Positions 1-64,000 of a DNA stretch of 64,000 nt are shown in pieces. The number at the start of each line of letters is the position of its first letter. The first letter of the stretch is position 1. Below the pieces are notes generated by a model. The model was not told the DNA's origin and made no database searches. It worked only from the letters and a program-made list of their open reading frames with translations. The translations under genes and the position numbers were made by a program. Source of the stretch: Candidatus Nitrotoga sp. HW29 (lineage in GTDB: Bacteria > Pseudomonadota > Gammaproteobacteria > Burkholderiales > Gallionellaceae); the NCBI RefSeq assembly GCF_924101635.2, contig NZ_CAKMAA020000055.1:1-64000 (forward strand), in the 5' to 3' direction.

Positions 1-95
1 AGACCCCTACGTAAAATACGCCGCTTGAAACTGTTTGAGGGCCGAATCAATAAATACTATTGAACTAAATTCATGGATCGCGATAAACAACCGCA

Positions 96-127
96 CTACG
101 TATTGCAAAAATTTTTGCAATACGTAG
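96..127. repeat. 32-bp perfect palindrome
   Basis: Two 16-base arms, ctacgtattgcaaaaa and its exact reverse complement, meet without a loop. It lies about 70 bases upstream of the DUF1566 gene. There is no T-run after it, so it is not a typical intrinsic terminator; an operator or an insertion scar is possible. Confidence 0.7.
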
Positions 128-196
128 ATTCCGAACAATCATCACGCAAATTTATGAAACACTCAATCTATCCTAAACCTACGGAAAACATTAATC

Positions 197-742
197 ATGA
201 CAACTACCTCATCCCTACCACAAAACAACATTCAGACCAAACCAAACAATCCTGATAATACCATTCCGCCTCGATTCGAAATATCGGCCGATGGCAGCGA
301 AGTCACTGACAACAAGACTGGCCGAATCTGGCGGCGTTGCCCTGAGGGCATGCTGACAACGATCACTGGCTGTACTGGGGTCGCAACCGCTTATAATTGG
401 GATCAAGCGCTAGCCTTGGCTAAACACGAAGCAATGTCCACAGGTAAAGCTTGGCGTCTACCCTTTGCAAATGAACTATCCAGCATTGTGGATACAAGCG
501 TTAGAAATCCGGCAATTAATACAGCCATCTTTCCAATGAAATGGCCAACACCTGCTGCACATTTCTGGTCGATTGAGCCTGCGAAAGATAATTCGTCCTT
601 TGCTTGGGGTGTCAGTTTTTACGATGGCAAAGTGGATTTTCACCAACGCGGAGACGGTGGTCGAATAAGGTTAGTACGTACGGGACAGTTTGCTGTTCCT
701 ATCGATGCTACAGGAGCGGTGGAGAATTCAGTTTATCCGTGA
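197..742 (+). CDS. DUF1566 (Lcl C-terminal-type) domain protein
   Basis: A 181-residue protein of unknown function. After a Thr/Asn/Pro-rich N-terminal stretch of about 28 residues, the body has the DUF1566 pattern: a beta-strand entry with TGRIWRRCPEG (about 42-52), a Cys-containing loop, YNWDQALALAKHE, AWRLPFANELSSIVD (about 86-100), NPAINTAIFP, then FWSIEP, WGVSFYDG and IRLVR near the C-terminus. Such domains resemble formylglycine-enzyme/C-type-lectin-like folds and often sit in exported or surface proteins. No signal peptide is visible from this start, so a secreted role is not supported. It is a lone gene with no operon partner. The family call is good; the function is unknown. Confidence 0.75.
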   Translation: MTTTSSLPQNNIQTKPNNPDNTIPPRFEISADGSEVTDNKTGRIWRRCPEGMLTTITGCTGVATAYNWDQALALAKHEAMSTGKAWRLPFANELSSIVDTSVRNPAINTAIFPMKWPTPAAHFWSIEPAKDNSSFAWGVSFYDGKVDFHQRGDGGRIRLVRTGQFAVPIDATGAVENSVYP

Positions 743-1067
743 GGAACCTTCAAACACCGATCACCATCCTTACGATGAACAACCCACTCCTTGAATTCGA
801 CCTGGTTTGTTCGCTTCAGCCTCATAAAAACACTGGACAAGGCTTTCACTTGCATGACATGTAAAGTGGATGTTAAAGTTCCAAGAATTACTTGGTTATT
901 GTATTGCTACTATAATTTTCATAGCCCAAACAATTATCGATCAGTCTTAATGCTAAATGATAGTTCAAGAATCTCTGTGGGCCCTTACGACCAGGGGGAA
1001 TAGCATTTGACTACTCGATATTTCGATACCATCTATTACATAACTTACAAAAAATTTAAGGACCACC
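743..1067. other. Intergenic stretch, no recognised gene
   Basis: About 325 bases between the DUF1566 gene and the BolA-family gene. Short open frames exist but none has family character or a convincing ribosome binding site. A TATAAT hexamer occurs at 911-916 without a well-spaced -35 box. Confidence 0.5.
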
Positions 1068-1334
1068 ATGTCTTGCCACACTACTGATTTTAAAGGCTCC
1101 GTTATTGACGCAATACAAGAAGCAATCGAACGACAGATTCCTAGCTCGCAAGCCGAGGTGAGCGGCGGGGGCGGGCACTTCAACATTAACGTAACCTCAC
1201 CTGCATTCGCCGGTAAAAATATGCTTGAAAGTCAGCGAATGGTGTACAGTGCGATCGCTCATTTGATGGCGGGTGACGCGGCTCCCGTTCACGCAGTCGA
1301 CAGTTTGAAAACCAGAACACCACCCAGCGCTTAG
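1068..1334 (+). CDS. BolA/IbaG-family protein
   Basis: An 88-residue small BolA-superfamily protein. The visible pattern is an N-terminal helix (VIDAIQEAIERQIP), a Gly-rich turn before HFNINVTSPAFAGKN (about 36-50), the helix ESQRMVYSAIAHLM, and the C-terminal VHAVDSLKTRTP containing the family's invariant histidine. BolA proteins pair with monothiol glutaredoxins, bind [2Fe-2S] clusters and help cluster trafficking; some also bind DNA. Here it is monocistronic with an AAGGA box before the ATG, and is not next to a glutaredoxin or murA gene, so the subfamily (BolA or IbaG) cannot be fixed from context. Confidence 0.82.
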   Translation: MSCHTTDFKGSVIDAIQEAIERQIPSSQAEVSGGGGHFNINVTSPAFAGKNMLESQRMVYSAIAHLMAGDAAPVHAVDSLKTRTPPSA

Positions 1335-1428
1335 CATAACCAACATGGGTATAGGTTCAACAGTAGTGCTGATGCAAGGTGGGATCATGCTTACCTCGGC
1401 AATGATTCTAATACCCAAACAAACAGCT

Positions 1429-2475
1429 AGGGAAACGCTGAATAATTCACCGCACAGCAGAGTCCGGCGCGTAGTTTCCGGATGCGAGGTGAAGTTCTGC
1501 GGTTTTTTCCCTGAATGGCGTCATTTTTTGCATTATTTCCCCCATTTTTCGTATTCAGGACGCAACTTGGCCGTCAGCAATATATAGCCATCGGCGCGCC
1601 AGCACCAAATTAGCAAAACCAAACAGCGCAAATAGCTGAGCGGTGTTCTTGGCTAACCCTTTGTAGCGGGCCTTGCGGTGCATGAACAGGTTCTTCACCA
1701 CATGGAATGGATGCTCGACTTTGGCACGAATACTGGCTTTGGCATGTTCAAGTTTTTCCATCAGCTCGCCTACAGTCGACTTGTCCAGCGCTTTACATTT
1801 GGAGGGCCGCATCGCAACATGCCAGGTCACGGGCAGCTCCAGATTCTCTTCACGCTTCTCAACGCCCTGATAACCCGCATCACCAAACACATCCGTTTCA
1901 TCGCCATGCAGCAGCGCCTGCGCCTGGGTTACATCATGCACATTAGCTGCCGTGCCGACGAGGGCGTGGACAAGCCCTGACTGCACATCAACCCCAATGT
2001 GTGCCTTCATGCCGAAATGCCACTGATTACCTTTTTTGGACTGGTGCATCTCGGCATCACGTTTCCCTTCCTTATTCTCGGTCGAAGAAGGTGCAGCAAT
2101 CAGCGTGGCATCGACAATGGTATCCTCACGCAGAAGCAATCCCTTCTCAGCCAGATGGGCGTTGATCGTGTTGAAGATGGATTCGTTCAGTTGATGCGCT
2201 TCCAGCAGATGGCGAAATTTGAGCCGGCTCGTTGCATCCGATGCCGCTTCACGATTCAAATCAATGCCTACAAAACGGCGTATGGTCTGACTGTCGTAAA
2301 GCGCATCTTCCGTCGCCTCATCCGAAAGACCGAAGCACTGCTGCGCAACATACATACGCAGTATCCGCTCCAGCCCGACCGGCGGGCAACCGGGGCCACT
2401 ATCGCTCGGATAATGCGGAGCAATGACATTCGTCAGGGATAACCAAGGCGTGACCGCTTCAATTGATGCAAACGA
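1429..2475 (-). mobile_element. 5'-truncated IS5-family insertion sequence
   Basis: The transposase frame and its downstream non-coding tail are present. The tail ends in an IS5-like terminus beginning ggaaacgctgaataattcac at about 1431. No matching inverted copy is found beyond the other end, where the reading frame stops at an in-frame TAG. The element therefore appears to have lost its promoter-proximal terminus and the first roughly 25 transposase codons. The exact outer boundary on the groES side is uncertain. Confidence 0.65.
1555..2475 (-). pseudogene. IS5-family transposase, N-terminally truncated
   Basis: The frame encodes an IS5-type DDE transposase from an internal position onwards. 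Recognisable parts are IEAVTPW and IAPHYP near the broken N-terminus, LERILRMYVAQQ, FVGIDLNRE, KFRHLLEAHQL, then the catalytic core: VDATLIAAPSSTENK (first Asp), KGNQWHFGMKAHIGVD, FGDAGYQG (second Asp) and ASIRAKVEHPFHVVK (Glu). The C-terminal two thirds are intact, with 266 residues open from an internal Met at 2355. A TAG at 2476-2478 interrupts the frame where the usual N-terminus would be. It is probably inactive, although an internal start could still give a truncated protein. Confidence 0.8.
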
Positions 2476-2528
2476 CTAAAGTCGTCTAACCGCATCCAGC
2501 TAAACTGCGCATAAGTCAACACATTCAA

Positions 2529-2588
2529 GGTTAAAGTCACCGTCCAAAGACGGTGACTTTAACCAAATTTATTGAAATAAATTTGGTT
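2529..2588. repeat. Two overlapping hairpins sharing one arm
   Basis: The first has perfect 16-base arms (2529-2544 and 2549-2564) with a CAAA loop. The second has perfect 11-base arms (2561-2571 and 2578-2588) with a six-base loop. They share the bases AACC at 2561-2564, so only one can form fully in RNA. They lie between the IS5 remnant and the groES promoter. Confidence 0.7.
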
Positions 2589-2687
2589 AATAATTAATTC
2601 AATAATTTGTTCCTATGCTTAATGCTGCACCTCAAGTTATTCGTGATTTTCCTCCGTAACCTCCACAAAAGAAATTTTCATTGTGCT

Positions 2688-2716
2688 CTTGAAATATGTG
2701 CGTTCCGCCCTTATTA
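2688..2716 (+). promoter_or_regulatory. Sigma-32-type heat-shock promoter of groESL
   Basis: A -35 box CTTGAAA (2688-2694) is followed after 13 bases by a -10 box CCCTTATTA (2708-2716), close to the RpoH consensus CTTGAAA/CCCCATnTA and its spacing. Initiation would fall inside the adjoining CIRCE operator. The call rests on sequence match only. Confidence 0.72.
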
Positions 2717-2743
2717 TTAGCACTCTCTGACATCGAGTGCTAA
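2717..2743 (+). promoter_or_regulatory. CIRCE operator (HrcA binding site)
   Basis: TTAGCACTC, nine bases, GAGTGCTAA: a perfect match to the CIRCE inverted repeat bound by the heat-shock repressor HrcA. It overlaps the expected transcription start of groES, so HrcA would block initiation and also mark the 5' untranslated region. Confidence 0.95.
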
Positions 2744-2792
2744 CCAGAGATGTCGTTAATTTTGTTAATTGTTTGTTTAAGGAGAATAAAAC

Positions 2793-3083
2793 ATGTTGGT
2801 CCGTCCTTTGCATGACCGTGTTGTTATCAAGCGCATGGAAGAAGAACGTAAGACTGCATCTGGAATCGTTATTCCTGATGCTGCTACCGAAAAGCCTGAT
2901 CAAGGCGTAATCGTCGCTGTAGGTAACGGTAAATATGGTGATGACGGAAAACTCCTCCCGATGTCTGTAAAAGTTGGTGATAAGGTTTTGTTTGGCAAGC
3001 ATGCTCGTCAAACTTTTAAAATAGAAGGCCAAGAATACATAACCATGCACGAAGAAGAAATCATTGGCGTAATCGAAATTTAA
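2793..3083 (+). CDS. groES: Co-chaperonin GroES
   Basis: A 96-residue GroES, the seven-membered lid that caps GroEL in the cytoplasm. The N-terminus [13 protein letters not shown] and the mobile loop that contacts GroEL ([12 protein letters not shown], about 24-35) are intact. The C-terminal part, with [22 protein letters not shown], is somewhat unlike the usual betaproteobacterial sequence. A strong AAGGAG box precedes the ATG. It is the first gene of a two-gene operon with groEL, under the CIRCE/sigma-32 region upstream. Confidence 0.97.
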
Positions 3084-3137
3084 TTCCAGATATACGGTCT
3101 TTCCTGCCCCTCAGCAGGGTAGGTTAACCTTCGGTAA

Positions 3138-4838
<1,701 letters not shown>

Positions 4839-4867
4839 TTGTTACAATATATTTGTTGTTGAATCTG

Positions 4868-4898
4868 ACAAACCCTGCCTCGTGCGGGGTTTGTTTTT
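4868..4898 (+). terminator. Intrinsic terminator of groESL
   Basis: An 11-base arm, acaaaccctgc, pairs with gcggggtttgt across the five-base loop ctcgt, with one mismatch in the stem. A run of T follows. It lies 30 bases after the groEL stop codon. Confidence 0.88.
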
Positions 4899-5012
4899 GA
4901 AAGCTACAAACATTAAAGTTAACACTACTACGTAGTGTGTCCTATTTACGGTTATCTCAATTCTGAGGTTTCTTAAATTCAGTTTTATCGTTATAATGCG
5001 CACCTTCACATA

Positions 5013-5088
5013 GGCTTGGTAGCTCAGTTGGTAGAGCAGTGGATTGAAGATCCTCGTGTCGGTGGTTCGATTCCGCCCCAAGCCACCA
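5013..5088 (+). tRNA. tRNA-Phe (GAA)
   Basis: A 76-base cloverleaf. The acceptor stem GGCTTGG pairs with CCAAGCC, the D-arm contains AGCTCAGTTGGTAGAGC, the anticodon loop reads ATTGAAGAT with anticodon GAA, and the T-arm contains GGTTCGATTCC. The CCA end is encoded. It stands alone between groEL and an IS remnant. Confidence 0.97.
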
Positions 5089-5121
5089 AATAATAGTTTT
5101 AAGTGTTCTTGAAACGTTCAG

Positions 5122-5155
5122 AAACCCCTCACTGCATAAGGCATTCGGGGGTTTT
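5122..5155 (+). terminator. Probable terminator after tRNA-Phe
   Basis: aaacccc pairs with ggggttt across a loop of about 19 bases and is followed by a short T-run. It is weaker than the groEL terminator but correctly placed. Confidence 0.5.
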
Positions 5156-5243
5156 ATCTCCTGCGTATTCATTAAGTAATCTCTTAGCATCCTCAGCTTA
5201 TCTCGATACTTGGCCGGAGGAGATAGGACGGAAACTTACTTTC

Positions 5244-5712
5244 TAAGAACGTGTTTACGATCCGAGAAATATCCCTGAAACTATAGGAATGAGAGAAAAG
5301 AAATACGCCAGCGACATTAGTCGGGAAAGATTTGCGGAGATAGAGCCCCTGCTGGTCAGCGTGCGCGACGTACCAAGCCCACGACGGTGGACTTGTATGA
5401 GGTGTTCTGTGCGGTGTTGTATGTGCTGCGCACGGGCTGCCAGTGGAAATTTCTGCCCAGTGAGTTTCCGAAATGGCAGACGGTGTATGCTTATTTTGCC
5501 AAGTGGAGCAAGCCCGACGAGCACGATATCAGCGTACTGGAGCGAGCTTTAAAAAAATCAGGTTGACGCGGCCCGCGAGAAACAGGTGCGCAACACCATG
5601 CCCACACTATTGATTGTAGACGCACAGAGCGTGAAGAACACCAACACAGCCGGGAGCAAGGGCTATTCGCATTTCTGGGGCTGCTGCTCAGAAGATCGTA
5701 AACACGTTCTTA
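5244..5712 (+). mobile_element. Internally deleted IS5-superfamily element with intact ends
   Basis: Perfect 19-base terminal inverted repeats, taagaacgtgtttacgatc and its complement, bound a 469-bp element. The outermost bases read TA at both ends, consistent with a TA target duplication. Inside is only a frameshifted N-terminal half of a transposase; the catalytic C-terminal half is gone. The element is MITE-like and could be moved only by a transposase supplied elsewhere. Confidence 0.82.
5289..5688 (+). pseudogene. IS5-family (DUF4096-type) transposase fragment, frameshifted
   Basis: Three consecutive frames give one family-like sequence: MREKKYASDISRERFAEIEPL, then TTVDLYEVFCAVLYVLRTG and WKFLPSEFPKWQTVYAYFAK, then QVDAAREKQ and LIVDAQSVKNTNTAG. 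The first shift is near 5371 and the second is at the A7 run near 5553. After the first catalytic Asp motif the sequence jumps to the right inverted repeat. It is clearly non-functional. Confidence 0.82.
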
Positions 5713-5753
5713 CAAAAGTTGCACTTCAGAGTTGAATCCGCCTAATTTTTGGA

Positions 5754-6230
5754 CTACTTTGCAGCAGGTGCACTAACGGATGACGCAGCGTCCACTACGG
5801 ACTGTCCTTTAGCAGCCTGCTTCATAGCATATGCGGCTTCCGGAGCTATGTAATTTTCATCATGCTTGGCCAACACTTCATCCGCGCGAAACACGTTCCC
5901 CGCCTCAAGCTTGCCATGCACCACAACTCCTTTCCCTTCTTTAAAAAGATCAGGTAAGAAACCTTTATAAACAACCGGCATACTCTTGGCGGTATCGGTT
6001 ATACTGAAATGCACTGTCAAACCGTCACTCTGACGCTTGACGCTGTCCATAACTACCAATCCGCCCATCCGGAAGCCACGCCCTTGTGGCGCTTCTTTGT
6101 TAAGAACTTGGGTCGGCGTAAAGTACAAGCTAATATTATCGTTTAGTGCGTATAACACCAAACCTATGGCGGTACCTAAAGCAACAAGTGCAAAAATTAT
6201 ATATACAAATTTTCTCTGACGCGGTTTCAT
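5754..6230 (-). CDS. ccmE: Cytochrome c maturation heme chaperone CcmE
   Basis: A 159-residue periplasmic heme chaperone anchored by one N-terminal membrane helix (about residues 8-29). It takes heme from CcmC and passes it to the CcmF/H ligation complex. The OB-fold core and the heme-attachment motif LAKHDENY are intact, with His123 for the covalent bond and Tyr127 as axial ligand. The start was set at MKPRQRKF because a GGA box lies at the right distance; a frame six codons longer exists. CcmE is normally packed against ccmD, but here 235 bases separate them. No ccmF, G or H follows; an IS remnant lies 41 bases downstream. Confidence 0.93.
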   Translation of the reverse strand: MKPRQRKFVYIIFALVALGTAIGLVLYALNDNISLYFTPTQVLNKEAPQGRGFRMGGLVVMDSVKRQSDGLTVHFSITDTAKSMPVVYKGFLPDLFKEGKGVVVHGKLEAGNVFRADEVLAKHDENYIAPEAAYAMKQAAKGQSVVDAASSVSAPAAK

Positions 6231-6465
6231 GTTTTTTTCCAATACCAATATTATTTGAATCCAAATGTCTTATGAAATACTTATGAGTCGGCACCGCTTC
6301 GATTGCTTCGAGCTTATTTAGTAAAGTCTTGTTCCATCAGATGTATGAATACTCCATGCTTGTGTCCGCATAGATAAGCATTTCTTGTCCAATTGAAAGA
6401 ACTTTCGTGATCGTCTACGAATTGATAAGGCGATCAGGATATTTGGCAAGCTTGTCCTTGAAACA
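6231..6465. other. Unusual spacer between ccmD and ccmE
   Basis: A 235-base stretch inside what is usually a tightly packed operon. No open frame on the coding strand has family character. It may hold a promoter for ccmE or be the scar of an insertion. Confidence 0.55.
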
Positions 6466-6636
6466 TTATGTCATGTCATCTTCTGCATTGCGCATTAGGT
6501 GTAATTGCTGCAGGGTAAGTATTCTTCTATGGCGCACCATCATAATTTCAACAATAAAGATCAACAGTGCCATTCCGTACGAACCCCATATATACCAAGC
6601 ATAGCCCTTCATGGCAAAAAATTCACCCCAGTTCAT
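6466..6636 (-). CDS. ccmD: Heme exporter protein CcmD
   Basis: A 56-residue single-pass membrane protein beginning MNWGEFFAMKGYAWYIWGSY, followed by the hydrophobic helix GMALLIFIVEIMMV and the basic RHRRIL. This is the typical CcmD layout (short N-terminus, aromatic YAWYIWGSYG motif, one helix, basic tail). CcmD helps release holo-CcmE from the CcmABC complex. The ATG overlaps the ccmC stop codon (ATGA), which fixes both the start and the operon membership. Confidence 0.9.
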   Translation of the reverse strand: MNWGEFFAMKGYAWYIWGSYGMALLIFIVEIMMVRHRRILTLQQLHLMRNAEDDMT

Positions 6637-7427
6637 CGCCTAACCTCCGTGAGCTCAGATACCCACTGGGCTTTGCATTCACGCTCTAAGATAATACAGC
6701 GCACACGCAGTAAAGAAACCGCAATGGCATATAACCAGACCGCCAGCATCATGGTGTACATGCCCTGCTGCATAGCCACGTGCATGCTGGTGCCGGTGAA
6801 TTTGACCGAAGCTCCTTGGTGCAAGGTGTTCCACCATTGCACTGAAAAATAAATAATAGGGACATTAACCGAACCTATTATGGCGAGTAGTGCACTGGCA
6901 CGGTCGGCACGACGCGGGTCATCAATCGATGCATGTAAAGCGATAAAACCAAGATAAAGAAATAGTAAAATGAGTTCGGAAGTCAGTCGTGCATCCCATA
7001 CCCACCATGCACCCCACATTGGTTTGCCCCACAACGCGCCAGTCCATAGCGAAAGAAAGGCAAGAAGCGCGCCCGTAGGTGCCAGTGCAGAAGCCATCAT
7101 GGAAGACAGGCGCGTATTGAAAATCAGCCCTAGCGCGGCATAACCCGCCATGACCAGGTAGATAAACATAGACAGGATGGAAGCAGGCACATGTATGAAC
7201 ATGATGCGATAAGCTTCGCTTTGCTGGATATCAGTCGGTGCCACAAAAAAACCAATATAAAGACCCACAACAAACAGAATTGCGGCCGACCATGCAAACC
7301 ACGGCATCATCTTGCCGGCCACCCCATAAAAGGTACTCGGCGAGGAATATTTAAACCAGTTTATAGCCAATATCAACTCAATTAAAAATACACAATGTGT
7401 TTTATTCCACCGAAATACGCAGAGCAA
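6633..7427 (-). CDS. ccmC: Heme lyase/exporter subunit CcmC
   Basis: An integral membrane protein with six predicted helices that attaches heme to CcmE. The periplasmic tryptophan-rich motif WGAWWVWDARLTSELI is intact, as are histidines flanking it (FIHVPAS and WNTLHQGASV). The frame is 264 residues, longer at the N-terminus than usual: homology begins near INWFKYSSPSTFYG, so the true start may be a TTG a few codons before that. The frame overlaps the end of ccmB by 26 bases and ends in an ATGA overlap with ccmD. Confidence 0.94.
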   Translation of the reverse strand: MLCVFRWNKTHCVFLIELILAINWFKYSSPSTFYGVAGKMMPWFAWSAAILFVVGLYIGFFVAPTDIQQSEAYRIMFIHVPASILSMFIYLVMAGYAALGLIFNTRLSSMMASALAPTGALLAFLSLWTGALWGKPMWGAWWVWDARLTSELILLFLYLGFIALHASIDDPRRADRASALLAIIGSVNVPIIYFSVQWWNTLHQGASVKFTGTSMHVAMQQGMYTMMLAVWLYAIAVSLLRVRCIILERECKAQWVSELTEVRR

Positions 7428-8085
7428 GGGCCGTCATCCATGGCGTAAATACTAATGCCATCACTAATAGCGCGCCAAGTAACGATAAATGCGAACCCAC
7501 ACTTGTGCCGCTTACAACGGCTTCGACTGCGCCTGCTCCAAAAATCAACACCGGGATACACAACGGTAACACCAGTAGCGACACTAACGCTCCGCCACCG
7601 CGCAGCCCCAGTGTCAGTGCAGCACCCACCGCACCTATCATGCTAAGTATCGGTGTACCAAGAAGCAGCGCAACGATTAATACCCATAATGCCTGTACCG
7701 GCATATCAAACTGCAAGCCCAGCACCGGAGCCATAATCACCAGCGGCAAACCGGAGACCATCCAGTGAGCCAAAATTTTAGCTAGTACAAGTACCGACAA
7801 CGACTGCGGTACTAACATCATCTGCTCCAGAGTACCATCCAGATAATCCGCAGAAAACATGCGCCCCAGTGATAACATTGAAGCCAACAAAGCCGCCACC
7901 CAAACCACACCGGGAGCCATTTTGCGCAGCATATCCGTTTCGGGCCCCACCCCTAGGGGAAACAGACTGACCACAATAACAAAAAAAATCAGTGTGGTTA
8001 GCACATCGGCACGACGACGCATGGCCAGCACCAAATCACGACGAATCACCAAACTCAACACACTAACCAACGACAACCTAGTCAT
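7402..8085 (-). CDS. ccmB: Heme exporter protein CcmB
   Basis: A 227-residue membrane subunit with about six hydrophobic helices that pairs with the CcmA ATPase. Recognisable parts are IRRDLVLAMRRRADVL near the N-terminus, the cytoplasmic ATPase-contact loop DYLDGTLEQMML, and the late segment LVLPLCIPVLIFGAGA. The ATG was placed where it overlaps the ccmA stop codon as ATGA; an in-frame ATG five codons upstream is less likely. Confidence 0.95.
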   Translation of the reverse strand: MTRLSLVSVLSLVIRRDLVLAMRRRADVLTTLIFFVIVVSLFPLGVGPETDMLRKMAPGVVWVAALLASMLSLGRMFSADYLDGTLEQMMLVPQSLSVLVLAKILAHWMVSGLPLVIMAPVLGLQFDMPVQALWVLIVALLLGTPILSMIGAVGAALTLGLRGGGALVSLLVLPLCIPVLIFGAGAVEAVVSGTSVGSHLSLLGALLVMALVFTPWMTALALRISVE

Positions 8086-8696
8086 GACAGCGCAAACCAC
8101 CGCGTTGCAACCCCCACTACTTCTAGTGATTGGTGAGTAGTGTAGATCACCATGCCGTTATTCACTAGATGCTCACCAATCAATTCTTGCATCAGCTCGA
8201 CTGCACCCGCGTCCAATGCAGTGAGCGGTTCATCCAGTACCCATAAAGAGGCATTGCTAAGCAACAAACGGGCCAACGCCACACGACGACGCTGCCCTTG
8301 AGACAGCACTTTAACCGGTAAAGTTTCCCGTCCACGCAAACCCATACGGCGTAAGGCCATAATTACCTGTTTGTCATCCACCTTGCAGCCAGCTAACCCT
8401 GCACTAATACGCAAGTTCTCCAGCGCATTTAATTCATCCTTAATGGCATTCAAATGACCGAGATAAATCATCTCGGCATAAAATGCATCACCCAGTTCAC
8501 GAATATTCTGTCCGCACCAACGAATCTCGCCTGCAACAGGCGTCATGAAACCGCATAAAGTACGCAATAGGCTAGTTTTACCACTACCGTTAGCGCCCTG
8601 CACCTGTAGCAACTCGCCAACTGACAGAGAAAAGTTCAGATCAGAAAATAGTAGATGATCTCCGCGACTACAAGCAAGATTGCTAATTTCCAGCAT
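8082..8696 (-). CDS. ccmA: Heme exporter ATP-binding protein CcmA
   Basis: A 204-residue ABC ATPase, first gene of the ccm operon. The Walker A motif GANGSGKTSLL lies at about 34-44, the signature LSQGQRRRVALARLL at about 130-144, Walker B LWVLDEPLTALD follows, and the switch His is in IYTTHQ. ATP hydrolysis by CcmA2 with CcmB and CcmC releases heme-loaded CcmE. Translation is coupled to ccmB. Confidence 0.96.
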   Translation of the reverse strand: MLEISNLACSRGDHLLFSDLNFSLSVGELLQVQGANGSGKTSLLRTLCGFMTPVAGEIRWCGQNIRELGDAFYAEMIYLGHLNAIKDELNALENLRISAGLAGCKVDDKQVIMALRRMGLRGRETLPVKVLSQGQRRRVALARLLLSNASLWVLDEPLTALDAGAVELMQELIGEHLVNNGMVIYTTHQSLEVVGVATRWFALS

Positions 8697-8736
8697 TACG
8701 CGGTCAATTTTCGTTCAATATAAAATAGCGCGGAAT

Positions 8737-8764
8737 TGTATACGATTGCACCCGTGCGTGTTAA
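8737..8764 (-). promoter_or_regulatory. Candidate promoter of the ccm operon
   Basis: On the minus strand, TTAACA (8759-8764), 16 bases, then TATACA (8737-8742), about 40 bases before the ccmA start. A sigma-70-like match by eye. The rest of the 258-base gap between mltG and ccmA shows no gene. Confidence 0.5.
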
Positions 8765-8954
8765 CCAAAAAATAAAGGTGCCCACCACCCTGATATAGCG
8801 ACATTATAAAAATGGAATGACTTATGGATTGGCCAGTGAAATTGTACAGTGGCGACCCTTCCACTTTAAGCTTCTCTTGTTCATATCAATAGATCCAAGA
8901 AAAAATTAAATTCACTGAGAAACATGGATTAGAGAAAACATACGAGCCACGCAG

Positions 8955-9941
8955 TCATTTTTGATAACGATTCACTGCGTTGTTGTGTTCATTTAACGTA
9001 TTTGAAAATTGTGAGCTGCCATTCCCGCGCGCCACGAAGTACAGTGCATCGGTCGAAGCCGGATGGAGAGTTGCCTGTATCGAAGCTAGTCCAGGCAGCG
9101 CAATCGGAGTAGGTGGCATGCCTGCACGGGTATAAGTGTTGTACGATGTATCAGCCAGCAAGTCACGCTTGCGCAAATTACCATCGAAACTCTCTCCCAA
9201 TCCATAAATAACGGTTGGATCAGTTTGCAGCAGCATACCCTTGCGTAGACGGTTGATAAATACGGCCGCTATCATGCCGCGATCACTTGCCTGCCCCGTT
9301 TCTTTTTCCACGATAGAGGCCAGAATCAACGCCTCATAAGCCGACTTAAAAGGTAAGTCAGGCGTACGCTCTTGCCAACTTTCCTGCAGATGCAATTGCA
9401 TCGTCTTATAGGCGCGTTTAAGCAAGACGAAGTCACTTGTGCCTTTGACGAAATAATAGGTATCGGGGAAAAATAGCCCTTCGGCATATGGTTCCGCTGC
9501 ATCGATACGTCGCAAAATTTCCGCTTCGGGCAAGCTTGCACTATCATGCCGAATAGCCGGATTGGTATTCAATGCCGTGCGGAATTGATTGAATGTCCAA
9601 CCTTCAATTACGCTGAATTTACTTTGGGCAGCCTGCCCATCTGTCACGACAGCTAATAATTCCAACATTGTAACTGGGGTTGCCAACTCATAGTTGCCAG
9701 CCTGTATCTGTGCAGACTTGCCCAATACACGCGCCAACCAGACAAATATCCAATCGTTGGGTAACACGCCAGCCTGTTGCATCTGCCGTGCCGCAGCCTT
9801 CAAGCTGCTACCCTGGTCAAGAGAAAATTCCAGAGGAAGCATGGCAAAGGTCAACGGACGAATTACATAATAGCCAATGGCACTCGCCAACAGCACCACC
9901 AAAAGTAACGCCATAACCAGTAAGCGTTTAATCGTGCGCAT
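8955..9941 (-). CDS. mltG: Endolytic murein transglycosylase MltG
   Basis: A 328-residue inner-membrane lytic transglycosylase (YceG family) that cuts nascent peptidoglycan strands and so sets glycan length. One N-terminal membrane helix (about 6-28) leads into a LysM-like region and then the catalytic domain, with ASIVEKETG carrying the catalytic Glu212, followed by VFINRLRKGMLLQTDPTVIYG and YNTYTRAGMPPTPI. The start overlaps the end of pabC by 14 bases. The pabC-mltG pairing is common in proteobacteria. Confidence 0.96.
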   Translation of the reverse strand: MRTIKRLLVMALLLVVLLASAIGYYVIRPLTFAMLPLEFSLDQGSSLKAAARQMQQAGVLPNDWIFVWLARVLGKSAQIQAGNYELATPVTMLELLAVVTDGQAAQSKFSVIEGWTFNQFRTALNTNPAIRHDSASLPEAEILRRIDAAEPYAEGLFFPDTYYFVKGTSDFVLLKRAYKTMQLHLQESWQERTPDLPFKSAYEALILASIVEKETGQASDRGMIAAVFINRLRKGMLLQTDPTVIYGLGESFDGNLRKRDLLADTSYNTYTRAGMPPTPIALPGLASIQATLHPASTDALYFVARGNGSSQFSNTLNEHNNAVNRYQK

Positions 9942-10761
9942 GGTTCAACCATTCCTGCACTTGCATGGAAATCGGGTGGTCGTTCCATTCAACACCTGAC
10001 AATTCGCGCACCGGCCATAAACCAATCACACTATTCACCAAGAATATTTCGTCAGCAACCAGCAATTCTGCCAGTCCAAACTGCCTGATCCAGCACGGTA
10101 CGCCATGTTCCGCAGCCCACTCTATCACACGCTCACGCTGTATACCGGCCACGCCACAACTCGTTAAATTCGGCGTAAACAATTCACCGTTCCGTACCAT
10201 GAACAAATTGCTGCGAATACCTTCAATCACATTGCCCAACATATCCAGTAATAGTCCCTCTGCAATATCCGGATCACTCCATTCCATAGCAGCTAGAACA
10301 TTTTCCAAACGATTAAGGTGCTTGATGCCCGCCAGTTTCGGTTGATGAGCCAAACGTAAATCGCATAATCGGAGCCTGATACCGTGCGAATAATTTCTGT
10401 CTGGATAATCAAGTGCAGAAGTAAGACTTAATATGCGTGTCGGAATCATATTTTCGACTGGAGCATAGCCACGCGCCGTTTGTTCGCCACGTGTAATGAT
10501 TATTTTTGCAACACCATCGGGCCGTTGTTCCATCAAACGCCGCAATTCTTCAAAAAGCAGGGCCGCTTCTGGACAAGTGATACGCAATGCAAAACAATCC
10601 TGTTGCAACTTGCGATAATGACGCGGCCAACACTGTATGTATCCACCTATTACACGCAGCGTGCGAAATACACCATCTCCGTATAACAAACTGCGGTCAT
10701 GGACACTAACCTGATCTCCCGGCACGCCATTGATCAGTATATAGTTCCTTGAGACGTGCAA
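9928..10761 (-). CDS. pabC: Aminodeoxychorismate lyase
   Basis: A 277-residue fold-type IV PLP enzyme that converts 4-amino-4-deoxychorismate to p-aminobenzoate and pyruvate for folate synthesis. Seen are NGVPGDQVSVHDRSLLYGDG at the N-terminus, the Schiff-base lysine in GIKHLNRLENVLA (Lys147) and the cofactor phosphate region near GIRSNLFMV. It lies six bases after fabF, as in many proteobacterial acpP-fabF-pabC-mltG clusters. The related branched-chain aminotransferases share the fold, but length and context favour PabC. Confidence 0.93.
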   Translation of the reverse strand: MHVSRNYILINGVPGDQVSVHDRSLLYGDGVFRTLRVIGGYIQCWPRHYRKLQQDCFALRITCPEAALLFEELRRLMEQRPDGVAKIIITRGEQTARGYAPVENMIPTRILSLTSALDYPDRNYSHGIRLRLCDLRLAHQPKLAGIKHLNRLENVLAAMEWSDPDIAEGLLLDMLGNVIEGIRSNLFMVRNGELFTPNLTSCGVAGIQRERVIEWAAEHGVPCWIRQFGLAELLVADEIFLVNSVIGLWPVRELSGVEWNDHPISMQVQEWLNHAHD

Positions 10762-10766
10762 GCGTT

Positions 10767-12005
10767 TTAGACCTTACGAAACACCAAAGTAGCATTGGTA
10801 CCGCCAAAGCCGAATGAATTGGACATGGCAACATTAATCGTCATGTCACGCGCAATATTGGGCACATAATCCATATCACAAGCCTCATCCTGCTCGAAAA
10901 TATTTATGGTGGGTGGTGCAATTTGATGATAAATGCCGAGCGCGGAAAATATAGCCTCTACACCACCTGCAGCACCCAGTAGATGTCCCGTCATGGATTT
11001 GGTGGAACTAACTTTGACCTTCATCGCGTGTTCACCTAAACAACGCTTCATTGCCATAGTCTCAGCCAAGTCGCCTAACGGAGTAGACGTGCCATGCGCA
11101 TTAATATAATCCACCTGATCCACATTAAGGCCAGCATTACGCAGGGCATTATTCATACAACGTGCAGCACCCTCGCCATCCTCGCGCGGTGCGGTCATGT
11201 GATATGCATCGGCACTCATACCATAACCTGCCACTTCCGCGTAAATTTTCGCACCGCGGGATTTAGCATGCTCATATTCTTCCAGCACTAAAACCCCAGC
11301 ACCTTCTCCCATCACAAAGCCATCGCGTTCTTTGTCCCATGGACGGCTAGCGGTGGCAGGATCATCATTACGGGTGGAAAGCGCTCGTGCAGATGCAAAC
11401 CCTCCTAACGCAAGCGCGCAAACTGACCCTTCCGAACCACCCGCGACCATAATGTCGGCATCACCATATTCAATCAACCGGGCAGATTCACCTATGCAAT
11501 GAGTCGCTGTCGAGCAGGCGGTCACCATGGATAAATTAGGCCCTTTAAAGCCATACATGATGGACAAATTGCCAGAAATCATGTTAATAATTGTACCCGG
11601 AATAAAGAACGGGGAAATCTTGCGTGGACCAGCCGCCAGATAGTCGTTATGACTATTTTCAATCATCGGCAATCCGCCAATACCAGATCCAATATTGACA
11701 CCGATGCGTTCGGCGTTTTGCTCAGTTACCTCAATCCCAGCATCCTTAATTGCCTCCATACCAGCCGCCAAACCGTAATGAATAAACACATCCATACGTC
11801 GAGCATCCTTGGCAGAGAGAAATTTGTCCACATCAAACCCCTGCACCTCCCCAGCAATTCTCGATGAAAACAAGCTGGCATCGAAACGAGTAATACGAGT
11901 AATACCCGATTTACCATCAACAATATTTTGCCATGCTTGGGTAATTCCTGTCCCAACGGGCGAAACAATACCCAGGCCAGTAATGACGACTCTGCGTTTT
12001 GCCAA
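10767..12005 (-). CDS. fabF: 3-oxoacyl-ACP synthase II (FabF)
   Basis: A 412-residue thiolase-fold condensing enzyme that extends acyl-ACP with malonyl-ACP in fatty acid synthesis. The catalytic triad is intact: Cys164 in TACSTATHC, His304 in [11 protein letters not shown] and His341 in [12 protein letters not shown]. The N-terminus [15 protein letters not shown] is typical. It follows acpP by 40 bases and has the usual length. Confidence 0.97.
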
Positions 12006-12045
12006 ACCGAACTCCGTTATTTTAGGAAAAAAGCGAAAGAATGAA

Positions 12046-12282
12046 TTACTTAGGATGATCGTTAATGTAATCGATTGCCTGCTGCACCGTGGTTATTTTT
12101 TCAGCATCTTCGTCCGGGATTTCACACTCGAACTCTTCTTCCAGCGCCATCACCAGCTCAACCGTGTCCAATGAGTCGGCACCCAGATCATTAACGAACG
12201 AGGACTCATTTTTCACTTCAGTCTCGTTTACACCGAGTTGTTCAGCAACGATTTTTTTAACGCGTTGTTCGATATTAGACAT
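12046..12282 (-). CDS. acpP: Acyl carrier protein
   Basis: A 78-residue acidic four-helix carrier of growing acyl chains. The phosphopantetheine is attached to Ser37 in [12 protein letters not shown]. The start MSNIEQRVK was chosen because AGGGAG lies just upstream; a longer frame begins 23 codons earlier but is not typical. The neighbours usually found upstream (fabD, fabG) are absent; instead a dedicated promoter precedes the gene. Confidence 0.97.
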
Positions 12283-12323
12283 GTAACTCTCCCTACTCTG
12301 GTTAAAGTTCAAAAAGCCCCGGC

Positions 12324-12351
12324 ATTCTACCAAACTTACCTCAAATTCCAA
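12324..12351 (-). promoter_or_regulatory. Candidate acpP promoter
   Basis: Minus strand TTGGAA (12346-12351), 16 bases, TAGAAT (12324-12329), giving a leader of about 35 bases before acpP. This fits a housekeeping sigma-70 promoter and explains how acpP is expressed without fabDG upstream. Confidence 0.6.
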
Positions 12352-12471
12352 ACTACCAGCCTATTTCAATACGAAATATGTCTGAAGCGTAATTGTATTT
12401 CTACCGAGAAATAAGTCTTAAATTGAATAATCGATGGATGTAAATTCAAAAGTCCTCGTATCAATCCGCAC

Positions 12472-12493
12472 AAAAAAAGTGAGCCATGCTTAC
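12472..12493 (-). terminator. Probable pssA terminator
   Basis: On the minus strand a six-base stem (GTAAGC/GCTCAC, one mismatch) with a three-base loop is followed directly by seven T. It lies about 30 bases after the pssA stop codon. Confidence 0.5.
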
Positions 12494-12523
12494 TCCCGCC
12501 AGCGCACCCTCTTTTACTATCCT

Positions 12524-13276
12524 CTACGTGGTTGGATTAGAGGTTTTTTTTCGAAAACCCAGCAGCCACAACACATAACCAGATAGGGCATAGCACAAAA
12601 AAAGTAGAAACAGCACTCCGGGCGGATAGCTGGAAATCAGTATAAAAAATAACGCGACCAAGATAATCACGATAAACGGCACGCTCTTGCGCATATTAAA
12701 ATCTTTAAAACTGTAAAAGCGCACGTTACTCACCATGCTCAAACCGGCAAACACCGTGAGGATGACAGCATACCAACGCGCTTCTTGACCACTAAAATGA
12801 TTGTCCAGCATCACCCAAACGAAGCCTGCAATCACTGCAGCAGCTGCAGGGCTGGGCAACCCTTGGAAAAATCTCTTATCCACCGTTTCAATATTAGCGT
12901 TGAAGCGTGCCAACCGTAACGCCGTACCCGCACAATAAATAAAGGCTGCGAACCAACCCAACTTACCCAAGTCTTTAAAGGCCCATTCATACATCAACAA
13001 AGAGGGAGCCACACCAAACGATACCATGTCAGACAGACTATCATATTCCGCTCCAAACTCACTTTGAGTGCGGGTCAATCGCGCCACGCGACCATCCAGA
13101 CCATCTAGTACCATCGCAATAAAAATTGCTACGGCAGCAAATTCAAACTTGCTATTCATTGCCTGCACAATGGCGTAGAAACCGGCGAATAATGCCGCCG
13201 TAGTCAATAAATTGGGTAGCAGGTAGATACTGCGCCTGCGTAGATTCATCGGCGTTCTGTCATCGAGATCAATCAT
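12524..13276 (-). CDS. pssA: CDP-diacylglycerol-serine O-phosphatidyltransferase
   Basis: A 250-residue membrane CDP-alcohol phosphatidyltransferase that makes phosphatidylserine from CDP-diacylglycerol and L-serine. The family motif is DGLDGRVARLTRTQSEFGAEYDSLSD in outline: Asp-Gly near 59-62, Ala-Arg, Gly and two Asp downstream. About six to eight hydrophobic helices follow. The next gene on the strand upstream is psd, so the two steps to phosphatidylethanolamine are adjacent. Confidence 0.95.
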   Translation of the reverse strand: MIDLDDRTPMNLRRRSIYLLPNLLTTAALFAGFYAIVQAMNSKFEFAAVAIFIAMVLDGLDGRVARLTRTQSEFGAEYDSLSDMVSFGVAPSLLMYEWAFKDLGKLGWFAAFIYCAGTALRLARFNANIETVDKRFFQGLPSPAAAAVIAGFVWVMLDNHFSGQEARWYAVILTVFAGLSMVSNVRFYSFKDFNMRKSVPFIVIILVALFFILISSYPPGVLFLLFLCYALSGYVLWLLGFRKKTSNPTT

Positions 13277-13306
13277 GATTTTGAAATTTTCTCATCATAA
13301 TTAACT

Positions 13307-13957
13307 TTAGTTCTTGGCTAAAACTGCCAGTATCGTAGTCGTTGCGTAGACTTTATCACCAATAGATACGTTCACGACAGCCGTCAGTGGCAAGTACACA
13401 TCCACGCGCGAACCGAAGCGGATGAAGCCGTATCGCTGACCACGTGTCAGAATAGCGCCTTCCTGTACATAACACAGGATACGACGGGCTATCAATCCGG
13501 CCACCTGCACACTAGTTACGTCTTGCCCATCAGCCCTTTTAATCCATATGGCATTTCGTTCATTTTCCAACGAAGCCTTTGCCAGATCAGCATTCACGAA
13601 CTTGCCAGGAAAATACTGGATACGCTTCACTTGACCATCTATCGGACTGCGGTTGGAATGCACATTAAATACATTCATAAACACACTGATCTTGATGGCA
13701 TCGCGCTGTACATATGGATCCTGCGTGCGCTCCACCGCCACAATGCGACCATCAGCTGGTGATAACACTGCATCTGCATCCTGTGGAATTTCACGCGGTG
13801 GATCACGAAAAAATTGCAGAACAAACAACGCAATCAACCAAAATAGTAGCGACCACACACCGCCACCAAAATAAGATACCAAGCTAGCAATGAATACGGC
13901 GACGGCCAAGAAGGGCCACCCCTCGCGTGCAATGATTGGGTGGGGATAATTAGACAT
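13307..13957 (-). CDS. psd: Phosphatidylserine decarboxylase proenzyme
   Basis: A 216-residue short-form phosphatidylserine decarboxylase that produces phosphatidylethanolamine at the inner membrane. Two N-terminal hydrophobic helices (about 14-50) precede the catalytic domain with [28 protein letters not shown] and the self-cleavage site RFGSR, whose Ser becomes the pyruvoyl group. The start MSNYPHPI is preferred as family-typical, though its ribosome binding site is weak; a start 17 codons upstream exists. Confidence 0.95.
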
Positions 13958-14022
13958 TAGAAGAGGAAAACAAAGAATGGATTTATAGATGCGGGGATTG
14001 CACAACAAGAATCGTGTAGCTT

Positions 14023-14067
14023 AGGATTGAGAGTGCTCCAGCACCCACTATTGAAACTCTCAATCCT
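14023..14067. terminator. Hairpin between ilvC and psd
   Basis: Perfect 12-base arms (aggattgagagt and its complement) enclose 21 bases, which contain a smaller inner stem. There is no T-run, so it may be a factor-dependent terminator or an mRNA 3'-end stabiliser for ilvC. Confidence 0.5.
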
Positions 14068-14084
14068 GGCTCTTCTATCCATTC

Positions 14085-15128
<1,044 letters not shown>

Positions 15129-15620
15129 TTAAAGTTTTAAAATACGGTCACCGCGCCCAATGCCAGACGCGCCAGTACGCACGGTTTCCAGAATTAAGCT
15201 GCGATCTATGGCTTGCAAGAAACTTTCCAGCTTTTGACAGGCACCGGTTAATTCAATAGTGTAAGTTTTATCCGATACATCGATAATGCATCCACGAAAA
15301 ATATCCGTCATGCGCTTCATTTCCTCGCGCACCGCACCCTCCGCACGCACTTTCACCAACATTAACTCACGCTCCAGATGTCCACCTTCACTCAGATCCA
15401 TCACCGCGACTACTTCAATCAGTTTATTAAGCTGCTTGTAAATCTGCTCGATCACCTCGTCAGAACCACTGGTTACTATAGTCATTCGCGATAGAGTGGC
15501 ATTTTCTGTGGGCGCCACGGTGAGAGACTCGATGTTGTAGCCACGCGCTGAAAACAACCCGGAAACACGCGACAAGGCGCCTGCCTCATTTTCCATCAAC
15601 AGGGAAATAATATGCCGCAT
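15129..15620 (-). CDS. ilvH: Acetolactate synthase small (regulatory) subunit
   Basis: A 163-residue regulatory subunit with an N-terminal ACT domain (RHIISLLMENEAGALSRVSGLF, with the GALSRV effector loop) and a C-terminal second domain. It binds valine for feedback inhibition and raises the activity of the large subunit. Its ATG shares one base with the ilvB stop codon (TAATG), so translation is probably coupled. Confidence 0.96.
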   Translation of the reverse strand: MRHIISLLMENEAGALSRVSGLFSARGYNIESLTVAPTENATLSRMTIVTSGSDEVIEQIYKQLNKLIEVVAVMDLSEGGHLERELMLVKVRAEGAVREEMKRMTDIFRGCIIDVSDKTYTIELTGACQKLESFLQAIDRSLILETVRTGASGIGRGDRILKL

Positions 15621-17326
15621 TACAAATCCTCCGCCAGAATCACTTCAGACAAGCCCTTACCACCCTGTACCATGGGGAATACATTCTCAGTTTGGTCTGT
15701 TATGAAATCCATGAATACCAGTTGTTGCTTACGCCCAAATGCTTCTTTCAATGCAGGCTCCACATCTGATGGCTTCTCAATGCGCATACCAACATGACCA
15801 TACGCTTCCGCCAACTTCACAAAATCGGGCAGCGCATCCATATAAGATTCAGCATAACGGTTACCATGAAAGAACTGCTGCCACTGGCGCACCATCCCTA
15901 GATAACGGTTATTTAACATGATAATTTTGAGTGGCAATTGAAATTGTTTACAGGTAGAGAGTTCCTGAATGCACATTTGAATACTGCCTTCTCCAGTAAC
16001 GCACGCTACATGCGCATCTGGATGAGCTAATTGCACACCCATTGCGGCGGGTAAACCGAAGCCCATGGTACCCAGCCCACCGGAATTAATCCAGCGACGC
16101 GGTTTATCAAATTTGTAGTATTGCGCCGCCCACATTTGATGCTGTCCAACGTCGGAGGTGATGAAGGCATCGCCCTGGGTAACTTCATACAACTTTTCGA
16201 TCACGAACTGGGGCTTAATTATCTCATCCGATTTTTTGTAGACAAGGCTATTCTTGCCGCGCCATTCCTTAATTTGCGCCCACCACGGCGCAATCGCCTG
16301 CTGATCAGGTTTTTTCTGACTACCGTGCAATTCCGCCAGCAGATCATTTAACACATGAGCCACATCGCCGACGATGGGCAAATCCACCTTCACCCGTTTA
16401 GAAATTGAGGACGGATCAATATCGATGTGAATGATCTTGCGTTTTTCCTGATTAAAGTGCTTAACATTGCCAACCACGCGATCATCAAAACGTGCTCCCA
16501 CGGCCAGCAGTACATCACAATACTGCATCCCCATGTTTGCTTCATACGTACCATGCATACCCAACATTCCAACAAATTGCTTATCTGTCGCCGGATAGCC
16601 ACCCAAACCCATCAAGGTGTTAGTACAGGGGAAGCCCAGCAAATGTACGAGCTCAGTCAATTGTTTAGACGCATCAGCCAGGATCACGCCGCCACCCGCA
16701 TAAATCATCGGCCGTTTGGCTGCCAGCAGCAACTGCACAGCACTTTTGATCTGCTCCAAATCACTATGCTGAGCCGGATTATAGGAGCGGATACTCACCG
16801 ATGCGGGATAGCTGAACTCCGTCTTTTGACAGGATATATCTTTCGGAATATCCACCAGCACTGGCCCAGGACGGCCACTTTTGGCAAGATAAAATGCCTT
16901 CTTAATGGTGCTAGCGATTTCCTTAACGTCTTTAACCAAGAAATTATGCTTTACGCACGGTCGCGTTATACCAACAGTATCCACCTCCTGAAAAGCATCT
17001 TCGCCGATGGCATAAGTCGGCACTTGGCCACTGATAATTACCATAGGAATAGAATCCATATAGGCAGTAGCAATGCCTGTGACCGCATTGGTTACCCCGG
17101 GACCAGAGGTAACCAATGCAACCCCCACCTTATCAGTAGAACGTGCGTATCCGTCAGCAGCATGTATCGCAGCCTGCTCATGACGAACGAGTATATGTTT
17201 AACCTGATCCTGAGTGAACAACGCATCGTAAATGTGCAAGACCGCACCACCAGGGTACCCGAACACATATTCAGCGTCCTCTTCCTGCAAACATCTAATG
17301 GTTATTTCCGCGCCCGTCAGTTCCAT
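15620..17326 (-). CDS. ilvB: Acetolactate synthase large (catalytic) subunit
   Basis: A 568-residue ThDP-dependent enzyme that condenses two pyruvates to acetolactate, or pyruvate with 2-oxobutyrate. Present are the catalytic Glu in LVRHEQAAIHAADGYAR, the FAD-binding middle domain, and the ThDP motif VTGEGSIQMCIQEL ending at LNNRYLGMVRQWQ; here the usual GDG is GEG. The length is normal. Whether the isozyme should be called ilvB or ilvI cannot be told from sequence alone. Confidence 0.96.
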   Translation of the reverse strand: MELTGAEITIRCLQEEDAEYVFGYPGGAVLHIYDALFTQDQVKHILVRHEQAAIHAADGYARSTDKVGVALVTSGPGVTNAVTGIATAYMDSIPMVIISGQVPTYAIGEDAFQEVDTVGITRPCVKHNFLVKDVKEIASTIKKAFYLAKSGRPGPVLVDIPKDISCQKTEFSYPASVSIRSYNPAQHSDLEQIKSAVQLLLAAKRPMIYAGGGVILADASKQLTELVHLLGFPCTNTLMGLGGYPATDKQFVGMLGMHGTYEANMGMQYCDVLLAVGARFDDRVVGNVKHFNQEKRKIIHIDIDPSSISKRVKVDLPIVGDVAHVLNDLLAELHGSQKKPDQQAIAPWWAQIKEWRGKNSLVYKKSDEIIKPQFVIEKLYEVTQGDAFITSDVGQHQMWAAQYYKFDKPRRWINSGGLGTMGFGLPAAMGVQLAHPDAHVACVTGEGSIQMCIQELSTCKQFQLPLKIIMLNNRYLGMVRQWQQFFHGNRYAESYMDALPDFVKLAEAYGHVGMRIEKPSDVEPALKEAFGRKQQLVFMDFITDQTENVFPMVQGGKGLSEVILAEDL

Positions 17327-17365
17327 GTCAAACTACCTTAGCAAACAATAATTAAAGAACCGTGC

Positions 17366-17394
17366 AAGATAAAGGTTAGACGCATTTTGGTCAA
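17366..17394 (-). promoter_or_regulatory. Promoter of the ilvBHC operon
   Basis: Minus strand TTGACC (17389-17394), 17 bases, TATCTT (17366-17371). Initiation would give a leader of roughly 33 bases, too short for a classical peptide attenuator. The remaining intergenic DNA up to the sigma-factor gene (17395-17615) shows no supported gene. Confidence 0.72.
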
Positions 17395-17615
17395 CCCCCT
17401 GCCAGAACGAGATTAACAATTATCTATTGATTTATGATGAAGTTTGTTAGCATGAGTCACTTATTAAATAATTAGAACATCCATGCAAATTAAAAAAATC
17501 ATCCCAATCGCAATACTGCTCTAAAAATCTATTTATTTGCATATTTTAAAGACATTTAGCGCCGTGTAATTTTTGGCACTTTGAATATTAAAATTTGGGT
17601 AATCATTGAATTCCA

Positions 17616-18227
17616 ATGTTGCCCGGTAGCTATCACCCATCAGGGGAGCATTTCAAACTGGCCAGCCACGACGAACTTTCCGGATTTCTTGCTGAAACCG
17701 AACGCCGCGCCTACAAACAAGCATTGTTTGCGATACGTAACGAATCTGTGGCGCTAGATATCGTACAAGACTCTATGCTTAAGCTTGCCGAAAAATATGG
17801 CGGCAAACCTGTGAATGAGTTGCCCATGTTATTTCAGCGTATCCTGCAGAACACTATTCGCGACCATTGTAGAAGGCAGAAAGTGCGCTCGAGATGGGTT
17901 TCGCTGATGTCCTCGCTGGTTCCACAGCACGAGGAGGCTGAATATGAGCCCCTGGATAGCCTTCAGGACGAAGACAACAACAGCCAAAGTCTTACTCCTG
18001 ATGCATCTTTTGAGCAATCCCAACTTATTGCTCTGATTGAAGAAGCATTAATCATTCTTCCAGCACGTCAACGAGAGGCCTTTCTGTTGCGTTATTGGGA
18101 GGATATGGATACGACAGAAACGGCGGCGATCATGGGTTGCTCGGAAGGGAGCGTCAAAACACACTGTTCACGCGCTACCCATAGCCTCGCACTCATCTTG
18201 AGGAAAAAAGGAGTTCACTTGCCATGA
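17616..18227 (+). CDS. ECF-type RNA polymerase sigma factor
   Basis: A 203-residue sigma-70 family protein with region 2 (ETERRAYKQALFAIRNESVALDIVQDSMLKLAEKY in outline, about 27-62), LFQRILQNTIRDHCRRQKVR for the rest of region 2, and a C-terminal region 4 helix-turn-helix (LPARQREAFLLRYWEDMDTTETAAIMGCSEGSVKTH in outline). No anti-sigma factor is recognisable. The stop codon overlaps the next ATG (ATGA). The sigma/DUF3619/DUF3106 order recurs in betaproteobacteria; the target genes are unknown. Confidence 0.88.
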   Translation: MLPGSYHPSGEHFKLASHDELSGFLAETERRAYKQALFAIRNESVALDIVQDSMLKLAEKYGGKPVNELPMLFQRILQNTIRDHCRRQKVRSRWVSLMSSLVPQHEEAEYEPLDSLQDEDNNSQSLTPDASFEQSQLIALIEEALIILPARQREAFLLRYWEDMDTTETAAIMGCSEGSVKTHCSRATHSLALILRKKGVHLP

Positions 18228-18568
18228 AGAAAGAGGGGCTGAACCATGAAAATATCAAGCAATTGCTTAACCATTCCGTCACACAACTCGAACGACCTAC
18301 ACTGACACGCCTGCACCATGCACGAGAGCAAGCTATGGCACGCTATAGCACACGTAACACTGAGCCTGTATTTGTCCGAGCTGGACATGCCATATGGCAT
18401 GCCTTCGGTACTCAACACAAGTCGCGCTTGTGGGCTACCACTTTGCTAGCTGCGATTATTTTGTTTAGCGCTACAGCTTATTGGAGTCAAATTACAAAAT
18501 CGGATACCACCGACGTAGATATCGCCATTCTGACTGGTGATTTGCCCATGCACTTTTATGTTGACTGA
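18224..18568 (+). CDS. DUF3619-family membrane protein
   Basis: A 114-residue protein with a helical N-terminal half (LNHSVTQLERPTLTRLHHARE), one membrane helix (LWATTLLAAIILFSATAYW, about 70-88) and a short acidic tail ending DLPMHFYVD. This layout matches DUF3619 proteins encoded next to ECF-type sigma factors. A single membrane helix beside a sigma factor could suggest a regulatory partner, but no anti-sigma zinc motif is visible. It is translationally coupled to the sigma gene. Confidence 0.78.
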   Translation: MKKEGLNHENIKQLLNHSVTQLERPTLTRLHHAREQAMARYSTRNTEPVFVRAGHAIWHAFGTQHKSRLWATTLLAAIILFSATAYWSQITKSDTTDVDIAILTGDLPMHFYVD

Positions 18569-18576
18569 TACAAGTT

Positions 18577-18987
18577 ATGTACCTCATCCGCCATTACCTG
18601 CTCACATTCAGCGTTGTCATACTTTTGTTTCTGCCAGTGATAGCTGAGGCACAAACATGGGACAATCTCACTCAAGCGCAACGAGAAGCATTGGCTCCGC
18701 TCTCCAAAGAATGGAATACACTGCAAACACAGCAGCAGCAACGCCTCATCAATCTGGCAAAACACTATCCACAGCTGGATGCAGTACAGAAACAACGCCT
18801 GCACAACAGGCTGGAGAAATGGAGCAAATTAACGCCCGAACAACGTAACCATGCCCGCGAAAAATTCCAGGCATTTAGCAAAATTCCTTTGGAAACACGC
18901 GAACAAGTCAAACAAATGATTCGCCAACAAGACGCTCAAAAATTAAGCATACCTGCTGCAAATCCTGTATTAACCAACACGCCATAA
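18577..18987 (+). CDS. DUF3106-family exported protein
   Basis: A 136-residue protein with a signal peptide (hydrophobic stretch about 9-23, cleavage likely after AEA) and a helical Gln/Arg-rich mature part: WDNLTQAQREALAPLSKEW, QQQRLINLAKHYP, RLEKWSKLTPEQRNHAREKF. This is the DUF3106 pattern, reminiscent of periplasmic helical Spy/CpxP-like proteins, although homology to those is not established. It is the third gene of the sigma-factor unit, eight bases after the previous stop. Confidence 0.78.
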   Translation: MYLIRHYLLTFSVVILLFLPVIAEAQTWDNLTQAQREALAPLSKEWNTLQTQQQQRLINLAKHYPQLDAVQKQRLHNRLEKWSKLTPEQRNHAREKFQAFSKIPLETREQVKQMIRQQDAQKLSIPAANPVLTNTP

Positions 18988-19101
18988 ACTTTTTGTTGCT
19001 TACCAATTATGTGCAGCTGCAATTTTAGAGCCATGAATTTTAAGCCTCCTGCTTTTTAACTTCATACGTTTCTTTAATATAGACCAATTTATATTGATGG
19101 A

Positions 19102-19135
19102 AGTAATAAAGCTCCTATATAGGAGCTTTATTACT
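19102..19135. terminator. 34-bp perfect palindrome, bidirectional terminator
   Basis: Arms agtaataaagctcctat and its exact complement meet without a spacer between the convergent DUF3106 gene and ssb. GC-rich centre arms flanked by A/T runs on both sides suit termination in both directions. Confidence 0.75.
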
Positions 19136-19164
19136 AAATACCTTACAGAGCAGTCGCAGATATT

Positions 19165-19626
19165 TTAGAACGGTATGTCGTCATCAAAATTATCAAAACC
19201 ACCGCTCTTGACTGGTGTCGGTTTATTGGCAGCAGGCGCACTAGCTGGCGACGTTGATGCAGCTGGCTTATCCACCATATCAAAGTTACCACTACCCGAT
19301 TTACTGGACAACATCTGCATCTCATTAACAATGATATCGGTGGTATAACGATCCTTGCCTTCCTTGTCCTGCCATTTACGCGTGGCAAGCTTGCCCTCAA
19401 CGTAAATCATCGAACCTTTCTTCAAAAATTCTCCGGCAATTTCTGCCAAGCGACGGTAGAAGGTGAGGTTATGCCATTCTGTTTTTTCTTGTTTCTCGCC
19501 ACTTTTGTCCTTCCAGTTTTCTGATGTAGCCAACGTAGCATTGGTTACTGCCTCGCCATTGGGCATGTAACGCGTTTCCGGATCTTTGCCCAGCCGCCCT
19601 ACTAAAATTACTTTGTTTACCGACAT
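19165..19626 (-). CDS. ssb: Single-stranded DNA-binding protein
   Basis: A 153-residue SSB. An N-terminal OB fold ([21 protein letters not shown] onwards, to about residue 105) binds single-stranded DNA as a tetramer. A flexible Ala/Pro/Ser-rich linker leads to the acidic tip DDDIPF, which recruits repair and replication proteins. It lies one base after the MFS gene stop codon and near uvrA, a common arrangement in proteobacteria. Confidence 0.97.
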
Positions 19627-19627
19627 G

Positions 19628-20986
19628 TCATTTCCCTTTCACTAAATGCTCCACTGCGGCTTCGTCAAAGCCACTCATATCTACTTTAAGGCACGCCATA
19701 CATTCGGCTGGCACCACCATTACTTCGCGCACCCCGTTTAATTGCGCCAAGCGTTGCTGCAAAACAGCGCCCGCACGCTCATCCATTTCAGGCAATGGAT
19801 ACATTCTAGTACGCACCGCTGCAGGCGGCTGCATGGTGCTGGCAACTAGCAACCACAGCAATAACAAACCTACCGCAAATACAAACACGGCATTACCGCC
19901 ATAATATTGCATCAGAAAACCGCCCGCCATCGCACCAAAAAATGCACCGAGAAATTGCACGCTGCTATACACACCCATCGCCGTACCCTTGGCTGCCAGC
20001 GGGGCAATCTTGCTGATCATTGAAGGCAATGTCGCCTCTAGTACGTTAAATGCGGTGAAGAACAGCAACAGCGACACCATGACACCCCATACACTATTCT
20101 GGCTCAGCATGAGTGATAACTGCCCCAGTGCTGCCAGTGCAATCGCACCCATAAACACTTGCTTCATCTTTGCTTTTTTCTCGGCGACAATAATGGGCGG
20201 CACCATCAACATAAGGGCTAGCAACATAACCGGCAAATATACTTGCCAATGTTGCGCAATCCCCAGTCCATTATTTTTCAGCACGAACGGCACTTGCATG
20301 AATACCGACATTAGAATCGCATGCAAGGAAAAAATACCGAAATCGAGTCGCAACAAATCTTTGTTACGCAGCACATCGCCAAATCGCTTGCTACTCGCCC
20401 CCGAACCAGAATGAAAGCGCGTGATGGCCGGATTAGGAATTACAAATGCCACAAACAGCATGGCCAGAAGCGCCAATACGCCGGTTAGCGCAAAAATTCC
20501 AGGCACGCCTATCGCTTGATACAGCATCGGTGCAAGCACCAGTGATATCGAAAATGTAATACCAATAGTGATGCCTATCATCCCCATCGCCTTGGTGCGA
20601 ACTTCCTCACGCGTGAGGTCGGCGGTTAGCGCCATTACTGCAGCATTGATTGCTCCCGCGCCCTGTATCGCACGTCCGGCGATGACCCAATAGATGTTGT
20701 CCGCCGAAGCTGCGATGAAACTGCCGATAGCGAATAGAAGGAGTCCAGCATAAATCACCGGTTTGCGCCCGTAACGGTCGGACATCCAACCAGCCGGGAT
20801 TTGCAACACTGCCTGGGTCAGGCCGTAAGCTCCTAAGGCAATACCAATCAGGGTACTGCTTTCGCCGCCAGGCAACCGTTCGGCAGCATACAGCGCAAAT
20901 ACCGGCAAAATAATGAACAACCCCAACATCCGCAAGCCATAAATACCGGCTAAACCCATACTGGCACGGCGCTCAAGTGGTGTCAT
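19628..20986 (-). CDS. YajR-like MFS transporter
   Basis: A membrane transporter of about 452 residues with twelve predicted helices. The MFS signature between helices 2 and 3 is [16 protein letters not shown], and [25 protein letters not shown] is typical of helix 4-5. After the last helix comes a soluble C-terminal domain (about 380 onwards: [29 protein letters not shown]) resembling the ferredoxin-like extension of E. coli YajR. The substrate is unknown. The start MTPLERR was chosen; upstream in-frame starts at 21007 (ATG) and 21025 (GTG) are possible. Divergent from uvrA. Confidence 0.85.
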
Positions 20987-21073
20987 TGAATCAGATGTAT
21001 ATCCCATACGAAGTATTGAAAGCACAAAAAATCGCGTATATTAGCAGGTTTAGCGCAACCTACGGTAACCGGC

Positions 21074-23902
21074 ATGGACAGTATTAAAATACGTGGCGCA
21101 CGCACGCACAACCTTAAAAACATTAGCCTCGATTTACCACGCAATCAACTTGTGGTCATCACCGGATTGTCAGGTTCCGGCAAGTCTTCCCTCGCTTTTG
21201 ACACTTTGTATGCCGAAGGACAACGACGCTATGTCGAATCGCTTTCCGCTTACGCGCGCCAGTTTTTGCAACTCATGGCAAAGCCGGATGTGGATTTGAT
21301 CGAGGGCTTGTCGCCTGCCATCGCCATTGAACAAAAAGCTACCTCGCATAACCCGCGTTCTACTGTCGGCACGGTGACAGAAATTCACGACTATCTTCGC
21401 CTGCTGTTTGCACGCGCAGGTGACCCCTATTGCCCTCAGCATGACCTAGTATTACAGGCCCAAAGCGTTGGGCAGATGGTAGACCATGTGCTGCAACTGC
21501 CACAAAACACACGCATTATGATTCTTTCTCCATTGATCATTGAACGCAAAGGTGAACAAGTCGATCTGTTTAATGAATTACGTGCACAAGGTTTTATGCG
21601 GCTACGCGTAAACGGCACCGTGCATGAGATAGATAAGCTGCCCACGCTGGCAAAGAACAAGAAGCACACGATTGAGATTGTGGTGGATCGGTTGAAAGCC
21701 AGTACAGATAACCAGCAGCGCCTGGCGGAATCATTCGAGACCGCATTGCGCCATGCCGAGGGGCGCGCCTTAGCAGTGGAAATGGACAGCGGTAAAGAAC
21801 ATATATTCTCCGCCAAATTTGCCTGCCCGATCTGCAATTATTCATTGCCAGAACTGGAGCCACGCTTATTTTCGTTTAACAATCCAATGGGGGCCTGCCC
21901 GAAATGCGATGGGTTGGGCAGCATCAGTTTCTTCGATCCAAAACGAATTGTCGCTTTCCCACAATTGTCTTTAAGTTCTGGGGCAATTAAAGGGTGGGAT
22001 CGACGCAACCAGTTCTATGACCAGATGCTAGATGGTTTAGCCAAGTATTACGATTTTGATCTGGAACGTCCGTTCGAAAGCCTGCCAGACAACATACAAC
22101 AAATTATTTTGTACGGCAGTGGCAAGGAAGAAATTCCATTCAGCTATCTCAACGAGCGCGGCAAACCCACGCTACGCGAGCATACATTCGAAGGCATCAT
22201 CAATAATCTGGAGCGGCGTTATAAGGAAACCACTTCACCTACCGTGCGCGAAGAACTGGCAAAACATCTCAACACCTGCATTTGCCCTGAATGCAAAGGA
22301 ACGCGCCTGCGCCTGGAAGCCCGTAATGTGCGTATCGCAGACCATGCCATATATGAGCTAAGCGCATTACCCTTAAAGCAAGCACTTACTTTCTTCCAAC
22401 AAGTGAAGCTACCAGGCCACAAGCAGGCCATCGCAGAAAGAATCGTACATGAAATTACCAGTCGCCTGACCTTTCTCAACAACGTCGGCTTGGAATATCT
22501 GTCCCTAGATCGTTCGGCAGAAACCTTGTCAGGTGGCGAATCCCAGCGCATCCGCTTAGCCTCGCAAATCGGCTCCGGCCTGACCGGTGTGATGTATGTA
22601 TTAGACGAACCCTCCATCGGCCTGCATCAGCGTGACAATGATCGTTTACTAGGCACACTGAAACGCCTGCGCGACATGGGCAACAGCGTAATCGTAGTAG
22701 AACATGACGCGGATGCAATCCAGGCTGCTGACTACGTAGTGGATATGGGTCCCGGAGCGGGCGAACATGGGGGCATGGTCGTCGCGCAAGGCACACCGCA
22801 AGAAGTGTGTGCTAACCAGCATTCGCTGACAGGTGATTATCTTTCTGGTCGGCACAACATCGAAGTACCCAAAAAATATCTCCCCCCCGATCTGGAACGC
22901 ATGCTACAAATTCAAGGCGCATGCGGCAACAATCTGAAACATGTCACGCTTAATTTACCTGTTGGTCTGCTGGTGTGTATCACCGGCGTATCCGGTTCCG
23001 GCAAGTCCACCCTCATCAACGACACGCTGTATCACGCCGTCGCACAACATCTGTATGGAAGCAACGCCGAACCCGCACCGTTTGTCAAAATCGACGGGCT
23101 GGAATTTTTCGACAAGGTCATTAACGTAGATCAATCGCCCATTGGACGCACCCCACGATCTAACCCTGCTACCTATACGGGTTTATTCACCCCCATCCGC
23201 GAGCTATTTGCCGGAGTGCCCCAATCGCGCGAGCGCGGCTATGGTCCCGGGCGATTCTCATTCAACGTAAAAGGCGGACGCTGTGAATCCTGCCAAGGCG
23301 ATGGTGTAATCAAAGTCGAAATGCATTTCCTGCCTGACCTCTATGTGCCATGCGACGTGTGTCATAGCATGCGCTATAACCGAGAAACGCTAGAAATCCA
23401 ATACAAAGGGCAAAACATCCACCAAATTTTGCAAATGACAGTGGAACATGCACATGAATTTTTCAAACCGATACCTATCATCGCACGTAAACTGCAAACT
23501 ATGCTTGACGTGGGGCTCGGCTACATCACATTAGGACAAAGTGCGACTACACTGTCTGGCGGCGAAGCACAACGCATCAAATTATCGCTGGAACTTTCTA
23601 AGCGTGACACTGGACGAACGCTATACATCTTAGATGAGCCTACAACCGGCCTACATTTTCATGATATCGCCCTGCTTCTAAAAGTTATTCAGAAACTACG
23701 TGACCAAGGAAACACTGTGGTAGTAATCGAACATAACCTTGACGTGATAAAGACCGCCGATTGGATTATAGACCTTGGACCGGAGGGCGGCGGCGGCGGG
23801 GGCAATATCATCGCACAAGGTGCACCAAATGACATTGCCGCTAATCCACAAAGTATTACTGGCGCTTACCTGAAACAGATGTTGAGCACAATCAAACAAT
23901 AA
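21074..23902 (+). CDS. uvrA: Excinuclease ABC subunit UvrA
   Basis: A 942-residue DNA damage-recognition ATPase of nucleotide excision repair, of usual length. It has two ABC modules: Walker [20 protein letters not shown] near residue 31 and [16 protein letters not shown] near 641; signatures [21 protein letters not shown] and [15 protein letters not shown]; and Walker [11 protein letters not shown] and [10 protein letters not shown]. Zinc-finger cysteines occur in [16 protein letters not shown] and [13 protein letters not shown]. The protein loads UvrB at lesions. No LexA box was identified upstream. Confidence 0.98.
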
Positions 23903-24250
23903 AGAATTAACTCTATTGATCACCCGCCCGACCAATCCCTTTAATTACAGCAAATTACAATTTATTTGCAGTATATTACATCTACAAAACTGCATGATTT
24001 CTAACCTAAAGAGACCCATTACCAAAGCGCATCTTTTTAAAGATAAAGACAACATAGCGCAACCAAATTTCAAACTCAAAAAGAGGAGAATGAGAAGCTA
24101 TTAAATTACAGTGTAAAAGTATCAATTTTTTTTGCAATACTTACCAATATTATGTTACCCTGACTTAGCTGTTAGAAATTTCTAAGAGCCCCCGCGGACG
24201 GTACGAGTGGGTTTATCTTTTTTATTTATTTACTTAGAGGAGTAATAATT
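23903..24250. other. Intergenic region with a 14-bp palindrome
   Basis: About 350 AT-rich bases before the secreted-protein gene, with no supported gene. A perfect palindrome ttagaaatttctaa lies at 24172-24185. A well-placed AGAGGAG box precedes the downstream ATG. No -35/-10 pair with good spacing was found. Confidence 0.5.
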
Positions 24251-25201
24251 ATGCGCAGAGTTAACTCACTGGCACTACTGCTTGCTATTAGTTCCCCGGC
24301 TGCCATGGCATATGACGGCCCACATGCTCAATACAATTTTCTTCCTCCGGTAGGCTCGTTTGCAGCAGATCCCCAAGCCGGCGATCTGCATCCTGGAGCC
24401 CAAGTCGGCATACCGGGCAACTATCCTCCCGGCGGCGGTGAAGTTGCCCCTAAATACCAATATGAAACCCAAGGTCAATATAACATTGGGAAACATCATT
24501 TAGAGCAATGGCAAAAAGAAGAAGGCGGTGCCGGTCAAGCCAGTTATCATGGAAAACAACCCACCAAATTTACTCCAGACTTTAAAACCGCTGTTCCATA
24601 TGTAGACGGCAAACCTCTTTACGATACAGATTTTAATGAGTCTTGGGCGGGAGACAGGGCGAACGGTACTGGGGGCTGTATAGCTAGTGGAGCACCGTAT
24701 TGCGTAGCTCCAGTAGAAACAGGTCTTGGTTATCATCCGGCAGAAACCGATCCGAGCAAAACCTACACTAAAATTCACGGCGTTAACGATGGCACCCCAA
24801 GGGGCACAGGTACAACTGTAACCATGAATGCAGTCGTAGAAAACACTGATACTAAAGCAGGTACAAAACCGGCAAAGATCAGACTTCAATATGCAATTAC
24901 ACCTGGCGGAAACTTTGTAGATACTACTCGTCAACCTCAAAATGCCGGTTATACGAAATTGGCTCCTGAAGGTACATACCGTTATCAATCGCCAACCATT
25001 ATATACAATGATGAGCATGGTCATCTGTTTATAGATGGCAAGCATTTTTCTGGGATACATCTATTAAATGGTAGCTATGGCTACACAGTTGGTCTAGATC
25101 TGCTCGGACCAGGAAAACATGACATCTGTATCAAGATAGTAGATGAATTCCATGAAGTGGTTGATATGGGAACGCAAGCTTGTGTTGCAGTTACAGTTTA
25201 A
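24251..25201 (+). CDS. Secreted protein of unknown family
   Basis: A 316-residue protein I do not recognise. Residues 1-20 form a signal peptide (basic start, LALLLAISSPA, cleavage probably after AMA). The mature N-terminal 60 residues are rich in Gly, Pro and Tyr (PPVGSFAADPQAGDLHPGAQ, YPPGGGEVAPKYQYETQGQY). A middle region has a close Cys pair (GGCIASGAPYCVAP). The C-terminal third looks like beta strands (IRLQYAITPGG, SPTIIYNDEHGHLFIDGK, YGYTVGLDLLGPGKHDICIKIVDEF) with two more Cys, perhaps an immunoglobulin-like sandwich; this is inference. It has a strong ribosome binding site, stands alone and is flanked by hairpins. Periplasmic or extracellular, function unknown. Confidence 0.8.
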   Translation: MRRVNSLALLLAISSPAAMAYDGPHAQYNFLPPVGSFAADPQAGDLHPGAQVGIPGNYPPGGGEVAPKYQYETQGQYNIGKHHLEQWQKEEGGAGQASYHGKQPTKFTPDFKTAVPYVDGKPLYDTDFNESWAGDRANGTGGCIASGAPYCVAPVETGLGYHPAETDPSKTYTKIHGVNDGTPRGTGTTVTMNAVVENTDTKAGTKPAKIRLQYAITPGGNFVDTTRQPQNAGYTKLAPEGTYRYQSPTIIYNDEHGHLFIDGKHFSGIHLLNGSYGYTVGLDLLGPGKHDICIKIVDEFHEVVDMGTQACVAVTV

Positions 25202-25262
25202 AGTGAATTTATTGTATTTGTAAAATACTTGAACTATGCCGTCCGTATAGTGTATGTATTTT

Positions 25263-25310
25263 GTGTAAACCTTGGATACCGTTACTTAACGACGGTATCC
25301 GCGTTTATAC
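25263..25310. terminator. Imperfect palindrome after the secreted-protein gene
   Basis: A perfect nine-base inner stem (ggataccgt/acggtatcc, nine-base loop) is extended outwards by gtgtaaac/gtttatac with one mismatch. It lies about 60 bases after the stop codon; no long T-run follows. Confidence 0.5.
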
Positions 25311-25358
25311 AAAAATTCTAGCTTAGATTGATTACGAAACAGATTTTTATCAAAAAAC

Positions 25359-25412
25359 AACTTGAACCAATAAAAAAGTCAGCTTAAGCTGGCTTTTTTA
25401 TTGGTTCAAGTT
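25359..25412. terminator. 54-bp near-perfect palindrome, likely bidirectional terminator
   Basis: Two 27-base arms differ at one position and meet at TTAA. The stem contains gtcagc with a T-run on the distal side in both orientations. It separates the secreted-protein gene from the IS30 remnant and the ribosomal cluster. Confidence 0.7.
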
Positions 25413-25424
25413 CGAAGTGAAACA

Positions 25425-25915
25425 ACAGCTGGTGGTAACTAATTCGTTCTATCACTCGCTGCACTTACTCCCCGATAACGCCAGCCAACTCTATGCCTTT
25501 AGAGAAGTACTATCCCTTAACTATCTCGTTCAGACTTCGCTCCCAGAAACGGTAGGGATACGCAAAATAGATCGCAGTCTGCAGTTTTGCTGCGATACGC
25601 TCATGTCTCGCAAACTCTTTACCGTTATCGAATGGTATGATATTTATTCTTGATAGGGACTTGATAAACTGGTTGTCACAATCACTACACCCTCGGTATA
25701 TTTGTAGCCTATAATGTGCCCCGCCGACACGTAGCACGATTCTCTTTCAGCCAATCTAACTCGCTCACCTTCGTGATTCTGCCAATATGCGCAGATATAC
25801 TGATAGGTGGCCTCATGCTGATCTTCAGTTCGCCTTCCGGCTCAAGCCGATTGGCAACTTGCGCTGGGCCAAGGTCTACTAAACTCCCGTGGAATCGTCG
25901 ACTTGTCCGCGCCTA
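25425..25915 (-). pseudogene. IS30-family transposase remnant
   Basis: Minus-strand fragments in shifting frames match IS30-type transposases: VANRLEPEGELKI followed, after a one-base shift, by HEATYQYICAYW; further on PFDNGKEFARHERIAAKL and IYFAYPYRFWERSLNEIVKG with the catalytic Asp and Glu motifs; then, after in-frame stops, YFSKGIELAGV and VQRVIER. There are at least two frameshifts and two stop codons. No terminal inverted repeats were found. It is an old decayed copy at the end of the ribosomal cluster. Confidence 0.8.
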
Positions 25916-25929
25916 TTGAATTCACCAAT

Positions 25930-25954
25930 AAAAAAAGCCGGACAAGTCCGGCTT
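25930..25954 (-). terminator. Intrinsic terminator of the alpha operon
   Basis: On the minus strand, aagccgga pairs perfectly with tccggctt across a four-base loop and is followed by a run of T. It lies just after rplQ and ends the whole ribosomal cluster. Confidence 0.92.
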
Positions 25955-25975
25955 ATACATCTTTATTTATTGATA

Positions 25976-26368
25976 TTATTTTGTTTCAGTCTCAACCGAT
26001 TCATTTACTAATGGCCGATCCAATAGCTCTACCAAAGCCATTGGCGCATTGTCTCCTTTACGAAAACCAAATTTCAAGATACGTGAATAGCCTCCATTTC
26101 TGGTTGCATAACGTGGGCCAAGCTCATCGAATAACTTAATAACCATTTCACGATCACGTAACCGTGCAAATGCCAAACGACGGTTAGCCAAACTAGGATT
26201 TTTACCCAAAGTTAAAATCGGCTCAGCTACACGACGTAGTTCCTTGGCCTTAGGTAGTGTAGTTTTTATAACTTCATAGCGCAATAAAGAAGCTATCATA
26301 TTACGCAACATTGCCAATCGGTGACTACTGGTACGATTAAGCTTTCTTAGTCCTAAACGGTGACGCAT
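25976..26368 (-). CDS. rplQ: 50S ribosomal protein L17
   Basis: A 130-residue L17 of the large subunit, located near the peptide exit tunnel. The start [20 protein letters not shown] is characteristic, followed by [25 protein letters not shown]. The acidic tail after LDRPLV is typical for betaproteobacteria. It is the last gene of the cluster, 12 bases after rpoA. Confidence 0.97.
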
Positions 26369-26380
26369 AATTATCCTTTC

Positions 26381-27352
26381 TTACTTCTCAATAGTCACTG
26401 GCCAATTTTCCAATTTCATTCCCAATGATAGACCATGCTCAGCAAGTACCTGTTTGATTTCATTCAGAGATTTACGGCCCAAGTTAGGGGTACGTAGCAA
26501 ATCATTTTCTGTATTTTGAATCAAATCCCCAACATAGTGAATACTTTGTGCTTTAAGACAATTGGACGAACGTGGAGTCAGCTCTAAATCGTCTACTGGG
26601 CGCAACAACATAGGATCAACCTTAGGGGTTTGTGGTTTTTCTACAGGTGCTGGCGTGCCTTCCAGTGCGGCAAATACTGAAAATTGTTCAACTAATATGC
26701 GAGCCGCATAACGAATAGCTTCTTCAGGGTCAATAGCACCATTAGTTTCAATTTCCATTATCAATTTGTCTAAATCGGTACGCTGTTCCACACGAGCACT
26801 TTCCACCGCATAGCTAACCCGGCTCACCGGACTGAAAGAAGCATCAAGAGCGATATGTCCAACTGCACGATTTTCAAGTGGAGATTGACGAGCAATAGCC
26901 GATACATACCCCCGACCTTGCTCAACTTTAATTTCCATATCCAACTTACCGCCCGCAGTCAGATGAGCGATAACGTGAGAGGGATTAATCACCTCAGTAT
27001 CAGCATCGACAATAATATCACCTGCTGTCACCACACCTACGCCTTCTTTCTTCAGGGTCAGCATAACTGTATTAACATTATGAAGCTTAAGCACCACTCC
27101 CTTTAAGTTAAGCAAAATTTCAACTACATCTTCCTGTACACCATCAATAGAGGAATATTCATGTAGCACACTAGCAATTTTAACTTCGGTAGGAGCATAA
27201 CCGGGCATGGAAGACAACAGTATGCGACGCAATGCATTACCAAGCGTATGCCCATAGCCACGTTCAAAAGGTTCCATCACAATTCTAGCCTGCATGCTAG
27301 AAGTTCTTTGTACTTCGATAATGCGGGGTTTCAGAAAATCATTGTTATGCAT
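26381..27352 (-). CDS. rpoA: RNA polymerase alpha subunit
   Basis: A 323-residue alpha subunit. The N-terminal domain ([23 protein letters not shown], about 28-50) dimerises and assembles beta and beta'. A flexible linker (about 235-250) leads to the C-terminal domain ([22 protein letters not shown] onwards; [13 protein letters not shown]) that contacts UP elements and activators. It lies in the usual rpsD-rpoA-rplQ order. Confidence 0.98.
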
Positions 27353-27369
27353 ATCCGACTCCGCATAAA

Positions 27370-27999
27370 TTACTTGGAATACAACTCGACAATAAGATGC
27401 TCGTTAATAGAGGCAGGCAACTCAGAACGTTGCGGCTTAGATTTATATATACCCTTCATAGCCTTAGAATCAACCTCAACCCATTCTGGAAAACCACGTT
27501 GCTCGGCTGCTTGCAATGCCGCCTTAACACGCAACTGCATTTTAGCGATGCCTGCTATTTCGACCACATCACCAGTACGAACTTGGTAGGATGGTATATT
27601 GACACGCTTGCCATTCACTAGGATACCATTGTGGCGAACTACTTGACGTGCCTCAGAACGAGACGCACCAAAACCCATCCGATAAGACACATTATCTAAA
27701 CGTGATTCCAATAACTGCAATAAATTTTCACCAGTAATGCCGCGTTGTATTTCTGCAGAGCGGTAGGTCAAACGAAATTGATGCTCGAGTATTCCATAAA
27801 TACGACGAACTTTTTGCTTTTCACGCAACTGACCACCGTAATCAGACAAGCGAGAATTTTTCTTTTGTCCGTGCTGTCCAGGTGGATAAGCACGGCGCTC
27901 AACCCCGCATTTATCGGTAAAACACTTTTCGCCCTTCAGAAACAGTTTTTCGCCTTCACGACGGCACTGACGGCACTTTGGATCAAGATTTCTAGCCAA
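27370..27999 (-). CDS. rpsD: 30S ribosomal protein S4
   Basis: A 209-residue S4, a primary 16S rRNA-binding protein. The N-terminus carries a complete Cys set (C9, C12, C26, C31), suggesting a zinc-binding form. The S4 RNA-binding domain is at about 99-160 ([31 protein letters not shown]). In gammaproteobacteria S4 represses the alpha operon; no such structure was recognised here. Confidence 0.97.
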
Positions 28000-28014
28000 G
28001 GCTATCTCCTAAAT

Positions 28015-28404
28015 TTAGATACGACGCTTTTTGGGCGGACGGCAGCCATTATGTGGAACTGGCGTAATATCAGAAATACTGGTGATTTTAAAACCAGCCG
28101 CATTCAAAGCACGCACTGCCGATTCACGACCAGGGCCGGGACCCTTTATGCGCACTTCAAGATTTTTTACGCCACATTCCTGAGCTACCTTACTAGCTGT
28201 CTCACCAGCAATTTGCGCTGCGAAAGGCGTGCTCTTACGCGAACCTTTAAAACCATTGCTGCCACTAGTAGACCAAGCCAAAGCATTACCTTGACGGTCA
28301 GTAATTGTCACAATAGTATTATTAAAGGAAGCGTGCACATGGGCAATACCCTCGGCTACGTTCTTTTTGACTTTTTTGCGCACTCGCGTGCTTGTTTTAG
28401 CCAT
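28015..28404 (-). CDS. rpsK: 30S ribosomal protein S11
   Basis: A 129-residue S11 on the platform of the small subunit. The basic N-terminus RVRKKVKKN leads to [20 protein letters not shown] and the C-terminal [10 protein letters not shown]. The frame has two extra codons before the chosen MAKTSTR start, which is the family-typical one. Confidence 0.97.
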
Positions 28405-28422
28405 ATTCAATCCTCTCGAAAA

Positions 28423-28788
28423 TTACTTTTTGGCTCCAGCAACAGACTTACGCGGACCTTTGCGAGTGCGCGCATTAGTGCGCGTCCGTTGTCCCCGCAC
28501 CGGCAAACCACGGCGATGGCGCAAACCACGATAGCAACCCAAATCCATCAATCTCTTGATATTCATCGAAATTTCTCGACGCAAATCGCCTTCCACCGTA
28601 AACTTAGCTACCTCATCACGCAATTTATCCATTTCTGCATCAGCGAGATCTTTTATTTTAATGGAAATGTTAACCCCGACAGCAGCGCATATTTTACGCG
28701 CCCGAGTGTTACCAATACCATAGATCGCGGTCAAAGCAATTACAGTGTGTTGATGATTTGGAATGTTTACTCCTGCAATACGAGCCAT
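28423..28788 (-). CDS. rpsM: 30S ribosomal protein S13
   Basis: A 121-residue S13 of the small-subunit head, contacting the P-site tRNA and the large subunit. The sequence [25 protein letters not shown] (helix-two-turn-helix), [20 protein letters not shown] and a basic tail are typical. It starts the rpsM-rpsK-rpsD-rpoA-rplQ group. Confidence 0.98.
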
Positions 28789-28855
28789 GCAACTACCCTA
28801 TCATTTAAAAAGGCATTAAAGATTACCATGCGAGAGAAAAACCACCTACCCTCAC

Positions 28856-28972
28856 TTAGCCCTGGCGTTGCTTGTGGCGTGCATCACTACTACAAATCAC
28901 ACGCACCACTCCTTTACGCCGCACCACTTTACAATTACGACAAACTTTTTTTACCGATGCTTGCACTTTCAT
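28856..28972 (-). CDS. rpmJ: 50S ribosomal protein L36
   Basis: A 38-residue L36 found by reading the gap between rpsM and infA. It begins [20 protein letters not shown] and ends HKQRQG. The zinc ribbon Cys-x2-Cys (11, 14), a later Cys and a His are all present, so it is the zinc-containing form. The infA-rpmJ-rpsM order is standard. Confidence 0.96.
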
Positions 28973-29000
28973 TTTTTCTCCTTAGTACTACACGCAACTA

Positions 29001-29219
29001 CTACTTAGCGCGAAAGGTAATGCGCCCTTTGGTCAAGTCATAAGGTGTCAGTTCAACCGTAACTTTATCACCAGGCAAAATACGAATATAGTGCATACGC
29101 ATCTTACCTGAGATATGACCCAAAACTATATGACCATTTTCTAGCTTCACACGAAAGGTTGCATTAGGGAGAGACTCTACAACCTCTCCCTGCATTTGCA
29201 TCGCATCTTCCTTGGCCAT
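29001..29219 (-). CDS. infA: Translation initiation factor IF-1
   Basis: A 72-residue S1/OB-fold protein that binds the 30S A site during initiation. The sequence [39 protein letters not shown] and [10 protein letters not shown] matches the family over its full length. Its ATG shares one base with the secY stop codon. Placement in the spc cluster after secY is usual in betaproteobacteria. Confidence 0.97.
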
Positions 29220-30550
29220 CAGCGAATCAATCCACCCTTAAAATTTGCCTTCTTTAACAAGCTTTCATACTGATGCGTCATCAGATAAGATTGAACTTGC
29301 GACATAAAATCCATAGTCACTACAACCATAATTAATAACGAGGTACCACCAAAGTAAAATGGTACATTCCACTTTACTACCAAAAACTCTGGCAACAGAC
29401 ACACCAGTGTCACGTACACAGCGCCAACCAAAGTCAGACGCAGCATGATGTTTTCAATATACCGAGCAGTTTGATCGCCCGGACGAATTCCAGGTAAAAA
29501 AGCACCACTTTTCTTCAAATTTTCTGCCGTCTCTTTTGGGTTGAAAACAAGGGCTGTATAAAAAAAACAAAAGAAAATAATTGCTGCTGCATACAACATT
29601 ACATATATAGGCTGACCTGGAGACAGCTTGTCACTTATATCTTTCAACCAATTTAATCCTTGACCGCTCGCAGACCAGCCAGCCAGCGTTGCCGGAAATA
29701 AAATAATACTTGAAGCAAAAATTGGTGGTATCACACCAGCCATATTTACTTTTAAAGGTAAATGCGAGCTTTGACCACCATACACCTTATTTCCAACCTG
29801 ACGCTTGGCATAATTAACAAGAATTTTTCGCTGACCGCGTTCAACAAACACTACCAATGCTGTTATTCCGATCGAACCAACCAACAACAACAACACCAAC
29901 GGGATAGAGAACGCGCCAGTACGCGCTAACTCCAAGGTGCTACCAATTGCATTAGGTAATCCTGCGGCAATCCCAGCAAAGATAATCAGAGAGATACCAT
30001 TCCCTAAGCCGCGCTCAGTAATTTGCTCTCCCAACCACATTAAAAACATTGTTCCAGATAATAAAGTAATCACCGTAGTTATTTGGAACATCACTCCGGG
30101 ATGCAATACCAATCCTGCTTGTGATTGCAACGCCACGGACATACCAAATGCTTGAAACAGTGCCAACACCAAAGTACCATAACGTGTGTACTGAGTAATC
30201 TTACGACGACCCACCTCACCGTCTTTTTTCAATTGTTCTAAATGTGGTACCGCATGTGTGGCCAATTGCATGATAATGGAGGCGGATATATACGGCATGA
30301 TACCCAGCGCTAGAATCGTAAAACGAGAGAGCGCACCACCAGAAAACATGTTAAACATGCCTAAAATACCGCTCTTTTGCGAATTAAATAAATCCGCCAA
30401 CACCATAGGATCAATACCTGGTACCGGTATATGGGCACCAATACGGTAAACTACCAATGCTCCCAACAAAAACCATAAACGGCGACCAAGATCACCATAC
30501 TTACCATTATTCAAACGTTTTTTAGGTACCGCATCCACAGAAACCACCAT
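29219..30550 (-). CDS. secY: Preprotein translocase subunit SecY
   Basis: A 443-residue channel-forming subunit of the Sec translocon with ten predicted membrane helices. Seen are the first helix [22 protein letters not shown], the plug region that follows, [15 protein letters not shown], and the cytoplasmic loop [21 protein letters not shown] that binds SecA and ribosomes. It begins at the rplO stop codon and is coupled to infA. Confidence 0.98.
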
Positions 30551-30984
30551 TACTCTGCAATGCTACCGCCAGCAGCTTGAATTGCAGCACGCGCACCCTT
30601 GGTAAGCAACAAACCTTGTAATTTCACGGAGCGCTTGATTTCACCAGACATCACAACCTTAACAATCCTTGCGGCAGCAGGCACAATTCCAGCTTGCTTC
30701 AATGACAGTAAATCAATCACATCAACCGCCATTTTTTCCAAGTCAGACAGACGAACCTGAGCACTATCATAACGAGTCAACGAAATAAACCCGCGCTTAG
30801 GCAAACGACGCTGCAACGGCATCTGACCGCCTTCAAAACCAACCTTATGAAAACCACCAGAACGCGATTTCTGACCTTTATGACCGCGACCACAAGTTTT
30901 TCCCAGACCGCAACCAATACCACGCCCAACGCGACGTTTAGCATGAGTAGAGCCTTCGGCAGGTTTAATTTTATTGAGTTGCAT
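30550..30984 (-). CDS. rplO: 50S ribosomal protein L15
   Basis: A 144-residue late-assembly protein of the large subunit. The glycine/arginine-rich N-terminal extension ([21 protein letters not shown], about 17-37) and [17 protein letters not shown] are diagnostic. Encoded directly before secY with a one-base overlap. Confidence 0.97.
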
Positions 30985-31194
30985 TTATGCCTCGCACTTA
31001 ACCAAATAATAGACCTTGTGAATCATGCCCCGTACAGCTGGCGAATCTTCCACTATGACAGTATGATTTAAACGGCGCAAACCTAATCCACGTACACATG
31101 CGCGATGCGACTCTTTAGTACCGATCACGCTTTTAACCAGTGTTACGCGAAGCTTTCCCGTTGTTGCTGTTACGTTTTGCTGAATCTGTGCCAT
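30985..31194 (-). CDS. rpmD: 50S ribosomal protein L30
   Basis: A 69-residue L30, with the core [32 protein letters not shown] in outline and [10 protein letters not shown] at the end. The N-terminus is about eight residues longer than in E. coli. It abuts rplO with no gap and follows rpsE by five bases. Confidence 0.95.
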
Positions 31195-31199
31195 TTGAA

Positions 31200-31724
31200 T
31201 TATCCCTGAATTTCTTCTATGCTCATACCACGCTTGGCAGCAATTTCAGATGGAGAATTGATAGCCTGCAGCCCATTCAAAGTTGCGCGCACCACATTGT
31301 ATGGATTACTCGAACCAATGCATTTAGCCAAGACATTATGTACACCCACTGCCTCAAACACAGCACGCATGGCACCGCCTGCGATAATTCCAGTACCTTC
31401 CGATGCTGGCTGCATGTACACTTTTGCAGCGCCATGACGCCCAATCACCGTATGATGCAAAGTACCTTTATTCAAATTAACATTAATCATTTTTCGACGC
31501 GCTTCTTCCATCGATTTCTGCACTGCAACCGGAACCTCCTTAGACTTCCCCTTGCCCATACCTATGCGACCATCGCCATCCCCAACTACGGTTAGCGCGG
31601 CAAATCCCATAATGCGACCACCCTTCACCACTTTGGTTACACGATTGATCGAAATCATTTTCTCGATAAGACCATCACCACGATCTTCCGACTGTTGCAT
31701 TCTTCCCTGCGCTTTAGCCATCAT
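31200..31724 (-). CDS. rpsE: 30S ribosomal protein S5
   Basis: A 174-residue S5 that helps set decoding accuracy and mRNA entry. The N-terminal double-stranded RNA-binding-like domain ([34 protein letters not shown]) and the C-terminal domain (GNGVHN-like segment [20 protein letters not shown]) are intact. Confidence 0.97.
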
Positions 31725-31734
31725 TCACCTCAAG

Positions 31735-32091
31735 TTAGAACTTCAAGCCATGCTCACGTGCCGCAGCAGCAAGCGCCTTTACACGACCATGATACTTATA
31801 GCCGGAACGATCAAAAGCAACTTGAGCAATACCCGCATCTTTAGCTTTTTGAGCGATACGCTTCCCTACCATCATGGCAGCAGCGATATTTCCCCCATTA
31901 GCAAACTCTTTCCGCACCTCAGACTCTAAAGTTGAAGCACTTACCAGCACCTTACTGCCGCAAGCAGAAATTACCTGAGCGTAAATATGTAAATTGCTGC
32001 GACGTATTGCCAAACGAATCGATTTTTGACTAGCAATTTTTGCACGCGTTTTGCGAGCTCTGCGCTGACGCGCATCATTCTTAATAAACAT
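31735..32091 (-). CDS. rplR: 50S ribosomal protein L18
   Basis: A 118-residue L18 that binds 5S rRNA. Typical segments are [28 protein letters not shown], and [18 protein letters not shown] at the end. The start at MFIKNDARQ was chosen by family length; the frame continues four codons upstream. Confidence 0.95.
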
Positions 32092-32103
32092 TATCCGCCT
32101 CAA

Positions 32104-32637
32104 TTATTTTTTCTTAGTTTCTTTCAGTTTCACCACTTCTTCGGCATAACGAACTCCTTTACCCTTGTAAGGCTCAGGTTCGCGAAACGCGCGAATCTCA
32201 GCGGCAACCTGACCAACCTGTTGCTTATTTATGCTTTTTAGTACAACCTCCGTCTGCGTCGGCGTCGAAACTGTCACACCCACAGGTACCTTATAAACCA
32301 CAGGATGAGAAAAACCAAGAGTCAGATTAAGAGTATCACCAGTAGCTTGAGCACGATAACCAACACCAACCAAAGTCAGTTTACGCTCAAAACCTTTGGT
32401 CACCCCTAGCACCATATTAGCAATCAGCGCACGGACGGTACCTGACATAGCATCCGCTTTTGCAGATTCATTACTCGCTTTACATAACAACTCATCACCC
32501 TCATGCAACACAACAACGTTATTGCTCAGCAACTGCTTCATTGTCCCCAGCGGACCTTTAACAGAAATCTCGTTGGCAACCAACATTACTTCGATACCGG
32601 CTGGCAAAGCTATAGGATTTTTAGCAACTCTAGACAT
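32104..32637 (-). CDS. rplF: 50S ribosomal protein L6
   Basis: A 177-residue L6 made of two similar alpha/beta domains, near the sarcin-ricin loop and factor-binding site. Seen are [33 protein letters not shown], and the C-terminal [26 protein letters not shown]. Confidence 0.97.
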
Positions 32638-32647
32638 AATTACCCCG

Positions 32648-33043
32648 TTACGCGACTATGCACAATACTTCACCACCAATTCCGTTGGCGCGCGCCTTGC
32701 GATCAGTCATCAACCCCCTTGAGGTAGACACAATGGCAATACCCAAACCGTTCATCACATTAGGTATATCACTGCAACCCTTATACATACGCAGACCCGG
32801 GCGACTTACGCGCTGAATCTTTTCAATTACCGGTCGCCCCGCATAATATTTCAGGCCAATTTCTAATGTAGGCTTATTATCCACGCTAGAAACATTATAC
32901 CCCTCCACATAACCTTCATCTTGCAGCAGCTGGGCAATCGCCACTTTTAACTTAGAAGAAGGCATCCTTACGTTTGATTTTTCCGCCATCTGCGCATTTC
33001 TAATACGCGTCAGCATGTCGGAGATCGGATCACTCATACTCAT
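32648..33043 (-). CDS. rpsH: 30S ribosomal protein S8
   Basis: A 131-residue S8 binding 16S helix 21. [18 protein letters not shown] at the start and [26 protein letters not shown] at the end are diagnostic. In E. coli S8 represses the spc operon through the rplX-rplE junction; no such element was examined here. Confidence 0.97.
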
Positions 33044-33053
33044 AGATTCACCC

Positions 33054-33359
33054 TTACCAGCTTGCCTTGATTACACCAGGTACTTCACCGCGCATTACAA
33101 ACTCACGTAGCTTAATTCGACCCAAACCAAACTTGCTGAAAACACCACGCGGACGCCCGGTCAATGAGCACCGATTACGCAGACGCACCGGACTAGAGTT
33201 TCTCGGAAGCGCTTGCAGCTTTTGACGGGCAACATAACGATCTTCATCACTCAATTTAACGTTAGCTATAATTGCTAACAGCTCAGCACGCTTAATAGAG
33301 TATTTCTTTACTATGTCGCGACGCTTTTGTTCGCGATTAATCACAGCTGCTTTAGCCAT
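33054..33359 (-). CDS. rpsN: 30S ribosomal protein S14
   Basis: A 101-residue S14 of the long, zinc-independent type: the Cys-x2-Cys pairs of the short form are missing. [38 protein letters not shown] and [10 protein letters not shown] are typical. It assembles late in the head of the small subunit. Confidence 0.97.
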
Positions 33360-33366
33360 TTCACCC

Positions 33367-33906
33367 TCAATTCTTCAACGGAAATTTGAAAGCCAGTAGA
33401 AGCGCACGCGCCTCTACATCAGTTTTTGCACTGGTAGTAATAGTTATATTCATACCACGCAATGCATCAATTTTGTCGTATTCAATCTCTGGGAAGATAA
33501 TCTGCTCCTTAATACCCATATTATAATTTCCACGACCATCAAACGCCTTACCAGAGATACCTCGAAAATCACGGATACGCGGAATAGCCACGGTTACCAA
33601 ACGATCCAAAAATTCATACATGCGGGCTTTACGCAAAGTAACTTTGCATCCAACAGGATAATTTTCACGAATTTTAAAACCTGCAATAGACTTCTTAGAT
33701 TTAGTCACAACCGGCTTCTGTCCAGCAATTTTTTGCATATCGCTAACAGCATGTTCCATAACCTTCTTGTCTGCCACAGCTTCGCCCACCCCCATATTTA
33801 GAGTGATCTTTTCAATGCGAGGCACCTCCATAATGGACTTATAACCAAATTGCTTCATCAGTTCCGGAGCTACCGTATCTTTGTAAAACCCATACAGACG
33901 AGCCAT
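33367..33906 (-). CDS. rplE: 50S ribosomal protein L5
   Basis: A 179-residue L5 that binds 5S rRNA and contacts the P-site t[40 protein letters not shown] and [20 protein letters not shown] are characteristic. Confidence 0.97.
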
Positions 33907-33918
33907 GCTATTTCCCCT

Positions 33919-34233
33919 TTACGCGCCAATCACTTCGCCACTCGACTTAAAGATCCGCATTTTGCGACCATCTTCAAGAACTTTAACACCAACACGATCA
34001 GCTTTTTTTGATGCCGCGTTATAAATAGCAACATTTGAGACATGGATCGATATCTCCATAGCCACGATACCACCAGTCATACCTTTTACTGGATTTGGCT
34101 TCTGATGTTTTTTAACCATGTTAACACCGCCCACCAACAAACGATCACCAAGTACTCGCAACACGCTACCACGACTACCTTTATCTTTTCCAGCTATGAC
34201 AATTACGTCATCATTTTTTTTAATTTTGCGCAT
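33919..34233 (-). CDS. rplX: 50S ribosomal protein L24
   Basis: A 104-residue assembly-initiator protein. The KOW motif [21 protein letters not shown] lies near the N-terminus, followed by [12 protein letters not shown] and the C-terminal [23 protein letters not shown]. Confidence 0.97.
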
Positions 34234-34284
34234 AACCTTTCCTTAAACCGCTTTATATTGTTACTTAACAATATTTGTTACCAC

Positions 34285-34653
34285 TTACAAAACCTCAGGA
34301 GCCAGCGATACAATTTTCATAAATCGTTCAGTACGCAGCTCTCGCGTAACCGGACCAAAAATTCGAGTACCAATCGGCTCAAGTTTTGCATTTAGCAAAA
34401 CCGCAGCATTACCATCAAATTTTATCAAAGAGCCATCCGGACGACGCACACCCTTAGCGGTACGAACCACCACAGCGCTGTACACTTCGCCTTTTTTTAC
34501 GCGGGCACGCGGAGCAGCATCCCTTATACTAACCTTAATGACATCTCCGATGGCCGCATAGCGACACTTGGAACCACCCAACACTTTAATGCACATAACA
34601 GAGCGCGCGCCAGTATTGTCAGCCACACTTAAAACAGATTGCATTTGTATCAT
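34285..34653 (-). CDS. rplN: 50S ribosomal protein L14
   Basis: A 122-residue L14, a core large-subunit protein at the subunit interface. [27 protein letters not shown] and [27 protein letters not shown] are diagnostic. It is the first gene of the spc group and has its own promoter upstream. Confidence 0.98.
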
Positions 34654-34753
34654 TATCTATACTCCAACTTTATCCGCATAAAAGCGACCAGTCTTGGAAC
34701 CCGCTTGGGGTTAGGTTACTACAAACTTCTGCAGCAATGAAACGAAGCTTTGT

Positions 34754-34782
34754 AGTATACATTGAACCACCGATTAACACAA
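34754..34782 (-). promoter_or_regulatory. spc operon promoter (before rplN)
   Basis: Minus strand TTGTGT (34777-34782), 17 bases, TATACT (34754-34759), in the 169-base gap between rpsQ and rplN. The E. coli spc promoter also lies before rplN. An inverted repeat (34717-34729 and 34744-34757, one bulged base) covers the -10 box and start site. Confidence 0.75.
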
Positions 34783-34822
34783 GCACTAAATAAAACTTAG
34801 CGTTCTATGAGCAAAATAGAAG

Positions 34823-35086
34823 TTAAACAGCTTGAGATTTTTCGACTAGCTTAGCCACACGCCAACTCTTGGTCTTAGCTAGCGGACGGCATTCCTCTAT
34901 TGAAACCAAATCACCCTGATGAAATTCATTATTCTCATCATGAGCATGATATTTTTTCGACACACGCATTACCTTACCTAAAAGAGAGTGCTTAACCTTA
35001 CGCTCTACTAGTACGGTTACAGTTTTATCCATCTTATCACTTACAACCATGCCCACCAGCGTTCGTTTTAAATTTGTTGCACTCAT
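34823..35086 (-). CDS. rpsQ: 30S ribosomal protein S17
   Basis: An 87-residue OB-fold protein that binds 16S rRNA early in assembly. [26 protein letters not shown] at the N-terminus and [23 protein letters not shown] are typical. It is the last gene of the S10 group and starts on the last base of rpmC. Confidence 0.97.
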
Positions 35087-35277
35087 TATTGTGCACCCTT
35101 TTCTGTCAATATAGTTTTCACGCGAGCAATGTCGCGGCGCATCTTAAGAAGCTGGCTATTATTACTTAGTTGCTGTGTTGCTGCCTGCATGCGCAAGCCA
35201 AATTGGGCTTTAGTCAAAGACAGCAATTCCTTATCCAAATCTGGAACGGATTTCATTCTTAATTCATTCGCCTTCAT
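35086..35277 (-). CDS. rpmC: 50S ribosomal protein L29
   Basis: A 63-residue two-helix protein near the exit tunnel that contributes to trigger factor and SRP binding. [19 protein letters not shown] and the [10 protein letters not shown]-like segment [15 protein letters not shown] are diagnostic. Confidence 0.96.
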
Positions 35278-35279
35278 AA

Positions 35280-35696
35280 CTACGCTCCCACCTGTCTAAT
35301 TACAAATGTCGTGGCAATAGGCAACTTAGCCGAAGCTAAACGGAAAGCCTCACGCGCTATTAACTCCTCCACACCATCCATTTCATACAACATCTTGCCA
35401 GGCTGAATTTCAGCAACATAATACTCCGGGTTACCCTTACCATTACCCATACGCACTTCAGCGGGTTTTTGCGAAATAGGCTTGTCCGGGAAAATACGAA
35501 TCCAAATACGACCACCACGCTTAATGTGGCGAGTCATGGCGCGCCGCGCCGCTTCAATCTGACGTGCCGTTAAACGACCACGGGCTACAGCCTTGAGGCC
35601 AAATTCACCAAAGCTAACTTTATTACCTCGTGTCGCGATACCGGTATTACGCCCTTTTTGCTCCTTGCGATACTTTCTTCTAGCTGGCTGTAGCAT
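35280..35696 (-). CDS. rplP: 50S ribosomal protein L16
   Basis: A 138-residue protein next to the A site and peptidyl transferase centre. [46 protein letters not shown] and [15 protein letters not shown] are diagnostic. Its first 17 bases overlap the end of rpsC, so translation is probably coupled. Confidence 0.98.
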
Positions 35697-36399
35697 GTTT
35701 TGCTCCCGACTTTCTTACTCTTTCTCTTTTCTCAGGTTCAGATGCTATCGGCGCAGACACTTCCTCTACACCAGTATGATCGCCTTTATAAACCCATACC
35801 TTGACGCCGATAATACCATAAGTGGTTTTAGCTTCGGCAGTACCATAGTCAATACTAGCACGTAGCGTATGCAGTGGCACACGCCCTTCGCGATACCATT
35901 CCGTACGCGCAATTTCGATTCCATTAAGACGGCCCGCACTCATAATTTTAATACCTTGAGCACCCAAACGCATAGCGTTTTGCATAGCCCGTTTCATAGC
36001 CCGGCGGAACATAATGCGCTTTTCCAACTGCGAGGTAATACTTTCCGCAATCAACTGAGCATCAGTTTCAGGCTTCCGCACCTCTTCAATATTTAATGCA
36101 ACATCGGGCAATCCCATACGCTTTCTCAGCTCGGCCCGCAGAGCTTCAATATCCTCACCCTTCTTGCCAATCACAATACCAGGGCGAGCAGTATAAATTG
36201 TTATTTTGGCGTTTTTAGCTGGCCGCTCAATGACTATCTTAGACACACCCGCACCAAAAAGCTTTTTTTTCAGATAATTGCGCACCTCAATATCTTTCAG
36301 CAACATTCCGGAAAAATTCTTGCTGTTAGCATACCATTTCGAAGTCCAGTTTTTCTGCACACTCAATCGAAAACCAATTGGATGAATTTTCTGTCCCAT
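35680..36399 (-). CDS. rpsC: 30S ribosomal protein S3
   Basis: A 239-residue S3 at the mRNA entry channel. [18 protein letters not shown] at the start, a type II KH domain with the GxxG loop in [17 protein letters not shown] (about 63-79), and [17 protein letters not shown] in the C-terminal domain are all present. The tail is basic. Confidence 0.98.
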
Positions 36400-36405
36400 A
36401 TCTAC

Positions 36406-36738
36406 TTAACCTCCAACGATAATCGTAATGTGACAAGTCTGTTTTTCGATGCTATTACCTCGCCCCTTGGCACGAGCCGACGTCCTTTTTAGCGAAGCTC
36501 CTTTATCTACATAGATAGTAGCAACCTTCAGATCATCAATATCAGCACCATCATTATGCTCAGCATTGGCGATTGCGGACTCCAAACCTTTCTTAATAAT
36601 TACAGCTGCTTTTTTTGGGCTAAAAGCTAAAGTATTTAATGCCTGACTAACTGGCAAACCCCGAATCTGATCGGCCACTAAACGACCCTTCTGAGCCGAC
36701 AAGCGAACACCTTTTACTACTGCGATTGTGTTCATCAT
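36406..36738 (-). CDS. rplV: 50S ribosomal protein L22
   Basis: A 110-residue protein whose beta-hairpin lines the exit tunnel, the macrolide-sensitive constriction. [36 protein letters not shown] and the hairpin [20 protein letters not shown] show no obvious tunnel-loop insertion or deletion. Confidence 0.97.
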
Positions 36739-36744
36739 ACCTCC

Positions 36745-37029
36745 CTATTTTTTCTTGACCACTGCTTTTTTGTCAGCAGCATGCCCCTTGAAAGTGCGAG
36801 TAAGTGAAAATTCACCAAGCTTGTGGCCAACCATATTCTCAGAAATATACACAGGGATATGCTGCTTGCCATTATGCACAGCAATGGTTAGACCGACGAA
36901 TTCGGGCAATACTGTAGACCGCCGTGACCAAGTTTTCACTGGTCGCTTATCATTACTGACACGCACAGTTTCAATTTTTTTTACTAAATAAGCATCGACA
37001 AATGGACCTTTTTTAATGGAACGTGCCAT
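36745..37029 (-). CDS. rpsS: 30S ribosomal protein S19
   Basis: A 94-residue head protein that works with S13. [43 protein letters not shown] and [19 protein letters not shown] are diagnostic. Confidence 0.98.
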
Positions 37030-37041
37030 AATTTTTACCCC

Positions 37042-37869
37042 TTAAGTCTGAAAGCGACGACGTACTATCATGCCGTTAGTGCGCTTGTTACGACGCGTAC
37101 GAAAACCCTTGGCTGGCACACCCCACGGACTGACCGGATTACGACCAGCAGCAGTCTTTCCTTCTCCACCCCCATGCGGATGATCAACCGGGTTCATCGC
37201 CACACCACGTACAGTCGGACGCACTCCACGCCAACGCATCGCACCAGCCTTACCGATCGAGCGCAGACTGTGCTCCGCATTGCCAACTTCGCCTATAGTC
37301 GCCTTACAATCCACATGCACCTTACGAATTTCACCCGAACGCAAACGTAATTGTGCATACCCACCCTCGCGCGCCAACAATTGCACTGAAGTACCAGCCG
37401 AACGCGCCAACTGCGCACCTTTACCTGGCATCATTTCAATGCAGTGTATAGTCGAACCTACCGGAATGTTACGCAACGGCAAGGCATTACCCGCCTTAAT
37501 TGGCGCTTCTGAACCGCTTATTAACTGCGTGCCCACCGCTACACCCTTAGGCGCAATAATGTAACGGCGTTCACCATCAGCGTAGCATAAGAGCGCCACA
37601 TGCGCGCTACGATTCGGGTCATATTCCAAATGCTCAACAATAGCAGAAACACTATCTTTATCACGCTTAAAATCAACTATGCGATAATTTTTTTTATGCC
37701 CACCACCCATATGTCGGACAGTGATATGCCCATTATGGTTACGACCAGCCGTTCTGTTCTTTTTTTCCAGCAACGGCGCATGAGGCTTCCCCTTATGCAA
37801 GTCACTATTAACCACACGTACAACAGCGCGTCGCCCCGGAGAACTTGGTTTTAGTTTGATCAGTGCCAT
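37042..37869 (-). CDS. rplB: 50S ribosomal protein L2
   Basis: A 275-residue L2, needed for subunit association and peptidyl transfer. [22 protein letters not shown] near the N-terminus, an SH3/OB-fold pair in the middle, and the C-terminal [17 protein letters not shown] with the key His are intact. Confidence 0.98.
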
Positions 37870-37871
37870 AA

Positions 37872-38189
37872 TTATCCTTGCTCACTCTCAGAAAAATTGA
37901 TTTTCTGACCAGGCGCGAGACATACATATGCCTTCTTCCAATCTTTACGCCGGCCCATGAATTTGCCAAAACGCTTTTGCTTACCTTTAACAAGGGCAAC
38001 CTGAACGCTTTCAACATCCACCTTGAACATCAATTCGACAGCAGCTTTAATCTCCGGCTTCGTAGCACTAGAATCCACCCGAAAAATTACTTGCGCGTAT
38101 TTATCAGCCACATATGTAGCTTTTTCAGATATTTGCGGAGCTTGCAATACGTTCATCAAGCGCTCCTGGCTGAACCTTTGGTTACTCAT
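37872..38189 (-). CDS. rplW: 50S ribosomal protein L23
   Basis: A 105-residue protein at the exit tunnel that docks trigger factor. [21 protein letters not shown] and VEVMFKV-like [26 protein letters not shown] are typical. It overlaps the end of rplD by four bases (ATGA). Confidence 0.97.
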
Positions 38190-38812
38190 GCCAGTATCTC
38201 CTCAATTTTCTTCATAGCATCAAGCGTCACAAGCACTTTTGGAAAACGCACCAAGCTCACTGGATCCGCTAAATGAGCCTCCAACACAAGTACATTTGGC
38301 AAATTACGCGAAGCCAGATATAAATTATCATCAATATCATTAACAATAATCAGCACACGGCTCGAATCAAATCCCATACCCACCATTTTCTGTGCCAACA
38401 ACTTTGTTTTTGGCGCCTCAAGCGTCAGATTATCCACTACCGTCAAACGACTCTCACGTACCAACTGTGAAAAAATAGAGGCCAATCCAGCGCGATACAT
38501 CTTACGGTTAACTTTTTGAGTAAAATTTTCGTCTGGATTATTCGGAAAAATTTTACCGCCACCACGCCACAATGGACTAGATGCCATACCAGCACGTGCA
38601 CGCCCCGTCCCCTTTTGAGCCCAAGGCTTACGCGTACTCTTCGCAATTTCACTACGACCCTTTTGCTTGCCATTTCCAGAACGTGCATTGGCTTGATATG
38701 CGATCACAACCTGGTGGATCAGCGCCTCGTTATATTCGCGACCAAACAACTCATCGGAAGCCGACATACTAGCGCTTACCAGACCTTTACCATCAATAAC
38801 TTTAAGTTCCAT
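38186..38812 (-). CDS. rplD: 50S ribosomal protein L4
   Basis: A 208-residue L4, a primary 23S rRNA-binding protein with a long loop in the exit tunnel ([25 protein letters not shown] in outline, about 63-87). In E. coli L4 also regulates the S10 operon by attenuation; an equivalent leader was not recognised upstream of rpsJ here. It starts on the last base of rplC. Confidence 0.97.
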
Positions 38813-39456
38813 TATGCACCTACCTTTATTGCTGGGCGTACAACAACCCCCCCCCCTTTTGAACCAGGAACCGCACCCATTACCAACAACAACTGACGAT
38901 CCATGTCAATACGGACTATTTTAAGGTTTTGCACGGTACGCTGCACATCGCCCAAATGCCCAGACATACGCTTACCCGGAAACACACGACCCGGATCTTG
39001 CGCCATACCAATAGAGCCAGGCACATTGTGAGATTTTGAATTACCATGTGTGGCACGGCCGGAATTAAAATGATAACGCTTAATTACGCCACTAAAACCC
39101 TTACCAAGAGTAACACCAGTCACATCCACCTTCTGACCAACCTTAAATAAATCCACACTCAGCGTACCGCCCGCTTGCAGACCACTTAATTCATCAGGGC
39201 TAGCAACAAATTCTTTTTGTACACTACCCGCGACCACGCCCGCTTTAGCATAATGACCTGCCGCCGCCTTTGTAACACGACTTGCACGTCGCACACCAAA
39301 CGCAACTTGCACTGCGCTATAGCCATCAATATTCAAGGTTTTAATTTGGGTAATACGATTATTGGACACGTCCAACACTGTCACCGGCAAAGAAACTCCA
39401 TCATCGGTAAAAATGCGGGTCATGCCAATCTTTCGACCGACAAGTCCTAAACTCAT
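38812..39456 (-). CDS. rplC: 50S ribosomal protein L3
   Basis: A 214-residue L3 near the peptidyl transferase centre. [18 protein letters not shown] at the start, [22 protein letters not shown] with the methylation-site region, and [14 protein letters not shown] are present. Close to the C-terminus the coding strand has a run of ten G encoding Lys-Gly-Gly-Gly-Val, a slippage-prone tract; the frame is intact as sequenced. Confidence 0.97.
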
Positions 39457-39512
39457 TTTTATATCCTTCTTAAGGGGCTGACTACAATTGGCCAGCCGAT
39501 CACTTACTACAA

Positions 39513-39824
39513 CTACTGCAATTTAATTACAACATCCACGCCCGCAGGCAAATCCAATTTCATTAAAGCATCTACAGTTTTCTCGGTTGGATCAACAATA
39601 TCTAACATACGTAGATGCGTACGGATCTCAAATTGATCGCGCGAGGTCTTATTAACGTGCGGAGAACGCAACACATCAAAACGCTCTATCTTAGTAGGCA
39701 AGGGAACCGGTCCTTTTACCACCGCCCCGGTACGCTTCGCAGTATCCACAATACGAGACGCGGACTGATCAATCAGACGATAATCAAATGCTTTTAGACG
39801 TATACGAATATTCTGACTTTTCAT
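39513..39824 (-). CDS. rpsJ: 30S ribosomal protein S10
   Basis: A 103-residue head protein that also acts as NusE in antitermination. [29 protein letters not shown] in outline and [21 protein letters not shown] are diagnostic. The 90-base gap to tuf holds a TATAAT on the minus strand (39879-39884) without a strong -35 box, so transcription may continue from the str genes. Confidence 0.98.
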
Positions 39825-39914
39825 AATTTTTTATTCTACAGTTAAGCAGCCATTGCGCAATAGCGCGGTTAACCTACTATTATATGATGAACTTGTGCTT
39901 GATTGCACGTATTA

Positions 39915-41105
39915 TTACTCGATCACCTTGGCCACCACACCGGCACCGACGGTGCGACCGCCTTCACGTATCGCAAAACGCAGACCCTCTTCCATCGCGA
40001 TCGGGGCTATCAAGCTCACCGTCACCGACACATTGTCTCCCGGCATCACCATTTCAGTGCCAGCCGGCAGTTCAACTGCGCCCGTCACATCGGTAGTTCT
40101 AAAATAGAATTGCGGACGATAACCCTGGAAAAACGGGGTGTGACGACCCCCCTCATCTTTACTAAGAACGTAAATTTCAGCCGTAAACTTGGTATGCGGG
40201 GTGATAGAACCCGGTTTAGCCAGAACTTGGCCACGCTCAACTTCTTCACGTTTGGTGCCACGCAACAGGATTCCAACGTTATCACCAGCCTGACCTTGAT
40301 CAAGTAGCTTACGGAACATTTCCACGCCGGTGCAGATGGTTTTAATTGTGGGCTTGAGGCCGACAATTTCAATTTCCTCGCCTACCTTGATGACACCACG
40401 TTCCACCCGGCCCGTTACCACAGTACCGCGACCAGAAATGGAGAAAACATCTTCAACGGGCATCAGGAAGGTGCCGTCCATGACGCGCATAGGTTGCGGT
40501 ATATAGGCATCCAGTGCTTCGGCCAGACGATAAATGGAAGGCTCGCCAATTTCGGACTGATCACCTTGCAAAGCCTTAAGTGCACTCCCAACAATGATCG
40601 GCGTATCGTCACCTGGAAAGTCGTATTTGGTAAGAAGTTCGCGCACTTCCATTTCAACCAACTCAAGCAGCTCAGGGTCATCCACCATGTCAGCCTTATT
40701 CATGTAGACGATGATGTAGGGCACACCCACTTGACGCGCCAACAGGATATGCTCCCGCGTTTGCGGCATAGGACCATCGGCGGCAGATACTACCAAGATA
40801 GCGCCATCCATCTGTGCAGCACCCGTAATCATGTTTTTAATGTAATCCGCATGACCCGGGCAGTCTACGTGGGCGTAATGCCGACCAGACGTCTCATACT
40901 CTACGTGAGCGGTGTTTATGGTAATGCCGCGCGCCTTCTCTTCCGGCGCCGCGTCAATCTGGTCATAGGCTTTAGCCTCACCGCCAAATTTCTTGGACAG
41001 CACTGTCGTAATCGCCGCAGTCAGGGTGGTCTTGCCATGATCAACGTGACCAATCGTGCCTACATTGATGTGCGGCTTGCTACGCTCAAATTTACTCTTT
41101 GCCAT
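39915..41105 (-). CDS. tuf: Elongation factor Tu (copy 1, in the str operon)
   Basis: A 396-residue GTPase that delivers aminoacyl-tRNA to the ribosome. G motifs are [14 protein letters not shown] (19-32), [12 protein letters not shown] and NKADMVDD, and domains 2 and 3 follow with [13 protein letters not shown] and [13 protein letters not shown]. The protein is identical to the second copy at 56419-57609; this copy ends in TAA, the other in TAG. It follows fusA, as in classic str operons. Confidence 0.98.
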
Positions 41106-41154
41106 GATTTAAAGTTCCTTGATTTATTTTAACGGTCCATGAGTTATCTTAAAG

Positions 41155-43251
41155 TTATTTTCTACTACTCATCACCGCTTCAGCCACATTTTTTGGCGCT
41201 TCGGTGTAATGCTTAAATTCCATCGTATACGTAGCTCGACCTTGGGTTGCGGAACGCAACGCAGTAGAATACCCAAACATCTCTGCCAAGGGAACTTCTG
41301 CCTTCACGATCTTCCCGCCACCAATCATGTCTTCCATACCCTGAACCATTCCACGACGAGATGACAAATCCCCCATTACCGTACCCGTGTAATCTTCTGG
41401 AGTTTCCACCTCGACTGACATCATCGGCTCCAACAACACTGGACTTGCCTTACGCATACCATCTTTGAAACCCATAGAAGCAGCCATCTTAAATGCATTT
41501 TCGTTAGAATCCACATCATGATAGGAACCATCAAACAAAGTAACTTTGACATCCACCACAGGGAAACCCGCCAATACGCCATTCGGTAAAGTATCTTCCA
41601 AGCCTTTTTTTACGGCCGGAATAAATTCACGCGGAACCGCCCCACCCTTGATAGCATCAACAAATTCAAAACCTTTGCCCGTTTCATTCGGCTCAATCTT
41701 TAACCAGACATGACCAAATTGACCGCGACCACCCGACTGCTTAACAAATTTGCCCTCGACTTCAACTTCCTTGCGTATCGCTTCGCGGTACGCCACCTGT
41801 GGCGCACCAACATTTGCCTCCACGCTAAATTCACGCTTCATACGCTCAACCAAAACCTCTAAATGCAGCTCACCCATACCAGAAATAATAGTTTGGCCAG
41901 ACTCCAAGTCAGTATGCACACGGAAAGACGGATCTTCTTTCGCCAAACGATTCAGCGCCATACCCATTTTTTCTTGGTCAGCCTTAGTTTTCGGTTCGAC
42001 GGCGATATGAATTACCGGCTCAGGAAATATCATACGTTCCAACGTAATCACACTAGCTGGATCACACAAAGTCTCACCCGTAGTCGCTTCTTTTAAACCG
42101 ACAGCAGCAGCAATATCACCCGCAAAAACCTCCTTGATTTCCTCTCGCTCATTAGCATGCATTAACAAAATTCGGCCAATGCGCTCTTTTTTACCTTTGA
42201 TTGGATTGTAAACTGTATCGCCCGCTTTCAACTGACCAGAATACACACGGAAAAAAATCAACTGCCCCACGAATGGGTCGGTCATGATTTTAAACGCCAA
42301 CGCAGAGAACGGCTCATCGTCGTGCGCTTTACGTTCCCCCACTGCCCCATTCTCCAACTCACCCTTCACTGATGGAATATCAGTCGGCGCAGGCAGATAA
42401 TCAATCACCGCATCTAGCATAGCCTGCACACCCTTGTTTTTAAAGGCAGAACCACACAACATCGGCACTATTTCACTGGCAATCGTACGGATACGCAGGC
42501 ATTGCTTAATATCCATTTCAGACAAGTCACCTTCCTCGAGATACTTATTCATCATCTCTTCTGTTGCCTCGGCAGCGCTTTCCACCATCTTTGCACGCCA
42601 CTCTTGCGCTGTTGCCAACAAATTGTCAGGAATATCGCGTAACTCAAACTTCATACCTTGAGAAGCTTCATCCCAGTAAATTGCCTTCATCCGCACCAAG
42701 TCAATCACACCCTCAAACTTTTCCTCTGCACCAATCGGCAATTGAATCGGCACCACATTGGCACGCAAGCGAGCGCGCATTTGATCATAAACATTAAAGA
42801 AATTCGCACCAGAGCGATCCATCTTATTAACAAATGCCAAGCGCGGCACGCCATATTTATTGGCTTGACGCCACACCGTTTCAGACTGCGGCTGCACACC
42901 ACCCACAGCACAATACACCATGCACGCACCGTCCAGTACGCGCATTGATCGTTCAACTTCAATAGTGAAGTCAACGTGACCCGGCGTATCAATGATGTTA
43001 ATACGATGCTCAGGCAAACTGGAATCCATACCTTTCCAGTAACAAGTTGTCGCAGCCGATGTAATGGTAATACCCCGCTCCTGCTCTTGCTCCATCCAAT
43101 CCATCACTGCAGCACCATCATGCACCTCACCGATCTTATGAGATACCCCCGTGTAAAATAAAACACGTTCAGTGGTCGTAGTCTTACCTGCATCTATATG
43201 TGCGCTAATGCCAATATTACGATATCGCTCGATTAATGTTTTCCGTGCCAC
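41155..43251 (-). CDS. fusA: Elongation factor G
   Basis: A 698-residue translocation GTPase. The P-loop [19 protein letters not shown], the switch region [33 protein letters not shown] and [10 protein letters not shown] form the G domain; domains II-V follow, with [22 protein letters not shown] near the C-terminus. It lies 46 bases after rpsG in the str operon. Confidence 0.98.
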
Positions 43252-43297
43252 AATAGTTACCTAACTTATAAAACGCTCAAAAACAACCAAGAAATTT

Positions 43298-43768
43298 CTA
43301 AAAACGGAAGTGCGAAAAGGCTTTATTCGCTTCAGCCATACGATGCACTTCTTCACGTTTTTTAACTGCACCACCTCGACTTTCGGACGCATCAAGCAAC
43401 TCACCAGCCAGCCGCATACCCATAGATTTCTCACCACGCTTACGTGCAAAATCTTTAAGCCAGCGCATGGCCAACGCCATGCGACGCGAAGGTCGAACCT
43501 CGACGGGAACCTGATAATTTGCCCCTCCAACACGACGACTCTTTACCTCAACCTGAGGCTTGACGTTGCTCAACGCAAGATTAAACACCTCAATTGGATC
43601 CTTACCACTTTTCTTAACGATTTGCTCCAAAGCACCATAAAGAATGCGTTCGGCAACCGATTTTTTTCCAGAAGCCATTAAAACATTAACAAACTTGGAA
43701 AGATCTTGGTTGCCATATTTTGGATCCGGCAGAATTTCACGCTTTGGAACTTCTCTACGTCTTGGCAT
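43298..43768 (-). CDS. rpsG: 30S ribosomal protein S7
   Basis: A 156-residue S7 that nucleates assembly of the 30S head and contacts the E-site t[22 protein letters not shown] at the start, [24 protein letters not shown] in the middle and [14 protein letters not shown] at the end are diagnostic. Confidence 0.98.
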
Positions 43769-43829
43769 ATCTTAAACCTCTTGTGAACTGGATAATTCAA
43801 AAAACTGGTAATCCAGGCTTAACAATAAA

Positions 43830-44207
43830 TCAAGCCTTTTTCGGACGCTTGGCACCGTACTTGGAACGGGACTGCTTACGATCTTTTACTCCGGCGGTAT
43901 CCAAACTACCCCGCACCATATGGTAACGAACACCGGGCAAATCTTTCACACGACCACCACGGATAAGCACCACCGAGTGCTCCTGCAAATTATGGCCTTC
44001 ACCACCAATATAAGAAATAACCTCAAAACCATTAGTTAAACGAACCTTGGCCACCTTACGCAAGGCAGAATTTGGCTTCTTTGGTGTTGTAGTATACACG
44101 CGCGTACACACCCCCCGCTTTTGGGGACTCCCCCCCAAAGCAGGAACTTTACTTTTCATAGGCTCAGCGACACGAGGCTTGCGCACTAACTGGTTGATGG
44201 TTGGCAT
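43830..44207 (-). CDS. rpsL: 30S ribosomal protein S12
   Basis: A 125-residue decoding-centre protein. [35 protein letters not shown] (Lys at the usual streptomycin-resistance position unchanged) and [17 protein letters not shown] are present, so it looks wild type for streptomycin. A run of seven G occurs in the coding strand near codon 34. First gene of the str operon. Confidence 0.98.
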
Positions 44208-44307
44208 TATCTAAATTTTCCTAAATATTCTTATGTATCAATAATATAAAAAACATCCGCCTAAGTTTTACTACTTCTCCAAGTATGAGCAGGAAAAAAG
44301 ACCGCGC

Positions 44308-44336
44308 ATTTTATTGAGGAATGCCCAACCTGTCAA
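44308..44336 (-). promoter_or_regulatory. str operon promoter
   Basis: Minus strand TTGACA (44331-44336), exactly 17 bases, TAAAAT (44308-44313): near-consensus sigma-70. The -35 hexamer contains the rpoC stop codon TGA (44333-44335). The transcript leader to rpsL would be about 95 bases. Confidence 0.85.
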
Positions 44337-47300
44337 GCAAGTTGGTTATCTTGCGTTTCTACGACTTGCTCCCCTTCACTCAACACCGTTGCTGTCATAC
44401 CCAGCCCCAATCGCTGCTTACGCCGCGCAGCATGGTAGGCTAAGCCAGTACCAGCCGGGATCAAACGACCCACAATGACATTTTCCTTCAATCCACGTAG
44501 CTCATCTCTTTTGCCCATAATCGCAGCTTCAGTCAACACACGCGTAGTTTCTTGGAAAGATGCCGCAGAAATAAATGAATCCGTGGACAATGAAGCCTTA
44601 GTGATTCCCAGCAGCATATATTCGTAAGTTGCCGGTTGCTTACCTTCTTTTTCAACACGTTCATTTTCTTGCAGCAAATCTGCGCGCTCCACCTGCTCTT
44701 TGGGAATAAACTTGGTATCACCTTCGTCCACAATCTGCACTCTGCGCAACATCTGACGTACTATCACCTCAATATGCCTATCATTAATCTTAACACCCTG
44801 CAAACGATACACATCCTGTACTTCATCGGCAATGTAACGCGCCAGCGCTGCCACGCCCAGCAAGCGTAAAATGTCATGCGGGTCACGCGGGCCATCCACG
44901 ATCATTTCACCTTGGGTCACCATTTGTCCATCATGCACTAACACATGCTTGTCTTTAGCAATCAGAAATTCATGCGCTACACCTTGCATATCAGTGATAA
45001 CCAAACGCTGCTTACCCTTGGTATCCTTGCCGAATGATGCCGTTCCGGTAGTTTCTGCTAACATACCAGCATTCTTTGGCGAACGAGCCTCAAACAGTTC
45101 CGCCACTCGCGGAAGTCCTCCAGTAATGTCGCGTGTTTTACTACTTTCTTGCGGAATACGTGCTAACACCTCACCCACACCAACATGCTGACCATCTTCT
45201 ACGGTGATAATACAACCCGTCTGAAAGGTCACCGAAATTGGTAATTCGGTGCCGGCAATCTTAATTTCATGCCCTTCCTCGTCAAGCAAACGTACCAATG
45301 GCCGCAATACACCCTTACCTTGTGTACCAGCAAGCTTAGGATCCACCACAAGAGTGGACAATCCAGTTACTTCATCAATCTCTCGGGTAACGGTAACACC
45401 CTCTTTTACATTTTCAAATCGCGCCCGACCAGCATATTCGGTAATAATAGGACGGGTATGGGGATCCCATGTAGCCAACACTTCACCTGCTCGAACTACC
45501 CCCCCCTCACGCACGGTCAACATCGCGCCGTATGGCACCTTGTGACGCTCGCGCTCGCGTCCATGGTCATCAGTAACCATTATTTCGCCACTACGCGCCA
45601 CCACCACTAGCTCTCCTCGCGTATTACTGACGGTACGCATGTTCGCGCTGTATTTCACCTGACCATTAGACTTACCCTCGACCTGGTTAGCCACCACAGT
45701 ACGCGATGCAGCACCACCAATATGGAAAGTGCGCATAGTCAATTGAGTACCTGGCTCCCCAATGGATTGGGCAGCAATTACACCAACTGCCTCGCCTACC
45801 GTCACGGGGCCACCTCGGCCTAAGTCGCGGCCATAACATTTGACGCACAAACCATAACGAGTTTCACATGTCAGGGGCGTCCGTACGTGCACTTCGTCAA
45901 CACCCAGTAATTCAATATTTTCCACCATATCCTCATCCAGAAGAGTGCCCGCCTCATATAGAGTTTCACTACTTTCCGGGTTGACGATATCCTTGCTAGC
46001 AACGCGACCTAGTATGCGCTCACGCAATGCTTCAATCACCTCACCGCCTTCAACCAATGCCTTCAACGCGGCGCCATCGCTGGTACCACAATCTTCTTCA
46101 GCCACCACCAGATCTTGAGTCACATCTACCAAACGACGCGTCAGGTAACCAGAGTTCGCGGTCTTCAATGCGGTATCGGCCAAGCCTTTTCGCGCACCAT
46201 GAGTAGAAATAAAATACTGCAACATATTCAACCCCTCGCGAAAGTTAGCGGTAATCGGGGTTTCAATAATAGAACCATCCGGCTTGGCCATCAGCCCCCG
46301 CATACCTGCTAACTGACGAATCTGAGCCGCAGAGCCACGCGCACCAGAGTCTGCCATCATATAGATGGAATTAAACGACTCCTGCATCACTACTTTGCCC
46401 TTCTTATCAGCAAGCTGTTTACCACTGAGACGGTCCATCACCGGCTCGCTACCTAACTGATCCATCATAGCCTTGGCCACCAGATCACCAGTACGACCCC
46501 AGATATCCACTACTTTATTGTAACGTTCACCTTGCGTCACCAAACCAGAAGTGTATTGCACGTCAATCTCACGCACCTCTTTTCCTGCCGCGTCGATTAA
46601 TTCATTTTTTTGCGGTGGCACCAACATGTCATCCAGGCAAATTGAAATGCCGGCACGAGTCGCATAAGTAAAGCCGGTTGTCATCAACTTGTCAGCCATG
46701 ATCACGGTGTTGCGTAAACCACAACGACTGAAACTGGTGTTAATCAGACGAGAAATCTCTTTCTTTTTTAATGCCTTATTAACCAAACTGAACGGCAAAC
46801 CGGCTGGCAAAATATCTGACAAAATGGCACGTCCCACGGTAGTTTCATAGCGGGTACGCTTTTCCTGACGCTCATTACTATCATCCAAGTTTATTTCTTT
46901 AATGCGCACAACCACCTTGGCATGCAGATCTACATGACCAGATTCGTAGGCTCGCAGCGCTTCAGACACGTCCGCAAACAACGCGCCTTCACCCAGCGCA
47001 CCAATTTTTTCGCGCGTCATATAATACAACCCCAGCACAATATCCTGCGACGGAACAATGATAGGCTCGCCATTGGCAGGCGACAAAACGTTATTAGAGG
47101 CCAGCATTAAGGTGCGACATTCCATTTGCGCTTCCAACGACAGTGGCACGTGCACAGCCATCTGGTCACCGTCGAAATCGGCGTTAAAAGCCGTACAAAC
47201 TAATGGATGCAACTGAATTGCTTTGCCTTCGATCAGTATCGGCTCAAACGCCTGAATACCGAGACGATGCAACGTAGGCGCTCGATTCAACAATACTGGA

Positions 47301-48556
47301 TGTTCACGGATGACATCTTCCAGAATATCCCACACAACGGGCTCTTCCGCTTCCACCATACGCTTGCCCGCCTTAATAGTTGTGGCCAGCCCGAGAATTT
47401 CCAACTTATGAAAAATGAATGGCTTGAATAGCTCTAGCGCCATTTTCTTAGGCAAGCCACACTGATGCAATTTCAGTTGCGGGCCCACAACAATTACGGA
47501 ACGACCAGAATAATCTACACGCTTGCCCAGCAAATTCTGGCGGAAACGGCCACCTTTACCTTTAATCATGTCCGCCAGTGATTTCAACGGACGCTTGTTA
47601 GCGCCAGTCATTGCCTTGCCGCGACGACCATTATCCAGCAACGAATCAATTGATTCCTGCAACATACGCTTTTCGTTACGTACAATAATTTCCGGTGCCT
47701 TCAACTCCAAAAGGCGTTTCAAGCGGTTATTCCGGTTAATTACACGACGATACAAATCATTCAAATCAGAAGTCGCAAAGCGACCACCATCCAACGGCAC
47801 TAAAGGACGTAATTCTGGCGGCAACACGGGCAGCACCAGCATAATCATCCACTCAGGCTTGATGCCCGAGACAAGAAATGCCTCAAGAATCTTCAATCGT
47901 TTCGCATATTTCTTGATTTTGGTTTCGGAGCTGGTCGCTTCAAGATCGGCACGCAGCTTTTCAACCTCAGCTGGCACATCCAACGCGTGCAAAAGCGCGC
48001 GTATACCCTCTGCTCCCATGACTGCGGAAAATTCATCTCCATACTCTTCCAGTTTAGCCAGATAATCATCTTCAGAAAGTAATTGAGCGCGTTCGAGCGT
48101 AGACATCCCAGGGTCAGTCACTACGTAAGCTTCGAAATAAAGCACGCGCTCTATGTCGCGTAACGTCATGTCCAGCACCATTCCCAAACGCGACGGCAAA
48201 GACTTTAAGAACCAAATATGCGCCACCGGACTTGCCAGTTCGATATGCCCCATACGTTCACGACGCACTTTAGACAGCGTTACTTCAACACCGCATTTCT
48301 CGCAGATCACCCCACGATGCTTCAAACGTTTATATTTGCCGCATAAACACTCATAATCCTTGGTTGGACCAAAAATCTTGGCACAAAACAAACCATCCCG
48401 TTCCGGTTTGAAAGTTCGGTAATTAATAGTTTCCGGTTTTTTTACTTCGCCGTAGGACCAAGAACGAATTTTCTCCGGGGAAGCCAACCCGATCTTGATC
48501 GCGTCGAACTCCTCTTTTTGCGTAACTTGCCTGAACAAATCCAGCAGTGCTTTCAT
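44333..48556 (-). CDS. rpoC: RNA polymerase beta' subunit
   Basis: A 1407-residue catalytic subunit. The N-terminal zinc finger [20 protein letters not shown] (about 70-90), the active-site Mg2+ loop [12 protein letters not shown] (about 460), the bridge helix region [22 protein letters not shown] and the trigger loop region [30 protein letters not shown] in outline are intact. The length equals the E. coli protein. It is translated after rpoB with an 81-base gap. Confidence 0.99.
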
Positions 48557-48588
48557 ATATAACTCCTAAATATTCGGCAGCAATGTAG

Positions 48589-48605
48589 GGTGCGCCCGGC
48601 GCACC
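48589..48605. repeat. Short GC-rich hairpin between rpoB and rpoC
   Basis: Perfect eight-base arms ggtgcgcc/ggcgcacc with a single-base loop, within the 81-base rpoB-rpoC gap. Similar GGGTGCGC...GCGCACC units are known as dispersed intergenic repeats in many proteobacteria; a second copy was not noticed here. Confidence 0.5.
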
Positions 48606-48637
48606 AATTTTGAACAGCGCTCAAAGCGCGCCGCCCT

Positions 48638-51600
48638 CTACTCTCGATGACGAACAAGATCGATATCAATGCCCAAAGAACGGATTTCCTTGGTTAATAC
48701 ATTGAACGACTCCGGCATACCGGCATCAATCTTGTGATCGCCCTTGACAATGCTCTCGTAAATTTTGGTGCGTCCAGCCACGTCATCTGATTTGACCGTA
48801 AGCATTTCCTGCAGCGTGTAAGCCGCGCCATATGCTTCCAACGCCCATACTTCCATTTCACCGAAACGCTGACCACCAAACTGCGCCTTGCCGCCCAATG
48901 GTTGCTGGGTTACCAAGCTGTATGGGCCCGTGGAACGGGCATGCATCTTGTCATCCACCAAGTGATTCAGTTTCAATACATGCATATAACCAACTGTGAC
49001 CGGCCGATCAAATGCAACCCCAGTACGCCCATCGTATAGAGTTATCTGACCAGAACGCGGTAAATCTGCCAGCTCTAACATATCCTTAATTTCATCTTCA
49101 TTCGCGCCATCAAACACTGGCGTAGCGAAGGGCACACCTCCGCTCAAATTACGGCATAAATCCAGAACTTCCTCATCACTGAACTCAGCAATCTCCGCAG
49201 CCTGATCATGCATATAAATCTTGCCGAGAAATGTGCGTATTTTTTCAATCTTGGCTTGTGATTCCAACATCTTGCCAATTTTATTTCCCAAACCCTTAGC
49301 TGCCCAGCCCAGATGGGTTTCCAATATTTGCCCTACATTCATACGTGACGGAACACCAAGTGGGTTCAGCACGATATCAACAGGTGTGCCATCAGCCATG
49401 TAAGGCATGTCTTCTACCGGTACAATGCGTGACACCACACCTTTATTACCATGACGACCGGCCATTTTGTCGCCAGGCTGTAACCGACGTTTCACTGCCA
49501 CGTACACCTTAACCATCTTCTGCACACCAACTTGCAGCTCATCACCTTGAGTTAAATTGCGCTTCTTTAATTCAAATGCTGCATCGAATTCCAAACGCTT
49601 CTGCGCCAAACCTTCTTTAACCTGCTCCAATTGCGATGCGGTATCTTCGCTCGCAAGACGTATATCAAACCACTGATGACGCTCCAAACTAGTTAGATAA
49701 TCCTTGGTCAACTTGGCACCCTTAACCAGCTTTTTGGGTCCTCCATTAACCACTTTTCCTACCAGCAACTTACCGAGACGGGTAAATACATCAGCCTCAA
49801 CGATACGCATTTGATCCGCCAAATCTTTCTTGTAACGTTTCAATTCGTCGTCAATAATCTGTTGCGCACGCTGATCACGCTGCAACCCTTCTCGCGTAAA
49901 CACCTGTACATCTATCACGGTTCCAGAAATACCCGCCTGCACACGTAAACTAGTGTCCTTAACATCAGATGCTTTCTCGCCAAAAATAGCACGCAGCAAC
50001 TTCTCCTCCGGTGTTAATTGGGTTTCACCTTTGGGCGTGACTTTACCAACCAGTACATCACCAACCCCAACTTCTGCGCCGATATGCACAATGCCGCATT
50101 CATCCAAACGCGCCATTTGCCCCTCGGACAAATTAGGAATGTCACGAGTAATCTCTTCCGAGCCAAGCTTGGTATCACGTGCTACCACTGTAAGCTCTTC
50201 GATATGAATAGAGGTGAAGCGATCTTCCGCCACCACACGCTCGGAAATCAGAATCGAGTCCTCATAGTTATAGCCATTCCAAGGCATGAACGCCACCAGC
50301 ATATTTTGGCCCAGAGCCAGCTCGCCCATATCAGTGGACGCGCCATCAGCGATCACATCGTCACGTGCAATTACATCTCCCATCTTAACCAGCGGCCGCT
50401 GATTAATATTGGTATTCTGATTGGAGCGGGTGTATTTGGTCAGATTATAGATATCAACACCGACTTCACCGTGTGTGGTTTCATCGTCATTAACGCGCAC
50501 CACAATACGGCCTGCATCCACATAATCTATTCGCCCGCCACGCCATGCCTGCACCGTGGTACCAGAATCTACCGCAACAGTGCGCTCAACTCCAGTTCCG
50601 ACCAACGCTTTCTCCGCACGCAAACAAGGCACAGCCTGGCGCTGCATATTGGCACCCATTAGAGCTCGATTTGCATCGTCATGCTCCAAAAAGGGGATTA
50701 ACGCGGCCGCCACCGACACCACTTGAGCAGGCGCCACATCTATGTATTCAATGCGATCTGGCGAAGCCAGTACAAACTCATTATGCTGACGGGATGAAAC
50801 CACATCATTGGTAAACTTTCCCTTACTATCTAACTCGGCGTTGGCCTGGGCAATAGTAAATTTGCCTTCCTCAATCGCAGACAAATATTTAACTTCATCC
50901 GTCGCTTTACCCTTAGCCACTTGACGGTAAGGAGTTTCGATGAACCCGTAATTATTGATTCGCGCATAGAGCGCCAACGAATTAATCAAACCGATATTCG
51001 GGCCTTCTGGCGTCTCAATCGGGCACAAACGCCCATAATGCGTCGGGTGTACATCTCGCACTTCGAAGCCAGCACGTTCACGAGTCAATCCACCAGGGCC
51101 AAGCGCAGAAATACGACGCTTGTGTGTTACTTCGGATAAGGGGTTAGTTTGATCCATGAATTGCGACAACTGGCTAGAGCCGAAAAACTCTTTAACCGCC
51201 GCAGAAATTGGTTTGGCATTAATCAAATCGTGCGGCATCAGATTGTCCGCTTCGGCCTGACCCAAACGCTCCTTCACCGCACGCTCAACACGTGCCAACC
51301 CAGTACGAAACTGATTCTCAGCCAATTCACCCACAGCGCGCACTCGCCGGTTACCAAGATGATCAATATCGTCAATTTCACCACGACCATTGCGCAGCTC
51401 GACCATAATCTTGATTACCGCCACGATATCTTCATTAGATAGCGTGACTGAGCCCGTCAGCTCATCCAATCCGATACGGCGATTGAATTTCATGCGCCCC
51501 ACAACCGATAAGTTGTATCGCTCTTCAGAAAAGAAGAGGCCATTAAATAAATTTTCTACCGCATCTTCTGTAGGCGGCTCTCCGGGACGAATCATACGAT

Positions 51601-52717
51601 AAATAGCAACTCGCGCTGTCCACTGGTCAGTGGTCTCATCAGCACGCAGAGTTTGCGAAATATAACCACCTTGATCCAAACTGTTGGTATAGAGCGTGCA
51701 AATTTTTTTCTCTCCAGCTGCATGCAATTTGGCCAACAGTGTTTCAGTGATCTCGTCGTTAGCATTAGCGACAATTTCGCCACTATCCTTATCTATCACA
51801 TTATGTGCTAGCACACGCTCGAACAAGAAGTCTTCTCCTACCGCCAACTTGTCAATACCAGCTTCCTGCATTTCACGAATATGGCGTACCGTAATACGCT
51901 TTCCACCAGCCACAATCACCTTGCTATTTTTATCCAAAATATCAAAGCGCGCCACCTCACCGCGTAGCCGTTCTGGTACCACCTCAAACTGGATGCCTTT
52001 TTTTCCAAGATGAAAAGTATCAAATTCAAAAAATGCCGCCAGTATCTGTTCTGGCGTATAACCCAATGATTTTAATAAAATCGTGACAGGCATTTTACGA
52101 CGACGATCTATACGAAAATAGACGTAATCCTTAGCATCAAACTCAAAATCCAACCACGAACCGCGATAGGGAATAATACGCGCGGAAAATAGTAGCTTGC
52201 CGGAGCTGTGCGTCTTGCCACGATCATGTTCAAAAAATACACCGGGTGAACGATGCAATTGCGACACAATAACGCGCTCGGTGCCATTAATGACGAATGA
52301 ACCAGTATTGGTCATAAGGGGTATTTCACCCATATATACTTCTTGTTCTTTCACTTCCTTCACGACGGTCGGTTTGGATACCTCCTTATCAAATAAGGTC
52401 AAACGCACACGAGCACGTATTGGGGAAGCATAAGTTAGACCGCGTTGCTGACACTCCTTCACATCAAAAGGCGGCACACCCAAGTTGTAGCCAACAAAAT
52501 CAAGACGCGCATATTTATTATGACTCTCAATCGGAAAAATCGAATGAAACGCTGCCTGCAAGCCGTCGTTAATGCGCTGCTCGGGCAGTTGATCAGCCTG
52601 AAGAAAAGCACTGTAAGATTCTAATTGCGTGGACAGCAAAAATGGTATCGGCAAAGCACCGATACGTTTCGCAAAACTTTTACGAATACGTTTTTTTTCA
52701 GTAAAAGAATAACTCAT
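48638..52717 (-). CDS. rpoB: RNA polymerase beta subunit
   Basis: A 1359-residue catalytic subunit. The rifampicin-binding region [30 protein letters not shown] in outline keeps the Asp, His and Ser residues linked to sensitivity; one position differs from E. coli (Thr for Asn after DQ). The C-terminal [38 protein letters not shown] are typical. The start [15 protein letters not shown] was chosen because GGAG precedes it; a frame 12 codons longer exists. Confidence 0.99.
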
Positions 52718-52797
52718 GATATCTCCACGACCAAAGGAAAAGACAATGAACAAAAAACGTTTTGTAGCTTGCTGTCCGTTATCTTCTTAAAACGGCA

Positions 52798-52825
52798 AAA
52801 GGCTGGCGGGCATCCGTCAGCCTTT
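52798..52825 (-). terminator. Attenuator hairpin between rplL and rpoB
   Basis: Twelve-base arms (aaaggctggcgg/ccgtcagccttt, one wobble pair) with a four-base loop, followed on the minus strand by short T-runs. E. coli has a partial terminator at the same place that sets the ratio of L12 to RNA polymerase. Confidence 0.75.
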
Positions 52826-52840
52826 CGACGCGCACAACAA

Positions 52841-53212
52841 TTACTTGATTTCAGCAGTTGCACCAGCCTCAATCAATTGCTTCAAGATAGCGTCAGCATC
52901 AGCCTTATTCACACCCTCCTTCACTGTCTTCGGTGCACCGTCCACCAAATCCTTAGCCTCTTTCAGCCCAAGACCGGTAATCGTACGAACCACTTTAATC
53001 ACGTTTACCTTGCTGGCACCCGCAGAACTTAATACCACAGTAAATTCAGTTTGCTCAACTGTGGCTGCCGCCGCGGCGGCAGCTGGCGCAGCAACGGCCA
53101 CTGCTGCTGCAGACACGCCAAACTTTTCTTCCATTTCCTTAATCAATGCAGACAACTCTAACACGGTCATTTGTGCAATTGCGTCCAGAATGTCAGCCTT
53201 ATTAACAGCCAT
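52841..53212 (-). CDS. rplL: 50S ribosomal protein L7/L12
   Basis: A 123-residue stalk protein present as dimers on L10, which recruits the translational GTPases. An N-terminal dimerisation helix pair, an Ala-rich hinge (about 36-52) and the C-terminal domain [36 protein letters not shown] in outline are clear. Confidence 0.98.
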
Positions 53213-53253
53213 ATTGCCCTCCTAAATGTTAATTCAAAAATTTGATAAGAGCG

Positions 53254-53757
53254 TTAAGCATCAGCCGTTTCGGCTTCCTTCTTATCGCGAATAGCAGCCA
53301 AACCACGTACAAAAGTGCTGGTTGCAGCATTCATGGTCGCCATCAAACGTGCGATCAACTCATTTCGGCTCGGAATAGCAGCCAATACAGCAACCTGCTC
53401 CGCAGACATCAAAGAACCAACCATTGCACCTGCTTTGATTACCAATTTGCCGTTTGTCTTGGCAAATTCATGCACTATTTTTGCTGCTGCGACAGGATCA
53501 GCACTGATACTGTAAATTAGCGGGCCAACCATTTTTTCCGCCAAAGCCTCAAACGGAGTACCCTGTACAGCACGACGCGCCAATGTGTTTTTTAACACGC
53601 GAAAGTACACTCCAGACTTACGCGCAGTAGCACGTAACTTAGTAATGTCGCTGACCACAATGCCACGATACTCTGCTAAAACAATAGCTTGGGCCTGCGT
53701 CACCTGTTCGTTAACTTCGGCTACTATTGCTTGCTTTTCTTGCAGATTAAGACCCAA
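53254..53757 (-). CDS. rplJ: 50S ribosomal protein L10
   Basis: A 167-residue protein that anchors the L12 stalk. [30 protein letters not shown] at the start (in outline) and [11 protein letters not shown] are typical, with the L12-binding helix at the C-terminus. The start is set at a TTG because GGAG lies six bases before it and the protein then begins (M)GLNLQEK as in relatives. An ATG four codons upstream (53769) lacks a spaced ribosome binding site but cannot be excluded. Confidence 0.94.
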
Positions 53758-53789
53758 ATCATTCTCCATCTTCAATTGGAACACCAAAC

Positions 53790-53975
53790 CGAAGCCCAGC
53801 GATCCATTGTTAACAACTGCGTCCTTAAGCCGGGGTAATATTACTCCTGCTCACGGGCACACCATCTACGTAGGCATTAGAGAGCAGGAAGCGGGAACCT
53901 TGATCCTGTTACCGCCATGCAATACTCCTTATAATAATTAAACCCTAATTGGGTACCTACGGTCTTTGATAATCT
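53790..53975 (-). promoter_or_regulatory. L10 leader region of rplJL
   Basis: The gap of over 300 bases between rplA and rplJ has no supported gene. Its rplJ-proximal part contains the element (minus strand) GACCGTAGGTACC and further pairing arms (CTACGTAGATGGTG, GCAGGAGTAATATT) of the kind found in L10-leader RNAs, where the L10-L12 complex binds to repress translation. A hairpin-rich fold is expected but was not computed. Confidence 0.55.
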
Positions 53976-54122
53976 GCCAATAAACCAGCAGTTCAAAGCC
54001 TTAACGACATGACAAATTAATCAATCATGCCGCACAATTTGTCATTACGCCACACCCCAACTTTCGATTGCCGTAGAAGACAACCGCCACATTTTCATAA
54101 CTTGTGGTCAAGAACAAAAGAA

Positions 54123-54818
54123 TTATCCTGCCAAACTGGCCTGCTCAATGCGAATACCCACCCCCATGGTACTGGAGACAGAAATTTTCTTTAGATACAC
54201 ACCCTTGGCGGCAGCTGGCCTAGCCTTATTTAAGGCATCGATCAACGCCAATAAATTCTCACGTAACGCCTCTGGCTCAAACGAAGCTCGCCCAATGGTA
54301 CACTGGATAACACCATTTTTATCGGTGCGGTACTGCACTTGACCAGCCTTGGCATTCCTAACGGCACCCGCCACATCAACGGAAACAGTACCCACTTTAG
54401 GATTAGGCATCAAACCACGGGGGCCCAGAATTTGGCCTAATTGACCAACAATACGCATAGCATCAGGAGAAGCTATTACCACATCAAAATCCATATTGCC
54501 GGCCTTGATACTTTCCGCCAAATCCTCGAAACCCACTACATCCGCACCAGCCAATTTGGCTTCCTCAGCCTTGGCACCTTGAGCGAACACAGCAATGCGC
54601 ACAGTTTTGCCAGTTCCTTTAGGCAACACCACCGCGCCTCGCACTAATTGATCAGATTTGCGTGCATCTATACCCAAATTGATTGCAATATCGATAGATT
54701 CGTCGAACTTGGCTTTAGCAGTTTCTTTTGCCAAACTTAACGCCTCATTCATAGCGTACAGCTTATTACGATCAACTTTAGCAACTAATGCCTTATAGCG
54801 CTTAGAAATATGTGCCAT
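54123..54818 (-). CDS. rplA: 50S ribosomal protein L1
   Basis: A 231-residue L1 of the mobile L1 stalk, which moves E-site tRNA and in many bacteria represses the L11 operon. [16 protein letters not shown] at the start, [14 protein letters not shown] and [18 protein letters not shown] near the end are diagnostic. The ATG lies one base after the rplK stop codon; a longer frame 22 codons upstream overlaps rplK and was rejected. Confidence 0.97.
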
Positions 54819-54819
54819 G

Positions 54820-55251
54820 TTATACGCCCTCCACAACAATACCCATACTACGTGCACTACCGGCAATAGTACGCACCGCCGCATCCATATCGGTAGCAGT
54901 CAGATCGGGCATCTTGGTTGTTGCAATTTCTTCCGCCTGCTTACGAGTTAATTTACCAACTTTTTCTGTGAGTGGCTTGGGGCTACCCTTCTGCAAACCA
55001 GCTGCCTTCTTGATCAGAATGGTCGCAGGCGGAGTTTTCATAATAAAAGTAAAACTCTTGTCTGCAAAAGCTGTAATTACCACCGGAATTGGCAAACCCG
55101 GTTCCACACCCTGAGTCTGCGCATTAAAAGCTTTACAGAATTCCATGATATTTAATCCACGCTGACCCAGCGCTGGGCCGATAGGTGGACTAGGATTTGC
55201 CTTGCCAGCAGGGACTTGCAACTTGATAAAACCTATAATTTTCTTTGCCAC
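54820..55251 (-). CDS. rplK: 50S ribosomal protein L11
   Basis: A 143-residue protein of the GTPase-associated centre that is also needed to activate Rel[29 protein letters not shown] at the N-terminus (in outline; the proline-rich switch) and [10 protein letters not shown] at the end are diagnostic. Confidence 0.98.
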
Positions 55252-55366
55252 AACACTCTCCTTATGGGTTCAAACGAACGCCATTGCGCTCTCCCCAATT
55301 AACACAGAAAGAAGAAGAGCGCCCATTATCGGCTTTCTCTTCTCCACCCATCCTGAACCCTATACC

Positions 55367-55900
55367 CTAAACTTTCTCGACTTGACCGAAATCCAGCTCC
55401 ACAGGTGTAGAGCGACCAAAAATGGTCACCGCCACCCGCAGCTTATTCTTATCATAATTGACGTTTTCCACAATACCATGGAAATCAGTGAATGGACCAT
55501 CCTTGACACGTACCGCCTCACCCACTTCAAATAACACTTTGGGCCTCGGCTTTTCCACGCCAGTCTGCATCTGATGCATTATATTCTGCACTTCTTTTTC
55601 GCTAATGGGCGTTGGCTTCATTGCCGAACCACCCAAAAATCCAGTAACCTTGGGTGTGCTTTTAACGAGATGCCAACTTTCGTCAGTCATTTCCATCTCA
55701 ACCAACACATAACCTGGAAAAAACTTACGCTCACTGATACTTTTCTGACCCAGCTTCAGCTCCACAACCTCTTCCACCGGCACCAAAACTTGACCAAATT
55801 GATCCTCCAAACCGGCACGTTGAATACGCTCCGGCAATGCGCGCTGCACGAATTTCTCAAACTGAGAGTACGTATGAACCACATACCAACGCTTGGACAT
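55367..55900 (-). CDS. nusG: Transcription termination/antitermination factor NusG
   Basis: A 177-residue elongation factor. The NGN domain ([37 protein letters not shown]) binds beta', and the KOW domain ([21 protein letters not shown]) binds Rho or S10. Its ATG overlaps the secE stop codon by one base. Confidence 0.98.
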
Positions 55901-56244
55901 TATTCACGCCCCATTAATTTATTAACCAACAGCAACAAACTAGTATCAACCGCCCACAAAAATAGCGCCATTACAATCGCAAAAAGGAGCACCACCCCTG
56001 TAGTCTGCACCGTTTCCTTGCGTGACGGCCATACCACACGCTTGGCCTCCGCCACAGATTCCACCCCAAACGTGAATAAACGCTTACCCGGCTCAGTCGT
56101 CCAAACCACAGCAGCAGCCAATACAAACCCAAACAATATTGCCGCAAGCTTGACCACCGCAGCGCTTTCATGCAAGGCATAAAACCCCGCAACGCCTGCT
56201 ACAACGAACATGAATGCGACAACCAATTTAATTTTATCCGCCAT
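55900..56244 (-). CDS. secE: Preprotein translocase subunit SecE
   Basis: A 114-residue membrane protein with three predicted helices. The conserved cytoplasmic segment [24 protein letters not shown], just before the third helix, clamps SecY. Start MADKIKLVV was chosen because the longer frame runs into tRNA-Trp. Encoded directly after that tRNA. Confidence 0.96.
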
Positions 56245-56277
56245 GCGCAATCTGTCCGTCTTTTCTGATGATTTAAC

Positions 56278-56353
56278 TGGCAGGCCAGGAGGGTCTCGAA
56301 CCCCCAACCCTCGGTTTTGGAGACCGATACTCTACCAATTGAGCTACTGGCCT
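56278..56353 (-). tRNA. tRNA-Trp (CCA)
   Basis: A 76-base cloverleaf. AGGCCAG pairs with CTGGCCT, the anticodon loop reads CTCCAAA with anticodon CCA, the T-loop is GTTCGAG and the CCA end is encoded. It lies between tuf copy 2 and secE and is probably co-transcribed with both. Confidence 0.96.
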
Positions 56354-56418
56354 AATTTTTTAAACAGAAAGCAAATCAACAAGGCAAAGTCCGCCACCTG
56401 AAGCCTTCCTTACCAAGA

Positions 56419-57609
56419 CTACTCGATCACCTTGGCCACCACACCGGCACCGACGGTGCGACCGCCTTCACGTATCGCAAAACGCAGACCCTCTTCCATC
56501 GCGATCGGGGCTATCAAGCTCACCGTCACCGACACATTGTCTCCCGGCATCACCATTTCAGTGCCAGCCGGCAGTTCAACTGCGCCCGTCACATCGGTAG
56601 TTCTAAAATAGAATTGCGGACGATAACCCTGGAAAAACGGGGTGTGACGACCCCCCTCATCTTTACTAAGAACGTAAATTTCAGCCGTAAACTTGGTATG
56701 CGGGGTGATAGAACCCGGTTTAGCCAGAACTTGGCCACGCTCAACTTCTTCACGTTTGGTGCCACGCAACAGGATTCCAACGTTATCACCAGCCTGACCT
56801 TGATCAAGTAGCTTACGGAACATTTCCACGCCGGTGCAGATGGTTTTAATTGTGGGCTTGAGGCCGACAATTTCAATTTCCTCGCCTACCTTGATGACAC
56901 CACGTTCCACCCGGCCCGTTACCACAGTACCGCGACCAGAAATGGAGAAAACATCTTCAACGGGCATCAGGAAGGTGCCGTCCATGACGCGCATAGGTTG
57001 CGGTATATAGGCATCCAGTGCTTCGGCCAGACGATAAATGGAAGGCTCGCCAATTTCGGACTGATCACCTTGCAAAGCCTTAAGTGCACTCCCAACAATG
57101 ATCGGCGTATCGTCACCTGGAAAGTCGTATTTGGTAAGAAGTTCGCGCACTTCCATTTCAACCAACTCAAGCAGCTCAGGGTCATCCACCATGTCAGCCT
57201 TATTCATGTAGACGATGATGTAGGGCACACCCACTTGACGCGCCAACAGGATATGCTCCCGCGTTTGCGGCATAGGACCATCGGCGGCAGATACTACCAA
57301 GATAGCGCCATCCATCTGTGCAGCACCCGTAATCATGTTTTTAATGTAATCCGCATGACCCGGGCAGTCTACGTGGGCGTAATGCCGACCAGACGTCTCA
57401 TACTCTACGTGAGCGGTGTTTATGGTAATGCCGCGCGCCTTCTCTTCCGGCGCCGCGTCAATCTGGTCATAGGCTTTAGCCTCACCGCCAAATTTCTTGG
57501 ACAGCACTGTCGTAATCGCCGCAGTCAGGGTGGTCTTGCCATGATCAACGTGACCAATCGTGCCTACATTGATGTGCGGCTTGCTACGCTCAAATTTACT
57601 CTTTGCCAT
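56419..57609 (-). CDS. tuf: Elongation factor Tu (copy 2, tRNA-tuf operon)
   Basis: A 396-residue EF-Tu with a protein sequence identical to copy 1. The nucleotide match runs from just inside the stop codon to five bases before the ATG. It sits downstream of the Tyr, Gly and Thr tRNA genes and before tRNA-Trp and secE, as in other proteobacterial tufB units, so EF-Tu and its tRNA ligands are made together. Confidence 0.98.
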
Positions 57610-57659
57610 GATTTTTCCTCATCAACACCGAATTAACAAAAGAATCTCAACAAACCTAT

Positions 57660-57734
57660 TGGTGCCCATGGCGGGAATCGGACCCGCGACCTCTCCCTTA
57701 CCAAGGGAGTGCTCTGCCACTGAGCCACATGGGC
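57660..57734 (-). tRNA. tRNA-Thr (GGT)
   Basis: A 75-base cloverleaf. GCCCATG pairs with CATGGGC, the anticodon stem-loop is CTCCCTTGGTAAGGGAG with anticodon GGT, and CCA is encoded. It lies 50 bases before tuf copy 2. Confidence 0.96.
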
Positions 57735-57744
57735 TAACTTAAAC

Positions 57745-57818
57745 TGGAGCGGGTGAAGGGAATCGAACCCTCGTCGTAAGTTTGGAAAACTTCTGCTCTA
57801 CCATTGAGCTACACCCGC
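57745..57818 (-). tRNA. tRNA-Gly (TCC)
   Basis: A 74-base cloverleaf. GCGGGTG pairs with CACCCGC, the anticodon loop is TTCCAAA with anticodon TCC, and CCA is encoded. It is ten bases from tRNA-Thr. Confidence 0.96.
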
Positions 57819-57919
57819 ACGCTTGCCTCCAAAATGACATGCAGCCAAGCAATAACCGCACCATACCAGCCTAGTAAAATCAACTGCCAAGCCTTAGAAT
57901 GATCTTTGCAATAAAATTT

Positions 57920-58004
57920 TGGTGGAGGGAGAAGGATTCGAACCTTCGAAGGCAGAGCCGTCAGATTTACAGTCTGATCCCTTTAACCGCTCGGGAATCC
58001 CTCC
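57920..58004 (-). tRNA. tRNA-Tyr (GTA)
   Basis: An 85-base class II tRNA with a long variable arm. GGAGGGA pairs with TCCCTCC, the anticodon loop is CTGTAAA with anticodon GTA, and CCA is encoded. It is the first gene of the tRNA-tuf unit. Confidence 0.96.
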
Positions 58005-58018
58005 AAACTGAACCCATG

Positions 58019-58047
58019 ATTATCCATATTATTACCCTCTTTGTCAA
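58019..58047 (-). promoter_or_regulatory. Promoter of the tRNA-tuf operon
   Basis: Minus strand TTGACA (58042-58047), 17 bases, GATAAT (58019-58024), with initiation a few bases before tRNA-Tyr. A near-consensus stable-RNA type promoter. A GC-rich discriminator is not obvious. Confidence 0.85.
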
Positions 58048-58462
58048 AGGTACGTAACAGGTTACCGCAAACACCCATCATCTTATTAGCGGTCTGATAA
58101 AATTACATCATTGAAAATAATCCAAAGCGGAAATATTATCGATGCGAAAATTTATAGATAATCCAACCAATGTCTCTATTCGACTACTAACAACTGAAGC
58201 GATTACCGATAGCTAAACTTCTGTGAGCAACCCTATCAATGGCTCATTGAAATTATTTAACAATTGCAAAATCTGCGAGTTGAACAACGAGCTATTTCAT
58301 AAATATCACTGTGCAAAAGTATTGGGTAATACTTAAAAAAAGCGATTCTGTTTCCGTTGCCGGCTATAAAAGGTCTTACTTGTACTTGACAATCTCCCGT
58401 ATTGCCCGCGTTCGGAAATAATCGCACCCATGATGAACTAACTCATTTTATGTAACACGCAC
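58048..58462. other. Intergenic region between divergent units
   Basis: About 415 bases between the tRNA-tuf promoter and the antiporter gene. Only very short open frames are seen. A TTGACA hexamer on the plus strand at about 58386-58391 has no well-spaced -10 box. Nothing else could be supported. Confidence 0.5.
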
Positions 58463-60433
58463 ATGACCAATTCGCTACAACTCGTTCTAATTTTACTTAC
58501 TGTTGCTGTAGGTGTGGTGGTGGCATGCCGTGTATTACATTTACCTGTAATACTAGGTTATTTGACCGTGGGCATTCTGATCGGTCCGCATGCACTGGGT
58601 TGGATACCTGATACACCGGACACTCATCATCTGGCAGAGTTTGGCTTGGTATTTCTGATGTTCAGCATTGGCCTTGAATTCAGTCTGGCGCGTCTCCACA
58701 AAATGAAACGGACGGTATTCGGCTTGGGTGGCGCGCAGGTGGTGGTAACTCTTTTATTGATTATGACAGCTGGATGGCTGGCAGGATTCGATTGGCGTGC
58801 AAGTTTAGCTATGGGCTGTATTCTCGCCATGTCTTCCACTGCTATTGTAAGCAAGATGTTAGTCGAACGCGCCGCGATGAGTGCACCACACGGCCAGCAA
58901 ATAATCGGCGTATTGCTATTTCAGGATTTAGCCGTAGTGCCGCTGCTCATCATCATTCCGGCATTGGCAAGCCCGCCTGGCGATTTGCCATTCACCCTCT
59001 CCCTTGCACTGATTAAAGCCACATTAGTTTTGGCTGTGCTATTGCTATTCGGTCAGCGCATTATGCGATCTTGGTTTCATGTCGTGGCACGACAAAAATC
59101 TTCCGAACTATTCATGCTCAACGTACTTTTTATCACGTTGGGCCTTGCCTATTTCACTGAATTAGTTGGGCTATCGATGGCACTGGGCGCATTTATGGCT
59201 GGCGTCTTGATTGCAGAAACTGAATACCGCTATCAGGTTGAAGATGACATCAAACCGTTCCGAGATGTGCTTATGGGTCTGTTTTTCGTTACTGTAGGTA
59301 TGATGCTGGATCTCGGCGAAATGTTTGACAATATTGGCTGGGTACTTCTAATGCTGTTGTGCTTACTACTAATCAAATTCACTGTAGTGGCATTATTGGT
59401 ACGCAGATTTGCCGGTGATTGGGGAGTAGCGATTCGTAGTAGCTTGGGATTGGCGCAAGCTGGTGAATTTGGCTTCGTGCTATTAACCCTGGCAGGGGGG
59501 GTAAATCTGCTATCACCCGCAACAATACAAATTATTCTGGACACTATGCTCCTCTCCATGTTGGCCGCACCTTTTTTAATCCAGCATACCGAAGCAATTG
59601 TGCGACGCATTGCCCCCTCCGAATGGATGAACCGCGCCATGCAAATCCATCAAATTGCAGTACAAAGCATCTCCTCCGATGCAAACATCATTATTTGTGG
59701 CTACGGGCGGAGTGGGCAATCGCTTGCGCGTTTTATGAAGCAGGAAAATGTTCAATTTATCGTACTTGATCTCGACTCACACCGTGTGCATGAAGCCGCG
59801 GCAGCAGGTGAGAATGTGGTGTATGGTGATGCTGCCAAACGCGAAGTACTTTTGGCAGCCGGGTTAATGCGCGCTAAAACGTTGGTTGTCACCTACATCG
59901 ACACTCACTCCGCACTCAAAATTTTACACCTGGTTAATGAATTACGTCCCGACTTACCGGTGGTGGTTCGAAGTGCCGACGAGACACATATCGAGACACT
60001 CAAACAAGCTGGAGCAGCCGAAGTTGTAGCGGATGTGCTAGAAGGTAGCGTAATGCTGGCGTCGCAAGCACTACTGATGTCGGGCGTGCCGCTCAACCGC
60101 GTCGTCCGCCGCCTTCAGGAGAACCGGGCGCGCCGCTATAGCATGTTCAGCAGCTACTTTCGTACTGCTGCGAATATAGCAGGTGAATCCACGGAAAACT
60201 TACAGCCACGTTTCCATAGCGTATTGCTGGGAGAACGCGATTCTGCCGTGGGAAAAACACTTGATGAAATTAATTTGGCCGAATTGGATGTGGAAGTAAA
60301 TGCAGTACGTCGCCACAACATGCGTGGCAATCAACCTGCGGGCAATATGATCATGCAAGCCGGTGACGTACTAGTACTGCTCGGTCAACCAAGACCTCTG
60401 GCAGCCGCGAAAAAACACTTGCGTGAGGGATAA
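58463..60433 (+). CDS. KefB/KefC-type monovalent cation:proton antiporter
   Basis: A 656-residue CPA2-family inner-membrane protein. The first roughly 385 residues are a membrane domain of about twelve helices, with LHLPVILGYLTVGILIGPHALGW, FGLVFLMFSIGLEFS, LLFQDLAVVPLLII (antiporter Asp) and LAQAGEFGFVLLTLA. Then comes an RCK/TrkA-N domain (NIIICGYGRSGQSLARFM, with VLDLDSHRV and VYGDAAKREVL) and a TrkA-C domain ending near GDVLVLLGQPRPL. Whether it carries K+ or Na+ and whether glutathione gates it cannot be read from the sequence; no kefF/kefG partner is adjacent. Lone gene with a weak ribosome binding site. Confidence 0.9.
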   Translation: MTNSLQLVLILLTVAVGVVVACRVLHLPVILGYLTVGILIGPHALGWIPDTPDTHHLAEFGLVFLMFSIGLEFSLARLHKMKRTVFGLGGAQVVVTLLLIMTAGWLAGFDWRASLAMGCILAMSSTAIVSKMLVERAAMSAPHGQQIIGVLLFQDLAVVPLLIIIPALASPPGDLPFTLSLALIKATLVLAVLLLFGQRIMRSWFHVVARQKSSELFMLNVLFITLGLAYFTELVGLSMALGAFMAGVLIAETEYRYQVEDDIKPFRDVLMGLFFVTVGMMLDLGEMFDNIGWVLLMLLCLLLIKFTVVALLVRRFAGDWGVAIRSSLGLAQAGEFGFVLLTLAGGVNLLSPATIQIILDTMLLSMLAAPFLIQHTEAIVRRIAPSEWMNRAMQIHQIAVQSISSDANIIICGYGRSGQSLARFMKQENVQFIVLDLDSHRVHEAAAAGENVVYGDAAKREVLLAAGLMRAKTLVVTYIDTHSALKILHLVNELRPDLPVVVRSADETHIETLKQAGAAEVVADVLEGSVMLASQALLMSGVPLNRVVRRLQENRARRYSMFSSYFRTAANIAGESTENLQPRFHSVLLGERDSAVGKTLDEINLAELDVEVNAVRRHNMRGNQPAGNMIMQAGDVLVLLGQPRPLAAAKKHLREG

Positions 60434-60741
60434 TTAAACACTATTTCAACAAATGCCCTATAAAGCCGGGGTCGCCTTCCAAACTCCGATTCCAGTTTAA
60501 AAGGTCTATAAATTAATACGATAGGTCATTATTCATCGTTCATAATTGATCCACACGCCGCGTATATGGACCAATCAATCCCCTTTTTAGACTAAAATTC
60601 TGTTAAATTCATGTACTTCGCGTAGAATCACACCCCATTAAACAACGCTTTCTGTGAATATCCGCATAAAATGAGCGTAAACTGAGCGGATTTATTCGTT
60701 CCTACATTAAAGTCGGGCTAATCCGACTTTCAGGAAAATAC
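60434..60741. other. Intergenic region with a hairpin at the downstream RBS
   Basis: About 308 bases without a supported gene. At 60709-60730 a perfect eight-base stem (aaagtcgg/ccgacttt, six-base loop) ends two bases before the AGGA box of the next gene, where it could affect translation or mark processing. No T-run follows. Confidence 0.5.
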
Positions 60742-63030
60742 ATGAGCAAGAAGCCAAACGGGCCAGACCCGCTACGCACGAAAGCTGAAACGCAACTTGA
60801 CCGCGCACCCGAGGCGGATGAAACGCCGCGCCCTGCCAAGAAACTACTGCACGAACTGCAGGTGTGTCAGGTTGACCTGAAGATGCAGAATAAAGCATTA
60901 CTGCAAGCACAAATTGAACTGGAAGAATCCCGTGATCACTACATGGATCTTTATGATTTTGCTCCTGTCGGTTACCTTACTCTCACCCGCGAAGCCCTGA
61001 TCTCCGACGTTAATCTTACCGGTGCCACGCTACTCGGAATGGAACGTAGCCAGCTCATGCACCACCGTTTCGCACATTGGGTCGCCGCAGAAGACAACGA
61101 ACGCTGGAACCGCTTTTTCGTGAGCATGTTACAAAATGATGAGCGGCAGAGTTGTGAATTGGTACTCAAGCGGGGGCATAGCTCAATCTTCCATGCCCAA
61201 CTGGACTGCCTGCACATCAAGGCGGGCAACGACGGAAACTCGGTGCGTATTTCATTTACCGATATCAGCGAGCGCAAGCAAGCCCTGGAAGCGTTACGCA
61301 TCGCCGCCATTGCTTTCGAGTCGCATGAAGGCATCCTGGTAACCGACGCTTGCGGCGTTATCAGCTGTGTAAATCATGCCTTCACCCGTCTCACGGGTTA
61401 CAGTACGGAAGAAGCCGTAGGGCGAACGCCGGCAATACTTAGTTCCGGGCAGCATGGTAGGGATTTCTACCAACGCATGCGGACAACCCTGAATAAGCAA
61501 AAATATTGGCAGGGCGAGATGTGGAACAAGCGCAAAAATGGCAAAATCTACGCCGATTGGCTGACCATCTCTGCCATCACCGGGGATGATGGAAATATCA
61601 CGCATTACGTCGGAATATTTTCCGATATCACCAGCAACCCCGAATCATCAGCCGAGATCCACCGGTTGGCCTATTATGACTCACTCACCCACTTGCCCAA
61701 CCGCCGCATGCTGTTTGACCGCCTGAGACAGGCACTGGCTGCCAGCAGTCGCAGCAAGCATTATGGCGCTCTTCTGTTTTTGGATCTGGATAATTTCAAG
61801 ACGCTCAACGATACCTACGGCCACTCAATCGGCGACTTGCTGCTGATTGAAATCGCCCAACGTTTAACGGCTAACATACGCGAAGGCGATACGGAAGCCC
61901 GTTTGGGCGGCGATGAATTTGTATTGATGTTGGAAAACTTGAGTGAGAATACTCAGGAAGCGGTCATTCAGGCTGGTTTGATCGGCGAAAAAATACGACA
62001 TGCCGTTGCCTTACCTTATATCGTTCAGGGTCTCGAATTATGGTGTACCGCCAGTATCGGAGTCAGCCTATTTTATGGCCATGAAACTTCGGTCGATGAG
62101 CTGCTCAAACACTCCGACTTTGCGATGTACCATGCCAAAAATGAAGGACGCAACGGGATTCGATTCTTTGACCCTGAAATGCAGGCCACATTGGTCGAAC
62201 GGAGCGCACTTGAAAGCGATCTACGCCATGCACTGGGACGAGGGCAACTACGCCTCTACTACCAGATACAGGTCAACAATGAACGCCATGCTATCGGTGC
62301 CGAGGCATTGCTTCGCTGGGTGCATCCCGAACGCGGTCTGATTTTTCCCGAACAATTCATTCCGCTAGCCGAAAAAATCGGCCTGATCGTACCGATTGGT
62401 GTGTGGGTGCTGCAAACAGCGTGTGCTCAGATCAGGGATTGGTCTACCAATCCGGCCACCCGTGACTTGCAACTCGCTCTTAATGCCAGTGCGCTCGAGT
62501 TGCGCCAGCCGAATTTCGTTGAACAGGTGCGACAAGCCATCTCTATAACCGGTATCAACCCGGCCCTTCTGAAAATCGAACTGACCGAGAGCTTGCTTGT
62601 CGACAATGTCAGCGATACCGTCGCGAAGATGAATGCGCTCAAAGCACTCGGCATCAGTTTTTCAATGGATGACTTCGGTACCGCTTATTCTTCACTCGCT
62701 TATCTAAAGCAGCTACCACTGGATCAATTAAAGATTGATCAATCCTTCATCCGTGACCTAGGCGACAATCCCAGCAATGCAGCGCTTGTGCAAGCCATCA
62801 TCCTGATGGGGCGAACTTTTGGTTTGGACGTTATTGCCGAAGGAGTGGAAGCCGAAGCGCAAATGGAATTTCTAAATTTAAATGGCTGCGATGCCTATCA
62901 GGGATACCTGTTCAGCCGCCCGCTGCCGCTAAAAGAGTTCGAAGCATTTGTTAAGCAGGTTGATACACCTAAAGTGACCACCACCTTGAATCCAGGCCGT
63001 GTACAACACAGCTACGCTCAACCCAGTTGA
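60742..63030 (+). CDS. PAS-GGDEF-EAL cyclic-di-GMP signalling protein
   Basis: A 762-residue cytoplasmic-looking protein with no membrane helix. An N-terminal coiled region (about 30-65) precedes a PAS domain (about 66-180), a second PAS with PAC (about 185-300: TGYSTEEAVGRTPAILSSGQH, WQGEMWNKRKNGK), a GGDEF domain (RLGGDEF, 389-393) and an EAL domain (EALLRW from 521). Residues needed for phosphodiesterase activity look present: Glu in EAL, ELTES, DDFGTAYSS, LKIDQSFI, AEGVE and GYLFSRP. The canonical GGDEF suggests cyclase activity or GTP-binding regulation. The signal sensed is unknown. ATG with AGGA upstream. Confidence 0.94.
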   Translation: MSKKPNGPDPLRTKAETQLDRAPEADETPRPAKKLLHELQVCQVDLKMQNKALLQAQIELEESRDHYMDLYDFAPVGYLTLTREALISDVNLTGATLLGMERSQLMHHRFAHWVAAEDNERWNRFFVSMLQNDERQSCELVLKRGHSSIFHAQLDCLHIKAGNDGNSVRISFTDISERKQALEALRIAAIAFESHEGILVTDACGVISCVNHAFTRLTGYSTEEAVGRTPAILSSGQHGRDFYQRMRTTLNKQKYWQGEMWNKRKNGKIYADWLTISAITGDDGNITHYVGIFSDITSNPESSAEIHRLAYYDSLTHLPNRRMLFDRLRQALAASSRSKHYGALLFLDLDNFKTLNDTYGHSIGDLLLIEIAQRLTANIREGDTEARLGGDEFVLMLENLSENTQEAVIQAGLIGEKIRHAVALPYIVQGLELWCTASIGVSLFYGHETSVDELLKHSDFAMYHAKNEGRNGIRFFDPEMQATLVERSALESDLRHALGRGQLRLYYQIQVNNERHAIGAEALLRWVHPERGLIFPEQFIPLAEKIGLIVPIGVWVLQTACAQIRDWSTNPATRDLQLALNASALELRQPNFVEQVRQAISITGINPALLKIELTESLLVDNVSDTVAKMNALKALGISFSMDDFGTAYSSLAYLKQLPLDQLKIDQSFIRDLGDNPSNAALVQAIILMGRTFGLDVIAEGVEAEAQMEFLNLNGCDAYQGYLFSRPLPLKEFEAFVKQVDTPKVTTTLNPGRVQHSYAQPS

Positions 63031-63227
63031 AGTGAATCAATAGGCAACCCGAGCATTTTTTCATATCCTATGAAAGAAATACCCGTTTACAACTTTAATT
63101 GTATGAAATAAGCCACGATAGCTATGCCTCCGTTTCACATGTCCATCAGAACGACTGTCAGCATAATCCGTCAGCCTTCAAAAAGATTTTGTTAGCCTTA
63201 CTACAACAATCCGTTTTATTTTAATGT

Positions 63228-63989
63228 ATGTTAAAAAAACTCCCGCCCTCTATCACTGCATTACTGCTGCAATCAGCGGCGGTAATGCTCATGTTGCTGG
63301 CGGTAAAGGCTACGGGGAGGTACGACTCACCGCTATTATTTGCTTTGCTTTGCGGTCTGCTCGCCGCCACGTTCAGTTTCTTAGCCGGACTTGCCAAGTG
63401 GTGGCTAGCCATCCAGTTAATATTCGCACCAGCCTTGGTACTGATGCTCGCATTTAAATTGCCACCGATTCTTTTTCTCGGCGCATTTTTGGTATTACTG
63501 CTTGTGTATTGGAGCACTTTTCGCACACAAGTCCCGCTGTATTTATCCAGTAATAAAGTGTGGCATGCCTTGGAACAATTGCTGCCTATTGAAAAAACTG
63601 ATTCGAGTTTCACCTTCGTTGATTTGGGTTCCGGTTTAGGTGGCGTATTAACACATCTTGCCAGCGTTCGCTCGGACGGACGATACACTGGCGTGGAGGC
63701 AGCACCTTTACCATTTTTCTGGAGTTGGTTACGTATCAAGCTAAGTGGCCACCTCAACTGCCGGGTACAATGGGGGAATTTATGGGACTGCGATTTGTCA
63801 CTATACGACGTGGTATTTGCCTACCTGTCACCGGTACCAATGGAACAACTCTGGCACAAAGCACATGCCGAAATGCGTCCCGGTACAATGTTTATCAGCA
63901 GTACCTTTACCATACCTGATCAAGCACACCATGAAACCGTGCAGGTGAATGATCTGCATCATTCCACTCTATTTATCTGGCATATGTAA
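63228..63989 (+). CDS. Membrane-anchored class I SAM methyltransferase-like protein
   Basis: A 253-residue protein. The N-terminal 95 residues hold three to four hydrophobic helices (about 10-26, 34-52, 58-75, 80-95). The soluble part begins near VPLYLSSNKVWHALEQLLP and has a Rossmann methyltransferase motif I, FVDLGSGLGGVLTHLA (about 129-144), an acidic end of strand 2 (YTGVEAAPLPFFW) and motif-IV-like YDVVFAYLSPVPM. The overall pattern resembles small methyltransferase-fold proteins with N-terminal membrane segments; the substrate is unknown. It is a lone gene at the window edge with a complete frame and a weak ribosome binding site. Confidence 0.75.
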   Translation: MLKKLPPSITALLLQSAAVMLMLLAVKATGRYDSPLLFALLCGLLAATFSFLAGLAKWWLAIQLIFAPALVLMLAFKLPPILFLGAFLVLLLVYWSTFRTQVPLYLSSNKVWHALEQLLPIEKTDSSFTFVDLGSGLGGVLTHLASVRSDGRYTGVEAAPLPFFWSWLRIKLSGHLNCRVQWGNLWDCDLSLYDVVFAYLSPVPMEQLWHKAHAEMRPGTMFISSTFTIPDQAHHETVQVNDLHHSTLFIWHM

Positions 63990-64000
63990 TGGTCTGGGAA

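Follow-up and report, generated by a model that had tools for sequence, protein, structure and literature searches.

The P0001 gene and its surroundings

The window, a 64,000-nucleotide stretch of DNA from Candidatus Nitrotoga sp. HW29 and the whole of the sequence analysed here, holds the gene P0001 in its uvrA-rplQ interval. Contig titles and passages of PMC10734462 place the host among the nitrite oxidisers of the Gallionellaceae, in agreement with the iron- or nitrogen-oxidising betaproteobacterium suspected in the initial annotation. As had been noted, palindromes frame the gene, at 24168-24189 upstream and at 25359-25412 (27-nt arms) downstream. The following features were assigned:

24126..24162, + strand: promoter-like block (T-run, TTGCAAT, TATTAT at 24148-24153), assigned by conservation; putative promoter
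24163..24250, + strand: 5' leader with predicted hairpins at 24168-24189 and 24191-24211 and Shine-Dalgarno sequence at 24236-24242; putative transcription start
24251..25201, + strand: P0001, 316 aa, ATG start, putative signal peptide
24251..24310, + strand: putative signal peptide, residues 1-20 (preceding 24311), read by eye; aligns with that of the short proteins
24311..24805, + strand: Gly/Pro/Tyr-rich region, residues 21-185, with Cys 143 and 151; genus-restricted
24806..25198, + strand: DUF4399-like Ig-type domain, residues 186-316, with His 256/258/290/301 and Cys 293/311
24908..25006, + strand: insert of ~30 residues (about 220-252), absent from the short relatives, from the alignment and dN/dS
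25359..25412, no strand: hairpin with 27-nt arms, bidirectional-terminator-like by inspection
25513..25746, - strand: IS30-family transposase fragment (NF033563, E 2.7e-12, 47 bits, below the cut-off of 80)

Much of the earlier reading of the open reading frame was borne out. By eye, the putative signal peptide ends in A-M-A at residues 18-20, and from its sequence P0001 is very likely to be exported, probably by the Sec route. The ribosome binding site, AGAGGAG, lies 8 nt upstream of the ATG, and the cysteines are placed as described, with one pair at 143/151 and two C-terminal residues at 293/311. The low complexity ascribed to the mature N-terminus holds for the composition of residues 21-185 (Gly 15.8%, Pro 10.9%, Tyr 7.3%), but this region is constrained, with a mean column identity of 88% across 14 sequences.

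Whole P0001 gave no match in Pfam or NCBIfam at E ≤ 1. When the orthologues were compared with Pfam none reached threshold, Big_15 being the only family seen at E ≤ 1 (2 of 14, best 0.023). For residues 21-185, the PDB yielded nothing with either the N-region profile or the whole protein, and plasmids searched with whole P0001 yielded nothing either; the 18 pattern matches of the N-region in viral contigs included no relative, and among 350 genomes of the class the N-region profile matched its own genome alone. Weak phmmer matches of P0001 to designed proteins and cyanovirin (6 sequences, E 0.13-2) were judged to be chance, as were weak matches of the short-protein profile (5 sequences, E 0.24-0.83). 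Within these searches, the claim that the protein belongs to no recognised family stands for residues 21-185, but is unsupported for residues ~186-316, which by profile comparison match short secreted proteins related to DUF4399. P0001 goes unmentioned in the passages of the published papers that were covered.

The full-length model of P0001 (16 sequences) was poor, with a mean pLDDT of 38.5 and values of 21-28 in most N-region blocks, and therefore shows neither disorder nor a fold for the N-region. Its C-terminal part is predicted to be all-beta with a strand order that agrees with that of a short protein; the beta-rich C-terminal third of the initial annotation is thus retained as a prediction, albeit from a poor model.

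Relatives of the C-terminal domain

Profile-profile comparison, which had been suggested as a check, split the protein in two. With hhalign, residues 184-316 of P0001 matched a set of 49 short secreted proteins at 99.1% (E 8.5e-19) and these proteins matched DUF4399 at 98.3% (E 1.6e-14); the C-terminal part compared directly with DUF4399 gave 68% (E 4.8e-5), and residues 21-185 gave less than 1% against either. The 49 are the distinct sequences of at most 260 aa, among the loci fetched, that the A2 profile matched at E ≤ 1e-20; hmmsearch with this profile found the 14 P0001 orthologues at E 7e-16 to 9e-12. In a MAFFT alignment the signal peptides of the short proteins and of P0001 align, as does the mature domain with the P0001 C-terminus, the insert excepted. 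By profile comparison, a short secreted domain related to DUF4399 thus appears in divergent form as the C-terminal third of P0001.

The short proteins are found in the Gallionellaceae and in a minority of other members of the class. They share with P0001 the domain, its histidines and Cys pair, a similar signal peptide and, in some genomes, the uvrA-rplQ interval; unlike P0001, they are only ~113 aa long, lack the N-region and insert, and are usually paired with a membrane-protein gene. The histidine pattern combines an H-x-H located on one strand with a later H and with a G-K-H that is nearly invariant. H58 and H60 are present in 49/49 short proteins, H99 in 48/49 (one gap) and H88 in 44/49, and H256, H258, H301, C293 and C311 are invariant in the 14 P0001 orthologues, with H290 nearly so. 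We consider it possible, at somewhat less than even odds, that H256, H258 and H301 bind a metal ion; H290 may lie at the opposite end of the sheet, as judged by predicted strand order. Among the short proteins both cysteines are present in 42/49 and both absent in 6/49 (one row is truncated), and since they occur as a pair, a 293-311 disulfide in P0001 is likely.

The DUF4399 (PF14347) proteins are likewise exported Ig-like domains, in which H-x-H, G-x-H and a later H succeed one another as in P0001. P0001 differs from them in lacking the 'HFGxGQTE' loop of most DUF4399 rows, in adding the Cys pair, the insert and a 165-residue N-terminal region, and in missing the Pfam model, which 0/14 orthologues match at E ≤ 1, short of the gathering cut-off. 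Near-100% histidine conservation in our 22 DUF4399 rows is biased, because these rows were picked with a histidine-demanding motif that dropped 2 of 24 loci. Counted without this bias, PF14347 hits occur in 20 of 94 genomes, including the window's own genome at another locus (L155, G000:C17:67139-67411), where a separate DUF4399 protein scores above the Pfam cut-off.

Compared with Pfam, 22 short proteins matched DUF4399 weakly in 8 cases (best E 0.0045) and DUF6130 weakly in 8 (best 0.0013). Their commonest Pfam neighbour was thus not DUF4399 but Big_7 (PF17957), matched by 19/22 at E ≤ 1 (best E 2.7e-6), and single short proteins weakly matched several Ig-type models. Big_7 is a generic bacterial Ig fold family without a function, whose general fold class is shared, but P0001 itself does not match it at E ≤ 1. 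DUF6130 was found in 0/94 genomes and 0/14 controls.

A model of a short member built from five sequences reached a mean pLDDT of 82.6, with eight predicted strands. It superimposed on the FN3-like 3pe9_B (VIA-align: Z 11.7, rmsd 2.2, 83 aligned), and Foldseek likewise returned Ig/FN3-like modules (E 7.3e-5, TM 0.61/0.75). The best fold matches of this predicted structure were FN3-like and other Ig-type modules, many of them from carbohydrate-active proteins; the fold is common and indicates no function. Such matches, together with the Gly/Pro/Tyr composition of residues 21-185, would suit a surface or extracellular-matrix protein, as first suggested, with a flexible or adhesive N-terminal stretch and an Ig-like domain serving as a structural module only. 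We regard this as rather unlikely: the short proteins and P0001 alike keep the histidines and the Cys pair, for which a purely structural module would have no use, and the N-region shows constraint (dN/dS 0.10-0.27 in five of seven comparisons, the other two being saturated and giving no value). As between periplasm and surface, nothing that we found favours a surface or matrix location.

We are highly confident of the anatomy and family relationship set out above. In P0001 the domain type is known, though uncharacterised; the architecture built on it is new.

Distribution, selection and origin

Full-length P0001 without internal stops is present in 14 of the 19 genomes of the genus, its own genome counted, and the remaining 13 orthologues are 75-95% identical to the window's protein. 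The A1 profile matched 52 of 158 family genomes, the match being full-length in the 14 only; its other matches cover only about residues 246-316. Partial matches to P0001 in the genome search led to the short secreted proteins. No full-length copy was found outside the genus among the 158 family genomes, and the confinement of homologues raised in the initial annotation is thus real at full length. A separate scan of named contigs gave ten loci with P0001, seven of them labelled Candidatus Nitrotoga and one each Nitrosomonadales, Gallionellales and Betaproteobacteria.

P0001 is under purifying selection. In comparisons of the window gene with seven orthologues, dN/dS was 0.08-0.24 for the whole gene (two of the seven near dS saturation), 0.05-0.17 for residues 186-316 and below 0.06 in all seven for the insert. 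Codon adaptation is ordinary (rank 46 among 61 ORFs), and high expression is unsupported by codon use. P0001 is, in sum, a real protein, under selection and specific to the genus, whose C-terminal domain can be recognised and whose N-region is an orphan.

Across the 13 orthologues, the 84-nt leader (24167-24250) is from 77/87 (G002) to 83/84 (G006 and G008) identical to that of the window, while 4-fold sites are only 45-84% identical in the seven orthologues compared; in G005 the figures are 80/84 for the leader against 60/133 (45%) for the 4-fold sites. Because the leader is nearly invariant while synonymous sites have diverged, something in it is under selection, be it as RNA, as DNA or for translation. 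Of the 158 family genomes, 13 contain a 24-nt leader core (≤3 mismatches), each in a single copy 5' of P0001; G002, with the fourteenth orthologue, has an altered form. There was no convincing copy upstream of short genes (8 stretches compared, best E 0.10). The leader had no Rfam match at E ≤ 1; the 14 sub-threshold matches from a scan of 23850-26000 all fall 3' of P0001. We do not call it a structured RNA because neither energy nor covariation exceeds chance: it folds no better than shuffles (z -0.13, -1.06) and no pair has changed on both sides. A coding leader was rejected, its indels not being multiples of three. GGA in a hairpin loop combined with a Shine-Dalgarno sequence is a motif that suits a CsrA-type regulator; here GGA is present in the loop of the second predicted leader hairpin and in the Shine-Dalgarno sequence, and a CsrA-type protein would suit as candidate regulator of P0001.

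Further upstream, 24124-24162 is identical at 31-39 of 39 positions between the window and each of the 13 orthologues; a consensus scan found no + strand promoter site in 24126-24162. The hairpin at 25359-25412 recurs after P0001 in eight of the 12 stretches from relatives that were compared, and is absent from the output of the terminator scan.

The locus was surveyed by tblastn of window genes on fetched stretches. The order uvrA-short-rplQ was found in G012 and G019, and uvrA-short in G035, where the remaining contig carries no rplQ; uvrA-P0001-short-rplQ was found in G006, G008, G018, G014, G002 and G005. In these six relatives, all members of the crown clade of the rpoA tree given below, the short gene and then its membrane gene stand between P0001 and rplQ, so the single-gene unit described at first holds for the window but not for them. 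The window has the IS30 fragment in the P0001-rplQ interval where relatives hold this gene pair, and neither the short nor the membrane gene was found in its genome, nor in G003, G007, G009 and G017. Other short genes of the family sit elsewhere (e.g. L037, L038, L061), the uvrA-rplQ place being common to some relatives only. G004 and G016 lack P0001 and have a tandem pair of short genes near rplQ (L040:5042-6379 and L045:1091-2558), the first of which is accompanied by what is left, 45 aa, of the membrane gene.

It might be argued that P0001 is a lineage-specific gene without a present role, decaying or neutral, as it is confined to one genus and is missing from G001. This is very improbable in view of the dN/dS of 0.08-0.24, the absence of stops in 14/14 copies, the nearly invariant leader and the retention of P0001 where the short/membrane pair is missing.

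An rpoA tree gave a crown clade of 15 genomes (support 94/95), with P0001 in 14 of these 15 and in none of the four genomes outside it (G004, G011, G012 and G016), among which forks are weak; the outgroup branch is long. For the exception, G001, which is 99% complete and lies inside the crown, loss and an assembly gap are indistinguishable. The state of having P0001 without the short/membrane pair requires at least three changes on this tree. In a domain tree, based on few columns, the P0001 sequences group together (100/100) at the end of a long stem (1.45 changes per site) and do not nest among Nitrotoga short proteins. We think it probable that P0001 began as a tandem duplicate of the short gene, within the uvrA-rplQ interval; this proposal is made because of the locus and the architecture, and not from the domain tree.

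A proposed function for P0001

Of the 49 short genes, 48 have enough DNA around them to judge; 39 of these have the membrane-protein gene directly 3', the G004 and G016 remnants included, with an offset of ≤10 nt in 38, and the other nine lack it there. The membrane-protein gene does not directly follow P0001: the window's genome has none, and in relatives it adjoins the short gene. Its product (e.g. L056:1682-2095), which occurs in the Gallionellaceae as well as in further members of the class, is ~138 aa long with four helices by eye and 19 invariant positions among 31 sequences (alignment A5), including an invariant H-N-x-G segment. It had no match in the PDB, and in Pfam weak scattered hits only, with no convincing family. 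A DUF4399-like domain tied to a recurrent secreted-protein/membrane-protein gene pair offers a handle on the function of the domain.

The general plan of CopC/CopD is a small periplasmic beta-sandwich with a membrane protein, and the locus might encode a metal uptake system of this kind, the short protein being the binder, the membrane protein the importer and P0001 a second binder. The tight gene pairing would fit, and hhalign sets the H-N-x-G segment against the first CopD helix (P 0.0036). The hhalign probability was only 9%, although this test is insensitive, because two groups of PF05425 hits gave 1.3% against each other. CopD is absent among the 25 of 26 Pfam families listed for the 31 membrane proteins, and CopC, judged from Pfam matches alone, from the 16 families matched by 22 short proteins; moreover, five genomes retain P0001 without the membrane gene. 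Apart from this faint CopD resemblance the likeness is one of general plan, and we find such an uptake system improbable.

P0001 as a whole is in our view best explained, with a probability of roughly 0.45, as a two-part exported, metal-binding protein of the periplasm or outer surface. The function we infer for it, weakly, is as follows. At the base of crown Nitrotoga, the short gene would have been copied in tandem at uvrA-rplQ, and the copy would have acquired the N-terminal region, the insert and its own leader. P0001 would then have outlived the parent short/membrane pair in several species, that of the window included. Once exported, the protein would most likely act either periplasmically or on the outer surface, its histidines holding a metal ion, for which copper is the favoured guess, while the disulfide would stiffen the C-terminal domain and the N-terminal region might, as a guess, bind a partner or surface.

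Passages of PMC6050957 describe Nitrotoga as oxidising nitrite with its own type of enzyme, and according to those of PMC10734462 the genus appears to have evolved from iron oxidisers, while nxrAB, within the family, is confined to Ca. Nitrotoga, 85% of whose genomes carry it. Our search for NXR with TIGR03479 found 0/19 genomes reaching the cut-off; NXR-like frames were seen in 12/19, of which 11 have P0001 (G001 does not), and among the seven genomes without such frames P0001 is present in G002, G014 and G018 and absent from G004, G011, G012 and G016. Shared ancestry alone could explain this co-occurrence. That P0001 binds copper and serves the supply of the nitrite-oxidising respiratory chain is an improbable extension of the main reading, and still less probable is the full combination, in which P0001 would assist nitrite oxidation as a metal-binding periplasmic accessory that originated a single time at the Nitrotoga base, and its 84-nt leader would be a new cis-acting RNA controlling it. 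P0001 appears at about the point of the apparent shift of Nitrotoga from iron oxidisers. With P0001 in 14 of 15 clade genomes and selection on both protein and leader, the proposal is easy to test.

Elsewhere in the window, two 396-aa ORFs (39915-41105 and 56419-57609), identical over the first 60 residues shown, are presumably EF-Tu, i.e. a duplicated tuf gene.
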